From assembly GCA_020186115.1 (NCBI GenBank), contig WSYJ01000099.1, forward strand, positions 310,001 to 374,000: DNA of 64,000 nucleotides, read 5' to 3'. Every line of letters starts with the position of its first letter. Positions within the stretch are counted from its first letter, which is position 1. Positions 1 through 64,000 of the stretch are shown here, piece by piece. Under the pieces are notes generated by a model that was not told the origin of the DNA, did no database searches, and saw only the letters and a list, made by a program, of their open reading frames with translations. This DNA is from Histomonas meleagridis (Eukaryota; Parabasalia; Tritrichomonadida; Dientamoebidae). The position numbers and the translations under genes were made by a program.

Positions 1-2953
1 TGCAGTCATTCTGCTTCTGTTTATATTATTTATATTAATATTTGTTCGTTCTAATATTAATTTTGTTATATCATAATTTTTGGTAATGATTGATAACATT
101 AATGGAGTATTTCCATCTCGATTTTTAATATTTAAATTAATTCCTTCTTTACACAAAAGCATTTCAATTATTTCATAATCATTTTGTTTAAATGCAATTG
201 TTAATGGTGTCTCATCAAAAATATTAGAAGCGTTTATATCAATATCTTGGCGATCCAATAATAATTTAACTATTTCAATATTTCTTAAAGGTGTAACAGA
301 TTGCATTTCCGATTGATATGAACAGTATTGCTTTTGATGTTTAGGAATATAAATTGCACTTATTAATGGCGTCATCCCAATCATATCTGGCGCATTTACA
401 TCAATATCTGGTTGACTTAAAAGTAATTTAAATATTTCAGAATTCCGTTTTTGAATTGCAATGTTTAATGCAGTTAGTCCAACATCGTTTGGAATATTTA
501 CATCAATATCTTTATGATTCAAAAGTAATTGAACGATTTCAATTCTGTTTTGTTGTGTTGCTATTATTAATGGGATTTGGAAATTGGAAATATTACTTGA
601 AAAAAGACCACATTTTTGAATCTCATATAAATAATTTTTGGGATCTAAAGATTGAGGATATTTTGTTGTTGAAATTTTACCATTAACATTAATTCCTTTT
701 TGTTCGAGAAGTAAATGAGTAATGTCATCATGGTTATTTATAATTGACGCAACAAGTGCCGACGATTTTTTTTTTGCTATTAATATTAATTTTGATATCT
801 TTTTGCTTTAGAAGTAATTTAACAATTTTGAAATAACCTTTAGATGATGCATATATTAATGCGGTTTCTTTATATATATTTTGTGCATTTACATCAATTT
901 CTATTTGTTGAAGTAATAATTTTGCAATGTCATAATACCCTTTATGACAGCAATATATTAATGGCGTATTCCCATTTTTATCAGGAGTATTAACATCGAT
1001 ATTTGGTAATGTTAAAACATATGAAACAAGTTCAATATTATTAGATACAACTGAAAATGGTAATGTTTCTGTTGGAATATTTTGATACTTTTTAAGAAGA
1101 TATTTAACAAGATACATATTACCATTCGTGGCTGCCGCTTGTATAAATTTGTTATTGGACTCAAAATTCTCTTCTTTTTCTAAATATAAGAAAATATCAT
1201 AATTGTAATGTTTAATACATGCAACAGCAAGAAGTTCTCTTTCGGAAGAAGTTTTAGATTGGCCTAATGAATTGATATCGTTTTCAATTATATGTGATCT
1301 TGCATGTTTTTTCGCAAATCGTATTGAATTGGAATCAAAATGATCTAATACATTAAATCCTGGCTTAAATCCTGTTGAAGTAGATTCACTTGGAGCATTA
1401 AATCCTGGCTTAAATCCTGCTGATGTAGATGAAGTAGTTGAAGCAGGTGGAATATTAAATCCTGGCTTAAATCCTGTTGAAGTAGATGAAGTAGTTGAAG
1501 CAGGTGGAATATTAAATCCTGGTTTAAATCCTGTTGAAGTAGATGAAGTAGTTGAAGCAGGTGGAATATTAAATCCTGGTTTAAATCCTGTTGAAGTAGA
1601 TGAAGTAGTTGAAGCAGGTGGAATATTAAATCCTGGCTTAAATCCTGTTGAAGTAGTTGAAGCAGGTGGAATATTAAATCCTGGTTTAAATCCTGTTGAA
1701 GCAGATTCACTTGGAACATTAAATCCTGGTTTAAATCCTGGTTTAAATCCTGTTGAAACAGATTCACTTGGAACATTAAATCCTGGTTTAAATCCTGTTG
1801 AAACAGATTCACTTGTAACATTAAATCCTGGTTTAAATCCTGTTGAAACAGATTCACTTGGAGCATTAAATCCTGGTTTAAATCCTGTTGAAGCAGATTC
1901 ACTTGGAACATTAAATCCTGTTGAAGCAGCTGAGTTTTCTGATTTCATTTCAAAGGTTTCATTTTGTTGGATACCGAAACTTACACCATTTATGTTAAAT
2001 GAGCCATTGCTCTTTTGGTTTTCATAAAGATAAACAAAAATATCATTTCTATTATATTTAATTGCAGTTTGATAAGCCATTTTTAAATTCTTTGCATTAT
2101 CATCAATTCTTTGCATACAAAGATGAAATATTTCGACATTTCCTCCTGCAATTGCATATAGTAAAACATTATCTAAGTCAGAACCATTCAACATTAAAAA
2201 TTTGAAACATTTGATTGATCCATAAAATGCTGCATATTGAATGAGAGTAACAGGATTATCGCAAAGTTCAGAATACCTTTCGTACTCTGAATGTTTAATT
2301 ATTCTATTAAACTTAAAATCGGGTTGTGATGAGATTTCTTGGAGCCGATCAATATCATCAATTCGAATTACTTTGGCAATTTCTACTGGATTGTATCCAT
2401 CATGCGCATATTTTTTATGAAGTTTAAAGTCATCTTTTTGAAGATCTGAGTTGAAATCAAAAAGTTCATGGGGATTAAAAACACATGATACTCTTGAAGC
2501 TGTTTCGATTCGACGAACATTCGTCCGATTTTGAGGTATCGGTTTTAAGTGAATAAAATAATGAGATTCTATATTTGAAACAAAATCTGACTCAATTAGA
2601 TTTTCTTCCAACATACGGAAAAGAATATAGTTTGTTTCTCTTTCGCCGTTTAGGAGAAGAAAATGACCAAACATTTTGAAGATTTCTAGGCTTTCATTGA
2701 ATTGTTTTTCTTTAGTTTCAACTGATTTTAAATAGAGAAAATACAAATCAATTTCCTTCCTTTGTGAGAGAAAAGATGAATATATAGCTTCAAAAAGAAT
2801 AATATTAAAAGAATTTTGAGAATTTATTTCAAAAAAATTCATTGTTGCTTGAATAATATTTTCAATATTTTCTTTTTCAAGTTGGAAGACAATGTTTTTT
2901 ATTGACTGCACATAATCAATTTCTTGTTGATGGTTTTCTAGAGTTGCTTCCAT
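1..2953 (-). pseudogene. DUF3447/ankyrin-repeat protein, frameshifted and running off the window
   Basis: The ATG is at 2953. Residues 1-340 are the N-terminal DUF3447-type module shared with the genes at 8494-11156 and 44926-46963 (similar stretches around YNPVEIAKVIR and LQEISSQ). Residues ~345-545 are a low-complexity insert with 11 GFKPGFN motifs. Ankyrin repeats follow (KNGNTPLIYCC, KETALIYASSKG). The long frame stops at 734-736. Downstream of a 10-T run at 766-775 (A10 on the sense strand), a +1 frame stays open to base 1 and encodes at least six more ankyrin-like units. One base too many in the run therefore explains the break. It is either a real pseudogene lesion or a homopolymer sequencing error. 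The true 3' end lies outside the window. Ankyrin arrays act as protein-binding scaffolds; the partner is unknown. No spacers interrupt the repeats here, unlike in the two paralogues. Confidence 0.8.
1345..1930 (-). repeat. In-frame minisatellite encoding GFKPGFN repeats
   Basis: Tandem units of about 45-54 bp inside the ankyrin gene each encode GFKPGFN followed by either a PSES(A/V)ST spacer or an IPPASTTS(STS)T spacer. Eleven GFKPGFN motifs are readable. Five adjacent copies carry the IPP-type spacer and are almost identical, which implies recent unit expansion. The array sits between the DUF3447 module and the ankyrin repeats, where the two paralogues have no counterpart. Unit length is always a multiple of 3, so the frame is kept and other frames also stay open. 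Confidence 0.9.
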
Positions 2954-2955
2954 TT

Positions 2956-2985
2956 GGACCTGATCAGGTCCGGTGGCAAACGATA
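2956..2985. promoter_or_regulatory. Perfect 16-bp palindrome and Myb-type motif upstream of the ankyrin gene
   Basis: GGACCTGATCAGGTCC (2956-2971) is a perfect palindrome two bases upstream of the ATG at 2953. AAACGATA (2978-2985) follows it on the + strand. It resembles the trichomonad M3/Myb recognition element (AACGAT core), but lies inverted relative to the gene. Function is inferred only. Confidence 0.4.
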
Positions 2986-3180
2986 TACAAATTAAATGGT
3001 TTATAAACTGTTTTTCACATCGTCATTCTGAAATTCCTAACAGTAAAACTATTCTTATATCCTTTTGCTTGTATTTGTTTTCATTCAAGTTCACTATTTC
3101 GTGTAGTTTCCCATTTCTTATGTAACAAAATCATTTAATCAAAATCCAGCCAAACACTTAAATTTGTATTATAATCAATT

Positions 3181-4416
3181 TTACTGAATCCATTTCACAG
3201 TTGACAAGTCAATTCCTGCTTGCTTCATTTCCCATAATGGGCTTAAGTTTCTTAATTCGACCACAGCCTTCTTTAATTGCTCGACGAACCTATCAATTTC
3301 TTCTTTTGTTGTGAACTTAGAAAGCCCAATTCTCAATGATGTATGCGCAAGTTCATCACTTACACCCACAGCCTTTAATACGTATGAAGGCTCTAATGAA
3401 TCAGACGTGCAAGCGCTTCCTGAGCTAACTGCGAACTCAGATATCTTTGCCATTAATGATTCACCTTCAACTGAATCAAATGAAATGTTAACGCAGCCAA
3501 ACCATCGCGATTTTTGTGACCCATTAACTGTAATCTCTGGAATGTTTTCTTGAACTTTCTGAATAAGATATCGCCCGAGGTCTTCAATGTATGGAGAATC
3601 CCATTTCATCTCTCTCGAGGCAATTTCGGCGGCTTTGCCAAAGCCAACAATTAATGGAACAGCTAACGTTCCACTTCGAAGTCCTCGTTCTTGGCCACCG
3701 CCGCTAAGGACTGGATCAAGACGGATATGTGGTCGACTACCTACGTACAATGCTCCAATACCTTTCGGTCCATGGCACTTATGACCAGATAATGACATGA
3801 TGTTGACGCCAAGCTTCTTGACATCAATTGGGATTTTGCCGAAGCCTTGGGCTGCATCAGTATGCATCCAAATACCATGCTTCTTACAAATGGCTGATAA
3901 TTGGGAAATGGGTTGTATTACTCCAATCTCATTATTGACTGTCATGACGGATACAAGACCAGTGTCGGGTCTGATGGATTTCTCGAGATCGGTAGGATTA
4001 ACAAGACCATCCTTTTGAACTGGAAGAAATGTAACATCAAATCCTTTACGCTGAAGATAACGTGCACTTTCTAAAACGCACTTATGTTCTATTTGTGAAA
4101 TAATGAGATGCTTTTTGCCTTTGTTACTAAGGTAATTCATGGCACCTTTTATTGCAAGATTATTTGATTCTGTGGCTCCAGAAGTGAAAATAATTTCTTT
4201 TGGTTTGCAATTGACTAAACTGGCAATGCTTGCACGAGCTTTTTCAACAGCTGCCATGCTTTCTATTCCAAAGCCATGTTGTTTGGAATGTGCGTTTCCA
4301 TGTGCAAAAGTCTCATAAGGAAGCATTGCATCTAATACACGTGGATCTAATATTGATGTTGCTTGTGTGTCGAGGTAGGATCCTTTGAAATATGATCTTG
4401 AAAAGGATTTCAGCAT
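3181..4416 (-). CDS. iscS: Cysteine desulfurase IscS/Nfs1, probably hydrogenosomal
   Basis: A PLP enzyme that takes sulfur from cysteine for Fe-S cluster assembly. Numbering from the open-frame start (4452, a GTG) puts the PLP lysine in SGHK (K225), the catalytic-loop cysteine in SGSACTS (C348), the conserved EHK (H123), and the RSGTLAVPL stretch typical of group I IscS. The frame extends to GTG 4452, and in-frame ATGs lie at 4443 and 4416. I prefer 4416: it gives MLKSFSRSYFKG, which resembles hydrogenosomal presequences (ML/S/R-rich with an aromatic near the cleavage site). It also sits 19 nt behind a perfect initiator TCACTT (4437-4432 on the - strand). The stop overlaps a TAAA. It is divergent from eL30. 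The family is certain; localisation is inferred. Confidence 0.93.
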   Translation of the reverse strand: MLKSFSRSYFKGSYLDTQATSILDPRVLDAMLPYETFAHGNAHSKQHGFGIESMAAVEKARASIASLVNCKPKEIIFTSGATESNNLAIKGAMNYLSNKGKKHLIISQIEHKCVLESARYLQRKGFDVTFLPVQKDGLVNPTDLEKSIRPDTGLVSVMTVNNEIGVIQPISQLSAICKKHGIWMHTDAAQGFGKIPIDVKKLGVNIMSLSGHKCHGPKGIGALYVGSRPHIRLDPVLSGGGQERGLRSGTLAVPLIVGFGKAAEIASREMKWDSPYIEDLGRYLIQKVQENIPEITVNGSQKSRWFGCVNISFDSVEGESLMAKISEFAVSSGSACTSDSLEPSYVLKAVGVSDELAHTSLRIGLSKFTTKEEIDRFVEQLKKAVVELRNLSPLWEMKQAGIDLSTVKWIQ

Positions 4417-4431
4417 TCTTTTTGATATGTT

Positions 4432-4437
4432 AAGTGA
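4432..4437 (-). promoter_or_regulatory. Initiator element TCACTT for iscS
   Basis: It matches the trichomonad Inr consensus TCA(+1)Y(T/A) on the minus strand. It would give a 19-nt 5' UTR to ATG 4416 and lies downstream of the alternative ATG at 4443, so it decides the start. Confidence 0.55.
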
Positions 4438-4443
4438 CCACAT

Positions 4444-4848
4444 TCCGGCCACTTTCGCTTCAGAAAAAATTCAGAAAAATAAATAATGTCAATCAAATTT
4501 CCTTAGAAAAAGTCAAATGCCATTTAAGGGAGATTGAGTAAAATATCCGTCTTCTTAAAATTGCAATCCACTCAATCTTTAATGGTCTTTCTGCGAATAT
4601 TTGAGATTAAGATCCAACTTGTTAGAGAAACATTTGCTGGTTTTATAACTGTTGTTTAGAATTAAGAAGCACATACAATAATTGTTAAATAATAATTATT
4701 ATGATATTTCAGTTGTACCTGAAAAAATGTAAACTTTCAAGAAAAATGTATATTGTTACTTATAGTTAGAAATAAGAATTATATGGGTTTTTAGTTGTTT
4801 TGATTTTTAATTGCTGAAAAAGGGTAAATTTACCCATTTCATGCTCTG
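4444..4848. other. Divergent intergenic region iscS / eL30
   Basis: About 400 bp of AT-rich DNA between two divergent genes. It holds a perfect 14-bp palindrome, GGGTAAATTTACCC (4822-4835), about 35 bp before the eL30 ATG. I see no coding region. Confidence 0.5.
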
Positions 4849-4865
4849 CGGTTTGGCCAGCCTTT
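4849..4865 (+). promoter_or_regulatory. Ribosomal-protein-type promoter motif upstream of eL30
   Basis: CGGTTTGGCC (4849-4858) is followed two bases later by CCTTT (4861-4865), five to nine bases before the ATG. The same CGGTTTGGYC plus CCTT arrangement precedes eL36 at 11247. CCTTT resembles the trichomonad M5 start-site motif. Confidence 0.55.
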
Positions 4866-4869
4866 TTTA

Positions 4870-5208
4870 ATGGGACGCAAAAATATCACTAAAGCACGTG
4901 AATCTATCATTAGTAGCCTCAGCCTTGTTACCAAGTCAGGAAAGTACAGCCTTGGCATTGAACAGACATTGAGGACACTTCGTTCTGGTCAAGCCAAGCT
5001 TGTTATATTTGCATCAAACATTGCACCATCACAAAAATCCCTCATAGAATACTATGCAATGCTTAGCCAATGCGATATTCTTCCATTTGACGGCGATAAT
5101 GTTGATCTTGGAACAGCCTGTGGTAAATACTTCCGCTCCTCAGTTATTACCATTATTGATGCAGGTGAATCCGAAATCCTCAAGATGATCAAAGAAAAGT
5201 CTGAATAA
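4870..5208 (+). CDS. RPL30: 60S ribosomal protein eL30
   Basis: 112 residues, full length for eL30, a single L7Ae-type fold that binds rRNA in the large subunit. Family stretches are visible: SLVTKSGKYSLG, the QAKLVIFASNIAP strand-loop, EYYAMLS and NVDLGTACGKYFR. The ATG lies right behind the CGGTTTGGCC/CCTTT promoter motif, so the 5' UTR must be only a few bases. The stop is TAAA, in line with the trichomonad poly(A) signal overlapping the stop. It converges on the PDI-like gene, with only about 45 bp between the two stops. Confidence 0.97.
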   Translation: MGRKNITKARESIISSLSLVTKSGKYSLGIEQTLRTLRSGQAKLVIFASNIAPSQKSLIEYYAMLSQCDILPFDGDNVDLGTACGKYFRSSVITIIDAGESEILKMIKEKSE

Positions 5209-5253
5209 AATTTTCGCAATATCCTATTTTTTTTCTTTAAATATTTAATATCA

Positions 5254-6762
5254 TTAAAGTTCTTCAAGAACTTCTTCTTTTTCAGGTTCCGAAGATGCAA
5301 CAGCGTTCAACAAGTCATCAAGTTCTTTTCCTATTTCTTCTTGATTCTCTCCAGGGAAATCGAACAAATGTTGACCCAAGAAATTCATTTCATCTAACAT
5401 TTCATCATACGACGGTTGTGGCGGTTTAACCTTAACGTTCTCTGTTGCATATTTACAAATAAATCGCAACAAATTATTCGAAGAGAAATGCGACCACATG
5501 TAAATTCCTTCTTTATTATTTTTGGTGAACATATGTACATGTGGCAACACTTTCAAAGAAGGGAATGGTTTCGGAGAAGTATTTAAGTCAATATTAATAT
5601 AAGCAAATTTAATCGAAGTTTCTTTAAGTTGTTCAGCAATGTTTTTGAAATCTTCAATTTCATTTGGAATGAAAGCAGGATTTCCATAAAGAACAACTAC
5701 ATCATGTTCAGGATCATTAACAAATTCAGCATATGACTTTCCAACAAGTTTATGAATTATTTCATTATTTTCTTCTTGGTCTTCTGATTCACTTATATAT
5801 TGCTTTTGAAGTTTACCTTCTCTTACATCTGATAAATATTGCTTAAAAGGAGTCCCTTTTTGATACTCATAATAATATCCTTCTTTATAATTAAACACCC
5901 AAAAACTGGGCGGATCAACTTTTTGATTAGTGCAGATCGAATAGTATTGAAAAAGTGACTCCGATATAAAACCGAATTTGAATTCGGTGAATTGATGCGA
6001 AAGTTCATAAAGAAGTTGCTTATATTCTTCGTTGTAATCATAATCAAGGATAACAGCGAATGTTGAGTTACTTGCGATGATGTCGCGTGGCTGGAGTTGC
6101 TTGTATTTAGGAATCATTGCTTTTTGAAATGAATTGAAATCATCAAATGATTCAATAATGTTGTCATCTGCTCGGTAAACACCAAACTTATGGTCTGTGA
6201 GTTCAAGTTCTTTGAATAAAGATTCAGATATGTTGATTATTTCAAATTGTTCTAATTCATAAGTATGTGAAAGTAAAAGGGATAGACATTCATTGTAATT
6301 AGTTTCTTTAGAAAAGATTGTCAATGGTAGGTGGCCAAGAATTGCCTTTAGGCTATCTAATGATTTAACTGTTGGTTGATCATAAATCCAACTTCTGAAT
6401 AAAAATAAAGATTGTGAAATATCGTCAGGGATTCTTGAAACTCGTGTAAGGTTTCCTTCATAGAAATGTGCAACACATGGAAGTTCATAATCTCCTTTGG
6501 ATAAAACAAGACCTGCGCCTGATTCATACATAACTCCAAAGTAAGCATCTCCTAAAAATTCAGGTGAAATTGAGACCATTACTTTAAGTGTATCCCATTC
6601 AAAATCATTGATTTTATCTGAAATAACAAGAACAATTAAATGCTTATTTTGAGATGCAATTTGTTCGAAGTTTCCTGGTTCTACGGAAGGGAGAAATCCT
6701 ATTGCAGTAGAAAGATATGGGATGTGAATTGAGAAAGTTGTATGTAGAAGGAGAAAAAGCAT
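5254..6762 (-). CDS. ER thioredoxin-fold (PDI-like) protein without CxxC
   Basis: 502 residues. A hydrophobic N-terminus (residues 1-20) looks like a signal peptide. The C-terminal part (about 340-445) has PDI a-domain features: VGKSYAEFVNDPEHDVVVLYG resembles the stretch that precedes the active site in PDIs, followed by IKFAYINIDLN and a proline-rich SLKVLPHVHMF strand matching the cis-Pro loop. Where PDIs have WCGHC, this protein reads LYGNPAF, so no redox cysteines remain. The central region (100-330) resembles the redox-inactive b/b' domains of PDIs. The acidic C-terminal tail ends VLEEL, with no KDEL-type signal. Inferred role: a chaperone-like or client-binding ER lumen protein. Family assignment is fairly sure; function is open. 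Confidence 0.7.
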   Translation of the reverse strand: MLFLLLHTTFSIHIPYLSTAIGFLPSVEPGNFEQIASQNKHLIVLVISDKINDFEWDTLKVMVSISPEFLGDAYFGVMYESGAGLVLSKGDYELPCVAHFYEGNLTRVSRIPDDISQSLFLFRSWIYDQPTVKSLDSLKAILGHLPLTIFSKETNYNECLSLLLSHTYELEQFEIINISESLFKELELTDHKFGVYRADDNIIESFDDFNSFQKAMIPKYKQLQPRDIIASNSTFAVILDYDYNEEYKQLLYELSHQFTEFKFGFISESLFQYYSICTNQKVDPPSFWVFNYKEGYYYEYQKGTPFKQYLSDVREGKLQKQYISESEDQEENNEIIHKLVGKSYAEFVNDPEHDVVVLYGNPAFIPNEIEDFKNIAEQLKETSIKFAYINIDLNTSPKPFPSLKVLPHVHMFTKNNKEGIYMWSHFSSNNLLRFICKYATENVKVKPPQPSYDEMLDEMNFLGQHLFDFPGENQEEIGKELDDLLNAVASSEPEKEEVLEEL

Positions 6763-7110
6763 CTGATTTCACATAACATTTCAGCAAAATTGTCATTGTG
6801 CTCACAAATTTGCTCTGAAAAATTTTGAATTGAAATATATGGCAAATATTATATTTCAATCAAATTGACTCTGGCACAAAAGATACTGGAGACTTCAAGA
6901 ATTGAAACAAAATTTTCTAATATATAAGTTATTTGTTAGCAGTAAATGTTGCAATGATAGCCTTTTAGTATGCGCTTTTTTTTGAAATTAAGAAATAAGT
7001 TAAAGTTTTTTCACCACTAAAAGCGAAAGTTCTCTCACACGGCGTTCAGACAGAAATAAACCACTCAATTATGGATTTTTTCAATGATTATTTGATGTAA
7101 CTTTTTCATT
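6763..7110. other. Intergenic, divergent promoters
   Basis: About 350 bp between the PDI-like gene (-) and the beta-helix-like gene (+). AT-rich; no coding signal or RNA gene recognised. Confidence 0.4.
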
Positions 7111-7116
7111 TCATTA
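7111..7116 (+). promoter_or_regulatory. Initiator TCATTA
   Basis: A perfect TCAYTW match immediately before the ATG at 7118. The transcript would start about five bases before the start codon. Confidence 0.55.
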
Positions 7117-7117
7117 A

Positions 7118-8149
7118 ATGTTCATCAATAATTTAACATTAATTCACTTATCAGTGACGAATTCCTTTTCTCAGTCACCTTTGATCGCAGGGAAATTTAA
7201 ATCAGTAGCAATAATAAATTCCAAATTTTTGAAATCATTTCATCAATTACTATATGGTTCATCATTTGGCCATCTAAACCTTGATAAGTCATGTTTTTAT
7301 TATTTCTTAAGCTCTTTAATTCAGACTTCATCAATTCAAAGTATAAACTTAAAAGTCTATAAATCAGACCTTCCTACTTATACAGACGATGATATTGAAA
7401 TTTCAAATTGTTTATTCACCAAGATTATTTTAATTGATTTTCTTGTATCAATAAATGCAAAACTAACAATAATTAATTCCAATTTTTTTGACATTTCTAG
7501 TTCTACTTCTTCTATATTGTTTCAATCATCTGCAAATACTATTAGAGATTGTACCTTTAGGTATATTTATACAAGAATATATACAAGTTCAATTACACTT
7601 ACAAATGTCTCTGTATGTGAAAGCACTTTAATTTCTCAATGTCAAATTCCTGATGAAGCATTTAATCCAATTCATATTCTATCATATGTAAATATCACAA
7701 ACAACAAAATCAATAAATTTTTTGGATGTGTAGAAAATGATTTTTCGTATTCAGCTATATATCATTTTAAACAAATATTAACTGAAAATAATAATTTCGA
7801 TAGTTATTTATTCTTTTGTTACATGAAAAGAAATGAAATTAATATAATAAATTCTGTTTTTATAAATAACAATGGAATAATTTGTGATTCATCTTTGAGA
7901 GGGTTATTGGGCTTTAAAGATTTTGTAATACAAAATTCTTGTTTAAGTAATGTAACTGTTCAACCATCAAATTCAAAAGCAGTAAAATTAATAAAATGCG
8001 CAATCGATGAATCTATAACCAATGCGGACATTGAAGAGTGCACGAATGGAGAGAAATGTCCAATTTTGGATGAATCAATCCAAGAAGAAATATTGGCATT
8101 TGATTATGGTATAATAGGTGATGAAATCATGGAATTTAAAATTGCTTGA
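7118..8149 (+). CDS. Putative right-handed beta-helix (Pmp-like) protein
   Basis: 343 residues, rich in N, S, I, F and short strands of the type (I/L)xIxNSxFxx: VAIINSKFLKS, LTIINSNFFDIS, INIINSVFINN, FVIQNSCLSN. This periodicity is typical of parallel beta-helix proteins, including the large trichomonad families annotated as polymorphic-outer-membrane-protein-like. No signal peptide or transmembrane helix is apparent, although surface members of this family usually have both. It may therefore be a short intracellular or truncated member. The start is fixed by an Inr five bases upstream. The stop is TGA. No function can be stated beyond the fold guess. Confidence 0.55.
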   Translation: MFINNLTLIHLSVTNSFSQSPLIAGKFKSVAIINSKFLKSFHQLLYGSSFGHLNLDKSCFYYFLSSLIQTSSIQSINLKVYKSDLPTYTDDDIEISNCLFTKIILIDFLVSINAKLTIINSNFFDISSSTSSILFQSSANTIRDCTFRYIYTRIYTSSITLTNVSVCESTLISQCQIPDEAFNPIHILSYVNITNNKINKFFGCVENDFSYSAIYHFKQILTENNNFDSYLFFCYMKRNEINIINSVFINNNGIICDSSLRGLLGFKDFVIQNSCLSNVTVQPSNSKAVKLIKCAIDESITNADIEECTNGEKCPILDESIQEEILAFDYGIIGDEIMEFKIA

Positions 8150-8493
8150 AACAAAAAGTAAAAATTTTTTGTTTGTGAATACTTTGTTTTTATGAAATTA
8201 CTTGAGTTGAAAATTTCGAATTATTTCTTTACACAATTTTTTTATCATTTTTCATTGTTTGAGGAGAATTGTATGTAAGAAATGAGAGTGAATTACTTTT
8301 TATATCTGTTAAATTGAAATTTCATATTTCAATTTCAAATGAAATCAATTTATAATTAAAATATTTATTCAATATAAAATAATGTATATATAATTGCAAA
8401 ATTTTGTTATTTTTAAATTAAAATGGAAAATCTTTTCAATAATTAATAGAAAAAGTATTATCTTCAAGTATGAATGTTTATTCAATGAAAAAT
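8150..8493. other. Convergent intergenic spacer
   Basis: About 340 bp of very AT-rich DNA between converging stop codons (8149 on +, 8494 on -). Nothing recognisable. Confidence 0.4.
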
Positions 8494-11156
8494 TTAATTA
8501 TTTTTTGCCATGTGTTCTTTAGAATACGATTGAAGCAATTTTACAATTTCAGTGTGACCTTTTTCTGTTGCATACATAAGTGCTGTTCGAAGTAAATTAA
8601 ATAAATTCCAAATATTATTTTGAAGCTTTAAATTACAAAAATTAACTTTATTTACCAAAGGATATTTTTGTAGTGGATATTAATATTATCTTTTTCAAGA
8701 AGTAATTTTACTATTTCGATATAACCACCTCCTGCTGCATTGACAAGTGGTGCAAAAATAAGGAATAAACTCCAAATATTGTTTTGAAATATATAATCTT
8801 AATAAACATTTTTAACATTAATGTTGATTCCTTCTTTTCCTAGAAGTAATTTAACTATCTCAGTAAAACCAAATTTTGTTGCGATAATAAGTGCTGATAA
8901 TAAAATGAATAAACTCCAAATATTGTTTTGAATTATATAATACGAATAAACATTTCTAGCATTAACATCAATATTATCTTTTTCAAGAAGTAATTGAACT
9001 ATTTCTTTATGACCCTTTGAGACTGCCCAAATTAGTGCTGTCCTAATTAATTTGAATAATTTCCAAATATTTTTATGTAACAAGAAATTATTGAAACAAA
9101 TATCAAACAAAATAAATTTATATCTTTGGCATTAATATCAATATCTTTTTGTTCAAGAAGTAATTTTACTATATCTTTAAAACCATTATGTGATGCAACT
9201 GTAAGTGATGTCCATAACTATTTAAGTAATTAACTTATAAATTTTTTAAACTCTAAATGATTAAAACAATTATTATATTGAACGAATAAATATCTTTGGT
9301 ATTAATATCAATTCCTTCTTGTTCAAGAAGTAATTTAACGATTTCTGGGTGATCAAATCTAACTGCATTCGAAAGGGCAGTATCATAAAATCAAAATAAT
9401 TTTTAATAATTATTATTAAATCCAAAATCATTGAAACAATCATTAAACAAAATGAATAAAAATTTTTAGCATTTATATCAATTCCTTTTTGTTCAAGAAG
9501 CAATTTAACTGCTTCAGTATTACCATGATATGATGCAAACATAAGTGCTGTACTATATATTTCGAATAATTTCCAAATAATATCAAAAAATGCCAAACGA
9601 TATAAACAAAAATCAAATAAATAAAATGAATCCTAAATAAAACAAATAAATATTTTTAGCATTAATATCAACATTTTCGTGTTCAAGAAGTAATTTAATA
9701 ACATTAGCATGTCCAGATGAAGAAGCAAACATAAGAGCTGTGTTAAATATTACAAATAATTTCCAAATATTATATATAAATCCAAAAACATTAAAACAAA
9801 CACTAAACAAAACATATGAATATTTCTAGCATTAATATCAATTTCTTTTTGTTCAAGAAGTAATTTGACCATTTCCTCATTTCCATTTTCAGATGCTATC
9901 ATAAGTGCTGTATTAAATATATTAAAGAATTTCCAAATATTATTTTAAAATTAGAAAAAATTGGAACAAAATTTATTTTTAGAATTAATATCAATTCCTT
10001 TTTGTTCTAATATATATTTAACAAGTTCAATATTACCTATTTCAGATGAGAAAACCAAAATATCTTTTGGAATAGGATTTCCTTTAAGGAAATATTTAAT
10101 CAAATATAAATTTCCAACTTTTGATGCTTCATTAATAATAGATTCATTAATTTTCATTCCAATCTCATGTAGGAATGCAAAAATATCATAGTTATGATGA
10201 ATAATACATTTCCTTCCTAATTCTTCCAAATTATTAATTTCAACAATTTTGTTTTCATAAAGATAATGAAAGACATCATTTCGATGGAATTCAATTGCTG
10301 TTTCATATGCATCTTCAAATTTAGCATGATTTTGTTCACATAAATGAATTATCTCTAAATTCCCACCAGCAATAGCATATTTACCAGTGGACAATAATTC
10401 GATATCGTTCATTAATAAAAATTTAAAACATTTAACTGCCCCAAAAAATGCAGCATAATCAATAAGTGCATTATTATTTTGATTAATGAATGAACATCTT
10501 TCATAAATTGAAGGTTGAATTTGATGATCAAAATTAAAATTCGTTTGAGATGATATTTCTTGAAGTTTTTCAATATTATCAGTACGTATTACTTTTACTA
10601 TTTCATTTGGATTAACTCCTTCTTGTGCTAATTCTTTCTGATGTTTCCAATTGTCTTTTTGGAGTTCTTCGATATTTTTGTAAAAGTAATTATCATATTG
10701 ACAATTTTTATAATCTTGTTCTGACAAATAGTGTGCAAAATATAAATTGTTTATATTTTTTACAACTTCTTCTTTGATTAAACCTTCTCTAATCATAGTT
10801 TCAAGAAAATAAAACGATTCTTGTGTTTTCTTTCTATGAAGAAAATGTGCTAAAATATCAATTAATTTATATTTGCATTGATTCTTTTCTTCAAATGTTT
10901 TAAATTCTTTTAAGAAATTTAAATACTTATCAACTTCATTTGGAGAAATTTCAATTGAACAATATATTATCTGACTAATGACTAAATAAAAAGAATATGT
11001 ATTAGCAAAATCAAAGATATCGATAATTGATTGAACTGTTCTCGAAATTTTATCCTTATCCATTCCAAAGACATTTTGTCCGATTAATTGAAGTATTTCC
11101 CATTCACTTAAATTTTGTTTTTGAACTGGTTCATTTGGATTATTATGTTCTTCCAT
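8494..11156 (-). CDS. DUF3447/ankyrin protein with nine spacer-interrupted repeats
   Basis: The first open segment (11156 to 9951; ATG 11156) encodes 401 residues: the DUF3447-type N-terminal module, then ankyrin-like units (LIDYAAFFGAVKCFKFLL, ELVKYILEQKGIDINSKN). Downstream, nine further ankyrin units follow in order, each starting T/S/A-A-L and ending near INAKN. The last one reads TALMYATEKGHTEIVKLLQS and closes with a proper stop at 8496-8494. Between units lie homologous spacers: 9912-9974 (63 nt), 9742-9821 (80), 9552-9651 (100), 9382-9461 (80), 9212-9291 (80), 9042-9121 (80), 8898-8951 (54), 8754-8807 (54), 8587-8663 (77). All nine units are free of stops and frameshifts; nearly all spacers are not. 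I treat 8494-11156 as one gene whose spacers are removed or bypassed. If they are not, the product is the 401-residue form ending at 9951. Confidence 0.6.
8587..9974 (-). repeat. Tandem 170-bp ankyrin unit + AT-rich spacer array (intron-like)
   Basis: Each unit is a 90-nt ankyrin exon-like segment plus a spacer. Four spacers are exactly 80 nt, giving a 170-bp period; one is 100, two are 54, one 63 and one 77. Spacers share a start like ATTTATT(T/C)GT and a core near AATATTTGGAAATTATT about 20-30 nt before the next unit. None shows GTATGT or ACTAACACACAG, the known Trichomonas splice signals. Confidence 0.8.
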
Positions 11157-11246
11157 TTAAAAAGAGTAAAAATTTGATTGGTTTATACAAGTAAACTATT
11201 AAATACTATCATCAACTTTTTGTTATTCAACCGCCGCCGATAGGGA

Positions 11247-11263
11247 CGGTTTGGTCGATCCTT
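11247..11263 (+). promoter_or_regulatory. Ribosomal-protein-type promoter motif upstream of eL36
   Basis: CGGTTTGGTC (11247-11256), then GAT and CCTT (11260-11263), nine bases before the ATG. It is nearly identical to the eL30 element at 4849. Confidence 0.55.
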
Positions 11264-11271
11264 CAATCAAG

Positions 11272-11535
11272 ATGTCAGGCACAGAAAAGGAAGTCGCTAA
11301 GAAGACAAGGAAGGGATCTAGTGGCAAGCGCGCCAAGTTTGTCCGCGAAGTTATTCATGAACTTGCAGGCTGGTCACCATATGAACGCCGTGCCATGGAT
11401 CTCATCAAACTTGAAAAGAGGAAATCAGCCCGTACCTTCCTTAAGAAGCGCCTTGGCACCCACAAGCGCGCCATGCACAAACTGGTATATCTTGAAAACA
11501 TCATTCAAGAAGAGAACATGCAACATCATCATTAA
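11272..11535 (+). CDS. RPL36: 60S ribosomal protein eL36
   Basis: 87 residues from ATG 11272. The open frame reaches back to a TTG at 11251, but that overlaps the promoter motif. The eL36 signature is clear: WSPYERRAMDLIKL, then RTFLKKRLGTHKRAMHK. It is a small basic protein of the large subunit. The stop is followed by A (TAAA). Codon use is more GC-rich than the neighbouring ankyrin gene, as expected for a highly expressed gene. It converges with the karyopherin gene, whose stop is about 45 bp away. Confidence 0.96.
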   Translation: MSGTEKEVAKKTRKGSSGKRAKFVREVIHELAGWSPYERRAMDLIKLEKRKSARTFLKKRLGTHKRAMHKLVYLENIIQEENMQHHH

Positions 11536-11579
11536 ATCATATCTTAGATACACCAAATTTTTATTACACTATTATTTTT

Positions 11580-14333
11580 TTATTCTTCTCTATCGCCCAT
11601 CAAATAAGCCACGTCGTCACAAAATTCCACGAATATTTGTCTGAATTCGTCGATATCAAATGATCGACAAAATGACTTTGCCAAGATTTCTTTGTCCATT
11701 GGTTGTATAGGCAACTGTTGGATAAAAGGAATCAACAATTTGTCGGTAAAATCCGGTACCATTGAACAAAAGAATACTGCGAATTCCACCATCGAATCCC
11801 TCATCATGTAATGCGAACAACTGCACATCTCATTACATATTGCCGAGAACGCGTTGAATCGAAATGTCTGATCAACTCTATCTAATACTTGATATAACTT
11901 ATGTGCCTCGATTATAGCTTCGATCGAAATTTTAACTGATGAAGGATCCTTCGCGCAAACGCCATCAAAGAAAAGTATTCTTAGTAAACTTTGTTGATAA
12001 GCTTCGCCGAGTAATCCCCATCGATCAGTGATTAATATTTGTACAATTTTTAGACACGTCCATAATACATCAATTGAAGGTCCATGGAATAATGAGTCCG
12101 TATATTGCACCATAAATTTCGCAATGTTTATCGTTTGTAATGCCGCAGCTGCAGTTCGAAAACTTGCAAGTTGATATAAGATCTTTAAGAATGACATTGT
12201 CGCATAATGTTCGAAACTTCCATCTGCAACATGAGGTAATACTGATACAAGTGGCGCAAACAAACGATTTATAAATTCGGACATTCGTTCTGCAATTTGA
12301 CTTGGGAATATAGTCATAAATGACGCAATGAAATCTAATAATGGGCCAATAGCTCTTTCAGTGATATTCGTTTCATAGATGTTCATGATTAAATCAATAT
12401 AAGGTACAAACGCCGAGAAAACTAAATCTTTCGTTGCACGGATAGAAAAAGCTATACTATTAACTGCATCACGTAATAATTGTAATGCTATTGGCATGTT
12501 TTCTGGTGAACTAAGGTTATCGAAAATGGTGGAAAATAATTGCCGAATTACATCAGCATTAGCTAATGGCCGTGCACCTCCATCCGTAGGGAAGAATGAA
12601 GCTATGATTTCGGCGCAACAGATATATAATGAATATATTGGAATAGGCATTGATGAAAATACATTTTGCATCTCAAGTAATCGATTTAAAAGTGTCTTAC
12701 ATGGTGTCATTGGCCGATGTATTTTTACTGTCTCAAGTAATAACTCAAGCATTGGCTGTATGAAATCTGGGCCTAATGATAATGATACTGTTAATAAATG
12801 AAATACTTTCTCTACAAAATGTAATGAATTACGTGAGAACTTTCGTACATATGTTTTAATAATTGTTTGAACTATGGCAAAAACTTGTGGTACATCAATG
12901 TTAAGTTGTTTTGTCATTAATTCATTTGTATATCGTAATAATGAATCTGATATTGTTTCATTTGATGGATCGTCATCATTTATTAGACGAATTACATTAT
13001 GGAAACACATTAAAAGAGCTGTAATCGATGGCAAACAATTATTAATAGCAGTTGCTGTAGCTCTATGTACAAGTTTACATGCTTCAAATGTATAACATAA
13101 TGCAATTTCATATACAACATCATGTACAATAAGATTATCATCTTCAGTAAAATGGATTAATAATTGTGGTGATATCATGGCATCAAGTAAATGTTCAAGT
13201 AATGATATAAAATGTGGCTTATATTTCATTGGATCCATATACGTGGATTCTTTGCCGGTAAGTAGGTCACCCCAAATTTCAATCATCATTGAAAAATGGG
13301 GTGTCCCAAATAACTTCCAAGTAGCTTGCTCAAAATTATATAAAAAGCTAGCGACTATTGATTCATCAAAAGTATCTTGTTTGAAGAAATAGTTGGCAGC
13401 AAATGGTTGGAAAGCATGAAGAATCGATTTGATGTATGCATCAGAAACTTGGTTAGTTCCAAATAAACAAATTTCATACTCAAAAAAGGCAAAAACAACC
13501 CGCAAAAATCGAGCACGAAACTCAACAGTGTGTACAGAAAGTGCATCGTAACGAGAAAAAAGTTCAAAAATACAATCATGTGCTTCCTTGGCAATATCAC
13601 CAACTTCTGAACGAGAATAATTGAGGAGAATTTCAACAAGTTCGGGTGAAATAAAGTTGGGCGAGATCCAGTGAAGAAATGATTTTAATAATCCAAATGC
13701 TCTTACAGTGGTTGGGAAAGGATTTTGATTTGCATCTTTGAGGATATTAACAACTTGAAATGTAATTTGAGGAACAAGAGAAACAAATGAATGACGGAGC
13801 ATTGCTCTTACCTTTGAAGAAACACTGTGATCAACAAAAGCTTGAAGTTCATCAGAAAGAAAAATAAGAAGTTGGAGACCGATTTGTATTTTTTCTGGAA
13901 CACCCATGCAAGCGCTGATAAATGAAAGCCAAAAAGCCCATTCATTGGCAAAATCAACTTTCATCAATGTAACAATTGTTTTTAAAATAAAATTAGCCGA
14001 AGACTCATCAAGCAAATGAATTTTATTGGTGAGATAATCAACAAAAAAATTACGGATTTGAAGTTTTGTCGTTGGAGAAATTGGAGAATTTTCGGGATTA
14101 GGATTCATGGAACGTGGAATCCAATATTTTGATATTGCATTATTAACAATACTACAAGCAAACCAAATTATTGAGGCATGCGTATAATTGTTTAAAAGTT
14201 CAAATGCAATTCCACATTTTGTAATATCTGTTTTAATTAAATTAAGTTGTTGCTCTATTTGTTGAAAGCGTTCTTGTGTATCAGGAGGCCTTAAAAATTC
14301 GGCTATAAGAGCCACAACGTCTCCTGCATTCAT
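11580..14333 (-). CDS. Importin-beta/exportin family karyopherin
   Basis: 917 residues, all-helical, of typical karyopherin length. Residues 15-70 resemble the importin-beta N-terminal (Ran-binding) domain: ERFQQIEQQLNLIK followed by hydrophobic helices that end in IVNNAISKYW. Residues 90-260 resemble the XPO1/exportin-type HEAT region (IRNFFVDYLTNKIHLL, FILKTIVTLMK, EWAFWLSFI). The remainder is HEAT-like. It would carry proteins or RNA through nuclear pores with RanGTP. The subfamily (exportin-6/7-like or importin-13-like) cannot be decided by eye. ATG 14333; stop TAAA. A TCACTT on the minus strand lies about 40 nt upstream and may be the initiator. Confidence 0.75.
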   Translation of the reverse strand: MNAGDVVALIAEFLRPPDTQERFQQIEQQLNLIKTDITKCGIAFELLNNYTHASIIWFACSIVNNAISKYWIPRSMNPNPENSPISPTTKLQIRNFFVDYLTNKIHLLDESSANFILKTIVTLMKVDFANEWAFWLSFISACMGVPEKIQIGLQLLIFLSDELQAFVDHSVSSKVRAMLRHSFVSLVPQITFQVVNILKDANQNPFPTTVRAFGLLKSFLHWISPNFISPELVEILLNYSRSEVGDIAKEAHDCIFELFSRYDALSVHTVEFRARFLRVVFAFFEYEICLFGTNQVSDAYIKSILHAFQPFAANYFFKQDTFDESIVASFLYNFEQATWKLFGTPHFSMMIEIWGDLLTGKESTYMDPMKYKPHFISLLEHLLDAMISPQLLIHFTEDDNLIVHDVVYEIALCYTFEACKLVHRATATAINNCLPSITALLMCFHNVIRLINDDDPSNETISDSLLRYTNELMTKQLNIDVPQVFAIVQTIIKTYVRKFSRNSLHFVEKVFHLLTVSLSLGPDFIQPMLELLLETVKIHRPMTPCKTLLNRLLEMQNVFSSMPIPIYSLYICCAEIIASFFPTDGGARPLANADVIRQLFSTIFDNLSSPENMPIALQLLRDAVNSIAFSIRATKDLVFSAFVPYIDLIMNIYETNITERAIGPLLDFIASFMTIFPSQIAERMSEFINRLFAPLVSVLPHVADGSFEHYATMSFLKILYQLASFRTAAAALQTINIAKFMVQYTDSLFHGPSIDVLWTCLKIVQILITDRWGLLGEAYQQSLLRILFFDGVCAKDPSSVKISIEAIIEAHKLYQVLDRVDQTFRFNAFSAICNEMCSCSHYMMRDSMVEFAVFFCSMVPDFTDKLLIPFIQQLPIQPMDKEILAKSFCRSFDIDEFRQIFVEFCDDVAYLMGDREE

Positions 14334-14828
14334 TGGTGTTTTAATGTAAAATATTCAATTTCAAAAGATGAAGTGAAGTGTTAAAATCCTACGATAGAAA
14401 AAGATTCTTGGGCCAAATCGAAATGCTTAAACATTATTAAGAAATAAAAATATAACAAAAGTAAATCAAATTCCAAAGTATCCATAATTCTCACTGAGAG
14501 ATCTAAAATATTTATTGGCTTCGAGATTTTGTTAAAAAAAGACATGAAAAAATTGAATAAATAAAGCCAGGCAAATATGTCCGTACGATCATTTTGCATT
14601 CAATATCCACAAGGCCTCACTCCAATGAAACGATAACTCACAAAAACACAAATTGGATGAACTGTGTAAACTTATCAATTAACAGCAAGAAAAAAGCTTC
14701 AGCGGTTATAATGAAAAAAATCACATTCAAAAAAAATGGTCAAATTATCTATCGGCCGCAGAAAAATCTGAAATTCAAATTTGGATTTCAATTGTTGTAA
14801 AAAAGTGCAAAATTCAAAAGGAAGAATT
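14334..14828. other. Intergenic between two minus-strand genes
   Basis: About 495 bp. Contains AAACGATA (14628-14635), which matches the Myb/M3 core and is inverted relative to the karyopherin gene. The small open frames here are not supported. Confidence 0.4.
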
Positions 14829-16559
14829 TTATTTGTTGCGCCTTCCCTTCTGTTTTTGTGGTTGTGCCTTCTTTCCACCTCTGCGCTTTTGTGATGCTCT
14901 CTTCTTAAGCTTAATCCATCTTTCTGGATCCATGTGTCGCTCAGGATCATAGTTTGCTGGCTTCTGGAGCCTCCTCCTCCTTCGCTTCTTGTCTTTAATC
15001 TTCTGAAGTTTCTCTGGCGAAAATCCTTCGGTTGATCGTTTTTGTTTTCTTTTCTCAATTCCAAATTGTGATTCCTTAACAGCTGTTTCACCACGATCAC
15101 CCGAAGACTTTGCGATTGGTGCTTCTTCAAGTTTATCCAAAACGTCTGCTTTGACTGATTCAAATTTAATACGATGTGCATATCTTTCGGCCATTTCAAT
15201 ATCATCGTTAGAAAGAGCAAGTGAATAAAGAGCAATAGAATGTGGTGAATTGCCGGATTTCATGGCTTGTTCGGCCCATTTTTGTGCTTCCTTGTAAAAA
15301 CCGTTTCGTATTGAAAAAGTGGCAGCGTAATTGAAAAAGTCGGCTGTCTTGACAGTTGACTTCTGCAAAAACTCGAGCGCCTTCTGTGGCTTTTGTGCGG
15401 CTTCGAAGAGCTCGACTATCACAGATATGGCACGAGGGAGTGAAGAGAGCTTGGACTTTGCGAGAAGTTCGGCAGCTTCTTCGAATTTTGATTGGCCAAT
15501 AAGAATTTGGGCGTTATAAAGAGGAGAATATTCGGTTTCTTCGGCCGAAGCAGGATCAGCTGTTCTCTCAAATGACTCTGCTATCATTTTATCGACGTTA
15601 TCAAGTTTCTTGACAAATTCGATAAGAGATTTCACTTTGCCTGGTTGTCCGATTTTATGCAATATTAAGAACCTATTGATAAGGAATGCCTCAATTTCAG
15701 ATTTACGGTATTTAGAGTATACATTATTGTTATCGAAATATGACATCTTTTTCCTTGCTTGATGTACATTGTTTTCAACAACAAGACTAGCATAGTTGGA
15801 AGCTGCAATAGCCCTTGTGTATGGACGTGAGTTTTCGTTGTCGACAATGCTTAATAATTTTTCGATTGCAGCTTCGGGTTGTTTCGCACAAATAATTTCG
15901 CATTTGAGAATGTTGAATAACTGCCAATGCATTGTCCCTTCTTTGACTTTGCTGAGTCCTAATTCGATGATTTCTTCGGCTTTTTGGTAATTCTTTGCTT
16001 GGACTAATGCACATGCAGTATTATAAATTTGTTCACTTAATGAGTCTTTGGTGAGTAAGTCAAGGAGTTTTTGAGATTCGCCTGTAATATAAAGCAAAGC
16101 AGAAGCATTAACAAGTTCATCTTCATTTAATTCGTCGATATTAATATGCTTTAAAATTTCTTGGCAACCTTCAACGTCATCAATTCTGAATAGGGCCTGT
16201 TCTTTCATTGTGATAAATCGTGGTTCTTCTTGAACACTTTGTGGTAATAAAGAAATTTGCTTTAAAACTTCTTGAAATCTTTCAAGACCATACAAACAAT
16301 AGATCCTTTCAAAATCAACATTTTTGAGCTTTTCTAGGTCATGCAAAGCTTCTGCAAACTGACCACTTTTCAAATAAGCAATAGCTCGACAATGTCGAGT
16401 TTCAGCATCATCTGGAAGAAAGTTCAAAATAGCAGAAGAAATATCAATGACATCATCTTCATTATCTTCGTCAATTGCATTTTGGAGTTCTTTGAAGTAT
16501 TGTTTAGCTCTTTCTTTCTCGGACATTTTTGGATTGAATAGCTCTGTTTGATCAAACAT
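14829..16559 (-). CDS. SRP72: Signal recognition particle subunit SRP72
   Basis: 576 residues. Residues 15-450 are TPR-like helical pairs (CRAIAYLKSGQFAEALHDLEKL, NTACALVQAKNYQKAEEII), the part that binds SRP68. The C-terminus holds the SRP72 RNA-binding motif: a basic run KKRRRRR, then NYDPERHMDPERW at about 536-548 and a basic tail. This is the hallmark that separates SRP72 from other TPR proteins. It acts in co-translational targeting to the ER. ATG 16559; a second in-frame ATG at 16526 (MSEKERAKQYF) is also possible, and neither has a clear initiator. The first ATG overlaps the perfect palindrome TGTTTGATCAAACA (16545-16558). Stop TAAA. Confidence 0.93.
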   Translation of the reverse strand: MFDQTELFNPKMSEKERAKQYFKELQNAIDEDNEDDVIDISSAILNFLPDDAETRHCRAIAYLKSGQFAEALHDLEKLKNVDFERIYCLYGLERFQEVLKQISLLPQSVQEEPRFITMKEQALFRIDDVEGCQEILKHINIDELNEDELVNASALLYITGESQKLLDLLTKDSLSEQIYNTACALVQAKNYQKAEEIIELGLSKVKEGTMHWQLFNILKCEIICAKQPEAAIEKLLSIVDNENSRPYTRAIAASNYASLVVENNVHQARKKMSYFDNNNVYSKYRKSEIEAFLINRFLILHKIGQPGKVKSLIEFVKKLDNVDKMIAESFERTADPASAEETEYSPLYNAQILIGQSKFEEAAELLAKSKLSSLPRAISVIVELFEAAQKPQKALEFLQKSTVKTADFFNYAATFSIRNGFYKEAQKWAEQAMKSGNSPHSIALYSLALSNDDIEMAERYAHRIKFESVKADVLDKLEEAPIAKSSGDRGETAVKESQFGIEKRKQKRSTEGFSPEKLQKIKDKKRRRRRLQKPANYDPERHMDPERWIKLKKRASQKRRGGKKAQPQKQKGRRNK

Positions 16560-17280
16560 GCAAAAGAAGAATAACCCTTTTTTCTCATGAATAATGAATT
16601 TCTTTCTGTTTTAAATACTTCAACATTGTATGAGCGTTGCCTTAACATCATTTCTCACAACTTCTTTCATCTGTTTTCAAACTATAATTTTGAAAATTTA
16701 TCAAAAAAAATCGTTTAAACGATCTTATGTTGTATTAATGCTCATTTACAAAGCTATTAGCAAAATTTCGATTTTATTAACATTATTTTTTCATATATAA
16801 TTTTCAAAATTAATTATCAATATAATTTTACTCCTTTATAAATTTTGAACCAAACCTTGTTTTCTGTTAAGCCTAAATTAGCTTATTTTGATACTACCAT
16901 CAACTAGTTGGATCTTTCCCCACGCACAAACAAGTTGATAAGATGACTTATTTTTTGCCTCAATTATTCAATACAACCTCCAAATCCGTTTTCAAAGAAT
17001 AAACGGAAAATATTTTCACAAAAATGCTCTTTCTTGGCAGTTTTTTGTTCCTTTCCAAACCATATTTTCCAATTTCTTCTTAAAATTTTTTCAGAACAAT
17101 GATTCTATTACGCCACCATCCTAAAAACATTTCTTAAAACTGCACAAGCTTTGTTCAAAAGAAATTCTTTGATCTCCAAAAAATGTTACACATGTGATCT
17201 GTCAAATTTAAACAGAACAAACCCATTCAAAACATGACCATAGACACAACTGTCTTTCAAAAATTTCAGGAAGGTAAAGG
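16560..17280. other. Divergent intergenic region SRP72 / UMP-CMP kinase
   Basis: About 720 bp, AT-rich. There is an imperfect hairpin (ATCAACT ... AGTTGAT) near 16910-16942. No open frame or RNA gene recognised. Confidence 0.4.
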
Positions 17281-17286
17281 TCATTC
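17281..17286 (+). promoter_or_regulatory. Initiator-like TCATTC
   Basis: It fits TCA(+1)Y(T/A) with the ATG at 17292, giving a 5' UTR of about 9 nt. Confidence 0.45.
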
Positions 17287-17291
17287 AATAG

Positions 17292-17882
17292 ATGACATCT
17301 CTAAAACATAAAGTCGTTGTATGCCTTCTTGGTGGTCCAGGTTCTGGAAAGGGCACAATCTCAGAACTTATAAAGAAGAGCTATGACGTAGGTTATATGA
17401 GCGCTGGTGAGCTCCTTAGAAATGCAGCAAAGGCAGATACACCAGAAGGTCGTTCTCTCGCAGAACAACTCAAACGTGGAGAAATAGTTCCACAAGAGAT
17501 TACTATTGGATTGCTTCGAGCAGAAATCGAAAAGCAAGAAAAATCTTTATACCTTATTGACGGCTTTCCAAGGCAAGTCGATCAGGCTCAAACATTCGAA
17601 GAAACAGTAGTTTCTCCAAAAGCTGTTCTCTTCCTTGATGCCCCTGACGATGTTCTCGTTGGTCGTCTTATGAATCGCGGGCTAACAAGCGGAAGGTCCG
17701 ACGATAATGAGGAATCTATCAAACTTAGGATTAAGGTCTATCATGAAAAGTGTATTCCAGTAAATGGATACTTTGGTGAAAGATTGCATGTAATTAATGC
17801 AAACAGACCACCTGATGTTACATTTCAAGATGTCAAGAAAGTCCTTGATAAAATACTTGAAGAAACAAGCAAGGACAATTAA
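17292..17882 (+). CDS. UMP-CMP / adenylate-type nucleoside monophosphate kinase
   Basis: 196 residues, the short form without the large LID insert. P-loop GGPGSGKGT at 14-22, the NMP-binding SAGELLR (37-43), DGFPRQ (90-95), and the lid/arginine motif RGLTSGRSDDNE (129-140). SAGELLR, VPQEITIGLL and SGRSDDN favour UMP-CMP kinase over adenylate kinase 1, which usually has STGDLLR and SGRVDDN. It transfers phosphate from ATP to UMP/CMP in cytosolic pyrimidine salvage, an important route in parasites that cannot make nucleotides de novo. Substrate preference is inferred from the motifs. Confidence 0.88.
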   Translation: MTSLKHKVVVCLLGGPGSGKGTISELIKKSYDVGYMSAGELLRNAAKADTPEGRSLAEQLKRGEIVPQEITIGLLRAEIEKQEKSLYLIDGFPRQVDQAQTFEETVVSPKAVLFLDAPDDVLVGRLMNRGLTSGRSDDNEESIKLRIKVYHEKCIPVNGYFGERLHVINANRPPDVTFQDVKKVLDKILEETSKDN

Positions 17883-18372
17883 TATATTGATGTTCTTAGA
17901 ATAAGAATAAATAAAATGAACTTTTTTGTTCTATGTTCTTACAAAAACATAAAAAAATTATATGTTTTTTCATATATTTAAACTTAACACTGCGCATCTT
18001 TTTTTATTATTATAATACATTTTTTTCCCTATTTTACTGGATCTTTAAAAATTCAAATTGTATAAAGACAATAAAAATATCGTTTTTGAATTCAATTGTT
18101 GTTTCATATCATTTTAAATTGGAATGATTTATTTAGCATAAATGAATAATTTCTTCATTTGCAAATTTATCTGAAGTCATACTTCCACTCTTCATAAAAA
18201 ATATTGAAAACATCGAATTGATCCAAGAAATGCCTCAGAATCAAATAATATACAATATTGTATAAAATAAATATTTCTTACAAACATACGTTCACGCACA
18301 TCATTAAAAAATAATTCGATTGGTTGTTGAATAACTGATAAATGATATTCACAATTCACGTTTATTTCTATA
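17883..18372. other. Convergent intergenic spacer
   Basis: About 490 bp, AT-rich, between converging genes. The small open frames look random. Confidence 0.4.
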
Positions 18373-19806
18373 TTAAACAGAATATCGTGCATATTCACGT
18401 TCACAAAAGACATCCCAAGTCTTCACATCAGCAACTTTGCCTTTCTTCAGGCCATCAAACATTCGATCTTGGAATTCCCATTCGCTAAACTTCTTGAAAT
18501 CGACCAAAACGTTAAAGAACGTTTGCCAATTTCCTGATTCTCTTAATTTGCTAATTGTGTAACCACAATCAGCCTTACCGAACAAATCTAAGATCTGTGA
18601 AAAAACATATTTAAATTTCACAACATCATCGCCCTCATTTTTCATCTTTTGCTTTTGCATTTTGAACAATTGGTGAACTTCATAAATTGATATTATCCCA
18701 TCACCATCTAAATCGCAGACATCAAACCAAATTCTTAAAGCTGCTTCAGATGACTTATCTTCGACAGCTAAAACAAAGAAAACGAAGTCAACAAATGTAA
18801 GTGCATTCGGATTATGCATTGGATTTGTTCTTTGGAAAATCCTTTTACATAATTCTAAAGGCATTCTATTATCATCATATGTTGCAATTTGTTCCATTGT
18901 AATTGTGCCTTTTTCTTCAACATCAATTTCCCAAAATTTGGACATTAGAACATAAAAATGTTCATAACTAAAGAAGTCGGAAATATCAGAAATGTCTAAT
19001 GCTTTATCAACAGCAACAAGGCAATCACAAAAATTTGAATTAGAAATGCGCGAAAAGTTTATCCTTCCCCTCATCTCGGGATCAAGTTCGAAAAAGATAC
19101 GTGATATGATACACTTAATATAAAATGATTTGAGTGAATTTTCTTGATCTAGAAAACTAAGTGAACGATGTGTTTGAATAAGTGCTGCAATGTATGGTGC
19201 AATGTCATTTTGTGTAAGATAATTCCGATTGTTTGATCCCATGAAAATCCGAAAGATCTTTTCAGGAAGTGTTGCCTTTTCAAGCTTAGGAATTGCAAAT
19301 GATAAAAATATAGAAAATGGAATTTCAAATTTTCGTGTCTTAAATATTGATGGATTTAATGAAACCATAAGTGGAAGTGCAAAGAATGATGGAAGGCTTA
19401 AATGTTTGGTAAGAATCTCAGAAAGCATTGGTAATGTTATCATTGTATCCGTTGGATACAAATGTTGAAGTTGACTTTCAAATTTTGGTTGTGTCGGTGT
19501 GTAAAATGATGGTATCAAATTGTCAATTGATGCATTTAGAAGTGACCCACTATTTTCAAATGATTTTCGAATTCTTTGCCGTGGGCCAATTTTTTTTGTT
19601 GGCGAACGAGGAATTGTTCGCTTAATAGTTGTAACCTTTGGAACTTCAACAGGATTATAAATTATTGAAAAGAGTTGATCGACAGATTTCTTGTGCTTTT
19701 CACCAATTGACTTAAAAATTGCAAGCTCTTCATTCTTATTTTTAAACTCAAATTCATTTAATGAAAATTTGGCATGTCGATTTGCTATTTTGGGATTATT
19801 TTCCAT
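18373..19806 (-). CDS. PP2A regulatory subunit B'' (EF-hand, PPP2R3-like)
   Basis: 477 residues. The family core runs from about 165 to 450: FFSYEHFYVLMSKFWEID, then NALTFVDFVFFVLAVEDK, the canonical EF-hand DVCDLDGDGIISIYEVHQLF, a second region (ILDLFGKADCGYTISKLRESG), and FFNVLVDFKKFSEWEFQDR, which matches the B'' C-terminus ending near a WD...FCEREY-type tail. It recruits the PP2A A/C core in a Ca2+-dependent way. In protists such subunits occur at basal bodies and centrosomes. A B55 subunit is encoded about 20 kb away at 40171, so two regulatory classes lie in one window. ATG 19806, divergent from the gene at 19967. Confidence 0.9.
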   Translation of the reverse strand: MENNPKIANRHAKFSLNEFEFKNKNEELAIFKSIGEKHKKSVDQLFSIIYNPVEVPKVTTIKRTIPRSPTKKIGPRQRIRKSFENSGSLLNASIDNLIPSFYTPTQPKFESQLQHLYPTDTMITLPMLSEILTKHLSLPSFFALPLMVSLNPSIFKTRKFEIPFSIFLSFAIPKLEKATLPEKIFRIFMGSNNRNYLTQNDIAPYIAALIQTHRSLSFLDQENSLKSFYIKCIISRIFFELDPEMRGRINFSRISNSNFCDCLVAVDKALDISDISDFFSYEHFYVLMSKFWEIDVEEKGTITMEQIATYDDNRMPLELCKRIFQRTNPMHNPNALTFVDFVFFVLAVEDKSSEAALRIWFDVCDLDGDGIISIYEVHQLFKMQKQKMKNEGDDVVKFKYVFSQILDLFGKADCGYTISKLRESGNWQTFFNVLVDFKKFSEWEFQDRMFDGLKKGKVADVKTWDVFCEREYARYSV

Positions 19807-19966
19807 ATTATTTTAATCTTAACGTACATGAGACATTGATTCATTTAATTTCGGTTGATGTGAAATTTTTAATGTTTTACAATATATAGAAACCGCATTT
19901 CGTTAAATTTAAACGTCTTAATATCATATTGGGGTACCCTAAAAATAAATAACGTGTTTTTAACTA

Positions 19967-20788
19967 ATGAGAAATCAAAATGTGCAACCAGCTCAATATG
20001 ACCATTTTTGGGATGATAGAGGTACCTCTCCTTCTGCTGAAAGGCAAAGGCGTCAACTTGAATATTACAATGAATTAAAAAAACAAATTGAGGAAAAAAA
20101 TCAGGCCAAAAAAGCAAAAAATATATCACAGGAAATGACCCAATATACTCCTGAAAGACAAGTTTATGACCGCAAGAGTAATTATTATTCAGAAACATAC
20201 AATAATAACACTAGAGATAGACGGAATCAAAATAATGAGAACATTAGTTATTACAGTGAACATCACCCAACCATAAGTAATTCAATTTCAGGGGAGAACC
20301 AATTTGCTCAAACACTTTTATCTAAATTTGATGAACAGAGAAGATCTTCAAATTTATTTTCTCAAACGCAGCCAATTCAATCCGTTTCAGTTAGCCAACC
20401 AATTCCAACGTTTGCGACGACAACAACAAAATTTGAAATCTCTGGATTTGAAAAACCTTCTTTATCACCACCTCGACAATATGATAGGAAACGAATCAAG
20501 CCAATTACTATGCATGACGCCGTATCAGTTCGCTCTTCATTAGAACGAACGGATTACTCGCCGCCAATTATTAAACGAAAATCACCATTTGAAAGAAGTC
20601 GTGTTGCTACACCGTCAACAGGGTTTTCGTTTAAGTCCAAGAAAACTAATGCATCATTCCCTGATAGAACTGAATATTCAACATTGAATTCGTCTTCAAT
20701 TACAGATTCTAATATGGCAAGTTATAACAACATCGTTGACCAGTCATCAATGATGATATATCAAAATGGAGAAGTAATGCCACTGTGA
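19967..20788 (+). CDS. Uncharacterised charged, low-complexity protein
   Basis: 273 residues, mostly disordered (N, S, Q, R rich). The one structured element is near residues 25-50, RRQLEYYNELKKQIEEKNQAKK. This is a short coiled coil of the type seen in centrosomal or ciliary proteins such as CSPP1 and CCDC66 (Y..ELxxQIxEKxxxK). Several SPP and SP sites in the second half (SLSPPRQYD, DYSPP) could be proline-directed phosphosites. It shares a 160-bp divergent promoter with the PP2A B'' gene. A cytoskeletal role is only a guess. Confidence 0.55.
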   Translation: MRNQNVQPAQYDHFWDDRGTSPSAERQRRQLEYYNELKKQIEEKNQAKKAKNISQEMTQYTPERQVYDRKSNYYSETYNNNTRDRRNQNNENISYYSEHHPTISNSISGENQFAQTLLSKFDEQRRSSNLFSQTQPIQSVSVSQPIPTFATTTTKFEISGFEKPSLSPPRQYDRKRIKPITMHDAVSVRSSLERTDYSPPIIKRKSPFERSRVATPSTGFSFKSKKTNASFPDRTEYSTLNSSSITDSNMASYNNIVDQSSMMIYQNGEVMPL

Positions 20789-20961
20789 AATTGTTATGAT
20801 ATAGATTTAAAATAAATTGTTTTTATGTATCCCAATTGTTTTTTTTGAAAGAACGAATTGCTTGTGTTTAAATCACCTTCTGAACGAAGAAAAAAAAGAT
20901 TTGAACATTTTATAGTATTGACAATATTTAAAAGTTATCAAAATAAAAAGACAGATTATCA

Positions 20962-20967
20962 TCATAA
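20962..20967 (+). promoter_or_regulatory. Initiator-like TCATAA upstream of the 1625-codon gene
   Basis: It fits TCA(+1)Y(T/A) and lies about 20 nt before the GTG at 20985. If used, the first ATG on the transcript (21094) is out of frame. Confidence 0.35.
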
Positions 20968-20984
20968 AATTATTAAATTGAAAC

Positions 20985-23900
20985 GTGGATCCATTTATTA
21001 ATATACTTTCTCTCCATATTACTTCCTTAACGTTAACGGATAAGGAAGTAAAAAAAATATACAATTCAGTTAAATTTCCAAATATTTCATCAAATGAAAT
21101 TGAAAAGGTTCAATTACGCCTTTCTAGAGGATTCACATATAGCCAATCAATGTGCGATATTGATTTTTGTTTTCCTTATGATTCTACTTCGTTACGTGTT
21201 ATTTGCAATTGTAAAAAAGATTCTTCTTCAATAATTTCATTTTCAACAATGTACATATTGTATTCATATGTTGCATTTATTCTTTCAACAGAAAAAGATC
21301 TAACTTTTTTTCATAAAGAAAATTTATTAATGTTTGAATCATTAGTTGAAATAGTCAATTATTCTCCTTTAGCCAATAATACAATTAACCAACATCTAAC
21401 GCAAGTCATTAAATCTGGTCTTTTTCATCAAGCTCATTTTTCGATTTTTGAACGTTATCTCAAGATTAACAAAACACTTGACCAAAAGTGTTTAAAAATT
21501 TTTATTTTACTTTTCGATTTTTTTATTACAAAAGACGAACAATTTTCTGATTCTATTCTTTCACTTCTTTGTTATACATTAAAGCATAATTCGAATCTTT
21601 GTGTTAGTTCATTTGGAACGAAAATTATTATTTCGATCAAATCATTCCTTATAAAATCAAATATTAACGCAATTAAAGCGCTTAAATATTTGAAGAAATC
21701 AATTAATTGTAAATATTTAATGGATTTAATTCCATTAATATTAAAATCAACAATTAATATATTAATAAATTTAAAAGATCCAATAATTTCTATCAATATG
21801 AAAAAAGAAGAAATTATTACGGTTGAAAAACTTCCAAATAAATTAGAACCTATTTACAAATTTAATGAAATTAATGTATTCCAAAATGGGTTTAAAGTTA
21901 ACGATAAACAATTTTTACCAGAAACGATATCACTTTTTGAAAAGCTTCAAATAAATTCAATATCAAAACGATTAAAAATCATTCAAAGGATTTCTTTAGC
22001 TTTTGAAGAAACAATTACATTATTTTATCAAACATTTTCAGATATTATACGTTTCGCACGTGATAATCGACGACTAGATATGATATTATCTTTTTTATAT
22101 ACGTTAAATTTACTTGATAGCAAACATTATAAATCGGTTAAATCACTTTCACGATTTTTATATTCTGATACATTATTTAATCCACAATATATATGTCAAT
22201 CTGAAGATATTAATTCATATGAATTAAATTCTTTAAGGTCGATTGCGTTTTCATTTATATTAAAAGGTAATGAAAAATCATTAAATGACGAAATCATAAA
22301 ATTTTGTTCATATCCAAAGTTATTAAATGAATTATTATATCGATGTAACAATGAAATTGAGTCAATAATCAAATTAATTAATCCGACTTTAATTAATACA
22401 TTCACACGTATTTCATTATATTATCAAAAATTATCATATGAAAACATCACTTATTCGAGTAATGTTCGAATTGTTTTATTTTTATTATTTTCGAATCTTT
22501 TTATTGATGATTCAATAGAAAATTCATTTTTTTCAAACGAATATTTCACAAATACTTTTTTTTCTTTTCTTTATGAAGAACAAATCCAAAATTATATACT
22601 TCATCAATTACAAAAGTTATTATCAAAAGATTTAAATCCAGAAATAATATGTAAATCGTTAACGAAAATAATTAATTCATATAATGAATTTACAAATTCG
22701 AAATATATTTCGTTATTAAATTCGATTATTAATATATTAAATGAAATAATTCCACATTATAATATAAATTTAAATTATTTTAATGATATAACAAAAGGAA
22801 TTTTGAATTCATTAACATTACTAAATAATAATTCGAATGAAAATCAAAAATATTTATTAAATTGTTTACAATATTTATCAAATGTTTCGAATTCTTTTCA
22901 TTTATTAAAATCTGATTCAATAATAATATGTAATTCGATCATTAAAACATTTAATAATTCACCAACAAAAGAATTATTTCCGAAATTAATACAAATAATA
23001 TCAAATAATGATAACACATTTAATAATTCATCGAATTTCATCATTCAACAAGAAGAAGTTATACCAATTCTCTATATCATATATAAGAACACTAAATATA
23101 TATATAAAATACTTGATTTCATTAAATTAATTTGTAAGTTTTCTATTCATAATTCAATGTTATGTCATAAAAATGGTTTTGATTTACTTTTATTAACAGA
23201 TCTAATAAAAAATTGGTTTAATAATTTAATTGATTCTAAAATCGTTACAAAAATATTTGAAATTTTTTATATAATTTCGATTTGTTCATCAGAAGAAGTT
23301 ATTGTAACAAATTTTTCATCATTATTATATCCAATAGAAAACGAATGTTTTTCATCACATTTTAATATTGCTTTAGATTGCTTAAAGAGAATAATTTTAA
23401 CAACATTAAGATCACCATCGAATTATATAATTTTAACAAAAGATATTTTCACTACATATAATGATATTAATATTGAAAATGGTTTTACTTTTATGTGTTG
23501 GATTCGATTTGAAACGTTTAATTCACAAAATGAAACAATTTTATTTAAAATGATTAATAATAATAATCCGAAACATTATTTAAAAATTAGTTTTTCATTA
23601 AATTATTTAAACTATTTTCAAAAGACTTCAAAAACGGAATCAAATTTCAAATATAAAATGAGTAATAACATTAATGAATGGTCAATATTAACGATATCAT
23701 ATGATAATAATCAAATCGAAATCATATTAAATAATGAAGAACCAATTAAATATGAATTACCAAAAATATCAAATTTTAATAATGAAAATGTTCAATTTGT
23801 TTTCGGTGGAATAGAAAATGATATAACAAATTCATCATCAATTTTAATTGGATCTTTTTCTTTATTTCATTTTATAGAAACAAATCAAATAATTTCATAT

Positions 23901-25862
23901 TATCATAAACTTGATTCACGATATTTCGAACGAATATGTAATAAAAATTCTATTTTTTCATTTTTACCAAAACATAATAAATTACATTCGAATTTTGTCG
24001 ATGTAATTATTAATGATAATTTGTTCAATGATTTTTTGCCTTTGTTTTCTTATGTTGATCATAAAATAGAAAACGGAGAAAAAATTGATAATTTAATGGA
24101 TTCATTACTTGAAATAATATCAAATATTTTAATACTTAATGAAAATGTTGAACTTAAATTTGTTAAAATTAAAGGATTTAAAACGATTGCAAATTATTTA
24201 CTTTTAATTGATGTTACGAATATTAATTATAAATTATATTATAAATTTTATTCTCTTTTACAAAATATTCGAACAATTGAATTATATCAACATTTAATAA
24301 ATTCTATTCTATGTAATTTAGATTTATGGATTGTTTGTAATAATGATCAACAAATTAGAATATTAAAACATTGGTCGAAATTCTTATTTTATACTTCTTA
24401 TACTAAAATAAAATTTTCTAAATTAATTAAACATTTTGTAATGTATTATTCAGATGTTTATTTGAAAACTGATACCAAAAGAAAAAGACCAAAAAATTTA
24501 AATTTAAAAGAAACGAAAAAAATTATTTTTGATTTAATGTTTATCACATTACAACATAATTTAACAATAAATGATATTAATTTAATAATATATTATATTA
24601 AAACTTATAAAAATGAAACAGAAATAATATATTCGTTATTAAATTTAATGATAAATATTATAAATTTAGAGAATTCATCACTTAAAAACATAACAAATTT
24701 CGACAAAATTTTAATAAATTTATATTCATTTTTAAAATTAGATGCCAATATTTGTATGTTAACACTTGAAATTATATTTAATTTATACATTAAATCATTT
24801 ATCTCAAAAAATTCGATAATAAATACAATCGAAACATTAATTTATATAATACCAACTACGAATATTTGTGGAAATATATTTATATATTTGACTAAAATTA
24901 TATTAATGGAACTTCCTGAAATATTTCCTTTATGTTTATGGTTCGCTTATAATATATCTAATGATGAATTACTTAATTTCATTCGAAGTATAAAACCGAA
25001 TAAGAAATATGTAAATCAAAATCTATATTCGATTAAGTTCCCTTTAATTATAGCTGCTTTAACTGATAATCAATTAATTTCGATAAATATTATTATGTTT
25101 TTGGCTATGTGTGATTCTGAGATTTGGAATAACATTTTTTACGTTTTAATAATTTTGGGAAATATTTTCGATTTCGATTATGAGAAAATGATTGGAATCT
25201 TTTTGAATAATATTTCGTCACAAATTCTTTGTGGAGAAATCGAAAAAACTCCAGAAGTTATTGAAAAAGTATTAAAAATATCAAAAAATTTTATTTTGTT
25301 TAGAGATAATCATATAAAAATCGAATTTTATCAAAAAATGTTTGAGAATTCTCCTTTTAAAACAAATGTTAATATAATTAAAAATATAAAATCAAATGAA
25401 ATCATAAAAAATTTAAAAAATTTATTGAAATTCAACGTTTATTTTAAATTTGGAATTAGAATCGATGAGAAATTTAATTGGAAAGATAAAGCTTTAGCTC
25501 AAAACATGATAAATTTAATACTTATGAATAACGACGTGAAACATTTGGAATTTTATTTGATTTTGTGTTATTTTGTGCAAAAGACTTCACCAAATTTCAC
25601 CATTTTACATTTGAAATCGCTTTACTTGAAAACGAATAATAAAAAGGAAATTCAATCATTGATTGATTTGTTATGTTTCCAAACAGAGAAAATGAAATTG
25701 AATAATCCTTTGAGGAATTTAAGGTCTAATAACTATGTGAATAATTCCGCTTTGGCATTGGAAATTGTGGAGAAATGGACTCCAGTGTTCGACAGGAACG
25801 TAATATCGGAAATTAAGGCATTCCAGAAAAAAATTTTCGAATTATTAGAGCAAATAGAATAA
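20985..25862 (+). CDS. Giant BEACH-family-like protein lacking PH-BEACH-WD40
   Basis: An open frame of 1625 codons. Most of it is armadillo/HEAT-like helical sequence. Around residues 820-980 a ConA/laminin-G-like module is visible (GFTFMCWIRFETFN; NEWSILTISYDNNQIEIILN; FVFGGIENDI), as in neurobeachin-type proteins. It is arranged like the N-terminal half of the BEACH protein at 50394 but ends without PH, BEACH or WD40 domains. BEACH relatives scaffold vesicle traffic and autophagy. The frame begins with GTG at 20985 right after an in-frame stop (20979-20981). The first in-frame ATG is residue 56 (21150), although the preceding 55 codons look coding. The start is therefore unresolved. Stop TAAA. 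Extremely AT-rich with long Asn/Ile/Leu runs. Confidence 0.75.
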   Translation: MDPFINILSLHITSLTLTDKEVKKIYNSVKFPNISSNEIEKVQLRLSRGFTYSQSMCDIDFCFPYDSTSLRVICNCKKDSSSIISFSTMYILYSYVAFILSTEKDLTFFHKENLLMFESLVEIVNYSPLANNTINQHLTQVIKSGLFHQAHFSIFERYLKINKTLDQKCLKIFILLFDFFITKDEQFSDSILSLLCYTLKHNSNLCVSSFGTKIIISIKSFLIKSNINAIKALKYLKKSINCKYLMDLIPLILKSTINILINLKDPIISINMKKEEIITVEKLPNKLEPIYKFNEINVFQNGFKVNDKQFLPETISLFEKLQINSISKRLKIIQRISLAFEETITLFYQTFSDIIRFARDNRRLDMILSFLYTLNLLDSKHYKSVKSLSRFLYSDTLFNPQYICQSEDINSYELNSLRSIAFSFILKGNEKSLNDEIIKFCSYPKLLNELLYRCNNEIESIIKLINPTLINTFTRISLYYQKLSYENITYSSNVRIVLFLLFSNLFIDDSIENSFFSNEYFTNTFFSFLYEEQIQNYILHQLQKLLSKDLNPEIICKSLTKIINSYNEFTNSKYISLLNSIINILNEIIPHYNINLNYFNDITKGILNSLTLLNNNSNENQKYLLNCLQYLSNVSNSFHLLKSDSIIICNSIIKTFNNSPTKELFPKLIQIISNNDNTFNNSSNFIIQQEEVIPILYIIYKNTKYIYKILDFIKLICKFSIHNSMLCHKNGFDLLLLTDLIKNWFNNLIDSKIVTKIFEIFYIISICSSEEVIVTNFSSLLYPIENECFSSHFNIALDCLKRIILTTLRSPSNYIILTKDIFTTYNDINIENGFTFMCWIRFETFNSQNETILFKMINNNNPKHYLKISFSLNYLNYFQKTSKTESNFKYKMSNNINEWSILTISYDNNQIEIILNNEEPIKYELPKISNFNNENVQFVFGGIENDITNSSSILIGSFSLFHFIETNQIISYYHKLDSRYFERICNKNSIFSFLPKHNKLHSNFVDVIINDNLFNDFLPLFSYVDHKIENGEKIDNLMDSLLEIISNILILNENVELKFVKIKGFKTIANYLLLIDVTNINYKLYYKFYSLLQNIRTIELYQHLINSILCNLDLWIVCNNDQQIRILKHWSKFLFYTSYTKIKFSKLIKHFVMYYSDVYLKTDTKRKRPKNLNLKETKKIIFDLMFITLQHNLTINDINLIIYYIKTYKNETEIIYSLLNLMINIINLENSSLKNITNFDKILINLYSFLKLDANICMLTLEIIFNLYIKSFISKNSIINTIETLIYIIPTTNICGNIFIYLTKIILMELPEIFPLCLWFAYNISNDELLNFIRSIKPNKKYVNQNLYSIKFPLIIAALTDNQLISINIIMFLAMCDSEIWNNIFYVLIILGNIFDFDYEKMIGIFLNNISSQILCGEIEKTPEVIEKVLKISKNFILFRDNHIKIEFYQKMFENSPFKTNVNIIKNIKSNEIIKNLKNLLKFNVYFKFGIRIDEKFNWKDKALAQNMINLILMNNDVKHLEFYLILCYFVQKTSPNFTILHLKSLYLKTNNKKEIQSLIDLLCFQTEKMKLNNPLRNLRSNNYVNNSALALEIVEKWTPVFDRNVISEIKAFQKKIFELLEQIE

Positions 25863-26219
25863 ATATGTTAAAATTTTGATTGTTTTTTAATAAAATAAAA
25901 TGTTATTACTTGTGCTTCTTATTTTTTATTGATTAGATTTCTGCATGTTTTACTTCCAAATATCATGAAAATTAATATAATTTTTTGATATTTAAGTCAT
26001 TATATATTTACCTTTGCAAATCATTTTTATTGATTAAAGATAAAAATATTAATATTTGGAATATACTTACAAACAAAAATTTTGATTTTACTTTTATTCA
26101 ATTCGATTTCCCTAAAAATCATACAGTATTGAACCTCCTCATTCTACGACGGTATAACCATTACGTTCTTTATGTAAACTTTCTAAGTTTTGAACTGGTA
26201 AGTTTTGGATATATGTAAA
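25863..26219. other. Convergent intergenic spacer
   Basis: About 357 bp, AT-rich. The open frame at 25985-26218 has no recognisable features and is not supported. Confidence 0.4.
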
Positions 26220-27641
26220 TTACTGGTTTACCACCTGTCCTGTGGGGAAATTCTCAAAAATCGGAATTGGAAGTTTACCACCTTTAAGTTTGAGTGTTAA
26301 AAATATTTTAGAACCAGAAACAATTTTATAATCGCCAAGTGTTTTATCATCTTCCAATATATTATTATCAAAAATGAGCCTCATATGATCAGGTGGAATT
26401 CCCTCCTTCATATTCACCTTAAATTTTAAGTTAAGAACTGTTTCATTTGAACATATATTATAATCCACATATTTTCCTACTAAGTTCCTAATAGTAATTG
26501 GAAACTCTCCCGGAGGAGAAGGATAAGATTTTAGCATTAAAAATATTTTTTGATTTGGGTAAAGATATTCTCCAATTAATCTTGTATCTTCTACTTTTTT
26601 TAGACAATCCATATAAAATTTTTGATCTTTAATAGGATATCCTTCTTTTTGATAAATTTTTTCTTTTAACTTTGAAAATGTTTCAGTAAATGATACATTT
26701 ATTTCGAATATTTTATAGTTTGCAATTACTTTAATTGGAAATTGTTCATTCAGATCTGTAACTAAAAAGATTTTGTTCCTATCAATTCGTTCAAGATTTA
26801 AATCTTTAAATGCAAGTGAATCTTTCATAATTTGTCCATTATAAATAAGATACTGTTTTTCAATTGGAATTTTGTCTAGTCCAAATATTTTTTCTTTAAA
26901 ACTTCTAATTGTATCAGTTAATTTAGCATTAAACTTAATATAATATCCTTTTAAAGTTTCCACACAAACAGAGATTTCACCTTTTGTTTGACCAAAGGAG
27001 TCATTTGATGAATTCTTTATATGAACGCTAATATTAGAATTTGGTTTAATCTTATATTGATCTAATGTATGTGAATCTTCCATGTGTTTCCCTTTGAAAA
27101 TTAGTTTTTGATTTTGAACAGAAATTCCTTCTTTTTCCATTATTTTCTTTTTTAAGTCTAATACTTTTTCAATTGCTGGAACAGTAAGTTTTATGGTTTT
27201 TGTATTCAATATTATATACAACGGAGTTAATTTGCATATTCCAAAATTTGATTCCTTTTTTACTGTTTTTTTGTATAAATGTTGTACGGTTCCAATTAAG
27301 AAATCAATAAGTTGCTTAACAAGATTAACATTACCTAATGAAGAACAAAGTTCAAAAATATCTTTGATCTTGTGTAAAGGAATATTTGCATAATTGTTTT
27401 GGAAAATTGATAAAAGAAGTTCCATATCGCCATCAACATCTTGATAGTCAACTCTGAAACTTTTAATTGAAGTGTTTTTGCGATGAATTTGTTCAACTTT
27501 TGGAGAAAGAATATCAGCAATAATTTTGTTGCATCGAACTTCCCTTTTCCCAAGATAAAAAGTAAAGTCTTGAAACACATGCAAGGACAATATGTTCCAG
27601 ATTGAATTAATAGGTAATGTAATTTTGCAAATGTCTTCCAT
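26220..27641 (-). CDS. BTB domain protein with four ubiquitin-like folds
   Basis: 473 residues from ATG 27641; the frame extends one codon to a TTG. Residues 15-120 resemble the BTB/POZ module common in trichomonads (DFTFYLGKREVRCNKIIADILSPKV, then a helical tail with FELCSSLGN). Four ubiquitin-like folds follow at about 143-209, 221-296, 301-371 and 379-455. Each shows the beta-grasp signature KxKIxxKEGIxxxxQxLIFxGKxMEDxxTLxxY, e.g. KKKIMEKEGISVQNQKLIF and NMKEGIPPDHMRLIFDNN. The last fold ends LKLKGG, ubiquitin-like, followed by an 18-residue extension. BTB proteins are usually Cullin-3 adaptors; a role in ubiquitin signalling is inferred. Whether the KGG is processed is unknown. Confidence 0.8.
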   Translation of the reverse strand: MEDICKITLPINSIWNILSLHVFQDFTFYLGKREVRCNKIIADILSPKVEQIHRKNTSIKSFRVDYQDVDGDMELLLSIFQNNYANIPLHKIKDIFELCSSLGNVNLVKQLIDFLIGTVQHLYKKTVKKESNFGICKLTPLYIILNTKTIKLTVPAIEKVLDLKKKIMEKEGISVQNQKLIFKGKHMEDSHTLDQYKIKPNSNISVHIKNSSNDSFGQTKGEISVCVETLKGYYIKFNAKLTDTIRSFKEKIFGLDKIPIEKQYLIYNGQIMKDSLAFKDLNLERIDRNKIFLVTDLNEQFPIKVIANYKIFEINVSFTETFSKLKEKIYQKEGYPIKDQKFYMDCLKKVEDTRLIGEYLYPNQKIFLMLKSYPSPPGEFPITIRNLVGKYVDYNICSNETVLNLKFKVNMKEGIPPDHMRLIFDNNILEDDKTLGDYKIVSGSKIFLTLKLKGGKLPIPIFENFPTGQVVNQ

Positions 27642-27999
27642 CAAGAAATAATGAAGTGATATTTTTTGCCAAAATCAAGTGACATTTATTTTGCCGGTTT
27701 TATAAACTTTACATAATTTTAATAATAAATTTATATGTTTGTCAAATTATGTGTATTGAGGCATAGCACTTTTCCATATATGATTATTTCTTTTCCATAA
27801 AAAATTTTTTGTGAAATTAAAACAATTTCCAAGTAAAATTTATCTGAAATAAATGCATTAATGTTTATTTTGCGAATTAGTACCAAATTAGGTAAACCAG
27901 CATATAATATGATAACTATTAATTCATGGATTTTTTCCTTAATTTTGACACTTTTTTTCGAAATGAAGAACCCGTTTATCTAAAAAAAATGTTAAACGT
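27642..27999. other. Divergent intergenic region
   Basis: About 360 bp between the BTB-UBL gene (-) and a coiled-coil gene (+). AT-rich; nothing recognised. Confidence 0.35.
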
Positions 28000-28005
28000 T
28001 CATAT
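28000..28005 (+). promoter_or_regulatory. Initiator-like TCATAT
   Basis: It fits TCA(+1)Y(T/A) seven bases ahead of the ATG at 28009. Confidence 0.4.
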
Positions 28006-28008
28006 AAA

Positions 28009-28950
28009 ATGAATAAGGATTTGAACAAAGAAATAAAGAAATATAAAGAAATGATCAATAAACTAGAGGAGGAAAAGATGGAAATGGCTAATCAAATTGA
28101 GCTTCTGAATGTTGAACTTTCTCATAAGTCATCTATTTTAAATCAAACAAATAAAGAATTAACAGATTTACAAGGACAATATAAACAAGTTTTAGAAAAG
28201 CTCGTCGACTTAACTCAAAAACAAATCGAAATGAGTAAAATTTCTGAAGAAGATAAATTTTATAGGGACCAATTAACAGAACAGGCATTATGTATTAAAG
28301 CACTTCAAGATAAGCTTTGGAAATCCGAATATCAGAACTGTGTATTCAAGTTAAACACGAACAATTTATCTAAATTCGAAACGCCAACCCAATCACTAGA
28401 AAAAGCAAAGGTAAAAATATTTCGGTTAAAACAAAAATTAGGAAGGTTAAGAATTAAATCTAAAATACTTCAAAATGAAAATGATATTTGGATAGATTTT
28501 GCGAACGAAATTTACAGATTTCTCATCTCATCTAAAAGAAGTAATCACAAAATTCAAAATGATAGTTCAAAAGATATAAGAACATCTATTTTTGATCTAC
28601 TTCATAAACAAGGGAATAACAAAGCCGATCAAATTAATTTGAAAAACAAAAAATGCCAAATAACCGAAAATCATACAAAAGAAGAAGAAAAACATTTCGT
28701 ATCAAATCACAATCCTAACAATGATAACATTGAAATTAAAAGAAAAACAATAAAACGAAAAACCATAGGAACAGATGAAAATAAAATTTCAAATGTTAAT
28801 TTAATTAATCAAAAGAAACAAAATTTTTCACAAAAAAGGCTTCCAAGTAATCAAACGAAAGAACACTTAAAAGAACTAAAAGCTGTCACAAAGAATATCA
28901 AACAAGATTACAAGGATTATACAAAGATCATAAAAAATTTAAGCACGTAA
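28009..28950 (+). CDS. Coiled-coil protein, unrecognised
   Basis: 313 residues. Residues 1-165 form a long heptad coiled coil (LNKEIKKYKEMINKLEEEKMEMANQIELLNVEL; EKAKVKIFRLKQKLGRLRIKSKILQNENDIW). The rest is Lys/Asn-rich and probably disordered, with a basic KRKTIKRKT run near residue 245. The first half is shaped like basal-body or kinetochore coiled coils, but no specific family is recognised. It has an initiator-like motif and a short 5' UTR. Stop TAAA. Confidence 0.55.
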   Translation: MNKDLNKEIKKYKEMINKLEEEKMEMANQIELLNVELSHKSSILNQTNKELTDLQGQYKQVLEKLVDLTQKQIEMSKISEEDKFYRDQLTEQALCIKALQDKLWKSEYQNCVFKLNTNNLSKFETPTQSLEKAKVKIFRLKQKLGRLRIKSKILQNENDIWIDFANEIYRFLISSKRSNHKIQNDSSKDIRTSIFDLLHKQGNNKADQINLKNKKCQITENHTKEEEKHFVSNHNPNNDNIEIKRKTIKRKTIGTDENKISNVNLINQKKQNFSQKRLPSNQTKEHLKELKAVTKNIKQDYKDYTKIIKNLST

Positions 28951-29605
28951 AATAATAAACAGAATTCTAATGAAAAAAGTGTTATTCCATGAAAATGTAC
29001 CTTTAAACACAGCTAGGTTTGTCATAAGGAAAATCATTATGATCGGAAAATAAATATTTGCTGCTTCGTATAATTTTATATATATGATTAAACACAGTTG
29101 AAATATCATATTTGCAGTAAAACATAATAATATTGTAATAGAAAGCATATGTTTTCTAAAAAAATTAGTTTTGTGATTTTTTTCGAAATGAATTTTCTTT
29201 TAAAATTTAGACAGTTGAAATTTAAATAGTGGAATGCACCTAAATGATGATGGAAAATATGGTAATGAAATATGCTATTTTTATGATATCAAGTATTCCT
29301 AGTCATACTTCTCCATGCCAAATATGAGAATAAGTGATCAATAAGAATAAATGAAAATAAACAAGAACGAACAAGAACAAAAAATGAAAATAAATGAAGA
29401 AAATGATAAGAATAAAAGATAAAAAACAGTGAATATGAATAAAAATAAGAAATACGAAAAAGCAAAGACAAACAAGAAAAAACAATTTAATGAAATTGAA
29501 GAAGGAGAAAAAAATTTTTTTTCCCAACATTTTTTCTATCGTTATTTGGCCTCATCAGTCGGTGGCAGATGGCTTGCCGATCAAAACCTCCATGTTATCA
29601 AAAAG
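28951..29605. other. Intergenic region with strand-asymmetric purine tract
   Basis: About 655 bp. From about 29330 to 29515 the + strand is almost only A and G with scattered T. This leaves long open frames on both strands, which I reject as genes. TTTGGCC (29545-29551), preceded by TATCGTTA (the reverse complement of the Myb-type TAACGATA), lies about 60 bp before the Sac gene initiator. Confidence 0.45.
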
Positions 29606-29611
29606 TCATTA
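29606..29611 (+). promoter_or_regulatory. Initiator TCATTA for the Sac phosphatase gene
   Basis: A perfect TCAYTW match, 24 nt before ATG 29632. It lies downstream of the alternative ATG at 29569, so it decides the start. Confidence 0.55.
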
Positions 29612-29631
29612 TCGTTTATTTGAAGACAACA

Positions 29632-32600
29632 ATGGAAGAAACAAAATTCAGTGTTTTTTCCTCTCCAGAGGGATTTTGGTACCTTGTATGTAGTCCCTGT
29701 ACTGACAAAATGACATACATAATAACAGTCGACATTACTTCCGGAAACTTGATTTACACAGGAATTCCGTCCATAGATGTTTTTTCGGATCATTCTCTAG
29801 CAGTTAAATCCTTACTTGATTTAAACTTTTTACATAAAGGAAATGGAGATGGTTTAATTGGAGTTGCAATGACAGAAGACTCCACAGCAATTGCATATGT
29901 TGACAAATCTCAAGTTACAGGGTATATTCCAGGTGGTCATCCTGTTCGTACTATTCGAAATGTGAAATTTATTCATCTTCCAAAAAATGATAGAGCTCCT
30001 AAAACCTCAGCATTTAAAGAATTTCAAGTCAATGACAATCATTATTTTTGTGATACTTATGATCTTACCAATCTTTTTCCTAATAAATCAACACAACCCG
30101 ATAATGGCTTTATATGGAACTTAGCATGGAAGAAACCCTTTGAAGTTCTAGGTCTAGGTCATTGTTGTATCAATCTTATTCAAGGTGTTTGTATGACTTC
30201 CAATTTCACCAAATTTGATTTTCAAATAACATACATTGCAAGACGTTCTGTTCTTAATCCAGGCACACGATACAATGCTCGTGGTCTTAATGATCTTAAT
30301 TGTCCTGGCAACGAAGTTGAATGTGAATTAATTTTCCAACGCAATAATCAATTTTGGTCCACTCAATGGCGTCGTGGTTCTATTCCCATTCGATGGAAGA
30401 CAGTTTTCTCCACCTTATCTTCCCCTAAGCATATAGCCGATCCAATACATTTTGCCGATGGCACAGCAGAATACTTCCGAAGTCTTCAAGGCCGATTTGG
30501 GGAAGATATTCCGATACGAATCATTTCATTATTAGACTCATCAGAGAAAGCTGATGAAAATTCTGAGAAAGACATCAAAACCAAATTCCAAGAAGCGATT
30601 GAAAAGATATCGAACGCCGGCGTCCGAAATGTTTTTTTAACACCATTTGATCTTAACAAGTTTTTACATTCTAATGGTACCACTGAATTAATGAATGATT
30701 TTTTATCATATTTAGGACCAGTGATTGAATCTGATGGCTTTAATTCAGGGACATTACCATTAACTATTAATGAACACCAAAAAGGGTTAATGCGTTTTAA
30801 TTGTGCAGATTCATTAGATCGAACTAATGTTGCATGTTTCCATTATGCTATTAAAGTTACATCAGAATGGTGCATCATGAATAACATTGGATTATCAGGG
30901 AAGACGAACACTAATCCAAATTTACCATATTTATTAATAGATCAAAGTATTACTGACTTTTTAATTAATGCATTTATAACTACTGGTAATGTCGTTTCAT
31001 ATTTATATACGAATACACCTGCAATTAAAACAAATGCAATTACATGTTTTTCATCGACTTTTGTTAATTCAAGTTCATCAGATTCAGCAATATCTATTAA
31101 AAGAAGACTTCAAAACGTAGTTAATGATCCACAACGAATGAAAATAATCGAATTATGGTTAAAACCAATAGAACCTAATTGGATCACACGAATTGATTCT
31201 CGACATTTATTTATTGTACCACAAGAAAATAGTAGTGAACAATTTCCACGTACACTTATCGGTACTCCAATTAAATCTTTTGAATTCCCACAAAATTTAA
31301 ACATATTAACATTATGTTTACCATGTCCAATGCAATTATTTTCGATTATTATCTTATTATTTCCAGGTCATTTAGATAAATTACCAAATTGTATCACTAT
31401 TGAAGGAGGAATGACATTAAATTCCATGAAGAAGATATGTACATTAGATTTACCATTAGTTAAAACGCCGATTTGGTTACGTTATCGCTTACGTAATGCA
31501 AAGAATTGGGGATTTTCTAATCCTTATTTAGAATATTTACGATTTATTCGATTAATAATTGAAACTAATGATCCTTCATATATCATAGGTAATATTAAAG
31601 TTGAAGCATTATCATGTTTTTCAAACACTAAATATGATATTTTATATAATCAATATCAAACAAGTAAAGAACATGAAAATGAATTCTGTGAAATATTTAA
31701 TCAATATCTTAAATCACCACGTACATGTAAAGATGCAATAGAATTAGAGAAGTCACGAATTATAATGCGAGTAACTGAAGATCATCGTAATAATTTATCC
31801 ATTTTAAATGGATTAAATCCATGGCATGTTGATTCTAACTCACAATTAATATCAGCGCCGTCATCATTTTGCGTATTTTGTGGTTCTCCTTTAGGTATTA
31901 ATATCCAAACATATCCATTAATACAAAACAAAAGATTTCCAGGTTTGATTGAAACTACGAAAGTTAAAAAAGTTTTTTCAGTCTGTAATAAATGTTATGA
32001 AATTGCAAATGAAATATCCGAATTTACTAAAGCTTTAGAAGATATAATGCCGGAGCCGAATTTTATAATACCGAAATTTAACATCGAGAAAATCGATCAT
32101 GAAATATTATCGAAGAATCAAAGTTATACAACTGATTCGACTTCAGTTCTTCTGAATTTAAATTGTTCTTTGTTTAATAATGATATTACACAAAACGATA
32201 AATTAGAAATCAAAAAAGATGAAACTCAAGAAATCTCAATTTTCATTGTACAACAAGCAATTGTCTTAAATCTAAATATTAAATCATCGAATGATCAATT
32301 TATAATAAAGACATTAAATGATGAAGAAATATCACGACGAAATGTAAATAATGAAAATGAATTCATTTTCGAATTTAAAGAACCACCGATTACACAAATA
32401 TTACATTTCAAAATCATTGCGAAAGATAACGTCGAAATATATAAAATTAAAGCATTATATATCACTGCTGGTTGTACTATTGATAAGCCATTCACCGCAC
32501 GAATACAAAACCCATTGTTAATTAAACGAATTAAGTTGCAAGGAAGATATTCACCAAACACAAGAACTGAATCATTTATCATACAAAATGGTTTAAGAGT

Positions 32601-32847
32601 GCAGAAATTACACGTAAAAACTGTGGTGGAAAAAGGAGTTAATACGCCATTGTCATTATACGTAGCAATGTATAAGGGAAATCTGTTGGTAACTACAAAA
32701 AGAATAATCTTGCCCGACACAAAAACGAAAACAACTTTGGATTATATTATAGACCAAAGTGGGCTCGATGTGGATTTGGTAAATGTATATTACTTAGATA
32801 GAGTAAATGCGATGAAACCACATAATATAAAGTTAATTGTGAAATGA
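29632..32847 (+). CDS. Sac-domain phosphoinositide phosphatase
   Basis: 1071 residues from ATG 29632; the frame continues up to an ATG at 29569, but that is upstream of the initiator. The Sac domain spans about 30-520: SRR-type motif ARRSVLNPGTRYNARGLND, the catalytic loop CADSLDRT (C391 to R397, CX5R), and upstream VECELIF matching the VETEQ motif. It removes phosphates from PI3P, PI4P or PI(3,5)P2 on endomembranes. The C-terminal half has a possible zinc-binding element (CVFCGSPL ... CNKCYE, about 746-790) and beta-rich sequence, as in long plant Sac9-type proteins. No synaptojanin 5-phosphatase domain is present. The subfamily is a guess. Confidence 0.9.
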   Translation: MEETKFSVFSSPEGFWYLVCSPCTDKMTYIITVDITSGNLIYTGIPSIDVFSDHSLAVKSLLDLNFLHKGNGDGLIGVAMTEDSTAIAYVDKSQVTGYIPGGHPVRTIRNVKFIHLPKNDRAPKTSAFKEFQVNDNHYFCDTYDLTNLFPNKSTQPDNGFIWNLAWKKPFEVLGLGHCCINLIQGVCMTSNFTKFDFQITYIARRSVLNPGTRYNARGLNDLNCPGNEVECELIFQRNNQFWSTQWRRGSIPIRWKTVFSTLSSPKHIADPIHFADGTAEYFRSLQGRFGEDIPIRIISLLDSSEKADENSEKDIKTKFQEAIEKISNAGVRNVFLTPFDLNKFLHSNGTTELMNDFLSYLGPVIESDGFNSGTLPLTINEHQKGLMRFNCADSLDRTNVACFHYAIKVTSEWCIMNNIGLSGKTNTNPNLPYLLIDQSITDFLINAFITTGNVVSYLYTNTPAIKTNAITCFSSTFVNSSSSDSAISIKRRLQNVVNDPQRMKIIELWLKPIEPNWITRIDSRHLFIVPQENSSEQFPRTLIGTPIKSFEFPQNLNILTLCLPCPMQLFSIIILLFPGHLDKLPNCITIEGGMTLNSMKKICTLDLPLVKTPIWLRYRLRNAKNWGFSNPYLEYLRFIRLIIETNDPSYIIGNIKVEALSCFSNTKYDILYNQYQTSKEHENEFCEIFNQYLKSPRTCKDAIELEKSRIIMRVTEDHRNNLSILNGLNPWHVDSNSQLISAPSSFCVFCGSPLGINIQTYPLIQNKRFPGLIETTKVKKVFSVCNKCYEIANEISEFTKALEDIMPEPNFIIPKFNIEKIDHEILSKNQSYTTDSTSVLLNLNCSLFNNDITQNDKLEIKKDETQEISIFIVQQAIVLNLNIKSSNDQFIIKTLNDEEISRRNVNNENEFIFEFKEPPITQILHFKIIAKDNVEIYKIKALYITAGCTIDKPFTARIQNPLLIKRIKLQGRYSPNTRTESFIIQNGLRVQKLHVKTVVEKGVNTPLSLYVAMYKGNLLVTTKRIILPDTKTKTTLDYIIDQSGLDVDLVNVYYLDRVNAMKPHNIKLIVK

Positions 32848-33844
32848 ATAAAAATTAATGTTTATGAAAGAAATTTCTTAGTGGATTATTGATACTTGCG
32901 ATTTATTGAGAAGAAATAAGTTGAGATAAACACTCAAACATATGAAAATAATCAAAAGCAATAACATTTTATATATTAATAAGTATCCTCACAAAATAAA
33001 TTGTAAAAATAATGTTATAAAGTGACTTGTAAAAAATGTCAATCAAAATAGTACATGACAACATGACTCTGGATAATTTGCTGTTTTATAATGTCACTGA
33101 TTCATTGCTATAATTATATTCGATATTTGAAAGTGTTCTAATGATGTTTCTTATTTTAAAGATAACTGGATGAGTTACATCATCTTCCAGTTGAAAAAAA
33201 ATCAATGAGATCCATCACAATTTTAAAAAAGTTAAATTTAATAACATATGATTCTTTTAAAGCTTTAAAAAACGTAGTACATTTTTTGTTGTAAAGTTTT
33301 CTTTTATGAAAAAAATTATGAATATCATTTTTATTTGTTATTTCCATGTTATTCTCTTTGTATTTTGAACCATAATTTATATATTGATTTTGTCTTGTTA
33401 TACACCATGATCAGTTAACAAATTATTACATTTAAAAAATTTACCACAAATCACAACTATTTGCATCAGGTTCATTTTTTACTCATCCTTATTTTATAAT
33501 AAAAAGATCCAAAAAAAATTCTTATTGTTGTTAATGTTTCTTTTTGGAGTAATGATAATCAGATATCTCCTTAAAAAGGAGTTTAATATTTTTCAGAGCA
33601 CTTTTTAACCGCCGTTACCACATCTCCAACCGTAGCTAAAAACCCAACTAAAAATAATTTAACCAACACATATTAGTTTATCTTAATGCAATGTATTGTG
33701 AGTTAATGATTTATGCAATGACATCAACCAGAAATTATTGATAAATGAATGTCTTTATTTGTTTTGTTATCATTTATACAGAGAACTAAAAAAGTTTTGA
33801 CGATATGTCCATATAACGACCGTTAATTCTAATTGACCTTTAAA
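32848..33844. other. Long intergenic region
   Basis: About 1 kb of AT-rich sequence between Sac and Pin1::CstF-77. The last 60 bp contain TAACGACCGTTA, a near-palindromic Myb-like pair, followed by the initiator at 33845. No gene seen in the rest. Confidence 0.4.
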
Positions 33845-33850
33845 TCATTT
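33845..33850 (+). promoter_or_regulatory. Initiator TCATTT
   Basis: A perfect TCAYTW match two bases before the ATG at 33853; the 5' UTR would be about 6 nt. It fixes the start at the WW-domain methionine. Confidence 0.6.
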
Positions 33851-33852
33851 CA

Positions 33853-36234
33853 ATGTCTTTGCCTGGTGGCTGGGAAGTTGTTCCTCCAGTTCAACAATCT
33901 GGAGGAATTCCTCGCTTTTACTATCGCAAGCAATCTAACCCACCTATTTCACAATGGACTCGTCCGTTTGCACCACCTGGTTACGAAGGAAATTGGCCTA
34001 CAATTATTCATTGTGCCCATATTCTTCTCAAGCACAAAGAATGTAAACAACCTCTAAGTCACAATAAGCGTAAGCGATCAAATTATAGTTTAAATATTTC
34101 AAAAGAACAAGCGCTTAAAGAAATCAGGAAAATCCGTGATACTGTCATTGATCGCAGTTCCACAGACCCAGGTATTTTTAGTGTTTATGCAGAGCGTAAA
34201 TCTGATTGCGGTTCATATTCTGCAGGTGGTGATTTAAAGTGGACAAAAATCGGTAAACTTCAACCAGCCTTTGAAAAGGCAGCCCTCCAACTTAAATGTG
34301 GCGAAATTTCCGAGCCTACTTTATCACCCTCAGGCTGGCATATAATTAAACGACTTGATGTAACTTTTGGGATTTCGCCACCAAATCCACCACCACCACC
34401 AGAGCTTGAATTAGATCTTCGCCCTGACACCGACCTACGTACTATTCAATTAATATATAATTTAATGTATAATACTGAAATTGATCCAACCAATTCCAAG
34501 AATTGGATGGAGTTAATCAACACATATCTTTCAGCCACGCATGAATTCACACGTACTGCGGAACGATTTCTCCGCGGTCTTTTACATTTCCATCCTGGCG
34601 ATTTTCAAGTTATTTCTTTTTGTTTAGAAAAAGTTAAAGAGCAAAGGCAGAACAAATTTGTTGATGAGATCTATGGTACAGTTTTATTATACACATGGGA
34701 TCCCAATTTCTGGCGCATGTGGATGCAAGATCAATTATCACGTATTCCAACCGAAGACCGGAGCAAAATGTTCATAAAATATAACGAAGAAATGTTAGGG
34801 CGAGTTGGGTTCACTGTGAATTGCGCTACGTTATGGGTACAATATATTGGACTCTTGAAAGAAGCAAATGCGCCAACTGACTTCATTACTATGCAATTAG
34901 AGAAGGCATTATCGATAGGTCTAGACAAACCTAATAAGTTATTAGATTACTTGGATAGTTATTTACCAGAGAAGAGACAATTTTATGAAGAGAAGATCCA
35001 AGCGAATAAGAAAATTGTCGAAAGAAGACTTAAAAGACTTCAAGACATTAAGAATGGAATGGTGAAAGGCGAATCAGACAAACGCCTAATCGAATGGCAA
35101 ATATTTTTACGAGAAGAACTTAACAATGAATTAGAGTTACCTGAAGAATTGTTTTGTGAATTAGTTGACTATAATTATCGATTTGCTTTATCAGTGTTAT
35201 GGTGGCTGCCATCGATATGGATGGAGTATTGGAGTTTCTTGATCAAGAACAACAAGATCGATCATGCTGACGCTATATTACGCTTAGGCCGTAAGTCAAT
35301 TGGTAACACGCCATTATTTGAGTTGAAACGTGTAGAGCATTTGATCAAATATGAGAAATATGATGAAGCAAAAGAGATATTAGAGAAATTGATCAAGTCA
35401 CAAGAGCCTTTAAGGACTTCAGCATTGACATTATTGTTTAAAGCAACTTCTAATTTGGTGAATGAAGAAGAAGCATTACATGTAATATCAAATAACTTGG
35501 ATAAACTGAGCCCACAATTCCTAATTAACGCAGCAAAACTTTGCGAAAATAAAATGATCGCGTGGAGCATATTCCAACGTGGCGTAGATATGTTCCCTGA
35601 TGATGACTCAATGGTCATCGCGGCTGCTGAATTCTTGGAGAAGAATAGAGACGTTAGAAACACTCGAAGTTTGTTCCAACAAAGTTTGGATGATAAAACA
35701 GTGAGATTCGAAATCCAAAAAAGATTATACGAATTCGAACTTGAAAGAAATGCATCACTCGATCACTTGAATGAAACACAAAAAGTGTTCAAGAAAAGTG
35801 ACGTCGATCCGTTTATTTTGTATATGCAAAGATATCGTTTTTTGGATTTGTATCCTTATGATTTAGAAGACTTAAAAGTCATCGCTCATTTGTCGAAAAA
35901 CGTTTCAATCGACTTAATAGATAGACAAGATTATTCTGGATACATTACAAGTATGCCACCGATGGGTGCAAACTTGAGTCAGCTAAAAAGAAATGACGAA
36001 TGGCTCGAGGAATCAAGCGAAAACTTGAGAAGAGCAACAACGATAGAACAAACTTTGCCAAATCAGCAGGGACCGTTAAACGTAAAGAAAAGAATGCCAC
36101 AGGAAGTGCACCATTTGTATAGAGATATACAAAACTGTCAAATTCACTTCCAACCGCCGTCGGTTGATGAGGTGATAAATAGAATTTTGGGATTCACGAT
36201 TCAAGATCCGCATTCTTTGGTGAGACAATATTAA
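33853..36234 (+). CDS. Pin1-type WW-PPIase fused to CstF-77/Rna14
   Basis: 793 residues, two proteins in one. Residues 5-38 are a WW domain (W7, W35). Residues 50-169 are a parvulin PPIase of Pin1/Ess1 type: CAHILLKH (H56), SDCG (C119, the Pin1 C113 position), GGDLKW, LKCGEISEP, and SGWHIIK (H163). A proline-rich linker (176-194) leads into HAT repeats (about 195-690) that match CstF-77/Rna14: LWVQYIGLLK, LIEWQIFLREE, and the C-terminal YMQRYRFLDLYPYDLEDLK that is diagnostic of this family. CstF-77 bridges cleavage/polyadenylation factors; Pin1/Ess1 isomerises pSer-Pro in the Pol II CTD. The fusion puts the isomerase inside the 3'-end machinery. The basic phosphate-binding loop of Pin1 is only partly kept. 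No stop or initiator separates the halves. Stop TAAA. Confidence 0.88.
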   Translation: MSLPGGWEVVPPVQQSGGIPRFYYRKQSNPPISQWTRPFAPPGYEGNWPTIIHCAHILLKHKECKQPLSHNKRKRSNYSLNISKEQALKEIRKIRDTVIDRSSTDPGIFSVYAERKSDCGSYSAGGDLKWTKIGKLQPAFEKAALQLKCGEISEPTLSPSGWHIIKRLDVTFGISPPNPPPPPELELDLRPDTDLRTIQLIYNLMYNTEIDPTNSKNWMELINTYLSATHEFTRTAERFLRGLLHFHPGDFQVISFCLEKVKEQRQNKFVDEIYGTVLLYTWDPNFWRMWMQDQLSRIPTEDRSKMFIKYNEEMLGRVGFTVNCATLWVQYIGLLKEANAPTDFITMQLEKALSIGLDKPNKLLDYLDSYLPEKRQFYEEKIQANKKIVERRLKRLQDIKNGMVKGESDKRLIEWQIFLREELNNELELPEELFCELVDYNYRFALSVLWWLPSIWMEYWSFLIKNNKIDHADAILRLGRKSIGNTPLFELKRVEHLIKYEKYDEAKEILEKLIKSQEPLRTSALTLLFKATSNLVNEEEALHVISNNLDKLSPQFLINAAKLCENKMIAWSIFQRGVDMFPDDDSMVIAAAEFLEKNRDVRNTRSLFQQSLDDKTVRFEIQKRLYEFELERNASLDHLNETQKVFKKSDVDPFILYMQRYRFLDLYPYDLEDLKVIAHLSKNVSIDLIDRQDYSGYITSMPPMGANLSQLKRNDEWLEESSENLRRATTIEQTLPNQQGPLNVKKRMPQEVHHLYRDIQNCQIHFQPPSVDEVINRILGFTIQDPHSLVRQY

Positions 36235-38103
36235 ATAAATAAAATATTATTATGAGGGTGCTTAATTTGTATTAGGGTCGGTTTTTTTACTCAGAAGAAA
36301 AGAATTCTTAAGAGGGACTGTGGCCGTTTTTTATTAAATTTTCGAGAGCAGTGTAAGCGAAAAAAACTCACAAAAAATGAATATTATCCTTAATAAAATC
36401 AAGCCAAATTTTTTCTATGTTACAGAGGTACCTTAATAAATATAATTTTATAATTTATTTTAAAAAAATTTGAAATCGCAAATTTACTGATTTTTTTGAA
36501 ATTCTCAAAATATTGAAAAATTTTTATTATAATTGAATATTTTGGTTCATTTATTATCAAATAATAGTGAAGTTAAAATGGAATTGTTTTTATATTACAA
36601 AAAATTCCACAATGGTATTTTAAAATTTGAAGTACCATTAAATAATCAATATTTTGTATTTATAACAGCTTTATCAAATTTCTTTAATACATTTTAGAGA
36701 AATTTTCCATTCAAGCAAAGACAAATATATATGATGATGTGACATGTGAATTGAAATACATTTTAAAATATCACAAAAACATGAAAAAAAGATTTTAATG
36801 AAATTAATGGATACTCTATAATAAAAATCAGAAGAATTTTGATTATTGTAAATGTTATTCTTTAAAATAATGCATTTCTTTATTGAAATGCATTTATTGT
36901 AAATTTTGACAAAAATAGAAAATAAATAGAATTTAATGATATTACATCAGCAACTTCAATTTAGAAGTATATGTTGAATAATATTTACATAAAACAATTA
37001 TGTTATATCAACAAAAATGAACAAAAGGCTGTGGCAACATGTTTCTTTGTGGTAATGCGGTTTTTGAGTTGACTTTTTGTGTGCAATGCTAACTTTTTGT
37101 AAGCAAATATTTGGAATCAAAAAAGAAACGAATGAATTCACTTAAAGACATGTGATATAGGGTTTAATCTTTATGTTTATTAATATTTTCAAGTTATATA
37201 AAAATCCCATTGTGGAATTTTTCGCTTACACTACTTTTAAATATTATGTGAATATTTTTAATGATTATTCGTATTAGATAAAGAATTGTTTTTATAAGTT
37301 TGGTAGATCTGCAAATAACATGTTTTCAAGTGCACAAGTATAAGCGATTTAAACATATATTATACATGTATAATTAATCGTAAAAATTGATTTTCTGCAA
37401 TTTCCTATACTCAAAATTCATGTTCATTTACACATTATTTAAAGATTCATTAAACACTTCTGAAGTACGGGAGTCAACCAACGATCCTACTTACAGAATT
37501 TCTTTTAAATATAAAGTTAAATGCACAATCATTAATACTGATCAGGCTATCCTAAAAAATCTTCTAACACAATTATACAGCAAAATATTTATATTTTTAA
37601 TTTTTGGAATTTAATTGAAAAAGCTTTGTAAAAAAATGAATACCGGGATGAAATTATGAGTTGTATAAAGTTGGTTGATTTTTACTCATTTTAAGTTTAG
37701 ATTAAGTAATTATCTTTGTAGAATATCTTGATTTAATATTTTGAAAATCTAGTTCGAGTAACTCTTAATTTTTAATTGTATTTCTGCTTTTTATTGGATT
37801 TTTTCCTATATATACAGTGATATCACTTCTGATCAAACCCTACAATAAATTATTTTCCTATTTATCCAATTCTCAATTTTTTTTGTTCATCATCTCGAAC
37901 CAAATTATATATAGCACTTTCTCTAGAGAAAATACATGCCCTAAGAGTTTGAAAATTTTAATAATAATAATTCTACACTTGTCTACTTCACCTCTTGATG
38001 ATTTAAAACATCCTTCTTCAAATACATCTGTTTCACATAAACTCCTATGAACTTTATCATCATTTTAATTATTCCATCCTTTTGATAGGATAAACTTTCA
38101 ACA
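36235..38103. other. Gene-free AT-rich region
   Basis: The longest gene desert in the window. Short open frames (37387, 37817) lack any family feature and I reject them. It contains a putative inverted-repeat element (36347-37235), listed separately. Confidence 0.5.
36347..37235. mobile_element. Putative non-autonomous DNA transposon (MITE-like)
   Basis: An 18-bp inverted repeat with one mismatch bounds 889 bp. The left end is AGCAGTGTAAGCGAAAAA (36347-36364); the right end (37218-37235) reads as AGTAGTGTAAGCGAAAAA on the minus strand. A second 16-bp perfect inverted pair lies inside: AAAAATTCCACAATGG (36600-36615) versus 37207-37222, and it abuts the right terminal repeat. A hairpin with a 9-bp stem is at 36870-36893. 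No transposase frame and no clear target-site duplication, so this is tentative. Confidence 0.4.
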
Positions 38104-38314
38104 TATATTGTTAAATTACTTCTTGAACAATAAGGAATTGATATTAATGCTAAAGACATTTACTAGTTTTATGATTGATATGAATTTTAATAATTTAACA
38201 TTTTAAAATAATATTCGGAATTTATTTAAAGTATTTAAAACAGCATTGATGCATGCATATAACTATAATCATGAAGAAATAAAAAAGTTACTTGAGGAAA
38301 AAAATAATAAATAA
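38104..38314 (+). pseudogene. Ankyrin-repeat exon remnant with spacer
   Basis: 38107-38157 encodes IVKLLLEQ-stop-GIDINAKD (the normal Lys codon is TAA). It is followed by an 82-nt spacer (38158-38239) of the same family as in the ankyrin genes, then a terminal unit TALMHAYNYNHEEIKKLLEE and stop (38312-38314). It is an isolated 3' end of a spacer-interrupted ankyrin gene with no 5' part nearby. Confidence 0.75.
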
Positions 38315-38484
38315 TTATTTGTTATATTGATGATTCAATAAACATTTAATTTAAACATTTTTTTTGATTGAATTTAGCTTTAAAATAAATTTTATTTTTG
38401 TAGAGAATTATTTAGTTTTAACATTAATAGAACTTCAAATTAAAAAATCCAGCGAAATATTTTTATAAAGAAATTAATAACATT

Positions 38485-39795
38485 TTATTTACTTGATGAT
38501 ATTTCTTTTGGCACTATTTGCCCAAAGAATTCACAGCAAGACAAAACAAATGAATAATCGCCACGCCAATTAAAATCAATTTGAACGATTCGAAACATTC
38601 TATAAAACTCATCAGCATTACAACTGAATGACATAGCATTATATCCACCATTTAACTCTAACATATCTTTTCTCTCGTCTATCATTTTCCATTTTCTTCC
38701 ATCATTAGACGCTTCTAAAGCCCACGATTTCAGATGCCCTTCTCCTTTACTTCCTCCTGAAGTCCTTAGAGTATAAGCAGTTGGCTTCATAAATCTTGGT
38801 GCAAAATCATACATTACCCATTGATTAGGTGCGTCACCTTTACTGTACCAAACTGAATGTTCACAATCCAAATTTAAAAGGTTTTGCGGATTAAAATATT
38901 CATAATGCGTAGATGAAACCTCAACACGAATTTCAGGTGTATGTGAATGACTTAAAATATAATGAATGATGCCATCAATGGATTTGTTTTGTGGAAGTGT
39001 AATAGTAAGTTGATTATCGTCTGTAATATATTTGGAAACGCTTTTTACTTGTGTAATAAGTCGGCGTTTTGGTGTGGGATTTTGCTTTTCTTGTTTTGAA
39101 CGAGCAATTAATAAATGCGACTCAATGCATGAGTGAGAACATAGTGAAAGAAGCGCATCACTACTTAAATAAGCGAGTTGTAGCCTGTCAACAAGACCAG
39201 AAAAATCTGATCCACGATCTTGAATTATCTTGGAAACCCAAAAACAAAGAGAATCTTCACTTTCAACCTCGATTTCGTCACGAGATAGAATTTGATCAAG
39301 AACATCAAATGGAAGTGAAAGAATATCTTCGCGATACATCATTTCATTAAAGTGAGAACATATATAAGATATATGGGGCTCTATATTACCATTAGATTCT
39401 TTGATAAAAAGAAGAGATGGGATCATCGAATCAGGAGTAAAAGTTGATTCAAGACATTCTTGTGAAGCAGAGAGTAAATCTTTAATACCAAGTGCACTAG
39501 ATATAAGATATGTAATAGCACAATTTTGAGATGTTAAGTTAAAATCATTCCCATAAAAATAGTCAATAATTTTAGGAAATACATGAAGATCATCATGAAT
39601 TTCAAATGAGATTACATTTTGTTGAGGATTTGATGAAATAATTTCCAGAATTTTAGGAGAGATTGCAGAGGCAACAATTGAATGACACTTATATTCTTCT
39701 TCATTATTCTTAATCACAATATCAGTTGGAATAGGACCATTTTGGAGTGACTTAAAACTTGCTTGGGGTGAGGATATTATACGTTCAGTTATCAT
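38485..39795 (-). CDS. BTB protein with C-terminal F5/8C (discoidin-like) domain
   Basis: 436 residues from ATG 39795; the frame extends to a TTG at 39825 that is not credible. BTB/POZ at about 20-115 (PTDIVIKNNEEEYKCHSIVASAISPKI), then a BACK-like helical region (about 130-240: LPFDVLDQILSRDEIEVESEDSLCFWVSK). Residues 265-425 form a galactose-binding/F5-8 type C fold: NPQNLLNLDCEHSVWYSKGDAPNQWVMYDF and WALEASNDGRKWKMID. BTB-BACK proteins are typically Cullin-3 adaptors. The F5/8C domain would be the intracellular ligand-binding part. Its 5' half and promoter are duplicated at 61491-62341. Stop TAAA. Confidence 0.85.
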   Translation of the reverse strand: MITERIISSPQASFKSLQNGPIPTDIVIKNNEEEYKCHSIVASAISPKILEIISSNPQQNVISFEIHDDLHVFPKIIDYFYGNDFNLTSQNCAITYLISSALGIKDLLSASQECLESTFTPDSMIPSLLFIKESNGNIEPHISYICSHFNEMMYREDILSLPFDVLDQILSRDEIEVESEDSLCFWVSKIIQDRGSDFSGLVDRLQLAYLSSDALLSLCSHSCIESHLLIARSKQEKQNPTPKRRLITQVKSVSKYITDDNQLTITLPQNKSIDGIIHYILSHSHTPEIRVEVSSTHYEYFNPQNLLNLDCEHSVWYSKGDAPNQWVMYDFAPRFMKPTAYTLRTSGGSKGEGHLKSWALEASNDGRKWKMIDERKDMLELNGGYNAMSFSCNADEFYRMFRIVQIDFNWRGDYSFVLSCCEFFGQIVPKEISSSK

Positions 39796-40170
39796 CTTTG
39801 AGGATGAACATTTTTGGCGCCACAATTTTTAACTTTTTTGTTCCAGCTTGAAATTAAATGATGAAAAAAACGAGGTTTTAAAACTTGTTTCACCATTACA
39901 TATATAATGATATTATATTGTGAAAATTAATTTTTTAAAATACATGTATTAATGAAATTTTTTCACAAATTAAAAAGCTTAATGAAATAGAAAAATTATG
40001 TTTTATCTTAAATTTACTCATAAAGTGTTATGAATTGAGTCGTAGACAATGAACATTGTGGAATGCTTTTTATCGCATATTTGACAAACCGTTACGAATT
40101 TGATTAAATTAATAAAGTATTGAAAATGGGTAAAATTTGGAAGGGTAATTTACACGGAAAATAATTTTTG
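39796..40170. other. Divergent promoter region BTB-F5/8C / PP2A B55 (duplicated at 61.9 kb)
   Basis: About 375 bp. The whole stretch is also found at 61907-62281 with a handful of substitutions and no indel, so it is part of a segmental duplication. Confidence 0.8.
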
Positions 40171-41370
40171 ATGAATCTCCAATTTTTGACTTCTTTTGGC
40201 GACCACGTTCCTCTAAATCAATTTAAACCAGATGACACAATATCCTCACTTGCGTTTAGTAGTGATGGACAATTTCTAGCTTCCGGTGATAATGCTGGAA
40301 GAGTTGTTTTTTTCAAAGTAGGGCAAGGACCCAGACCAACAGTTTCTTTTGCAACACAAGCTCATGCACATAAAGCAGAATTTGATTACTTCAGAAGTGA
40401 GTTAAGCGAAATGAAAGTAAATTCTCTTAAATGGATTCCACGTCAAACATTAAATCCACTTTTGTTAACATGCAATAGCCATGATGCCAAATTGTGGAGA
40501 TTCAATACCGATGCAAAGATTTCTTGGGATGATTTCGATACATCCCAATCATTTGACACTTTTATCTTTCCTACAATCCGTCAAACAGACAATAGATATA
40601 GCACTGAATGTGTTCACACATTTTTTGATACACAAATTGAATATATAGTTGATTTACAAACATTAGTCGATCAAAATTCATTTCTAATGGTCGACATATC
40701 CTGTGTAAAACTTTGGGATATTGAACGCCAAGTCAATTCTGTCTGTCTTTGCAAAGTATCACAACAAGAACCAGAAATTACAACATCTGGAGTTGATCCA
40801 CGAAATCCATCCACATTTGTAATAGGCGATGACTATGGCTTTGTTAAGCTATTTGATATGCGGCAACAAGCCGAAGACCTCACACCTATATTTGATATTG
40901 ATACTCATAATTTCGCAAGTCAACATATGCAAATTGATGGCTGTGAATGTGTTGGCAGTATTGTCTTTGCACCTGAGGGCAATTATTTCGCTGTTCGAAG
41001 GTTTGGCGATGTCCAAATTTGGGACGTTCGTAATGTCTCTTCACCCGCATCTAAACTTGACGTGCAATGGTTCCCCAACAAAATGAACTGGCTCATTGAA
41101 GACGATTATGTTAAGGATCAGTTCCGGACCACGTTCACACGTAAGGGGAAACTTGTCACCGGATGTTATTCTGCCGATTTCGTATCATGGAATTGGAAGA
41201 ATCAAAAGACATCACAACATAAGGCAGTAAGCGCAAGAATGCCAAGATTACCACCTGAGTTAGGAAGTGATTTTAATAAGAGAGTGACTGTTTGCGAGGC
41301 ACATCCAACGGAAGAAGTGGTGGCAGTCGTGTCAACGGCAGCGCTTTTCTTGTTCTATGAACCGAAGTAA
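40171..41370 (+). CDS. PP2A regulatory subunit B55 (PPP2R2-like WD40)
   Basis: 399 residues from ATG 40171 (a TTG precedes it in frame). WD40 propeller with B55-specific stretches: DDTISSLAFSSDGQFLASGDNAGRVVFF, the EFDYFRSELSEMKVNSLKWIP hairpin that contacts the A subunit, NDAKLWR-type blade ends, NPSTFVIGDDYGFVKLFDMR, and RRFGDVQIWDVRN. It directs the PP2A catalytic core to mitotic and cytoskeletal substrates. The family is certain. Its first 20 codons and promoter are duplicated at 62281-62341. Confidence 0.93.
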   Translation: MNLQFLTSFGDHVPLNQFKPDDTISSLAFSSDGQFLASGDNAGRVVFFKVGQGPRPTVSFATQAHAHKAEFDYFRSELSEMKVNSLKWIPRQTLNPLLLTCNSHDAKLWRFNTDAKISWDDFDTSQSFDTFIFPTIRQTDNRYSTECVHTFFDTQIEYIVDLQTLVDQNSFLMVDISCVKLWDIERQVNSVCLCKVSQQEPEITTSGVDPRNPSTFVIGDDYGFVKLFDMRQQAEDLTPIFDIDTHNFASQHMQIDGCECVGSIVFAPEGNYFAVRRFGDVQIWDVRNVSSPASKLDVQWFPNKMNWLIEDDYVKDQFRTTFTRKGKLVTGCYSADFVSWNWKNQKTSQHKAVSARMPRLPPELGSDFNKRVTVCEAHPTEEVVAVVSTAALFLFYEPK

Positions 41371-41566
41371 GAAAACAGAAATGTCATAGAGAGTAATCTA
41401 AACACATTATAAAGTAAAAGTATTGGAATTCATATTTATTAGAATGGGACAATATAAAGTTGGAAACAGTGCATTATTTGGATGTATTCTATCATTACGT
41501 AATACGTTTTGGAGTTTATAGTTATTTTTATTTTTAAAAGGACTTTTATGGCTTTGTTTTCAGGTA
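41371..41566. other. Short intergenic region before the tRNA
   Basis: About 200 bp; nothing seen apart from the upstream flank of the tRNA. Confidence 0.35.
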
Positions 41567-41639
41567 ACACCTATAGCATAATGGATAATGCGCCTCCCTT
41601 CTAAGGAGGAGACTCTGGGTTCGAGTCCCCGTAGGTGTG
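41567..41639 (+). tRNA. tRNA-Arg (anticodon UCU)
   Basis: Acceptor ACACCTA (41567-41573) pairs with TAGGTGT (41632-41638), discriminator G. D stem GCAT/ATGC; anticodon stem CCTCC/GGAGG around loop CTTCTAA with anticodon TCT at 41600-41602. T arm CTGGG TTCGAGT CCCCG has one mismatch. No intron. The A-box (TAGCATAATGG) and B-box (GGTTCGAGTCC) are intact. A run of six T follows as Pol III terminator. It decodes AGA, the likely major Arg codon here. Confidence 0.95.
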
Positions 41640-41646
41640 TTTTTTA
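41640..41646 (+). terminator. Pol III oligo-T terminator
   Basis: A run of six T directly after the tRNA-Arg 3' end. Confidence 0.75.
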
Positions 41647-41991
41647 ATGACTTTTTATATTTCAATGTGTTTTAATCAAAAGAGAAGAAAATTTTGGTTT
41701 CTCTTTTAATCGATTTTATGCTTGTTTTTTTGCTTACTTGAATCTCCAAAAAACTTCCTTGTCCTTTTATACTCAATAAATATCTTAAAGGAAGGTTTTA
41801 TCTTTTGTGATTTGTGACTGATTTATAAATCATTTGATATTGAACACTTTTACTCAAAAACATAAGAAAGGAAAAGATTCAGAAACTCATTTATATATGA
41901 AACCACTCAAAATGACCCTTAAACTTTCGATGGAAAATTTGAATCGTAATTTTGCTTCTAACCGCAAAAAAAGCGGCTTTGACATTTGGCC

Positions 41992-43326
41992 ATGATTGAT
42001 GTTTCTAAGCTATCACCACTCTCACCAGAAATTATTATAAACCAATCTACCATTAACATTGGTACAATTGGTCACGTTGCACACGGTAAAACTACAGTTG
42101 TTCGTGCTCTCTCAGGTGTTACAACAATTCGAACCAAAAAAGAACTCGAAAGAAATATTACAATTCGATTAGGTTATGCAAATGCCAAAATTTATCAATG
42201 TCCTAAATGTCCAGCACCAGATTGTTATATTTCTAAATCTTCAGCAATTTTGAAAGATCCAAAATGTCCAAAATGTGGCTCCACTGTTGAACTCATTCGT
42301 CACATTTCATTTGTCGATTGTCCAGGTCACGATGTTTTAATGGCAACAATGCTTAACGGTACAGCTGTTATGGATGCAGCACTTCTATTGATTGCAGCAA
42401 ACGAACCATGCCCACAACCACAAACAAGTGAACACCTTGCAGCTGTCGAAATTATGAATCTCAAACATTTAATTATTCTTCAAAATAAGATTGATCTTGT
42501 TCGTCAAGAAGAAGCCACAGATCAATATGCAGCTATTCTCAAATATACATCAACCACAGCTGCCAAAGGCTCACCAATTGTTCCAATTTCAGCTCAACTT
42601 GGATTTAACATTGATTATGTTGTTGAACACATCGTCAAAACAATTCCAGTTCCAATGCGCGACTACAGTGCTCCACCACGAATGATTGTTATCCGTTCAT
42701 TCGATGTTAACAAGCCAGGTACAGATGTCAGAAAAATAGAGGGAGGAATTGCCGGTGGTTCAATTCTTGAAGGCTGCCTTCGTCTTGGTGATGAAATTGA
42801 AGTCAGACCAGGCACACTTGAGAAGACATCAGAAGGTACATTCTGCAGAATTCGGAGGTGTCGAATTGTTTCGCTCAAAGCAGAAAACAATTCACTTGAA
42901 TTTGCGGTTCCTGGTGGTTTGATCGGCGTTGGGACCACCCTTGATCCTTCACTTTGCCGTGCCGATAAGTTGGCAGGCCAAGTTTTGGGGCGCCCCGGAA
43001 CACTTCCAGAAATTTACATACAGTTAACGGTCTCCTTCACACTTTTCCAAAGACTTCTTGGTGTTGTTCAAGCCAAAGGTCCTGCAGATACAAAGATTAC
43101 CCCACTAAAGAATCACGAAGTCCTTATGGTAAATGTTGGATCAACATCTACCGGTGGACAAATCATTGGATTTGCAAATAATTTTGCTGTGATCAATTTG
43201 AAGGAACCAGTTTGTACATCTGTTGGAGAAAGAATTGCATTGTCTCGTAAAGTAGAAACAACATGGAGATTAATCGGATGGGCTAAGATCCTTAAAGGCG
43301 AAACAGTTCCTGTGCTTCAACCATAA
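41992..43326 (+). CDS. EIF2S3: Translation initiation factor eIF2 gamma
   Basis: 444 residues from ATG 41992 (TTG and GCC precede it in frame). GTPase domain with G1 GHVAHGKTT (27-35), the [15 protein letters not shown] ... CPKCGS zinc-knuckle insertion unique to eIF2-gamma, G3 DCPGHD, and G4 NKIDL. Then domain II ([26 protein letters not shown]) and domain III ending [12 protein letters not shown]. It delivers Met-tRNAi to the 40S subunit as part of the eIF2 ternary complex. The ATG abuts a TTTGGCC motif (41985-41991) also seen before eL30. Stop TAAA. Confidence 0.97.
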
Positions 43327-43720
43327 AGCAACTAAAGAATTTTTTATTTTTTCTTCTTTAACTCAAATCATAGTATAAAGTGACAATTGGAACTTTCCGC
43401 TCAACACATCAGAATAACCGCTACAGATATTTCAAAAAGTTTGAAAGTTTCACTACTTTACATTTCTGTCATTTAAAAATCAATTTTTTGCATTTGTTCT
43501 TTTTTGTTTGAAATAAGTGTTTTAATCTCATAATATTCATGTAATCCGAATGAATTTATAAAAATGAATTCATAACTAATATATATTACTATAATGTATT
43601 TTGAAATACAAAGGTATTTTTGTTTTTTTCGAACACTTAACTTTTTTCTATTTGATGTTTCATATAGAAAACGGTCTCCACTCAAAATTCAAACAAACAA
43701 AATTTGAGAACATTATAGAA
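43327..43720. other. Intergenic region
   Basis: About 390 bp. An open frame runs into the next gene from a TTG at 43601, but it lacks an ATG with supporting signal before 43721. Confidence 0.4.
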
Positions 43721-44491
43721 ATGCCTGAGGATCCAAAACAACCACCTACATTGGCTGATATACTTCGTCCATACGAAGAAACCATCACCCGCATGCAAGA
43801 AGTTTTCTTATTCAAGCGTCCACTTGTCCTCATTCTGATCTTAGTTGGTATTCTTGCATTTTATATATTTGTCAAAAGCTCAGAAGCAGGATTCTTTGCT
43901 GTCATTGCTCTGTTCTTTGTTGTTATTTATGCTGTCTCCATTATTTGGACATATCTTAAGAATTTCCTATCCAAATATCTTTTCAAGCCACTTCCAGCAG
44001 ATGACCCAACAGCTTCTAACCGTGTTCGTACATTAGAAGAATTTTGTGATTTCCTCGAGAAAGCAAAGAAGTTTATCAGCGGATCTGAAAACCAAACAAA
44101 GAAATCCTCATTAAGAAGGATTATTGTAGCCGCTGTTTCCTTCACATTTGCATTCATATTCACTAAGGTTGATCCATTTTACTTCAATCTCGTTTTTACA
44201 TATATCGCAATCTTACTCCCAGGAATACTCCTCCATCCAGCCGTGAACAAGCTAATCTATAAGAAGAAGGTTGACCTCAAAGAACCAAGAAAAGAAGAAG
44301 CTCCAAAAGAACCACAACCTGAACAACCAGAACCAGAGCCACAATCAACTCAACCAGAACAAGAACAAGAAGAACCTCAACCAGAAGCACTCATGGCACG
44401 CGATGTAAAAATTGAGGATGTTCAAAATGAAAAGAAAGAGAATTCTTCCTCTTCATCTTCCTCTTCATCTGATAACGAAGATAACAATTAA
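43721..44491 (+). CDS. ER-membrane hairpin protein, RETREG/ARL6IP1/reticulon-like
   Basis: 256 residues from ATG 43721 (an in-frame ATG at 43655 is possible but adds an unrelated-looking leader). Four hydrophobic segments in two hairpins: 34-51 and 57-76, then 133-149 and 155-172. A cytosolic loop (77-130) separates them. This 2+2 wedge layout, preceded by an amphipathic stretch (PYEETITRMQEVFLFKRP), resembles the reticulon-homology domain of ER-shaping and ER-phagy receptors. The tail is highly acidic, with PEPEPQ repeats and a poly-Ser run ending DNEDNN. Fold class is inferred, not proven. Confidence 0.55.
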   Translation: MPEDPKQPPTLADILRPYEETITRMQEVFLFKRPLVLILILVGILAFYIFVKSSEAGFFAVIALFFVVIYAVSIIWTYLKNFLSKYLFKPLPADDPTASNRVRTLEEFCDFLEKAKKFISGSENQTKKSSLRRIIVAAVSFTFAFIFTKVDPFYFNLVFTYIAILLPGILLHPAVNKLIYKKKVDLKEPRKEEAPKEPQPEQPEPEPQSTQPEQEQEEPQPEALMARDVKIEDVQNEKKENSSSSSSSSSDNEDNN

Positions 44492-44925
44492 AACATCAAA
44501 TTTTGATCTATTTCGTTTTGAAAATGTGTTTTGAAGTAAAGTGGAATTATTTGAACTGCCTTAAAAAGTGCGCTGTGGTTTTGTCGGTTTTGAATTCAAA
44601 AAGTAATTACGATACAATGGTATGATATTAAAACACCTTTATCTTGTTTGTTTTTAAGGTTCTTAGTGAACTAAAAGCAATTATCAACACTATAAAAATT
44701 AAATATTTAAATTTTAATTTCTGGAGTTTATTAGTGTAATTTTTTTCCCAATGTTCATTTCTTTATTTTGCTTTGATATTGAATCCATTTTTTTTTTGCT
44801 GCTTTCTCATTTATCTGAAGGAGTTTTCAAGCATTATATTACATGAGTCTAAACATGCAAAAATTCCTCTGTCACTTTTTTCAGATACTCTGAAAAAGTA
44901 AAACATTTAATATTTTCCTTATCAG
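44492..44925. other. Intergenic region
   Basis: About 434 bp, AT-rich; nothing recognised. Confidence 0.35.
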
Positions 44926-46963
44926 ATGATAAACAAGAGCATTCCAAACAACGTTACCACTTCAAATGAACTTGAAAGAAAAGATAAATCACCTATACAA
45001 GGATCAAATAGCATGGAAACATTGAAATCACTTCAACAAATCATATTCAACTTAAATAAAAAAACTCTTGATAAAGCAGTTCAACAAACAATGGAATTAT
45101 ACGATCAAAATTTTCCATATTCATATAATTTTATAATAAGCAACATGCTATTCACTATGTTTTGCATACAATTTAATTCAGGTGATTTATTATTAAATTA
45201 TTTAAAATCTATTCAATCAAAAGAAGAAGAAATAAAAATTAAACCCAAAATAATTAAAATTTTTAGTGAATATCTATGTAAAGACAAATCCAAAGAATCA
45301 TATTATTTAATTGAGAAAATGATAGAACAAAATTTACTTGATAAAAGCATTACTAAAAATCTTCAATCAGACTATTTTGTGCATTATAAAACAAACCCTG
45401 ATATCGTTAATAAATTTGGAGAACTTTCAAAGAATGATTGGGCACTTCATAAGCAATTAATCAAAGAAGGGCATAATCCGAATGAAATTGCGAAAATTCT
45501 TCGAAATGATGAAATCGAAAAACTTCAAGAAATATCATCACAAAATGATTTTAATTATAATCAAACAATTGAACCATCACCTTATGAAAGATGTTCATTT
45601 ATTAATCAAGAAAATGTTACATTAATTGATTATGCAGCGTTTTTTGGATCAATTAAATGTTTTAAATATTTACTTATGAACAACGCAAACGTTGAAGATA
45701 CAGGTAAATATGCAGTTGCAGGTGGAAATATAGAAATCATTCATTTGTGTGAACAAAATCATTCGTCATTTGAAAATGCATATGAAACAGCAATTAAATT
45801 TCATCGAAATAATATCTTTAAATATCTTTATGAAAATAAGTTAGAAAATTTGCCTGCAGAATTTGGTGAAAATAAAAACAAAAAATTTAATTATTTAGGA
45901 AATAATTGTATATCATGTGATAATTATGAAATTTTCTGCTTTTTAGAAGCAGAAGGAATTAAAGACTATAAATATATTATTAATTATGTGGCATGTAAAG
46001 GAAATTTACTTCTAGTAAAGTATTTCCTTGAAAATAACTTAACTACAAAAGAAATTTTGATATCATCATCAATATCAGGAAATATTGAACTTGTTAAATA
46101 TCTTCTTGAACAAGAAGGAATTGATATTAACACTAAAAATATTTATTTGTTTTATTTGAAATTTATTTTAATATTTTTGGATAACAAAATAATATTTGGA
46201 AATTATATAAATTATTTAAAACATCACTTATGATAGCATCTGCAAAAGGTCATACAGAAATAGTTAAATTACTCCTTGAACAAAAAGGAATTGATATTAA
46301 TGCCAAAGATATATATTTGTTTTATTTGAAATTTATTTTAATAATTTAGAATTTCAAAATAATATTTGGAAATTATTTAAATTATTTAATACAGCACTTA
46401 TTAGAGCATCTGATGAAGGTTATACAGAAATTGTTAAATTACTTCTTGAACAAAAAGGAATTGATATTAATGCTAAAGATATAAATTTGTTTTAATTTGT
46501 ATTTATTTTAATAATTTTATGTTTCAAAATAATATTTGAAAATTATTTAAATTATTTCAAACAGCACTTATAAAGTCGTCATGGAATGGTCATACAGAAA
46601 TAGTTAAAATACTTCTTGAACAAAAAGGAATTAAAATTAATGATAAAGATATTTATTTGTTTTATTTTATATTTGATTTTAGATTTCAGAATTTCAATAT
46701 AAAATTCGGAATACATTTAAATTATTTAAAACAGCTCTTATGTGGGCATCTGATTGCAATTGTATTGACGTAGTTAAATTATTTATTGAACACAATGAAA
46801 TCGATATCAACGCAAAAGATATTAGTTTATTTTAACTATTGTTTACTTTAATAAAATTATGTTTCAATTTAAAATTTGGAAATGATTCATATTATTTCGA
46901 ACTGCATTTATTTTTGCACAACTTAGAGGTAACACGGATATTGCTATATTACTTCAAAAATAA
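44926..46963 (+). CDS. DUF3447/ankyrin protein with five spacer-interrupted repeats
   Basis: A paralogue of the gene at 8494-11156. The first open segment (44926-46140) encodes a DUF3447-type module (HNPNEIAKILRNDEIEKLQEISSQ; YERCSFINQENVTLIDYAAFFGSIKCFKYLL) and ankyrin-like units. After NTKN, five spacers of exactly 80 nt follow (46141-46220, 46311-46390, 46481-46560, 46651-46730, 46821-46900) at a constant 170-nt period. Each is followed by an intact ankyrin unit: TSLMIASAKGH, TALIRASDEGY, TALIKSSWNGH, TALMWASDCNC, TAFIFAQLRGN. The last ends AILLQK with stop at 46961-46963. Without spacer removal, translation stops at 46233 inside the first spaced unit. ATG 44926; no clear initiator. Confidence 0.62.
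46141..46900 (+). repeat. Five 170-bp units: 80-nt intron-like spacer + ankyrin segment
   Basis: The spacers are homologous to each other and to those at 8587-9974. All five are 80 nt. Four start with AT(T/A)(T/A)ATTTGT. A hairpin AAATAAT / ATTATTT with loop ATTTGGAA is perfect in the second spacer and nearly so in others. Stop codons or frame breaks occur in every spacer, none in the ankyrin segments. Confidence 0.85.
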
Positions 46964-47288
46964 GATGACATAAGCAATTACAAGTATTCAACCTTTTCAT
47001 GATTTCTGTAATGTAAAATCTTTTGTCTTGTATGCAATTCTATTTATTTTCTTTCAATTATATTACTTCAACATATATATGGAGTTAAAAAGCTTTTTAT
47101 GTTTTTTAAACATTGTTCATATAAATAATAAATTTATTAAATTTAAGCTTAAATTTAAGCTTCCAGAAGAAAACAGAAAAGACCAATAACATATTGAACA
47201 AACAAAATAAAATTATAAATGTATACATTTGAATTAATTACACAGAAAGTGACATATTTTTCTATTTATTTTAATCGTTCGATATATT
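46964..47288. other. Convergent intergenic spacer
   Basis: About 325 bp, AT-rich. A tandem TTTAAGCTTAAA-like palindromic stretch lies near 47145-47160. No gene. Confidence 0.35.
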
Positions 47289-49670
47289 TTAGAAAGACAA
47301 AGTTTGCATAATTTCTTCACTTAAATCCTTTGATTCACTTCTTATTGCTATCCTACATACCACACCTTTACCTCTTGCAATACCAAGTTGCACCAACACG
47401 AACAAATTCTTATCCTTAATATCCTTTCCGTAAAACAAAATTGTTGTTTTCTTTGAATCCTTTTCTTCCATCACTTTATACAGCCTAATCTCTGCTTCAA
47501 CTCTCTCTATTCCTTGTGCCGTATTACGAGCGTTTTGTACTTGAAACACTGAGACCACTTCAGATTGTGCCATGCTTGCATATAATTCTTCATATTGATT
47601 AATTTTTTGGCTTCTAAACCAAGTGTTTATCCCCAAGACAACTTCATTTAATTCCCATTGATCTTTATCAGTTTCATCTTCTTGTGAGTAAACCAACAAA
47701 GCACGATAACGGCCGAATATCATTGAATTTTTTCTATTCAAAATACAACACATCGAGCCGGTTTCTTTGAATTTAATTGAATCGGCTTCTGTCGTTTCGA
47801 TAACGTCAATTCCGTCCAGAAAAACCGACACGTTTGTGATGTTTACATCTTCGATAGTGTTTGTACAAATGAATTCAAGAACGATCACTTTTGGAAACAC
47901 GTTAACGAAATAAGAAACGACGAAATCAGAATCAGAATCAGTCACATCGAAAGAGTCCGACTTATATTCGATTTTCCCATATTTCTCGAATTCGGGATTC
48001 ATTGAAACGGGTATAAAGCCTTCTGAAATTACCACGTTTTCATTATTTTCATTGTTTGTAATAACTTCAGAAGATTTTTCTTCTTTACATTCGATAATGA
48101 AATCGGTGAACATTGACGACATATCAATGTTATTCTTCAAAGCGTTTAAGAACAAAATTACTTCTTCTCGAAGTGAGTCATCTTCATCTGTTTGGAATAG
48201 TTCTAACAAAGGAATAATTTTTTGTTTGATTTCATTCCCATGTGAATAAGCAATCATTGCTAATGTGTTCACAGCTGCCATTCGAACAGAAGAAACGTCC
48301 AAATTAATACGATTAAACAGAACAGGTATTAATGAACTTGGATCTTCCATTTGTTTACATTCCTTACCTATAAAGTCACATATTATACGTGCTATAGATA
48401 CTGCGTCCCAATCTTCTAAATACTCCGAAAGCCTTGGTAACAAATGCTTACGTGGAATTCCTTCTGTAGTTAACAATGATCTTAAGATCGAAAACTTACT
48501 CGGAAGATCAGATGCAACACGTAATAAAAATACTGATACATCCGTAAGACGTTCGTTATGATATTTGCTCGCAAATTTGCAGCTTTCTTCTGCAACTGCA
48601 CGTAATAATGGCGCAGCCCATTTGCGACAACTTTTAAGGATTCGTTTGGTGATTAAATCAACATGTGATTCGTCGCCAAGCTTTAAAACACAGATGGACG
48701 CATTCGCTGCTAATGACGTGTTAGGGCTTTTCATTAATGAGATGATTTGTGGTAATAATGATGTGTATTGTTGGATGTTATTGGAATTAGCAATGGTTCG
48801 TACTGCTGAAAAACATTTGATGTTCGTCCCACGTAATAAATATGATAATACTTCCACGCTAATGGATGACAACTCTTCAGGTGAACGCCGAAGTGCTTCA
48901 AGTCGGACTATGGGTGATCCGGTTGTCATACATCGCTTTAAATATTCAACAACTGATGGATTGGATTTGACTTTAAGAGACTGTGATGCTATAGCAATTG
49001 AGATATATTGTTCAAGTTGTGTTTTGGGATCTTCTAATGACGATGCTAATTGTGCAGATGCATAACCGTCTTCGCTTTTAAGCGCATAGAGTAGTAATAA
49101 TGCATGGAAGCGTGTGGCACGGTTCGTGGACTTGGAGGCTTGGCGGATTTCTGGTAACCATCGGAGAACTGCATCTTTACGACCACCTTCTATAAGGTGT
49201 AATGCACCTAATAAGGCAGCAGATGATGTGTATGGGACTTGTGATATAATAGAAAGCTTAAGATAACGCTCAAGTGAAAGTACATTATTGGGTTCAAGAA
49301 TGGCACAAAGACATCTAATTGCATGGCCTTGTGGAAGAGCTTGTGTACCTCCTATGTCTTTAGAAAGAGAATGTGTGATAATAATACTGTCATGCGTATT
49401 AACAGGTATTTCTTTTAATAAAAGAATAAGAAGTCGATGAATGTATGTGTCTTGACTATGGAATAGCTGAGTTAGTGAAAAAAAGATTTCTGTTCGCTCT
49501 TTTTCAGTAAATTCAACATTTTGTGCAATTGCTTGAAGAATGGAAATCATAGCGGATCGACAACGTGGAAGATTTAATGTTACATCACGGAACGCACGAC
49601 AACGACTGACAACTGTAGTTGTTGATATTTCTTTTCGTTCTTTTGAAGCTCCGCCTTTAGGCATATACAT
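47289..49670 (-). CDS. COPG: Coatomer gamma subunit (gamma-COP, Sec21)
   Basis: 793 residues. The N-terminal adaptin-like solenoid carries COPG hallmarks: VVSRCRAFRD.TLNLPRCR, TEIFFSLTQLFHSQD, RLLILLLKEIP, and ALPQGHAIRCLCAIL. Residues 560-793 form the appendage (beta-sandwich plus platform; FVVSYFVNVFPKVIVLEFICTN, then ASMAQSEVVSVFQVQNA). It is part of the COPI F-subcomplex for Golgi-to-ER retrograde transport. ATG 49670, with an in-frame ATG two codons later. Slightly shorter than the ~870 residues in animals. Stop TAAA. Confidence 0.93.
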   Translation of the reverse strand: MYMPKGGASKERKEISTTTVVSRCRAFRDVTLNLPRCRSAMISILQAIAQNVEFTEKERTEIFFSLTQLFHSQDTYIHRLLILLLKEIPVNTHDSIIITHSLSKDIGGTQALPQGHAIRCLCAILEPNNVLSLERYLKLSIISQVPYTSSAALLGALHLIEGGRKDAVLRWLPEIRQASKSTNRATRFHALLLLYALKSEDGYASAQLASSLEDPKTQLEQYISIAIASQSLKVKSNPSVVEYLKRCMTTGSPIVRLEALRRSPEELSSISVEVLSYLLRGTNIKCFSAVRTIANSNNIQQYTSLLPQIISLMKSPNTSLAANASICVLKLGDESHVDLITKRILKSCRKWAAPLLRAVAEESCKFASKYHNERLTDVSVFLLRVASDLPSKFSILRSLLTTEGIPRKHLLPRLSEYLEDWDAVSIARIICDFIGKECKQMEDPSSLIPVLFNRINLDVSSVRMAAVNTLAMIAYSHGNEIKQKIIPLLELFQTDEDDSLREEVILFLNALKNNIDMSSMFTDFIIECKEEKSSEVITNNENNENVVISEGFIPVSMNPEFEKYGKIEYKSDSFDVTDSDSDFVVSYFVNVFPKVIVLEFICTNTIEDVNITNVSVFLDGIDVIETTEADSIKFKETGSMCCILNRKNSMIFGRYRALLVYSQEDETDKDQWELNEVVLGINTWFRSQKINQYEELYASMAQSEVVSVFQVQNARNTAQGIERVEAEIRLYKVMEEKDSKKTTILFYGKDIKDKNLFVLVQLGIARGKGVVCRIAIRSESKDLSEEIMQTLSF

Positions 49671-50393
49671 TCAAACAAAGCATGTCAATTTATAATACTA
49701 AAAAAAAATGTTTCTTCACTGTTTTCTGATATATAATTAATCGTTATGCATTAGCATATTCATTGTTTTAGATTAACAACACAAAAAAAATCATTACTTG
49801 AAATGAACATTTTATTTAAATAATTTCTTTTTTTAGAAAATACTCTAAAAGAAAAGGATTATGACCATAAAACCGACCAAGCGAATGCAAGTTAAGTTTG
49901 AATTTTTCGTATTGTTTCTATTTAATTTCAAACGCCATTTTAAAAGTATACCTATTAGAGCTATAAGCCTGAACTTTAATGTTGTCTTTGCATAGAGTTA
50001 GTTGTTTATGGTGATGATAAATGACCTGGGAGCGCTTTCGGTGAAAAAAAATTCATGCAGTTAACCATTTTACTACCATTCAAATTTTCAATTATCATTC
50101 AATCGATCAAAACCAATTACTTGTTATGAAATAACGCCACTTTTCTCAGAAAAATTGTTGTTTCAAATTTTATTAATGACTTTTTGACAAAATAACTCCT
50201 TGTCATTTTGGTCAAACAAGCTTAGATTGCAATAAAATTTCTCAAGATTGGTGTTTAAAGATAACTTAGGTTATAGATTTTGTAATATATTTTATTTAAT
50301 AGTTTTTTCTAAACACTTCTGCTTTCTTTTCTTGTTTTTAATATTAAATCTAGTTAGATATACTAATTTTTTTGCTTTATTTCTTTCAATGAA
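49671..50393. other. Divergent intergenic region gamma-COP / BEACH
   Basis: About 720 bp, AT-rich; nothing recognised beyond generic A/T tracts. Confidence 0.35.
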
Positions 50394-53300
50394 ATGATTA
50401 TTCAATTTTCATTGGGATCTGTTTTTTGCAAAGAAAAAGTTAAGACAAGAAAAATAATTCCAATGATACCAATACTTCCAATAATACCAAGAAAAGGACC
50501 AAAATCTGATTCATTTGAAGATATAACTTTATTTTGGTTTAAAAGGTGTAATCAAAAAATATCTGATATTATCAAAGAATTCCCTTTTCTTAAACCAATT
50601 CTCTTCGATTATTCTGATAAATCTATTAACTCAAAGCTTTTAAAAGGAAAGAAAAAGGATAAGCAAGCAATAATAAAAATATTGGAACTCGAAAATAAGC
50701 CAGCACAACAAATGTTTGATGTTTCAAGAACCTTATTAGAAAATATAGCAACACTCAAATCTAGTTCACATGCATTTGATGTTGTTCTCCCGATGTTATA
50801 CAGATTCTTAATCAATTATACTATTTATGCTCAAAATGTTTTGACGAAAAATACTTATTTTTCAAATGAGCAAATATCATCGATTAATGATGGTCTAACC
50901 ATTTTTTCTCTTTTCTATGCTCTTCCACCGGATTCATCTAAAGATTCTCTTGTTATCATTGGCTTATTTCATGAATTTCTATCAAAATATATCCTTGAAT
51001 TAAACAATACACTCGTTGAATCGATACGCTTATACATTTGTGCCTTCTTAAAAGTTACAATTTCCACATTACAAAAGAATTCTTCTTCTTCATTATTTAT
51101 TAAGCAATATTCTTTCCTTACAACAATGTATTCATATTCCATCAACCTTTTTGACAAAGGTAATTTTACACGTGAAGAATATGATCTTTGCTATTCTGTT
51201 GGAAATGTAATATTAAAATTATCGTCAGAAGATTCCACCAAATATAAGAACGAAATAATAAAGCCATTTGTTGCATCCACCGTAGGTATGGTCCAAAAAC
51301 TTATTAATATTAATCCATCACCAGATGATAAATTTTATGTATTTGACTGCATATCAGGATTTCTAGGTTTTTTGTTTAACATATCAAAAATCGTTGATAT
51401 CTCAGAATTTATCTCCGAAAGTGAAATTCTTGATATTTTTATTTGCTCATTTTTATGGGTTAAAACCAACTTCTTAACGTTCTCCTCAAAAAGCACCAAA
51501 ATTCCACATAAAACACTTGAGTTTACTGACACCAGTAATTTAGTCTATAAAGAAATCCCTGATTTTCAATGGATTAAATATAAAAGTTCCAATGAAAACT
51601 TTGAAATTGATACATCAACATTTAATGGACCATTAGATGTTCCTGAAGCACATGCTCGACTTTTCTTATCAATAATTTCTAATTTTAGTAATACGCCATA
51701 TAAATATTCCATTATAAAAAGTATGATTCAATTATTTAAGACATCAAATGAGAAATCCACAAAAGAAAACTCATTAATAATTTATTTTATTGTACGATTT
51801 TTCTTAAATTATGATCAACAATTAATAAATCAAGTGTTTACAGAAGAGAATTTTTGGGAAACACTTATGACATGTTATTTATTTAATCGATTTCATACAT
51901 TTATACAATCCGAAAATGGGGACATGAAATTTTATCAGAAAATTCGATTAGGGATTTATAATATTATATTAACATGTTTAGAAGTATCAAATGAAGAACA
52001 AACAATTGAAATATTAAATTCGATCGGATCATTAACACAAATTGCAGGACCTGAATTATCTTTATCTATAGCAAAGTTATATCGAAGTGTATTACAAATT
52101 AATAAGCCTGATTTTTATATATCAATATATCAATCGAACTTGATAAATAGTTATTATAATTATCAATATAAATTACAATTAATCTTTTTAAGGACTAAAA
52201 GTAATAAACAAAAAGAACATGTAATTAAAAACAGAGTAAATTTGTTTTCAATTCATTCAGTGTTTTTAGAAAATAAAGAAACTAAATTAATATTAATATC
52301 ATCATTAGGATTTATGCAATTTATGTTTCATTTACTTTATGAAGAACAATTTAAAGAACATGCACTTAAATTATTACAAAAGGCTATAGTTATTGATGAA
52401 GAAGAAGCTTTAAATATCGATGGTAATAAGATTTTACCATTTAGAAACTTCTTTAAATTATTTGGTACTATAATAAATCATTCAGTTGAAAACATAGAAA
52501 ATGAAGATTCATATAAATTAATTAATGATTTAATCGTTTTATTAAAGAATGCAATTATAACAAAACGTAAAACTTTAATGAATCAATTTAATAAATTTGA
52601 TATATTACCATTTTTATTAAATATATCAAAAAGTATTATAGATAAAATAGGTCAAGAATCAAAACCTTATATGATTAATTTAGTTAAAATAATATCACAA
52701 ATTTCTCGATCTGATCATACATATCAAAAAATATTATATTGTAAACCATTACGAATATTAGAAAAAGTATCAAATTTATTATCACGAATTACATTTGAAG
52801 AAGATATAATTGAAATTTTACTTGCAACAATCTTCGAAGTTAATATGAAACTTAATGAATTACCGAAATTTGTCGAAATTAAATTCTATAAAGCATTATT
52901 ATATTTACATTTATCAACAGTACATTTACCAAATTATCATTCGATTTTAATGAATTTCTTATCATCGATAAGTGAAAATTCATTTACAAATTGTTTACAT
53001 ATATATAAAAGTAAATTATTATTATCATTAATTGATTATATTAAGAATTATCCTGATTTATCTATAATATCTGATGATCGAATTTCATCAGTATTTTCTT
53101 CATTAGGTTTATTTTATACAGTTTCATCTTTCATAATGAAACCAAGAGTATTTATTGAAACGACACAATTATTTAAACCTTTAGATGGTAAACGTGTATG
53201 GTGGACTAATAATTTCATTAATGGATTTCATAATATATTAGAACAAGATAAATCTCATTTACCTTCTTCTTTTATACATTTTAGTGGTTCTAATACAGGT

Positions 53301-56300
53301 TTAATGTTACCTAAAATTCAAAACACAAATATATCAAAAGAATTTTCATTTGTTACACGTTTTAATATTGATATGACACATTATGATCAAGATAAAGAAC
53401 CTCGTTTATTATCTCTTAAATCTACAAATGATTCTATAATCGAAATAATATTTAGAAATGAAGCACTTTATATAGATATTAAATTTGGTAAAAAGAAACA
53501 AAAAATTGTTTCAAATAAATTAGAATTTGATATAAAAACAAATATTTGGTATACATTTGGATTATCATATCAAAATGGTGACTTCAAAATCTTTATAGAT
53601 GGGAATAAAATTAATTCATTTTCAATCTCAAACTTAAAACTTGAAAATATTGATCAATGGAATATTGCGAAGTCTATTTTAAATGATTGTTCATTAACAT
53701 GTAATATTAGTATTATATATTTATTTTCACAATATTTAAATAGATCGATCATGAAATCGATTTCTAATTTACCATTAGATTATATTTATTCATTTGTCCC
53801 TTCAAATATTAATTTATTCCCATCAATGTCTCAATCATTATTTAATGGTGATTTAGAATCATCACTTTTATTATGTTATAATTCTCGAATGACATTAGGT
53901 AAATCAATGTTTAACTTATCACAAAAAAGTAATGAAAACGCACAATTTGATGGTGATATTGTACCATTTTCTTCTACATTAATTAGTGATATGTTTAATA
54001 TGGGAGGAATTCAACAACTTATACCTTTGTTTGAACAAGTTGATTTACCTTTAATATCAAATAAAGGTAATAATGATGCATTAAATTTCTTTAATTCATT
54101 AATTAATTTATTTGTAAGTTTTATATTATATTCAAAAGATTTCGAAGATTTATTCTTTAGTTCAAATGGAATGAAATCATTTTCTTATTTATTGACAACA
54201 ATTGACCCAAAGAATTTAACAAAAGAATTTTTGTTTGGAATGTATAACTTATATTATTCACTTGTTTCTGAATCACATAAAGAAGAAATGATAAAAATGT
54301 TTTGGTTTAATTATAATATATGGAAAGGTAAAGATGAAACATATCATGAATCTTTAGTTATATCTGTATTACAAAAGATTTTAGAAAAGAATCCGACATT
54401 CTTTACAAGTATAATTAGTTTTTCATATATATTTACTTATATTAATTTAATGAATGAAGTTGAAAAACGTGAAAAATATTGGCCATTTTTAATATTATAT
54501 GCAAGTAAACAATTCACGTTAAATGAACAAGAATTTATGTATCAAAGTTGTTTCACATTAACAAATTTAATTGTTAAATTAGAAGCTTTAAATGTTTTAT
54601 ATGCATTATTCTCACAACGTATATTTGATTGTCATTTATTATTTTCAAATAAGAAATATTATTATTCATTTATTAAATTTGCTTCAGAACCTATTGAAGA
54701 ATTAAGAATTATTGGATTAAAGTTTATAGTTTTAGCTTATCAACATTTAACACAAGGTTTTATTACTAATTTACCACCAATGACTGAAACGATTAACAAT
54801 TATATAAATATTTATGATTTTGAAGATTTAACAGATAAAACTTGGAAAGAATCAATTGAATTATTCTTTAATCGTATTGAGTTAATGAAATATATTTTAC
54901 CGTTTATAGCATTTATCTCTCATAAATTTGAACCAGATCGAATTTTAGAGTTTTTAACTCAATTCAAGAATTATATTCAAACTAAAGATTGTGAACAATT
55001 AATAACTTCTGATTGTTATATTTATATCTTTTATTTATTTTTACAATTATCAAAACCTTTACTTAATTTAGAAACAGATAAAAACATAAATTTAATTATT
55101 GATATTTATTCAACTATAATGATAAAATTAATTAATAATCAAAATTCTACACATTTACAATCAATCATTGGATTTTTCCATTTAATTCAAATCAATAAGA
55201 AATGGAATATGATGTATTTATTAGATAAAATATTTGTTAAAGTTATTGAATCATTTGATACATTAAAAGAAAATATGTTAAATATTATAATATCTGAAAT
55301 ATTTTCATTTTTATTTATAATACCAAATTATGATGAATCTTATTATAACATTGATTTTTATAATAAATTTTCAATTGTTATACCAATTAAAAATGAAATT
55401 GAATTCGATACTAACTTTACATTAAAAGAATTTATTAATTCATTACAAACAACACAAACATTTTCTATTAAATCTTCATTATCTATTCGATTATTTAATA
55501 ATAATTGGATTGATTATGACTTAGCTTATAAGACATATAATTTAATAATTAAAGATATGAATTTAATGGAAAAACAAATTTTAATTAATAAGAATCCATT
55601 TTTATTAGCAGAAATATTAACATATATATCAAGTAATTTAATACGTATTAATTATGATATTATATTTGAAATAATTAAAACATTAATTAAAGTTTATTCT
55701 AAATTAAATAATGATTTATTTAATAAATGTGTATCAATATTTTCATCATATTTATATCCACTTTCATGTCAAAAAGAAACAGTTCAACCACATTTACAAT
55801 ATTTTGTTAATGAAATCTCACAAATTCATCAAAAGCAAAAAGAATCATTTAAATTTTTACCTGATTTTTATGGAATTATATCATCAGAATGGTTAACAAG
55901 TTTAACAACTATTTCAGAATCATATCAAATAATATATAATCAATTATTAAGTAAATCATTACAAAACATTATAAATTCACAAGTATTTACTGAAAACTTA
56001 AAACATTATCCTGATATTGATGAAGATAATTTTTATAATATATATGAAGAACATAGTTTATCATTTATTCATAATGCTTATAGTTGTAGTAAATCATTTG
56101 AACATTTAAAGCGTGAATTAAATACAAATATTGATCGTAATAATAATGAAAATATTAAACAACATTGGAAATTATCATTAAAATTAGATGGATATTGGAG
56201 ACATTGTCAAATTAAAGTTAATAATAATTTCGATTTACATCAAATGGCTTCGATTTTAAGGGATTCACGTACTAAAGAAGAAGCAGATACAACAATTCAA

Positions 56301-58547
56301 CAATTAAATCTTAAAGATAATATGATAAATAATAATACTAATAATTTAGAATCAGAATCAATTGAAGATGTATCTACTGAAGAAGAATCAAATTATTCAT
56401 TTTCTTGTGATGCTAAAATGATACAATTATTTAAGACATTTGATGGTAAATTCTTTATTAATAAGAAACAAATATTCTTTAGTGGTTCAACAACTGAAAA
56501 GAACACAAATAATACTGAACGGAAATCAATTGAAATTAAAACACAAGATTTATATATGGTCTTACAAAGGAATTATTTACATGTACCTTGTGGATTAGAA
56601 TTCTTTACTAATCAACGTAAAAGTTATTTAATAATGTTTCCAAATCCGAGTGTTAAGAAATCAATTATTCGAATATTACAAAAGTTAAAATTAAGTCGAT
56701 TAAAATATTTCCAAGATTCTTCAGCTTCTTCATTATTAGAAGAAATGGATTTAACACATCAATGGTTATCTGGTAAAATCTCGAATTATCATTATTTAAT
56801 TATGCTTAACTTTTTAGCAGGACGAAGTTTTAATGATTTAACACAATATCCAATCTTTCCATGGGTATTACAAGATTATACTAGTGAAAAATTAGATTTA
56901 TCAAATGAATCAATTTATCGAGATTTAAGTAAACCTATTGGAGCATTAAATGAAGATCGATTAGAACATTTAATAGAAGTCTGTAAAGAAATGGATGAAG
57001 AGAATCAATTTTTATATAAAGTCCATTATTCTAATTCATATTTTGTTACATATTATTTATTACGATTAGAACCATATACAACAATTAATATTAAAATGCA
57101 AGATAATAAATTTGATCAAAGTAGTCGAATCTTTTCATCAATACCAATGTTATGGGACACGGTAACGTCACCAAGTATAGCTGATTATCGAGAATTAATA
57201 CCTGAGTTTTATACTACGCCTAAGTTCTTAGTTAATGCAGATGGGTTTAATTTAGGATTAAATCCAGATGGTAGTAAAATCGATGATGTAATATTACCTA
57301 AATGGGCTAAAGATCATAATGATTTTATCTCCAAACATCGTGCAGCTTTAGAAAGTACTTATATCAGTATAAACTTATGTAAATGGATTGATTTAATATT
57401 TGGTTATAAACAAAATGGAAAAGAAGCAATAGCAGCAAATAATACATTTCATCCTTATACATATCCTACATATTTAACGAATGAAGTAATGAATAATCCG
57501 GAGAAATTAATACAATGTCAACAATTCGCTGCTTTATTTGGTATTATCCCTAATCAATTATTTAAATCTGCACATCCTTCACGTAGTGAATCATCGATTA
57601 TTAAGTTAAAAGTAATACGAAAGAATAACTTAAATACCATCTTTAAAGTACCATCGAAACCAATCTTTGTATCGGGTAATCTTAATACATTAGTTACAGT
57701 AACTATTGATGGTATCTTATATGTATATAATAATCATAATAATAGCTTAATAGAAACTCCTATAGGTCAGTGTGTAGTTAAAAATAATGAAAACTTAACT
57801 GAGAAATCATTCGATTATAACATGGACAAAAAATTATTTATTGCTTCTTCTCCTTTAGATTCAATATTCCATATATATCAAATCAATGAAGATAATGTAA
57901 AACTTTTAACATCCAAACGTCAAAACTCATTAATTCATTCATTGATTATCCCTTCACAAGACTTTTTAATGACGGCTTCAAGAGATTCTTCATTAATATT
58001 ATGGAAACTTAAGCAGCAACAACAACAACAACATCCAACAATGAATTATCAAATTTCTCCACATTCTTCGCCTATTGTTGATTTCGATACTTCGAATCTT
58101 TCCGATTTAATCATTTGCGCATATAAATCACGTAAAATTACATTGAACAAATTAAGCGATGGCTCAAACCTTCATTCGATTACAATGGATTTACCAATTC
58201 TTAACGTAAGATTAACTCATATCCCAACATTGTTAGTGATATTGTCATCAAATAATGGTAAAAGTGTGAAATTGGTTTCATTAGGTACTGATATGGAATT
58301 CATTTCTGAATCAGAAATCGATTCCGACGCAGTAAATTGTTGTGAAATTACATTAAATGGTAAAAACTCGTTGTTGGCGTTGTCTGATAAAAGAAGACAC
58401 TTGAGCATTTTGTCTTTGCCGGCGTTCTTGAACTTAAAGACAATAGAAGTAGATAGTAATATTACTTCGCTCGATTACGACCCAAGTACGTGGACACTGG
58501 TGATGGGATTGGAAAATAATAGCGTGCAGGCGTGGACATTACGTTAA
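50394..58547 (+). CDS. BEACH-domain protein (neurobeachin/LYST-type)
   Basis: 2717 residues, the largest gene here. Residues 1-960 and 1100-1990 are armadillo-like helices. A ConA-like module sits at about 970-1100 (FSFVTRFNIDMTHYD; NIWYTFGLSYQNGDFKIFIDGN). A PH-like domain is at 2005-2110 (CDAKMIQLFKTFDGKFFINKKQIFFSG). The BEACH domain spans 2120-2400 with its signatures: THQWLSGKISNYHYLIMLNFLAGRSFNDL, YPIFPWVLQDY, RDLSKPIGALNEDR, PEFYTTPKFLVNADGFNLG, LCKWIDLIFGYKQNGKEA. C-terminal WD40 repeats (2420-2717) include a poly-Gln run. It scaffolds membrane trafficking, lysosome-related or phagocytic pathways. ATG 50394; stop TAAA. Compare the BEACH-less relative at 20985. Confidence 0.94.
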   Translation: MIIQFSLGSVFCKEKVKTRKIIPMIPILPIIPRKGPKSDSFEDITLFWFKRCNQKISDIIKEFPFLKPILFDYSDKSINSKLLKGKKKDKQAIIKILELENKPAQQMFDVSRTLLENIATLKSSSHAFDVVLPMLYRFLINYTIYAQNVLTKNTYFSNEQISSINDGLTIFSLFYALPPDSSKDSLVIIGLFHEFLSKYILELNNTLVESIRLYICAFLKVTISTLQKNSSSSLFIKQYSFLTTMYSYSINLFDKGNFTREEYDLCYSVGNVILKLSSEDSTKYKNEIIKPFVASTVGMVQKLININPSPDDKFYVFDCISGFLGFLFNISKIVDISEFISESEILDIFICSFLWVKTNFLTFSSKSTKIPHKTLEFTDTSNLVYKEIPDFQWIKYKSSNENFEIDTSTFNGPLDVPEAHARLFLSIISNFSNTPYKYSIIKSMIQLFKTSNEKSTKENSLIIYFIVRFFLNYDQQLINQVFTEENFWETLMTCYLFNRFHTFIQSENGDMKFYQKIRLGIYNIILTCLEVSNEEQTIEILNSIGSLTQIAGPELSLSIAKLYRSVLQINKPDFYISIYQSNLINSYYNYQYKLQLIFLRTKSNKQKEHVIKNRVNLFSIHSVFLENKETKLILISSLGFMQFMFHLLYEEQFKEHALKLLQKAIVIDEEEALNIDGNKILPFRNFFKLFGTIINHSVENIENEDSYKLINDLIVLLKNAIITKRKTLMNQFNKFDILPFLLNISKSIIDKIGQESKPYMINLVKIISQISRSDHTYQKILYCKPLRILEKVSNLLSRITFEEDIIEILLATIFEVNMKLNELPKFVEIKFYKALLYLHLSTVHLPNYHSILMNFLSSISENSFTNCLHIYKSKLLLSLIDYIKNYPDLSIISDDRISSVFSSLGLFYTVSSFIMKPRVFIETTQLFKPLDGKRVWWTNNFINGFHNILEQDKSHLPSSFIHFSGSNTGLMLPKIQNTNISKEFSFVTRFNIDMTHYDQDKEPRLLSLKSTNDSIIEIIFRNEALYIDIKFGKKKQKIVSNKLEFDIKTNIWYTFGLSYQNGDFKIFIDGNKINSFSISNLKLENIDQWNIAKSILNDCSLTCNISIIYLFSQYLNRSIMKSISNLPLDYIYSFVPSNINLFPSMSQSLFNGDLESSLLLCYNSRMTLGKSMFNLSQKSNENAQFDGDIVPFSSTLISDMFNMGGIQQLIPLFEQVDLPLISNKGNNDALNFFNSLINLFVSFILYSKDFEDLFFSSNGMKSFSYLLTTIDPKNLTKEFLFGMYNLYYSLVSESHKEEMIKMFWFNYNIWKGKDETYHESLVISVLQKILEKNPTFFTSIISFSYIFTYINLMNEVEKREKYWPFLILYASKQFTLNEQEFMYQSCFTLTNLIVKLEALNVLYALFSQRIFDCHLLFSNKKYYYSFIKFASEPIEELRIIGLKFIVLAYQHLTQGFITNLPPMTETINNYINIYDFEDLTDKTWKESIELFFNRIELMKYILPFIAFISHKFEPDRILEFLTQFKNYIQTKDCEQLITSDCYIYIFYLFLQLSKPLLNLETDKNINLIIDIYSTIMIKLINNQNSTHLQSIIGFFHLIQINKKWNMMYLLDKIFVKVIESFDTLKENMLNIIISEIFSFLFIIPNYDESYYNIDFYNKFSIVIPIKNEIEFDTNFTLKEFINSLQTTQTFSIKSSLSIRLFNNNWIDYDLAYKTYNLIIKDMNLMEKQILINKNPFLLAEILTYISSNLIRINYDIIFEIIKTLIKVYSKLNNDLFNKCVSIFSSYLYPLSCQKETVQPHLQYFVNEISQIHQKQKESFKFLPDFYGIISSEWLTSLTTISESYQIIYNQLLSKSLQNIINSQVFTENLKHYPDIDEDNFYNIYEEHSLSFIHNAYSCSKSFEHLKRELNTNIDRNNNENIKQHWKLSLKLDGYWRHCQIKVNNNFDLHQMASILRDSRTKEEADTTIQQLNLKDNMINNNTNNLESESIEDVSTEEESNYSFSCDAKMIQLFKTFDGKFFINKKQIFFSGSTTEKNTNNTERKSIEIKTQDLYMVLQRNYLHVPCGLEFFTNQRKSYLIMFPNPSVKKSIIRILQKLKLSRLKYFQDSSASSLLEEMDLTHQWLSGKISNYHYLIMLNFLAGRSFNDLTQYPIFPWVLQDYTSEKLDLSNESIYRDLSKPIGALNEDRLEHLIEVCKEMDEENQFLYKVHYSNSYFVTYYLLRLEPYTTINIKMQDNKFDQSSRIFSSIPMLWDTVTSPSIADYRELIPEFYTTPKFLVNADGFNLGLNPDGSKIDDVILPKWAKDHNDFISKHRAALESTYISINLCKWIDLIFGYKQNGKEAIAANNTFHPYTYPTYLTNEVMNNPEKLIQCQQFAALFGIIPNQLFKSAHPSRSESSIIKLKVIRKNNLNTIFKVPSKPIFVSGNLNTLVTVTIDGILYVYNNHNNSLIETPIGQCVVKNNENLTEKSFDYNMDKKLFIASSPLDSIFHIYQINEDNVKLLTSKRQNSLIHSLIIPSQDFLMTASRDSSLILWKLKQQQQQQHPTMNYQISPHSSPIVDFDTSNLSDLIICAYKSRKITLNKLSDGSNLHSITMDLPILNVRLTHIPTLLVILSSNNGKSVKLVSLGTDMEFISESEIDSDAVNCCEITLNGKNSLLALSDKRRHLSILSLPAFLNLKTIEVDSNITSLDYDPSTWTLVMGLENNSVQAWTLR

Positions 58548-59113
58548 AAAATATTAAATAGTATTAATTTTTCAAATAAAAAAAAATTTTTTTTTATTGA
58601 AGAAAGTAAATTTGATTTAACAACAGTCACTGATCATGAAGATCTTTCATTAAAAAAAGTTGGAAAATGGAGTGCTGAAAGAGATATCTCCAGCGTTATC
58701 AGAGTGGGAATTGTCAAAAGATTTGTAACAGAAATTGCTAATTAGCAATTTTCAGGAGTTCATAACGGTCACGAGCGAGGTGGAAATTCGAAATTGTCAC
58801 GTGACACTTTTTTAAAGTTTCCCAAAGTTCCACTTTTTGTGAGTATCGTTTGCGGGGTATGCACTTGGTTGAAACTTCTCCAAAAATGAGATGCGAAAGA
58901 GTGATCATTCAAAGAGTGATTCTTTTTAATGATGGTGCGCCAATTGATATTTTATTGATAAAAACTACATTAAGCAAATATTTTTTTTATTGAACAATTT
59001 TTAAAAAGTGACAGGTGAGAATTATCCTTTCAACCTGCAGGTTAATATGTGGCAAACCTTTCGAGAGACCGTTATTTAAACGTATATTGCTATTAACGTA
59101 TTTATTTGAAAAC
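58548..59113. other. Intergenic region with E-box palindrome
   Basis: About 565 bp. TGTCACGTGACA (58795-58806) is a perfect 12-bp palindrome around CACGTG. It lies about 310 bp upstream of the next ATG in a locally GC-richer stretch. Otherwise nothing coding. Confidence 0.45.
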
Positions 59114-60202
59114 ATGTCTTCCGTAGTTTCATCACAATTTGGAACTTATACATCATCTCGTGATAGTTCAACGATATCTGGAAATACAGAAAGGGAAGAT
59201 TTTACACCAACACAGGAAAATTTAGAAAATTTAATTCAAAGAACAGAAGTAATGAAACGTGAAAATGCTCTTTTTATAGAATATGCAAGACGGAACAATA
59301 AAGAATTATTTCCACCCGGTCAACCAATTGAGAATACAACACGCAGAGCACGAATTCGTAAACGTGGCAAGATTCTACAATTTCCTACCAATCGTAAACT
59401 TGAGATGGCCACGCAAGTCATTGAGAAGATTGAAAATGACATCAAACTTGAAGAACATCGAGGTTCCAATCAAATTGCCGAAATACGAGCACGTCAAGTC
59501 CAAGTCCTTGTACGTGAGAAAGAAATAGAGAAAGAGATGCTTCAGTTTACCAAAGAAGTCATTGAAGAAGGACGTGATGAACGTTCAGGTCATATTATTG
59601 GCGAAAAACTTCTTAAATGGTATGACGATACAATCAAATCAAAAGAATCCAAAATCTCCAAACTGCATCTTAAACGTGATTCCATGAAGTCGCAAATAGC
59701 GCGAACTCGAGCTCGCCTTCAACAAAAGCTTGAGCTCGGCGAAAAATTACAACAAGTTGATTATGATCAATTAAAAATTGATCGCGATGCATATCAAGTT
59801 GAAATAACGAAATTATCACAAAAACTTGCGTCACTTCAAAAGACGTCATCGTCAGTAGTTTCTCGTTTAAATGATGCGCGAAGTACACTTGCGAACGAAG
59901 AGAAAAGATGTAAAATGATGGCGCAAAGTATTGAGCAAAAGCAAAAAGCAATCGGAAAGTATGCAAAGGAAGCAGAAATTGTTGAAGAAGATCATGAGAA
60001 ATTAAAAATGAGTAACATCGAAATCGCAACAAAGAAGTCCGAGTACAGAGTACCTGATGTGTCTGATTACATTGATAAAAAGGCAAAAATTTATGAGTTG
60101 TCAAAGGTAATAAAAAATTGGGAAAGAAAAGTGCAATTAGCCGAAATGAATGTAAAAAGACTTAGAAAAGAATTGAAAGCACTCGACTCACCACGTAAAT
60201 AA
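59114..60202 (+). CDS. CCDC113/CCDC96-like (DUF4201) ciliary coiled-coil protein
   Basis: 362 residues from ATG 59114; the open frame reaches a GTG at 59015, but this is not credible. It is almost entirely coiled coil after a disordered S/T-rich head (1-40). The DUF4201 signature is visible: GEKLQQVDYDQLKIDRDAYQVEITKLSQKLASLQKTSSSVVSRLN, matching the L..VDFEQLKIEN..L..KI..R..EL segment of CFAP263 (CCDC113) and CCDC96. These form a complex at the base of radial spoke 3 and N-DRC in motile cilia, fitting a flagellated protist. Stop TAA not followed by A. Confidence 0.75.
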   Translation: MSSVVSSQFGTYTSSRDSSTISGNTEREDFTPTQENLENLIQRTEVMKRENALFIEYARRNNKELFPPGQPIENTTRRARIRKRGKILQFPTNRKLEMATQVIEKIENDIKLEEHRGSNQIAEIRARQVQVLVREKEIEKEMLQFTKEVIEEGRDERSGHIIGEKLLKWYDDTIKSKESKISKLHLKRDSMKSQIARTRARLQQKLELGEKLQQVDYDQLKIDRDAYQVEITKLSQKLASLQKTSSSVVSRLNDARSTLANEEKRCKMMAQSIEQKQKAIGKYAKEAEIVEEDHEKLKMSNIEIATKKSEYRVPDVSDYIDKKAKIYELSKVIKNWERKVQLAEMNVKRLRKELKALDSPRK

Positions 60203-60642
60203 TTGTTTTTTATAAATAAATATAAAAAGAGGGGATTTGAATGGAAAACGATTAAAGGAAGTGAAGTGAAAATTTGGAGCACACAAAAAGCTGAAATATT
60301 GAATTCAATTCTTTAAAGAAACAATATCATAAATTTTTGTCGGTAGAAGTTTTTTAATTGATATATTTTTTTGAAATTAGTATACATATGACTATGTTAG
60401 AATCAAATAAAAAATTTATGAGCAAATTTTGAGAAAAAAAAAATTATTTTTTTCATGTAAAGCATTTAAATGATCACTTTTACAATTGTTTTTAATCGTA
60501 ATTGTCGCTTTTGAAATATTTTCACTTTTTGAGTCTAATTTTACCGTCTTGTGTTAAGCTTTGATTCAGCCATACATTGACAATTTTTGAAAACCCAAAG
60601 GCACGGATTGAATACATATTGTCTTTTTTCTAACAACGGTTT
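60203..60642. other. Intergenic region
   Basis: About 440 bp, AT-rich; nothing recognised. Confidence 0.35.
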
Positions 60643-61390
60643 GTGTGTTTTCGTGTTGAAATTGATCGTTTTGGATTGAGGGAGAAACTTCAACTTCTCG
60701 AACAAATAATTTTTGGTTTGGATAAAGGAAAAATTACACAATCAGCACAATTAATTACCGATATGATTGATTTAAAATATCCATATTCTTTTAATCTTAT
60801 TATTACAAGAATGCTTTGGGTTTCAATTAATATTTATTATTTAAAATAAAATTTTGAAAAATATTAATTTGGAAAAATTCGGAATTAAATGTATAAAATA
60901 TTGCAATTATGAAATTTTAACATTTTTGCAAAAAGAAGGAATAAAAATCAATCAAATTATAAATATAACAGCAAAATATGGAAACTTATATCTTGTTAAA
61001 TGTTTTCTTAAAATCTGTCAATATCCATATGAGATTTTAAATTTTTCCACGGGATCAGAAAATTATGAGCTTGTTAAATATATATTAAAACAAAATGGAA
61101 TTGATATAAATTCTATAGATATTTATTTGTTTTAATTTATGTTTGTTTTAATGATTAAATATTTGAAAATAATATTTAGAAATTATTTAAAATATTCGAA
61201 ACGGCACTTATGTATGCATCTAAAAAAGATTATACTGAAATAGTTAAATAACTTCTTGTGCAAGAAGGAATTGATATAAATGCTAAAAATAAAATTCATT
61301 TTAAATATTTTATGTTTTAAAATAATATTTGAAAATTATTTGAATTATTTAATACAGCACTTATATTAGCATCTAGATATGGTTACATGT
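60643..61390 (+). pseudogene. Truncated DUF3447/ankyrin pseudogene with spacers
   Basis: 60690-60830 encodes LEQIIFGLDKGKITQSAQLITDMID, homologous to the N-terminus of the gene at 44926. The middle of the module is deleted, with a stop at 60847. 60860-61120 encodes the later part (IKCIKYCNYEILTFLQKEGIK; NYELVKYILKQNGIDIN). Spacer 61121-61200 (80 nt) is followed by a unit with an in-frame TAA (IVK-stop-LLVQEGIDINAKN), then spacer 61291-61353 (63 nt) and a unit that breaks off at 61390, where the duplicated BTB/B55 segment begins. It has clearly decayed, in contrast to the two intact paralogues. Confidence 0.85.
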
Positions 61391-62341
61391 GATGCCCTTC
61401 TCCTTTACTTCCTCCTGAAGTCCTTAGAGTATAAGCAGTTGGCCTCATAAATCTTGGTGCAAAATCATACATTACCCATTGATTAGAGCCTCTATATTAC
61501 CATTAGATTCTTTGATAAAAAGAAGAGATGGGATAATCGAATCAGGAGTAAAAGTTGATTCAAGACATTCTTGTGAAGCAGAGAGTAAATCTCTAATACC
61601 AAGTGCACTAGATATAAGATATGTAATAGCACAATTTTGAGATGTTAAGTTAAAATCATTCCCATAAAAATAGTCAATAATTTTTGGAAATACATGAAGA
61701 TCATCATGAATTTCAAATGAGATTACATTTTGTTGAGGATTTGATGAAATAATTTCCAGAATTTTAGGAGAGATTGCAGAGGCAACAATTGAATGACACT
61801 TATATTCTTCTTCATTATTCTTAATCACAATATCAGTTGGAATAGGACCATTTTGGAGTGACTTAAAACTTGCTTGGGGTGAGGATATTATACGTTCAGT
61901 TATCATCTTTGAGGATGAACATTTTTGGCGCCACAATTTTTAACTTTTTTGTTCCAGCTTGAAATTAAATGATGAAAAAAACGAGGTTTTAAAATTTGTT
62001 TCCCCATCACATATATAATGATATTATATTGTGAAAATTAATTTTTTAAAATACATGTATTAATGAAATTTTTTCACAAATTAAAAAGCTTAATGAAATA
62101 GAAAAATTATGTTTTATCTTAAATTTACTCATAAAGTGTTATGAATTGAGTCGTAGACAATGAACATTGTGGAATGCTTTTTATCGCATATTTGACAAAC
62201 CGTTACGAATTTGATTAAATTAATAAAGTATTGAAAATGGGTAAAATTTGGAAGGGTAATTTACACGGAAAATAATTTTTGATGAATCTCCAATTTTTGA
62301 CTTCTTTTGGCGACCACGTTCCTCTAAATCAATTTAAACCA
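61391..62341. repeat. Segmental duplication of 38733-40230 with internal deletion
   Basis: 61391-61486 matches 38733-38828. There is then a jump of about 547 bp. 61491-62341 matches 39380-40230 with no indel (constant offset 22111) and only a few substitutions, roughly 99% identity by eye. Orientation is the same. It carries the 5' part of the BTB gene, the divergent promoter and 20 codons of B55. Confidence 0.93.
61472..61906 (-). pseudogene. Truncated copy of the BTB-F5/8C gene
   Basis: The same ATG context as the gene at 39795 (here 61906). About 135 residues cover the BTB domain, then the deletion junction joins IEA to LING and stop. BACK and F5/8C domains are lost. The promoter is intact, so a BTB-only product could be made. 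Confidence 0.85.
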
Positions 62342-62352
62342 TCGTATATTTG
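62282..62352 (+). pseudogene. 5' fragment of the PP2A B55 gene
   Basis: ATG 62282 and 20 codons identical to B55 (ending NQFKP), then three foreign codons and TGA. The rest of the gene is absent. Confidence 0.85.
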
Positions 62353-62605
62353 ACACAAAAAACACCGCATGCAATATTCAATTAACTGCTCGGAAATTGA
62401 TCATTTTCCACACAAAAAAAAAAAACAGCTGATGTTTATAACGATAAGTATTCAATCTTGTTTTCAAACAGGGTATTTATGACTATAAACTTTTTGTGAA
62501 CCTATCAGCGGCAAATCTTAAATGACAGCCAATTATCGTATTCAAAAATTGAAAGCATATTTTTTTCTGATGTTTTTACAGGAATTTTTACAGCGTTCAA
62601 CGGCC
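62342..62605. promoter_or_regulatory. Upstream region of the BspA-like gene with Myb-type motif
   Basis: TAACGATA (62439-62446) is an exact match to the Trichomonas Myb recognition element (YAACGATA), in forward orientation about 165 bp before the initiator. Nothing coding. Confidence 0.45.
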
Positions 62606-62611
62606 TCATTT
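62606..62611 (+). promoter_or_regulatory. Initiator TCATTT
   Basis: A perfect TCAYTW match with a 21-nt 5' UTR to ATG 62629. Confidence 0.55.
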
Positions 62612-62628
62612 TTTATTATTGATTATTG

Positions 62629-64000
62629 ATGAAAAATCTTAATGTTGTTCAACTCATATTTATATTAATTAGTGCTTTATTTATTGTTCACTCGAATGAA
62701 GAAATTTATAATGAAGAAACAGAAACGCTTACAATAACAAATGCTAATCAATTTATATCAGAATACTTAAGTTGCAAAGGTAAAGTCAAGTATGTTATCA
62801 TTCATAGTGGAGTTGCTAGAATTTCAGATCGTGCTTTTTATGGATGGAACACAATAATTACTGTTGAAATTGGTAATTCAGTTACTGCAATTGGAAATAG
62901 CTCTTTTTTATCATGCACAAGTCTAACCACTGTAACTTTTGCTAATGTGCAAACGATCAATGGAAATGCATTTGAATCATGCATATCATTAACTACATTT
63001 ACATTTCCAAGTTCAGTTAGATTAATTGGCATGTGTTCTTTTAAAGGTTGTAACAAACTTTCAGAAATAATAATAGAAGAAGGTGTTAAAACAATTGAAG
63101 AATATGCATTTCAAGGTTGCATTATGCAAAGTATTACAATTCCAACTTCAATAACATCAATAGCATCTCAATCATTTTATAATTGTTATCAACTTCAGGC
63201 AATTAATATTGATGAAGGAAATTCTCATTATTCTAACAATGCTAATGATGGAGTTCTATATAATAAAATGCTTACAAATATTATATGTTATCCGAGAGAT
63301 AAAACAAATACTGCATTCACTGTTCCAAATTCAGTTACTTCAATTGGAAGCTATGCATATCATTCATGTGCTAATTTACTAACAATAACATTTCCCTCTA
63401 ATCTTAAATCAATAGAAAGTTATGCATTTTATTCTTGTTTAAAATTAAATTCATTTACATTTAGCAAATCATTAGAAATACTGGATGACTCTGCATTCGA
63501 ATTATGCATAGCAATCACAACAGTAACAATCCCAAATTCAGTAAATAGAATTGGTAAAGGTGCATTTAATGGTTGTAGTCAACTTTCATCATTAACAATT
63601 GAAGAAGGTGTTCAAACAATTGATGATTCTGCATTTAATTCATGTATATCATTAAAAGAAGTTATAATTCCAAGTTCAATTGATAGAATTGGCAACACTG
63701 CATTTTATAAATGTAATCAAATTTCATCATTAGTTTTAAAAGAAGGAATTGGTAATATTGATCAATGTGCATTTGAATCATGTATATCATTAAAAGAAGT
63801 TACAATTCCAGGAACAGTCAATACAATCAATAATAATGCATTTGTGTTTTGCTCTAATATTGAAACAGTAACAATTGGAGAAGGTGTTAAAGCAATTGGA
63901 GCTTTTGCATTTCAAAGATGTTCTAAATTAAAGTATATAATAATTCCGAAATCAATTACTTCTATTTTATCGAATCCATTTTTAGAATGTACGTCACTTC
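62629..64000 (+). CDS. BspA-like leucine-rich repeat protein, 3' end outside window
   Basis: Open from ATG 62629 to the window edge (457 codons, no stop). Residues 1-22 (MKNLNVVQLIFILISALFIVHS) act as a signal peptide. From about 45 onward, TpLRR/LRR_5 repeats of about 23 residues recur: (L/I)xxVTIPxSVxxIGxxAFxxCxxL, e.g. TVTIPNSVNRIGKGAFNGCSQL and EVTIPGTVNTINNNAFVFCSN. In trichomonads this is the largest surface-protein family and is implicated in adhesion to mucosa and bacteria. A C-terminal transmembrane segment, usual in the family, would lie beyond 64000. It starts about 290 bp after the duplicated B55 fragment. Confidence 0.92.
   Translation, partial: MKNLNVVQLIFILISALFIVHSNEEIYNEETETLTITNANQFISEYLSCKGKVKYVIIHSGVARISDRAFYGWNTIITVEIGNSVTAIGNSSFLSCTSLTTVTFANVQTINGNAFESCISLTTFTFPSSVRLIGMCSFKGCNKLSEIIIEEGVKTIEEYAFQGCIMQSITIPTSITSIASQSFYNCYQLQAINIDEGNSHYSNNANDGVLYNKMLTNIICYPRDKTNTAFTVPNSVTSIGSYAYHSCANLLTITFPSNLKSIESYAFYSCLKLNSFTFSKSLEILDDSAFELCIAITTVTIPNSVNRIGKGAFNGCSQLSSLTIEEGVQTIDDSAFNSCISLKEVIIPSSIDRIGNTAFYKCNQISSLVLKEGIGNIDQCAFESCISLKEVTIPGTVNTINNNAFVFCSNIETVTIGEGVKAIGAFAFQRCSKLKYIIIPKSITSILSNPFLECTSL

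Follow-up and report, generated by a model that had tools for sequence, protein, structure and literature searches.

How is a gene read when, after an uninterrupted head, its coding sequence is broken by one short segment after another that stops or shifts the frame? The question is raised by an ankyrin gene in the window, the term used here for the whole 64,000-nt stretch of Histomonas meleagridis DNA that was analysed (contig C57:310001-374000). Genome searches were made over 43,276,120 bases in 121 contigs. The virulent H. meleagridis assembly is given as 187 contigs and 43,414,808 bases in the accessible portion of PMC8529796; small contigs may be absent from the 121-contig set, with totals slightly below the published ones.

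Two interrupted ankyrin genes

The gene in question (gene 1), a second gene of the same pattern (gene 2) and two relic copies are laid out below. An array is a spacer made up of 17-mers (elements) and single codons (slots).

8494-11156, minus strand: gene 1, whole
9975..11156, minus: head, uninterrupted coding sequence with DUF3447 (PF11929) and the first ankyrin half-repeat
9912..9974, minus: array 1, 63 nt, codon AAA then 3 x (17-mer + codon); slots K-L-G-N
9742..9821, minus: array 2, 80 nt, 4 x (17-mer + codon); slots S-W-G-N
9552..9651, minus: array 3, 100 nt, 5 x (17-mer + codon); slots R-D-G-G-S
9382..9461, minus: array 4, 80 nt, 4 x (17-mer + codon); slots N-W-K-D
9212..9291, minus: array 5, 80 nt, 4 x (17-mer + codon); slots N-R-V-W
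9042..9121, minus: array 6, 80 nt, 4 x (17-mer + codon); slots D-L-G-R
8898..8951, minus: array 7, 54 nt, 3 x 17 + 1 codon; slot G (parse chosen by hand)
8754..8807, minus: array 8, 54 nt, 3 x 17 + 1 codon; slot G (parse chosen by hand)
8587..8663, minus: array 9, 77 nt, 4 x 17 + 3 codons; slots V-G-R (parse chosen by hand)
8494..8586, minus: last ankyrin unit, with a normal stop codon
44926-46963, plus strand: gene 2, whole
44926..46140, plus: head, uninterrupted coding sequence with ankyrin matches
46141..46220, plus: array, 80 nt, 4 x (17-mer + codon); slots E-W-G-K
46311..46390, plus: array, 80 nt; slots E-R-G-N
46481..46560, plus: array, 80 nt; slots C-Y-E-Q
46651..46730, plus: array, 80 nt; slots Y-R-G-K
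46821..46900, plus: array, 80 nt; slots I-Y-G-R
46901..46963, plus: last ankyrin unit, with a normal stop codon
61121..61353, plus: relic copy, one unit holding TAA and flanked by arrays of 80 and 63 nt; only head fragments upstream
38158..38239, plus: relic copy, one off-grammar 82-nt array next to an ankyrin unit

The head of gene 1 terminates ...INSKN, directly before the first array. The DUF3447 score of the gene 2 head was 26.8 bits, just under the curated cut-off of 26.9. Successive units lie 153, 170, 190, 170, 170, 170, 144, 144 and 167 nt apart in gene 1 and 170 nt apart throughout gene 2, where five 80-nt spacers accompany five intact units; the genes contain 34 and 20 elements, respectively. 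The initial annotation had described nine open downstream units in gene 1, the last with a normal stop, and nine spacers with the lengths and order given above, and these observations were confirmed. So was its count over both genes, with 14/14 downstream units intact and 13/14 spacers untranslatable in frame. The exception, array 7 (8898-8951), has two 17-mers directly adjacent and is the sole spacer among the 14 in the window that is open on read-through.

Gene 1 is adjoined by a 343-aa plus-strand frame (window 7118-8146) with no Pfam match. The minus-strand ankyrin gene at 1-2953, which had been called uninterrupted, proved to be split over two frames (ORFs 734-2953 and 1-522); the break was placed by eye near an A-run (window 734-800) and could be either a sequencing error or real. 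Between the head and the ankyrin part of that gene are peptide repeats of the GFKPGFN-(V/I)P type (window 1345-1911).

The composition of the spacers

Between ...D-I-N-A-K-D and T-A-L..., the typical spacer is a 17-mer followed by a codon, repeated four times. This accounts for lengths of 80 = 4 x (17 + 3), 63 = 80 - 17 and 100 = 5 x 20 nt, up to a maximum of 260 = 13 x 20 nt, with 2-13 elements per spacer outside the window. Spacers differ from one another by 20 nt (element plus codon), 17 nt (element alone) or 3 nt (codon alone). In 28 loci beyond the window, taken from ankyrin matches, unit-to-unit distances formed a ladder of 20-nt steps at 170 (58 times), 150 (31), 130 (5) and 190 nt (1), and a second at 147 (14), 167 (6), 187 (4), 207 (2) and 227 nt (4), in addition to 153 nt (25). 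The ladders reflect the predominance of spacers of n x 20 nt or 63 nt, and stand among many further values due to chance anchor matches.

Two families were distinguished by a short motif. Family A uses four position-specific 17-mers, ATTTATTTGTTTTATTT, ATTTATTTTAATAATTT, ATTTCAAAATAATATTT and AATTATTTAAATTATTT, and family B has ATTCATTTGAATAATTT followed by 1-12 copies of ATATGTTTTAATAATTT or near variants, with a codon after each. The G+C content of family A 80-nt spacers is 5.8% in the elements versus 31% in the slots. When parsed as 17-mers and codons only, with no penalty for stops, the sample gave 208 distinct loops with 828 elements; the alternation was not clean everywhere, 12 loops having a low-scoring element and one being unparsable. 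A whole 17-mer can be absent with the codons kept, either E1 (pattern cececec, 20 loops) or E2 (eccecec, 2 loops), and off-grammar spacers occur beyond the exact-grammar set. The arrays probably grow and shrink by a 20-bp minisatellite mechanism.

The spacer can no longer be treated as one insert, as was first supposed, since each one in the window comprises 3-5 separate 17-nt elements, usually with a single codon between neighbours. It had also been proposed that removing 68 nt from an 80-nt spacer restores a four-residue loop. The arithmetic stands, 68 being 4 x 17 and the loop being the isolated codons, but not the notion of a single intron with two boundaries. A model in which each spacer is a single intron whose 3' end is an ACAG within the T-A-L codons was rejected, since ACA TCA, ACT GCC and GCA CCA were found at the same place and the codons inside the spacer are constrained.

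Coding constraint on the isolated codons

In exact-grammar spacers, stop triplets occupied 1 of 544 family A slots against 29.7 expected (137 distinct spacers, 26 locus records), and 1 of 233 family B slots against 25.1 expected (48 distinct spacers, 18 locus records). The expectation was obtained by shuffling the three columns within each position class, the range over 3000 shuffles being 17-43 for A and 16-34 for B. Left out of the counts were spacers of, for example, 45, 54, 57, 59, 68, 69, 71, 73, 81-83 and 86 nt, and two false anchor pairs (260 nt in L042, and window 22224-22443) that accounted for two of the three stops first counted in family A. The loci were picked via ankyrin matches with stops and via pattern matches in one contig, and some records overlap; as the repeats are also paralogous and of common ancestry, the counts are not independent trials and genome-wide extrapolation is rough.

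Both stops are TGA. TAA and TAG are absent from the slots, TAT and TGG are common, and 39 of the 61 sense codons are used. The parse without stop penalty covered 1022 slots and gave 16 stop triplets. Off-grammar spacers, which cannot be parsed by fixed 17-mers, hold 14 of these; the remaining two are the TGAs at L073 and L074. The slots of the window alone (no stops in 50) are a weak test, and the strength lies in the genome-wide sample.

Of 103 distinct 80-nt spacers of family A, 87 have glycine at slot 3 (GGA 81, GGT 4, GGG 2), compared with 2, 3 and 1 at slots 1, 2 and 4, respectively. Slot 1 is mainly K, N, D or E, slot 2 N, D or Y, and slot 4 K, N, E or D; these three slots are more variable than the surrounding elements and slot 3 is not. 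In uninterrupted 12-nt loops, identified with loose anchors in other ankyrin genes of the loci read, glycine was at the equivalent place in 11 of 15. The isolated codons spell the ankyrin hairpin KD-xxGx-TAL, and the elements lie outside the selected reading frame, so that they seem to be absent from what is translated. The weight of the slot evidence comes from its spread across many genes and from the exclusion of exactly the stop triplets.

Ankyrin units

The units of the genome sample, 81, 84, 87, 90 or 93 nt long, were stop-free in 153 of 157 cases and a multiple of three in all 157, in keeping with the earlier view that they resemble selected protein. The two alternative frames contained stops in 145/157 and 157/157. 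L074 holds two of the four stop-bearing units; the others are in L011 and in a relic of the window. Random stops and frameshifts of the kind expected in pseudogenes did not characterise the genes sampled; they were seen in single relics, such as that at window 61121-61353.

Diversity at the three codon positions of the units was 0.22/0.14/0.21, a profile only mildly protein-like overall, with the structural sites of the ankyrin repeat near-invariant. The initial annotation had named a dN/dS near 1 as evidence against its reading, and a crude Nei-Gojobori count in five divergence bins came close to that value at 0.71-0.93. We do not weigh this heavily, given that 94% of third positions are A/T and that the surface sites of ankyrin repeats are strongly variable, but it still counts against that reading.

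Length and sequence of the elements

A length of 17 nt was assigned to 825 of 848 elements by a parser that is biased, having been trained on the same spacers, favouring 17 and using a stop penalty; the exceptions range from 8 to 21 nt and are partly parser artefacts. Twelve of 107 family A 80-nt spacers have at least 16 non-consensus bases among their 68 element positions, with all slots stop-free. In 58 distinct diverged elements no end was invariant, and the tendency RTTT...TTT alone persists.

A divergent gene, L080 (contig C15), came from a protein similarity search, independently of the element pattern. It is the best match of the metagenome protein P0001, at 75%, and P0001 is therefore from another species or lineage. 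The head of L080 is followed by five arrays of exactly 4 x (17 + 3) nt, whose elements differ from the family A consensus at 3-9 of 17 bases. The slots read HNGL, KSGK, RYGK, YYKL and RDGL, with no stop in 20 and the glycines encoded by GGT, GGA, GGG and GGA, and all four units between the five arrays are open. A sixth array is 81 nt long, and a good parse of it needs an 18-nt first element in a T-run. The end of P0001, just past its head, appears to align with the first element of L080.

Arrays of 81 nt in L022, L046, L063, L074 and L080 are readable with one 18-nt element, mostly in T-runs. They could be genuine variants or else homopolymer errors in the long-read assembly, and such errors may explain some of the 18-mers in T-runs. 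Elements of about 8 nt (17 minus 9) were seen in well-reading loops at L019 2727 (by eye), L024 2155 and L027 1862; as the codons of these loops are readable, the length rule is not absolute. On the whole, the length of the elements is more conserved than their sequence.

Splice signals and the host spliceosome

The usual trichomonad intron signals had been noted as missing from the spacers, and this held for the larger sample. None of 317 distinct exact-grammar elements has GT..AG ends (3 end in AG) and none contains CTAAC (7 contain CTAA). Among 337 distinct elements, L080 included, 34 start with GT and 258 end with TT. The combination GTATGT(20-50)ACTAACACACAG had no match in the genome, the trichomonad 3' intron motif ACTAACACACAG was practically absent (3 matches versus 2 for reversed-pattern controls in 43 Mb), and GTATGT..CTAAC..AG gave 67 matches, below the 348 of the reversed control. 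Canonical introns were rejected on these counts. Several single matches of GTATGT..CTAAC..AG, for example C2:301878-301902, resemble type B introns of 22-25 nt. In the accessible text of PMC8529796 the AUGUSTUS models of H. meleagridis contain 573 introns with a maximum of one per gene, and for Tritrichomonas musculus introns in 5.66% of genes are given in that of PMC11978803.

Spliceosome components were found in the host, namely U2 (80.5 bits), U6 (43.7 bits, cut-off 44) and a Prp8 domain in a 2333-aa frame. The U2 retains GUAGUA and the U6 retains ACAGAGA, with no complementarity to the element signals; unchanged U2 and U6 would suit CTAAC-type branch sites, which the elements lack. Translation by a -1 frameshift through each 17-mer was also rejected: of 543 family A modules, 115 have a stop at shift 9 in that frame, by sequence the TAA of E3.

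Extent in the genome and the protein record

The pattern RTDTRTTTTAATAATTT had 4550 exact matches in the genome versus 390 for the reversed pattern, and the E3-GGA-E4 junction 1378 versus none. Pattern recall in the sample was 207/864 elements and 51/169 family A loops, which together with the match counts points to a total on the order of ten thousand elements in several thousand loops, although the sampling was non-random. Eight of nine isolated element-pattern matches in contig C1 were in ankyrin-like sequence by eye, two of them degenerate. At L065 (C1:1070646) there is an exact element-like 17-mer away from any visible ankyrin gene.

The head of gene 1 had at least 113 matches, from 111 scored of 2256 candidates and including a few fragments, and the gene family is put at about 100 genes or more. 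At the head matches, most open frames span about 380-450 aa, a size that fits stopping at the first array, as looked at in the loci read. A protein search with the head, in which products of up to about 700 aa could be returned, found 41 homologous proteins, one of them labelled Histomonas. That protein, P0017 (named caskin), has a different insert, rich in Pro, Asn and Gly. Among the 15 proteins listed as matches, most of the Histomonas-like ENA ones end at or inside array-like sequence. Judging by its letters, P0014 seems to read through one 63-nt array and to end one unit later. In P0007 a single uninterrupted loop precedes the stop. If any of these proteins were transcripts, they would count against splicing.

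A KANK1-labelled ankyrin-repeat protein is among the proteins measured in Histomonas according to the accessible portion of PMC10063853. The 17-nt elements went unreported in the titles and abstract openings of the open-access literature searched, and the main text of PMC8529796 contains neither 'ankyrin' nor 'spliced'.

How the genes may be read

We consider it probable that the elements are removed at the RNA level, as ultra-short non-canonical introns. The 17-nt AT-rich intervening elements, which separate the individual codons of the beta-hairpin loop in the ankyrin repeat, would be cut from the RNA ahead of translation, so joining long 'exons' of about 90 nt, one repeat each, with 'exons' of one codon. 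As every exon would consist of whole codons in phase 0, excision could proceed element by element and in any order, and the skipping of a codon would keep the frame; loop length and sequence may then vary, and the protein would not be lost. The cutting and rejoining of the transcript, like the agent responsible, we infer from the sequence.

RNA excision was put first because frame-perfect coding selection over 34 and 20 elements would be hard to achieve by hopping ribosomes, and because introns of 15-28 nt are known to be excised, as described in the accessible portions of PMC9505925 and PMC12316389. In its favour we count the spacer grammar, the slot constraint, the missing 17-mers, L080, the intact units and the presence of spliceosome components. 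Against it are the lack of GT-AG, CTAAC and invariant ends, the conservation of length rather than ends being unusual for introns, as well as the dN/dS of 0.71-0.93, the published maximum of one intron per gene, the 81-nt L080 array and the off-grammar spacers. Any of the options originally offered, a new spliceosomal class, a non-spliceosomal intron or ribosomal bypassing, may hold, with evidence against ordinary GT-AG splicing and against bypass like that of T4, both of which are disfavoured. A dedicated and perhaps non-spliceosomal machinery, removing or skipping 17-nt units by length at about ten thousand sites per genome, is possible if rather doubtful; the length constraint fits a length-measuring process, and we know of no precedent for removal of that sort.

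The elements might instead stay in the mRNA, with the ribosome jumping 17 nt after each codon. Conservation of length above sequence is what a distance-measured jump would require, and the elements lack splice signals, yet bypassing is unlikely. Genes 1 and 2 would require 34 and 20 jumps, respectively. Take-off and landing codons do not match: the codon before an element was the same as the last three bases of the element in 4 of 428 cases, and the same as the following codon in 33 of 428 against a shuffled mean of 29.3. There was no general RNA folding signal in 25 whole arrays (z averaging -0.71 with an sd of 1.23; a single array reached -5.64), and a few 18-nt and 8-nt elements lie within otherwise readable loops. 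We rate as equally unlikely that the arrays are fossils, once processed and now silent archives or pseudogenes, with only the head of about 400 aa being made. Plain decay in some copies (window 61121-61353; unit stops in L011 and L074), head frames that look as if stopping at the first array, the crude dN/dS and the single Histomonas-labelled homologue all suit this reading; it is opposed by near-zero stops in 777 slots and the lack of frame breaks in 157 units despite high divergence, and by the grammar retained in the strongly diverged L080.

A 20-bp minisatellite that expands and contracts in ankyrin loops, with no processing, would account for family B as head-to-tail 20-nt units in 2-13 copies. 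It leaves unexplained the avoidance of TAA, TAG and TGA, the glycine at slot 3 and arrays that are short by 17 and not 20 nt, and is most improbable. Scarcely credible is an element-free expressed version made by programmed DNA excision (or assembly). The 20 bp of an element plus codon, close to two turns of DNA, would suit a length-measuring DNA enzyme, but the elements are present in the sequenced genome, the uninterrupted loops seen belong to other ankyrin genes, and we know of no double-nucleus biology in Histomonas.

Comparison with known systems

RNA excision of the elements would find partial likenesses elsewhere. The type B introns of trichomonads (23-28 nt) are also ultra-short, T/A-rich and from parabasalid hosts, and part of the family B sequence ATATGTTTTAATAATTT faintly recalls their GTATGT and CTAAC. 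In the accessible part of PMC12316389 they keep GT...CTAAC...AG and occur one per gene, with two in three T. stableri genes; the 17-mers, in contrast, are shorter, have neither AG nor CTAAC, and occur by the tens in each gene. The tiny introns of Stentor coeruleus (15-16 nt) show that removal at such a size exists. Most of them start with GU and end with AG, with a near-fixed position of the branch-point A (PMC9505925, accessible part). Such ends are missing from the 17-mers.

Microexons (3-15 nt) are very short in-frame exons, known from surface loops and flanked by ordinary introns, whereas the one-codon exons proposed here would come in runs, alternating with 17-nt elements. They are described as single short exons in the accessible part of PMC13149111. 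The non-canonical introns and introners of Amoebophrya, many without GT-AG and partly a repeated family, are similar in those respects; the introner class there bears inverted and direct repeats (PMC7789003, accessible part). No such structure stood out in the folding of the 25 arrays. Translational bypass in phage T4 gene 60 and in mitochondrial byp elements likewise leaves an untranslated stretch within a reading frame. Matching take-off and landing codons are a feature of those systems, unlike the present arrays, which would also need tens of jumps per gene.

Implications

If spliced, the elements would be among the shortest introns known, present in thousands, without GT-AG and with one-codon exons between them, and would provide a stress test of how the spliceosome, or another agent, locates its sites. 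Were the elements instead passed over during translation, the bypass system would be far larger than those known to us. If removal measured by length is true, partial removal of modules would be frame-safe, and one gene could give many variants of the ankyrin loop. In either case, the public protein set of this poultry pathogen may lack most of a gene family numbering about 100 or more, and a proteome search made without the 17 + 3 rule would miss much of each product.
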